NCBI GenBank assembly: GCA_031257715.1
Contig: JAIROE010000116.1
Location: forward strand, 1 to 7,090
DNA: 7,090 bases
Direction: 5' to 3'
Source: Treponema sp.
Lineage (GTDB): Bacteria; Spirochaetota; Spirochaetia; Treponematales; Breznakiellaceae
Below the pieces are notes generated by a model, which saw nothing but the letters and a program-made list of their open reading frames with translations, was not told the DNA's origin and did not search any database. Shown here piece by piece: positions 1 to 7,090 of this stretch (position 1 is the first letter of the stretch; the number at the start of each line of letters is the position of its first letter). The translations under genes were made by a program, and so were the position numbers.

Positions 1-264
1 CTCAATGCCCCGAATCCCGATCCGGACGCCATCGAAGTGATAGGATACCTGAACGGAAAGGATCTGGGCTATGCCGCCACAAGCCCGATGAGCCACCAAA
101 TCTACGATCCTACGGGCAAGTATCTTTTTGTCACCACTATTCAGTTGGGGAACGGCAATAAAGGGGAATTGGTGGTGCTCGATGGGAATTCCAGAAAAGT
201 TCTCGCCCGGATCGAACTGCCGGCTCACCCCCACGGGCTTGCTCTTCCGGGATATGGAAGGTAG
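1..264 (+). CDS. C-terminal fragment of a YVTN-type beta-propeller protein
   Basis: The reading frame is open from base 1 to a TAG stop at 262-264, so this is the last 87 codons of a gene that begins upstream. The fragment contains the typical pattern of a YVTN/cytochrome-D1-like propeller blade. It has an 'IYDPTGKYLFVTT' strand, then 'GELVVLD', then a strand reading 'KVLARIELPAHPHGLALP'. Such proteins are usually exported and act as binding scaffolds or as redox-cofactor-associated domains; no catalytic residue can be identified from this piece. A GTG at 37 could be taken for a start, but the same frame continues upstream with propeller-like sequence, so it is more likely internal. The next gene follows after 6 nt, which suggests co-transcription. 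The family call is fairly good; the function is unknown. Confidence 0.75.
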   Translation, partial: LNAPNPDPDAIEVIGYLNGKDLGYAATSPMSHQIYDPTGKYLFVTTIQLGNGNKGELVVLDGNSRKVLARIELPAHPHGLALPGYGR

Positions 265-270
265 GTCCGA

Positions 271-1257
271 ATGAATATAAAAGTATGCGTAAGCGCTTTG
301 GTAATCGTATCGGCTTTAGCGTCTTCACTGTATCCCGAAGGCGCCCGGGACTCAAAGGCCTATGCCAACACGCCGCGTGCCAGGGCCATTCGTAAGGGTC
401 AGGGACCGGAAATTATTCTGCCCCCACCCACGGTTGGCGTTGTAAGCCGGGCCGGGGACGAGGACAACTTTGAAAAATTTGTCTGGCCGGCGGATAAACT
501 CAAGGCGAATTACCGCGAAGTGGTTATTATCGACGCCAGGGTGAAAAATGATTATGAAAAAGAACATCTGCCCGGCGCGGTACAGCTTCACTGGAGGGAC
601 CTAGCCGATCAGTATAACGAACCGCCTTCCGATGCAGTCATAGCCGCTGAATTCGCAAAACGGGGAATCGATGTTTCCAAACCCATTGTGGTCTATAATG
701 AGCCCCTTGTCGGCGTTGCCGAAGAAACAAGGATACTGTGGCTACTGCGGTATCTCGGGATTAATAACAGTTATGTCCTTGATGGTGGTTTAAGTTACTG
801 GAAATCCCATGGCGGGGAAACCACCAAAGAGGAAACCGCCATCCCCCTGCTGACGCCGGTTTCGTCGTTTAACCGGAACGAGCGCCTGATCATCTCCACG
901 GAAGAACTAGCGTCCCGGCTTGGGACGGTAAACGTGCTTGACGCCCGAAGCGACGAGGAATACGCGAAGAGCCGGATACCCGGGGTAAAGTTTTGCTGGT
1001 TTAAGGATTTTTACCATTCTGACGGCACTTATTTTACTCCAGCCGAAACCAGGGCGAGAATCGCTCCTCTGGGTTTTGCCGAAGGCGATGAACTGGTAGT
1101 TCATTGCCAGGGGGGAATCAGATCGAGCCTTCCCTTCGTGCTTCTACAAACTGCGGGTTTTAAGGACCTCCGGAATTATTCGGCCAGCTTTGCCGGGTGG
1201 ACGGGAACCAATCAGCGGCTTGACAGCGCAAGCTATTCCAATATTCCGGAATATTAA
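271..1257 (+). CDS. Exported tandem-rhodanese sulfurtransferase (YnjE-like)
   Basis: This is a 328-residue protein with an N-terminal signal peptide: a basic start, a hydrophobic stretch at about residues 5-20, and possible cleavage after 'AYA' near residue 32. It should act in the periplasm. Two rhodanese domains follow. Domain 1 (about 75-185) has the 'IIDAR' and 'HLPGAVQLHW' signatures. At the catalytic position it has Asn143 ('VVYNEP') instead of Cys, so it is probably structural. Domain 2 (about 205-320) has 'VLDARSDEEY' and an active-site loop with Cys279 ('HCQGGIRSS') that can carry a persulfide. Rhodaneses transfer sulfane sulfur from donors such as thiosulfate or 3-mercaptopyruvate to thiophilic acceptors. 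An inactive first domain with an active second is normal for thiosulfate/mercaptopyruvate sulfurtransferases. E. coli YnjE has three rhodanese domains; only two are evident here. The ATG at 271 follows AGG at 263-265 with a 5-nt spacer and lies 6 nt after the upstream stop. The true sulfur donor is unknown. Confidence 0.9.
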   Translation: MNIKVCVSALVIVSALASSLYPEGARDSKAYANTPRARAIRKGQGPEIILPPPTVGVVSRAGDEDNFEKFVWPADKLKANYREVVIIDARVKNDYEKEHLPGAVQLHWRDLADQYNEPPSDAVIAAEFAKRGIDVSKPIVVYNEPLVGVAEETRILWLLRYLGINNSYVLDGGLSYWKSHGGETTKEETAIPLLTPVSSFNRNERLIISTEELASRLGTVNVLDARSDEEYAKSRIPGVKFCWFKDFYHSDGTYFTPAETRARIAPLGFAEGDELVVHCQGGIRSSLPFVLLQTAGFKDLRNYSASFAGWTGTNQRLDSASYSNIPEY

Positions 1258-1274
1258 TTTTTCAGGCAAACAGG

Positions 1275-2222
1275 ATGAAGAAGCTTCAGATTGTGCTGAA
1301 AATCCTCGTTTCAATCGCGCTTGTGGCGATTCTGGTTGTTACGGCAAATATCCGGGAAATAGTTTCCACTGTTTCCCGGTTCAATATCATCTGGCTTGGG
1401 CCGGTTTTTTTCTTTATTATCCTTGCCGTTATTATCAGCGTTTTTAAGTGGAAGGCGCTTCTCAAGGCCCAGGGGATTGCCGTCTCTGTTTTAAAGTTAT
1501 TCCGGTACTATACGGCCGGTTTTTTCTTTAATAATTTTCTGCCGTCAAGCCTGGGCTGCGATGGGGTACGGACGTTGCTGTTAAAAAACGAATTTAACAG
1601 TTACGCCGGCGCCGCTTCCTCCGTGGCGGCGGAACGCATTTTGGCAACAGCGAGCCTGGGCTTCCTTGGGCTCGTCGGGGCCTTGTTCGCATCTTCTCCC
1701 CAGCCTCCAGCGGCAGCCGCCCTGGGCATAATCTTTGCCGTGGGTGTCCTGCTGACGGCGCTGCTGCTTACGGGCTTTATTCCGAAAAAACTCGTGGAAA
1801 AGCAAAGCAAATTCGCCACAGGGTGGAAAGATTTCGCCGGCGCTTCGGCGGATCTTCGACGGCAACCCTTGAGCTTGGTTGTCTGCTTTGTCGAATCCAT
1901 TGCCTTCCAGATGGCGGTGGCCCTTTCCCAGGAGGCGATTATTTTAGGATTGGGCCTCCCGCCGTTGGGGCTTGGAGATCTTTTTTTTGCCAGCGCCGCG
2001 TCTTCCGCCATCGCCATGATACCTTTGGGGGTGAACGGATACGGCTTCCGGGAAGGGGGATTCATCTATCTCCTTGGGCCTTTAGGGTACTCCTCCTCCG
2101 CGGCCTTTTCCGTTTCCATACTCTTCGCCTTTTTTGTGGCGGTTTACAGCTTGTCAGGCGCGTTTTTCTGGATCCGCGAAAGGCCGGCCAGGAGAAATAA
2201 AACAACAGGAGCCCAAGCATGA
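1275..2222 (+). CDS. Flippase-like integral membrane protein (UPF0104 / MprF N-terminal-type family)
   Basis: The 315-residue polytopic membrane protein has hydrophobic segments at about 7-24, 41-57, 122-140, 146-168, 198-219, 233-251 and 270-299. It shows the family signatures in order. The first is 'FNNFLPSSLGCDGVR' at about 86-99, corresponding to the usual N-x-x-LP-x-x-x-GGD-x-xR, here with Cys95 replacing the second Gly. The second is 'AAERI' at 118-122. The third is 'IPLGVNGYGFREGGF' at 249-263, with the conserved Arg259-Glu260. The family includes the N-terminal flippase half of MprF, which moves aminoacylated phosphatidylglycerol, and the archaeal AglD C-terminal region. No aminoacyl-transferase domain is present here. 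It may therefore translocate a lipid or lipid-linked compound, but the substrate is not predictable. The ribosome-binding site is weak (CAGG at 1263-1266 or abutting the ATG). The 3' end overlaps the next gene by 4 nt (ATGA). Confidence 0.82.
   Translation: MKKLQIVLKILVSIALVAILVVTANIREIVSTVSRFNIIWLGPVFFFIILAVIISVFKWKALLKAQGIAVSVLKLFRYYTAGFFFNNFLPSSLGCDGVRTLLLKNEFNSYAGAASSVAAERILATASLGFLGLVGALFASSPQPPAAAALGIIFAVGVLLTALLLTGFIPKKLVEKQSKFATGWKDFAGASADLRRQPLSLVVCFVESIAFQMAVALSQEAIILGLGLPPLGLGDLFFASAASSAIAMIPLGVNGYGFREGGFIYLLGPLGYSSSAAFSVSILFAFFVAVYSLSGAFFWIRERPARRNKTTGAQA
2207..2211 (+). promoter_or_regulatory. Ribosome-binding site for the TVP38/TMEM64 gene
   Basis: AGGAG lies 7 nt before the ATG at 2219, inside the 3' end of the flippase-like gene. 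It supports the ATGA-overlap start for the TVP38 gene. Confidence 0.75.
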
Positions 2223-2941
2223 ACGTCAACAGAAAAACACTTTTAATTTTTTTGCGGATACTCCTCCTTGCAGCCGGGTCTGTGTTGTTCATTATGCCAC
2301 AGAGCAGAAAAGCGATTTTAAGCGTTGTGGCGGCGCTCGGCAGTGTCGATAGTGAACCGGTTAAAGCGTTCATCCTTTCCTTTGGGCCTTTTGCCGTTAT
2401 TGTTTCTTTCCTTCTTATGATTGCCCAGGCAATCGCGGCGCCGTTTCCGGCGTTTGTCATTACCTTCGCCAATGCGGCGCTTTTTGGATGGCTCCGGGGA
2501 GCAGCTCTTTCCTGGGCCAGCGCTATGGCGGGGGCGGCCATTTGTTTTGGCGTCGCCCGGCTCTTCGGCAGGGTCATCGTGGAAAAACTCGCCGGCAAAT
2601 ACGCCCTTGATTCAATTGACGATTTTTTTCTCAAGCACGGAGCGCTTTCCATAACGGCAGCAAGGCTTCTTCCCTTTGTTCCTTTTGATCCGGTAAGTTA
2701 TGCCGCGGGATTTACCAAAATGAATTTTTTTACCTTCCTTCTTGCCACCGGAATCGGCCAGCTTCCGGCGACCATTGTTTATTCATATTTTGGATCAACT
2801 CTTGGAGGCGGCGGCAGGATATTCTTTCAGGGGCTCTGCGCCCTCTTCGCCTTAGTCTGCGTTTCAGCCATAACAAAATCAATTTATGCCAATCGCAAAG
2901 CAAAGAAACACGAGGTAACACAAAATGAACGCCGCCAATGA
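2219..2941 (+). CDS. TVP38/TMEM64 family membrane protein (DedA superfamily)
   Basis: The 240-residue membrane protein has hydrophobic segments at about 8-27, 56-73, 76-93, 96-117, 168-190 and 202-222. The diagnostic TVP38/TMEM64 core is present at about 148-190. It has Arg149, then '[15 protein letters not shown]' (150-164) with Pro152 and Asp157, then a '[20 protein letters not shown]' segment. The family is part of the DedA/VTT superfamily, whose eukaryotic members TMEM41B and VMP1 are lipid scramblases. Bacterial DedA proteins are implicated in membrane-lipid recycling and proton-dependent homeostasis. E. coli YdjX and YdjZ are members of the same family and are encoded just upstream of ynjABCDEF. 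A lipid-scrambling or small-solute role here is inference. The gene starts inside the flippase-like gene and its last 17 nt overlap the cysteine synthase gene, suggesting translational coupling on both sides. The C-terminal tail (223-240) is highly charged and probably cytosolic. Confidence 0.9.
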
Positions 2942-4424
2942 TCTGACCGAACTCATCGGCCATACGCCTCTTTTAAAAATAAACAGAACAAATCCGCACA
3001 AGGCAAATATCTTCGCCAAACTTGAGTCGTACAACCCCCTTTCCAGCGTGAAAGATCGGGTGGGTTTTTCCATGATTGACGCGGCGGAAAAAACCGGACG
3101 CATCAAACCAGGCGATACCCTTATCGAACCGACCAGCGGAAACACCGGCATAGGTCTCGCCTTCGTGAGCGCCATTAAAGGCTACCGCCTTATCCTTACT
3201 ATGCCTGAAACCATGAGTCTTGAACGCCGAAAGATACTGCGGGCTTTAGGCGCAGAGATTGTGCTTACCGATTCATATGACGGCATGGAAGGCTCAATCA
3301 AAAAGGCCTTGGAATTGGCTGTGTCTATTCCCGGCTCTTTTATTCTCCAGCAATTTGACAATCCCGCGAACACGGCTATACACCGGCTTGCCACCGCGGA
3401 GGAAATCTGGAATGACACCGATGGACAGGTTGACATTTTCGTAGCCGGCGTAGGCACCGGTGGCACCATTACCGGAGTGGGGGAGATTCTGAAACAGAGG
3501 AAAAAGGATGTTAAAGTTATCGCCGTAGAGCCTTTCAAATCGGCGATTCTTTCCGGAGGCGTCGCCTCGCCCCATCGGATCCAGGGCATCGGAGCGGGCT
3601 TTATTCCGGGCATTTTAAACCGGAATGTGATCGATGAGATCGTTACAGTCATTGACGAGGATGCCAGCAAGACCGCCCGTGAACTAGCGAAAAACGAAGG
3701 CCTCCTGGTAGGCATATCGGGAGCGGCGGCCATGTGGGCGGCTTTGAAGATCGCCCGCGAGCCGGAAAACGAGGGGAAGAACATCATAGTGATTATTCCT
3801 GATTCAGGCGAACGGTATCTGAGCACCTGGCTTTACGAGGAGTTTGTGGCCAATAAAACCGAAGATTCGGGCGGCGCCGCTTCCATTGCCCTTGACGGCG
3901 CGGCCCATCCGCCGGCTTCAATTAGGGCGTTAAAATATTTCCGCAATGGCCTTTATTGCAGCGAAGCCATTTTCAGGGCTTTTAACGAAGAGTACGGCTT
4001 GACTATGCAGGGTGATTACAACCGTCTGCTCACCGGTTTCGGATCGGGTCTGGGGGAATCAGGCTGCGCCTGTGGAGCGGTCACCGGATGCGTCATGGCC
4101 TTGGGCGCCTTGGCCGGGAGGCAGTATAATTACGAGTCCGAACGGGTTCTTTATACAGCGGTACACAAACTGCACGACGAGTTCCGTAAAAAGCACAAGG
4201 CAATCTGCTGCAGAGTTCTTACAAAAAACGTGGCATGGAATTCAGCGGAGCATAAAATCCAATGTGAACAGTATATGCTTGACGCCGCGGATATTACGGA
4301 TCGGATCTTTAATGCAGAGCTTCGGGAGTACGCCGGTTCAAAAAGCGGAAAAAAGCCCCCCATGAAAAAAACTCCCCTGGCTTTACTCCGCCGTATTGTT
4401 TCCGCCATAAAACAGGGGGCCTAA
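2925..4424 (+). CDS. cysK: Cysteine synthase fused to a C-terminal C_GCAxxG_C_C redox domain
   Basis: This 499-residue protein is well over the roughly 310 residues of ordinary O-acetylserine sulfhydrylases. Residues 1 to about 312 form a complete PLP enzyme. Lys43 sits in 'NPLSSVKDR' (Schiff-base lysine), 'TSGNTG' at 70-75 is the substrate loop, 'GTGGT' at 177-181 binds the cofactor phosphate, and '[10 protein letters not shown]' starts at 292. It should make cysteine from O-acetylserine and sulfide, or from another thiol nucleophile. A short linker leads to a C-terminal domain at about 335-460. It resembles the C_GCAxxG_C_C putative redox family: 'YCSEAI' (Cys345), 'GFGSGLG', 'CGAVTG' (Cys383-Gly388), 'CCRVL' (Cys428, Cys429) and Cys447. 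Cys381 and Cys389 flank the central motif. A basic tail at 470-499 ends the protein. GAGG at 2912-2915, 9 nt before the ATG, supports the start. The frame is open throughout, so the fusion is real unless the assembly contains an error. A cystathionine beta-synthase-type specificity cannot be excluded. Confidence 0.9.
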
Positions 4425-5026
4425 TGCTTGACACAAGATTACGGAAGCATGTCGCTTTTCTTTTTGACGGCGGCGCGGCTTTTTTTGAAAAACTAAACGT
4501 TTCCCCCACCGGAGTAACCCTCATTGCTTTCGTTGCCGGGCTTACCGCAAGCGGAATTTATCTTCTTGGGTTCCCTCTGGCGGCGGTTGTTGTCTTGTGG
4601 ATATCCGGCTGGCTCGACGCGGTGGATGGAACTCTGGCCCGGCGTGCCGGCAAAACCAGCAAACTCGGCGCTTTTCTTGACGTTTGGTTTGACCGGGTCG
4701 TTGAGGGCTGCATACTGCTCACCCTGGGCATTAAATACCCTGGAGCGTCTTTTCCGCTTTTATGTTCCGCCTTGGCGATCATCTTGTCCATGACCGCGTT
4801 TTTGCTGACCGGCGCCCTGGTGGAAAATAACACCAAAAAGAATTTTTTTTATCAGTCGGGAATCATGGAAAGAAGCGAAGGATTTATACTATTTTCGCTA
4901 ATGTGGCTTTTGCCGAAATACCTTGATGTATTGTCATATCTGTGCGCCGCGCTGATTTTATTTACCGCCTGCCAGCGGGCGCTGCTGACCATATTGGCCT
5001 TAAAACGGGAAGGAGATAAATCATGA
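4424..5026 (+). CDS. CDP-alcohol phosphatidyltransferase family protein (YnjF-like)
   Basis: The 200-residue membrane protein carries the complete CDP-alcohol phosphatidyltransferase signature D-x2-D-G-x2-A-R-x8-G-x3-D-x3-D. The residues are Asp65, Asp68, Gly69, Ala72, Arg73, Gly82, Asp86 and Asp90. These aspartates coordinate the divalent metal and perform displacement of CMP from CDP-diacylglycerol (or another CDP-alcohol) by an alcohol acceptor. Hydrophobic segments lie at about 30-50, 52-63, 94-104, 109-131, 153-163 and 168-190. The length is close to E. coli YnjF (about 206 residues), another small family member in a ynj cluster. The signature does not reveal the acceptor: glycerol phosphate, inositol phosphate, serine or something unusual are all possible. 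The gene starts at the TAATG junction, a 1-nt overlap with the cysteine synthase fusion, preceded by AGGGGG at 4414-4419. It ends in a 4-nt overlap with the binding-protein gene. Confidence 0.9.
   Translation: MLDTRLRKHVAFLFDGGAAFFEKLNVSPTGVTLIAFVAGLTASGIYLLGFPLAAVVVLWISGWLDAVDGTLARRAGKTSKLGAFLDVWFDRVVEGCILLTLGIKYPGASFPLLCSALAIILSMTAFLLTGALVENNTKKNFFYQSGIMERSEGFILFSLMWLLPKYLDVLSYLCAALILFTACQRALLTILALKREGDKS
5007..5015 (+). promoter_or_regulatory. Strong ribosome-binding site for the substrate-binding protein gene
   Basis: GGGAAGGAG ends 7 nt before the ATG at 5023, within the end of the phosphatidyltransferase gene. It is the best Shine-Dalgarno match in the window, in keeping with the high expression that binding proteins usually need relative to their permeases. 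Confidence 0.8.
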
Positions 5027-6198
5027 AGAAATTATGCATTGCGGCTTTTTTTGTCGCTGCTTTTTTTAATTGTAATAAAGAAACGATCCCGGTTGTCCTG
5101 AGCGGATGGGGAGGAGATCCGAATGTAAACGCGTGGATATCCGGAGAGTTCCTTCCCTATATTGAAAGAACAGAAGGGGTAAAAGCCGTTTGGTCTCCCA
5201 TGAATATTGACGAGATACTGGCGAAAGTGGAGAATGAAAAAAACGCCGACGCCAAAGGCACGATAGACGTAGTCTGGATAAATGGCGAGAATTTCCGCTA
5301 TGCCAAAGAACACGGTCTGCTGGAAGAAGGGTTTCTTTCAAGCCTGGACAACACGAAAAAATACCTCGATCTGGAGGATGAAAAAAATATCTACGATTTT
5401 GCCTATCCTACAGGTCTTTCCGAATCCCCCTGGGGCAGGGCTCAATTTATCTTCGCCGCCGATACGGCAAAGGCCCCGTCTCCCCCCAAAAACGCAAAGG
5501 AATTAAAGGCTTTTCTTGAAGAACATCCGGGAACTTTTACCTATCCTGAGTCAAATGATTTCACGGCTTCTGCTTTTCTACGGGTCCTGATCTACGATAT
5601 TGTCGGCTTCGATGTGATAAAAGATATTCCGGCGGATAAAGCGTCAATCGCCCATGCCATTCGGCCTGTGTTCGATTATCTTAATGAGATCGAACCCCTG
5701 CTCTGGCGGAACGGCGCAACCTACCCCAAAACCGTGGCCCAGCTTGACGAACTCTTCCAGGATGGGAGCGTGTGCTTTACCATGGATTACAATTCCTACA
5801 AGAGCTATTCTCAGATAAACGACGGCTTCTGGCCGGCGAGCGCCAGGACTTTTGTCTGGGACAGCGGAACGCCCAGCAATACTCATTTTCTCGCTATACC
5901 TTTCAACAGCCAAAACAAGGAAGGCGCCAAAAAAGCGATCAACGCCTCGCTTTCGCCGGCCATGCAGGCGTCAAAAGCCAGACTTTCGGGATGGGGCGAT
6001 GCTCCCGTGATCGACTTCAAAAAGCTGACGCCGGAAGAAAAAAATATCTTCGCCACGAATCTTGCCGGCCTCAATCCCACGGCAGCCGCTTCCTTGCTTT
6101 CCGATGAATATCTGGGGACTCATGCCCAGGCGGAACTGGCAGGCGATGTGGTGGTTATCATTGAGCAGCTCTGGCAGGAAGAAGTGCTTTTGAAATAG
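5023..6198 (+). CDS. ynjB: YnjB-family ABC transporter substrate-binding lipoprotein
   Basis: The 391-residue extracytoplasmic binding protein begins with a short signal sequence (MKK plus a hydrophobic stretch) ending at Cys17 in 'FFNC', a probable lipidation site. Asn at -1 is not the canonical [GAS] and is more typical of relaxed spirochaetal lipoboxes. The body matches what I recall of the YnjB family (uncharacterised YnjBCD importer). It has 'SGWGGDPNVN' from residue 27, 'IDVVWINGENF' at 81-91, 'SPWGRAQFIF' in the middle and 'GTFTYPESNDFTASAF' from residue 170. The fold should be a two-lobed type II periplasmic-binding protein related to those for iron, thiamine or polyamines. The YnjB ligand is not established to my knowledge. 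The permease gene follows after 11 nt, forming an import module. In E. coli the matching genes ynjB and ynjC are likewise adjacent. Confidence 0.88.
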   Translation: MKKLCIAAFFVAAFFNCNKETIPVVLSGWGGDPNVNAWISGEFLPYIERTEGVKAVWSPMNIDEILAKVENEKNADAKGTIDVVWINGENFRYAKEHGLLEEGFLSSLDNTKKYLDLEDEKNIYDFAYPTGLSESPWGRAQFIFAADTAKAPSPPKNAKELKAFLEEHPGTFTYPESNDFTASAFLRVLIYDIVGFDVIKDIPADKASIAHAIRPVFDYLNEIEPLLWRNGATYPKTVAQLDELFQDGSVCFTMDYNSYKSYSQINDGFWPASARTFVWDSGTPSNTHFLAIPFNSQNKEGAKKAINASLSPAMQASKARLSGWGDAPVIDFKKLTPEEKNIFATNLAGLNPTAAASLLSDEYLGTHAQAELAGDVVVIIEQLWQEEVLLK

Positions 6199-6200
6199 GG
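6197..6200 (+). promoter_or_regulatory. Ribosome-binding site deciding the GTG start of the permease
   Basis: AGGG lies 9 nt before GTG at 6210 and overlaps the TAG stop of the binding-protein gene. The in-frame ATG at 6237 has no purine-rich site at a suitable distance, only C/T-rich sequence and an A-run. The GTG is therefore the better start, though not certain. Confidence 0.5.
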
Positions 6201-6209
6201 ATTTTACCG

Positions 6210-7067
6210 GTGGGCCGCGATTATTCCTTCCAAAAAATGATATGGTCAAGGCTTCACGGGATACGTCCGTTTATTCTGCCCGCCGCAGCGCTGTGCCCGG
6301 CTGTCATGCTGGTAGCGGCTATTGCCGCCACCGCCGCCGGGCATGCGCTGATGGCCGGGAAAGGCGGGTACGCCGCCCTCCTGGCTTCCCCTTTTTTTAA
6401 AAAAGCCGTGGTGTTTTCCTTTCTTGTCGCGGTTTTTTGCGCCTTAAGCTCCGTTTTGGCGGGCGCCTTCCTGGCCTTTCTCTTCTGTGAAAAAACCGGA
6501 GGCGCTATAGTTCTTGCGAAGATCTATGTGGCGCTGCCCTACCTCGCCGCCGCTTCCTTTGTCGCCAATGCCTTCGGCGACAACGGCCTGGCGGCGCATT
6601 TAGTCAAGATTATTTATCCCCCCCTACGCGGCGCCGGAATACGGTACAATTCTGTTGGGGCCGGGGTTATTATCGCCTGTATGTATAAGCAGATTCCCTT
6701 TGTGTTTTTAACGTTAAGCGCTTTTTTCTGCGGCTTACGGGAAAAGTTTTACGATACGGCGTGCACCCTGGGCGCCCGGCCGATTACGGTTTTTTTTAAG
6801 GTATATCTCCCCAATGCCGTTCGCCCTTTGGCAGGAGCCGCTATGCTTATTTTTCAATTTACCCTTTTTAACTATGAGACCTTCGCCTTTCTGGGGCCTT
6901 CATCGCCCAAGGGCCTTGGTGAATTGCTCATCATGTTCTATTATTCTGCGGACGCTTCCCAAAAAAAGATAGCCCTTGCCCTCTGTGCCTTTCAGATCGC
7001 ATTTACCGTTATTATCGCCACCGTTCTGGCGATCATCGCCTTCGGGGGGAGAAAAAAAGAATTTTGA
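6210..7067 (+). CDS. ABC transporter permease subunit (YnjC N-terminal-half-like)
   Basis: The 285-residue polytopic protein has hydrophobic segments at about 22-45, 65-93, 103-122, 148-172, 205-228 and 255-278. The cytoplasmic EAA loop that contacts the ATPase is at about 179-208. It includes 'YDTACTLGARP' with the conserved Gly188 and 'FFKVYLPNAVRPL'. This is the normal topology of a binding-protein-dependent inner-membrane permease. It directly follows the YnjB-type gene and so should be its partner. E. coli YnjC is about twice as long and has two permease domains in one chain. This protein is only one domain, and a second gene seems to start at 7064. The GTG start at 6210 is preferred because of AGGG upstream; ATG at 6237 would remove nine residues before the first membrane segment without affecting function. 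No ATPase (YnjD-type) gene is in the window; it would be expected downstream. Confidence 0.87.
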   Translation: MGRDYSFQKMIWSRLHGIRPFILPAAALCPAVMLVAAIAATAAGHALMAGKGGYAALLASPFFKKAVVFSFLVAVFCALSSVLAGAFLAFLFCEKTGGAIVLAKIYVALPYLAAASFVANAFGDNGLAAHLVKIIYPPLRGAGIRYNSVGAGVIIACMYKQIPFVFLTLSAFFCGLREKFYDTACTLGARPITVFFKVYLPNAVRPLAGAAMLIFQFTLFNYETFAFLGPSSPKGLGELLIMFYYSADASQKKIALALCAFQIAFTVIIATVLAIIAFGGRKKEF

Positions 7068-7090
7068 AAAGAGCTGCCGGTATTGTCATT
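7064..7090 (+). CDS. Start of a probable second permease gene (truncated by window end)
   Basis: A TTG at 7064 overlaps the TGA of the preceding permease gene (TTGA, 4 nt) and opens a frame reading MKRAAGIVI up to the window edge. A short basic start followed by hydrophobic residues is what a permease subunit would show. The location fits the missing second half of a YnjC-like permease. A purine-rich stretch (GGGGGGAG) lies about 10-20 nt upstream. Only nine codons are visible, so this rests mainly on context. Confidence 0.45.

Follow-up and report, generated by a model that had tools for sequence, protein, structure and literature searches.

A canonical cysteine synthase fused to a C_GCAxxG_C_C domain of predicted iron type in a ynj-type operon of Treponema sp.

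The window analysed here, a stretch of 7,090 nucleotides from Treponema sp. (contig JAIROE010000116.1), contains seven open reading frames, all on the + strand and separated by gaps of 17, -4, -17, -1, -4, and 11 nt. These encode, in order, a two-domain rhodanese (271..1257), a flippase-like membrane protein (1275..2222; LPG_synthase_TM, TIGR00374), a VTT/DedA-type membrane protein (2219..2941), the fusion protein that is the focus of this study (2925..4424), a CDP-alcohol phosphatidyltransferase (4424..5026), a YnjB-type ABC substrate-binding protein (5023..6198), and an ABC permease in the YnjC position (6210..7067; BPD_transp_1). The window is cut at both ends, stopping after the permease and before any ATPase, and begins with the C-terminal end of a further gene on the + strand (1..264), which shares 67% identity over 87 aa with a lipoprotein-like gene located ahead of the rhodanese, flippase, and VTT genes at a related locus (L193), and whose beta-propeller matches are weak and below cutoff.

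Several of these products are related to those of the ydj/ynj genes of Escherichia coli K-12, where ydjX, ydjY, ydjZ, and ynjA-ynjF lie in one stretch, with ynjF on the opposite strand. The rhodanese is a relative of YnjE (21%, 3e-9), with an N-terminal hydrophobic segment, as judged by eye, and one active-site-type cysteine (C279, in CQGGIR), the transferase is a relative of YnjF (29%, 1e-16), and the binding protein scores 344.6 against the NF008633 cutoff of 203, and is 34% identical to E. coli YnjB. Between the VTT protein and YdjZ, identity reaches 54% over 226 aa (E 5e-78), far above the 21-34% of the other genes common to E. coli. At E <= 1e-3, BLAST gives no match between the permease and E. 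coli YnjC, while the permease found in the same place in a related operon (L194) is 55% identical to that of the window. The sequence-only reading had described the Cys-rich family as often lying near transporter genes, which holds in the window, where the YnjB-type ABC genes are downstream of the fusion. DedA proteins are said to be linked to selenite, according to a reference cited elsewhere. The xthA gene adjoins ydjX in E. coli (L213:6429-8112), and an xth gene stands beside a C-GCAxxG-C-C gene in a Bacteroides table (in the part of PMC10434189 available), a parallel that may be a coincidence.

The fusion gene runs from ATG to TAA without an internal stop, and encodes 499 aa, in which the single open frame proposed earlier, joining CysK to a Cys-rich domain, was borne out by both domains scoring above the Pfam and NCBIfam cutoffs. 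The CysK half (O-acetylserine sulfhydrylase A; residues 8-304, 2946..3836, +) matches the NCBIfam cysK model TIGR01139 (447.2, cutoff 350.95) and, over residues 8-293, PALP (PF00291; 237 bits, cutoff 35). It is followed by a linker (residues 305-343, 3837..3953, +), the first part of which has low model confidence, the C_GCAxxG_C_C domain (residues 344-461, 3954..4307, +; PF09719, 97.5 bits, cutoff 27; TIGR01909, 88, cutoff 47.4), and a C-terminal tail (4308..4421, +) with a K-x-PLALLRR-like stretch, which is common to many fusions and to the stand-alone Cys protein of L194. The profile search thus matched the Cys-rich part to the family to which it had been assigned, with bounds of 344-461 rather than 335-460. 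For the 117 of 240 proteins in which both the GERYLST and the FxNG motif were found, the stretch between them has a median length of 37 residues (range 32-45), another 120 of the 240 being stand-alone Cys proteins.

All of the motifs first picked out in the CysK half (Lys43, TSGNTG, GTGGT, and PDSGERY) are there, and are invariant in a 35-row alignment, except for the Ser of PDSGERY. The sites comprise the PLP lysine K43, TSGNTG at 70-75, Q143, GTGGT at 177-181, S265, and PDSGERY at 292-298, and the window protein has K43, T70, S71, N73, Q143, T178, G180, T181, and S265. By its sequence, this half is a canonical cysteine synthase, a complete enzyme whose activity is predicted. The cysteines of the Cys domain are C345, C381, C383 (in CGAVTG), C428, C429, and C447. 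A frameshift or assembly artefact was ruled out by the presence of the same two-domain architecture in all 120 homologues listed, and a fusion unique to one genome by the homologues in other genomes.

By its fold match, the Cys domain is a small all-helical domain of the split-Soret cytochrome type with, most likely, an iron or Fe-S centre. Its fold match is the split-Soret cytochrome c (PDB 1h21), over 136 residues and with three of the six cysteines aligned, found with a wide profile (A5) and with a Z that is, alone, borderline for a helical domain. Searches with the single sequence or a narrow profile recovered no solved relatives of note, and Foldseek on the model of the domain returned nothing with E below 0.7, and no significant match. 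The full-length model has a pLDDT of 77.8, with the linker below 50 and parts of the C-half uncertain, so that its predicted domain placement is unusable for judging whether the Cys cluster faces the PLP, and only CysK-fold rows appear among its VIA-align matches, which are hence informative on the N-half alone. The sequence and the model support the conclusion that the fusion links a canonical cysteine synthase with a Cys domain of iron type, the metal being predicted.

When residues 300-480 of the fusion were used as the query, 140 proteins were recovered at E <= 0.001, at least 120 of which carry both PF09719 and PF00291. This search admitted only proteins 0.55-1.75 times the 499 aa length, which shuts out the stand-alone Cys proteins, so the result shows numerous fusions without implying that they are the usual form. 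The source names among the fusion matches listed include Lachnospiraceae, Clostridia, and a 'Fusobacteria' bacterium. A search of contigs found the fusion in two MAGs, one of Treponema (L001) and one of Clostridiales Family XIII (L002), whereas the other 78 of the 80 loci listed stop by query residue 350 and represent CysK only. A count of the lineages with the same architecture, as the sequence-only reading had proposed, gives a minimum of two phyla for the conserved fusion. Few whole genomes have it: 1 of the 296 sampled from the phylum of G001, 2 of the 398 from the phylum of G002 (one more genome has neighbouring unfused genes), and 3 among 147 genomes related to G001. Many of the named assemblies are MAGs. 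A Cys-domain match at E <= 1e-25 occurs in 75 of the 398 genomes of the G002 phylum. A phage origin was considered and rejected, as the 14 CysK-like loci of a viral scan included none aligned past query residue 329, and so was a plasmid origin, for which six plasmid records annotated C-GCAxxG-C-C were found, the two examined being stand-alone.

That both halves of the fusion are under constraint is well supported by the alignments. The tested catalytic positions of CysK are intact in all 116 fused rows with a complete CysK half (out of 125 candidates), except for T178, which is intact in 115, and comparison with 81 ordinary CysK rows revealed only two systematic differences, at positions 117 and 207, at the thresholds used. 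The six-Cys pattern is present in 223 of 240 proteins, that is, in 120/120 of the fusions listed and 103/120 stand-alone rows; the 17 misses are all stand-alone rows, some of which are fragments. The same six cysteines are invariant among the 38 Cys domains of the wide set A5.

The trees argue for one fusion event, a single origin that is well supported, and for one later loss of the CysK half. In the tree of the CysK half, in which three further loci gave no row, a branch with 100/99 support separates the 32 fused rows from the 30 ordinary CysK rows. The Cys-domain tree, with 36 fused and 33 stand-alone rows, requires two label changes, one gain and one loss, with the stand-alone row of L194 nested in the fusions as the sister of P0014 (100/99), which indicates that this Cys protein probably derived from a fusion. 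The Cys proteins of two ArsS clusters (L152 and L153) are the nearest outside rows to the fusions, weakly (89/54). The fusion may also have arisen from a chance joining of neighbouring genes and been kept subsequently without functional coupling, and the renewed loss of the CysK half in L194 is what such an origin might leave behind, but a single fusion has been retained in two phyla, together with its six cysteines and the catalytic residues tested, which makes this explanation very improbable.

The five fusion genomes searched all contain ordinary CysK as well (two matches in G001, one in G002, one in G397, two in G743, and one in G745), which indicates that the fusion is not needed for the bulk synthesis of cysteine, and represents a specialised extra copy.

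The operon of L194, from a relative of G001 (G760), has the order rhodanese, 149-aa ORF, rhodanese, Cys protein, VTT, CDP-alcohol transferase, YnjB, permease, second permease, and ATPase, the last of these at the matching place for a YnjD-position ATPase. Identities to the window are 39% for the second listed rhodanese, 57% for the stand-alone Cys protein (to the domain in the window), 53% for the VTT protein, 66% for the transferase, 70% for YnjB, and 55% for the permease. This operon has neither a flippase gene nor a CysK, which shows that a ynj-type operon can do without the CysK half while keeping the Cys domain, and suggests a role for the domain that is independent of any covalently attached CysK. 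At L193 (G725), the rhodanese, flippase, and VTT genes are 57-74% identical to those of the window, and are followed by the end of the contig.

Twenty YnjB neighbourhoods were examined, from the 21 genomes with a match (4/198 and 17/199 of those searched). Two of the 20 (L239 and L246) encode a Cys protein that shares the cysteine pattern and has flippase and VTT genes next to it, and none has CysK, while VTT is present in 13, the CDP-alcohol transferase in 10, the rhodanese in nine, and two glycosyltransferase-like genes in four. Together with L194, this indicates that the Cys protein is itself an occasional member of ynj operons, the window having the CysK-fused form. Three ynj operons that lack a Cys protein (L241, L242, and L244) have two recurring genes beside VTT, of approximately 255-347 and 595-599 aa, which are Fe-S-like by eye, as though alternative proteins took up the redox position.

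The other fusion loci read lie outside ynj operons. In one Treponema MAG (L001:2-460 and L113:14070-16478), the fusion begins approximately 15 nt after a glycyl-radical enzyme gene, whose best family, PFL2/glycerol dehydratase, is below cutoff. The fusions of L114 and L115 follow ABC genes, that of L002 an unrelated gene, and at L116 a rhodanese that is 40% identical to that of the window lies 130 nt ahead of the fusion. A link between CysK and the Cys protein is also visible without fusion, as at L155, where CysK is two genes away from the Cys gene, and at L117, a sulfur locus with a Cys/Met PLP enzyme upstream, in which a stand-alone Cys gene (7278-7715) lies after an ordinary CysK gene (6213-7145) and ahead of genes for an SDH-alpha protein and an SsuA-like transporter.

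The SDH-alpha family, which includes cysteine desulfidases, raises the prospect of a reversed flow, in which the CysK half would make sulfide from cysteine, and the Cys domain would draw on this sulfide to assemble or charge an iron-sulfur centre of its own, or hand the sulfur on to the membrane or lipid pathway of the operon. Sulfide-producing enzymes of the CysK fold do exist (the Fn1220 rows in VIA-align), but the best family of the CysK half is cysteine synthase A, far above cutoff, and only positions 117 and 207 set the fused enzymes systematically apart from the ordinary ones at the thresholds used, which leaves this direction very unlikely.

A broader view of the stand-alone Cys genes was obtained from 40 neighbourhoods, which correspond to the first 43 match rows, minus L117 (a further Cys-gene locus with CysK), the fusion L116, and one contained within another region. 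Neighbours were counted by tblastn with references drawn from these same loci, the Cys gene being recovered in 40/40. The recurrent neighbours are relatives of am_tr_V_EF2568-like desulfurases (eight neighbourhoods), TDT-like transporters, ArsR, and DUF3343-like proteins (seven each), YedF (six), Acr3 and DUF2703-like proteins (three each), ArsA, ArsD, and SsuA-like proteins (two each), and an OAH sulfhydrylase-like protein (one), with a combination of ArsS, flippase, VTT, and two glycosyltransferase-like genes in two, and a separate CysK in one (L155). DUF3343 and DUF2703 are presumably the right names for these recurring proteins. One example each of YedF, ACR3, ArsA, ArsD, ArsR, ArsS, and the desulfurase family scored above the NCBIfam cutoffs, while the two glycosyltransferases (relatives of TIGR04282 and TIGR04283) and the TehA-like transporter were below them, and the DUF3343-like proteins had no NCBIfam match. 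Except for the ABC ATPase, none of the references matched in 17 control regions, drawn from 17 of these genomes, a control that is descriptive rather than a test, since the families were chosen from the loci themselves. An enrichment of the ABC ATPase near Cys genes was ruled out by its frequency (8/40, versus 5/17 in the controls).

Some individual arrangements recur among these loci. At L150:333-7437, the Cys gene overlaps that of an SsuA-like binding protein, beside ArsD, ArsA, ArsR, and Acr3, while at L156, L158, L167, L183, and others, Cys genes are near YedF selenium genes and DUF3343-like genes. A TehA-like TDT transporter is found near the Cys gene at L173, L174, L175, L181, L185, L188, and L189. 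L152 and L153 share the order flippase-like, VTT, ArsS radical SAM, Cys protein, TIGR04283-like, and TIGR04282-like, which suggests that C_GCAxxG_C_C proteins form part of arsenosugar-type clusters.

Such associations would be expected if the Cys domain handled metalloids (selenium or arsenic) rather than sulfur, with the tethered CysK making cysteine or an analogue for a shared pathway of detoxification or metalloid lipids. The desulfurase-like, ArsR, DUF3343-like, YedF, Acr3, ArsA, ArsD, and ArsS neighbours (0/17 in the controls), the flippase-VTT pair common to the window and the ArsS clusters, and the location of L118 beside selA/selB are all consistent with this. The families were picked for their recurrence, which limits the control to description, and the selenium and arsenic references match neither the window nor the fusion loci L001, L002, and L113-L116, so a role of this kind is decidedly unlikely for the fusion.

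Accessory domains regulate some related PLP enzymes, and the Cys domain might similarly be a sensor, whose iron or thiols would respond to redox, iron, or sulfur status and so turn the tethered enzyme on or off. A CysK half that is complete, with ordinary copies alongside it, would be in keeping with a regulated paralogue, and a Bacteroides member (in BT0629-31) is included in a table of an iron-dependent stimulon, in the accessible part of PMC10434189. This reading is nevertheless rather unlikely, as there is no nearby CysK in 39/40 Cys-gene neighbourhoods, nor in the L194 operon, so that the domain seems to work without an enzyme to regulate, and the invariance of the six cysteines even in the wide set A5 is more typical of an active or metal site.

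The reading ranked likeliest, because it fits the neighbours that encode CysK, rhodanese, and sulfur transporters, has the Cys domain deliver the nucleophile to the tethered CysK or reduce it, as the sequence-only reading had suggested, although we place it tentatively, somewhat short of an even chance. The domain would be a redox and sulfur-handling module, which would accept oxidised or sulfane sulfur, such as persulfide, thiosulfate, or a selenium equivalent. The six-cysteine/iron site would then reduce it to a free nucleophile, which the tethered CysK would trap as cysteine, while the sulfur, in the window, might be supplied by the exported YnjE-like rhodanese and the YnjBCD-type ABC importer of the same operon. 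Sequence and computation directly give the two domains with their catalytic residues intact, the match in fold, the operon, and the single fusion origin, whereas we infer that metal is bound, what the substrate is, which way the sulfur flows, and whether it is channelled. Against this nucleophile-supply model stand the ordinary CysK of all five fusion genomes searched, the Cys domain without CysK in the L194 operon, the separate CysK in only 1/40 Cys-gene neighbourhoods, the location of the other fusion loci outside ynj operons, the borderline Z of 1h21 taken alone, the lack of a significant Foldseek match, and the unusable domain placement of the full-length model.

A wider possibility, which we regard as rather doubtful, is that the Cys domain reduces or carries chalcogens (perhaps also metalloids) by means of iron, as a plug-in for cysteine synthesis through the fusion to CysK, for the FNR-linked ydj/ynj operon of membrane lipids and sulfur import, for selenium metabolism, and for arsenic or arsenosugar operons, with the CysK fusion acting as a self-contained maker of cysteine (or selenocysteine) from sulfane sulfur (or selenium) without free sulfide. 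If this were true, the fusion would show which class of substrate the uncharacterised YnjBCD transporter handles.

No report on a CysK::C_GCAxxG_C_C fusion was found in the literature surveyed, and C_GCAxxG_C_C proteins appear there without a tested function, including in the available parts of PMC9312934, PMC13188914, and PMC10434189, while those of PMC7818093 and PMC5701242 added nothing on function. No relevant work joining ynjE with ynjB was found in the portions of the literature covered. These proteins are widespread (as in the 75/398 sampled genomes of one phylum), and the ydj/ynj gene set of E. coli, to which the window ties the Cys domain, is little studied. The combination of an enzyme of known chemistry, a match to an iron-protein fold, and the ydj/ynj operon link renders the function directly testable in a laboratory strain, with L194, which kept the Cys domain and lost the CysK half, as a natural control for which half matters. 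The fusion and its operon thus offer a testable clue to the roles of both the Cys domain and the ydj/ynj-type operon.

Among known systems, the ydjXYZ-ynjABCDEF genes of E. coli, the ydjXYZ-ynjABCD operon of which is listed in the FNR regulon (in the part of PMC3688515 available), share with the window a YdjZ-like VTT protein, YnjB, an ABC permease, a rhodanese, and a CDP-alcohol transferase, whereas the window has an extra flippase-like gene and the CysK fusion, and no tblastn match to YdjY or YnjA within it. The ArsS-type arsenosugar clusters (TIGR04167) resemble the window in their flippase, VTT, and Cys proteins, but the window, itself cut at both ends, has no radical SAM or glycosyltransferase match. 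The split-Soret cytochrome c (1h21) appears to have the same helical fold as the Cys domain, although the CXXCH haem motif is absent from fusion residues 344-499. The C_GCAxxG_C_C family (PF09719/TIGR01909), putatively redox-active and including some selenoproteins, shares the CGAxxG motif and conserved cysteines, while in the window the domain is joined to an enzyme, and its aligned relatives have six invariant cysteines, the family name presumably showing four. Ordinary CysK (TIGR01139), finally, is the same whole enzyme as the N-half of the fusion, with the PLP lysine, the motifs, and the OASS fold, from which the fusion differs in its added C-terminal Cys domain and in forming a clade of its own (100/99).
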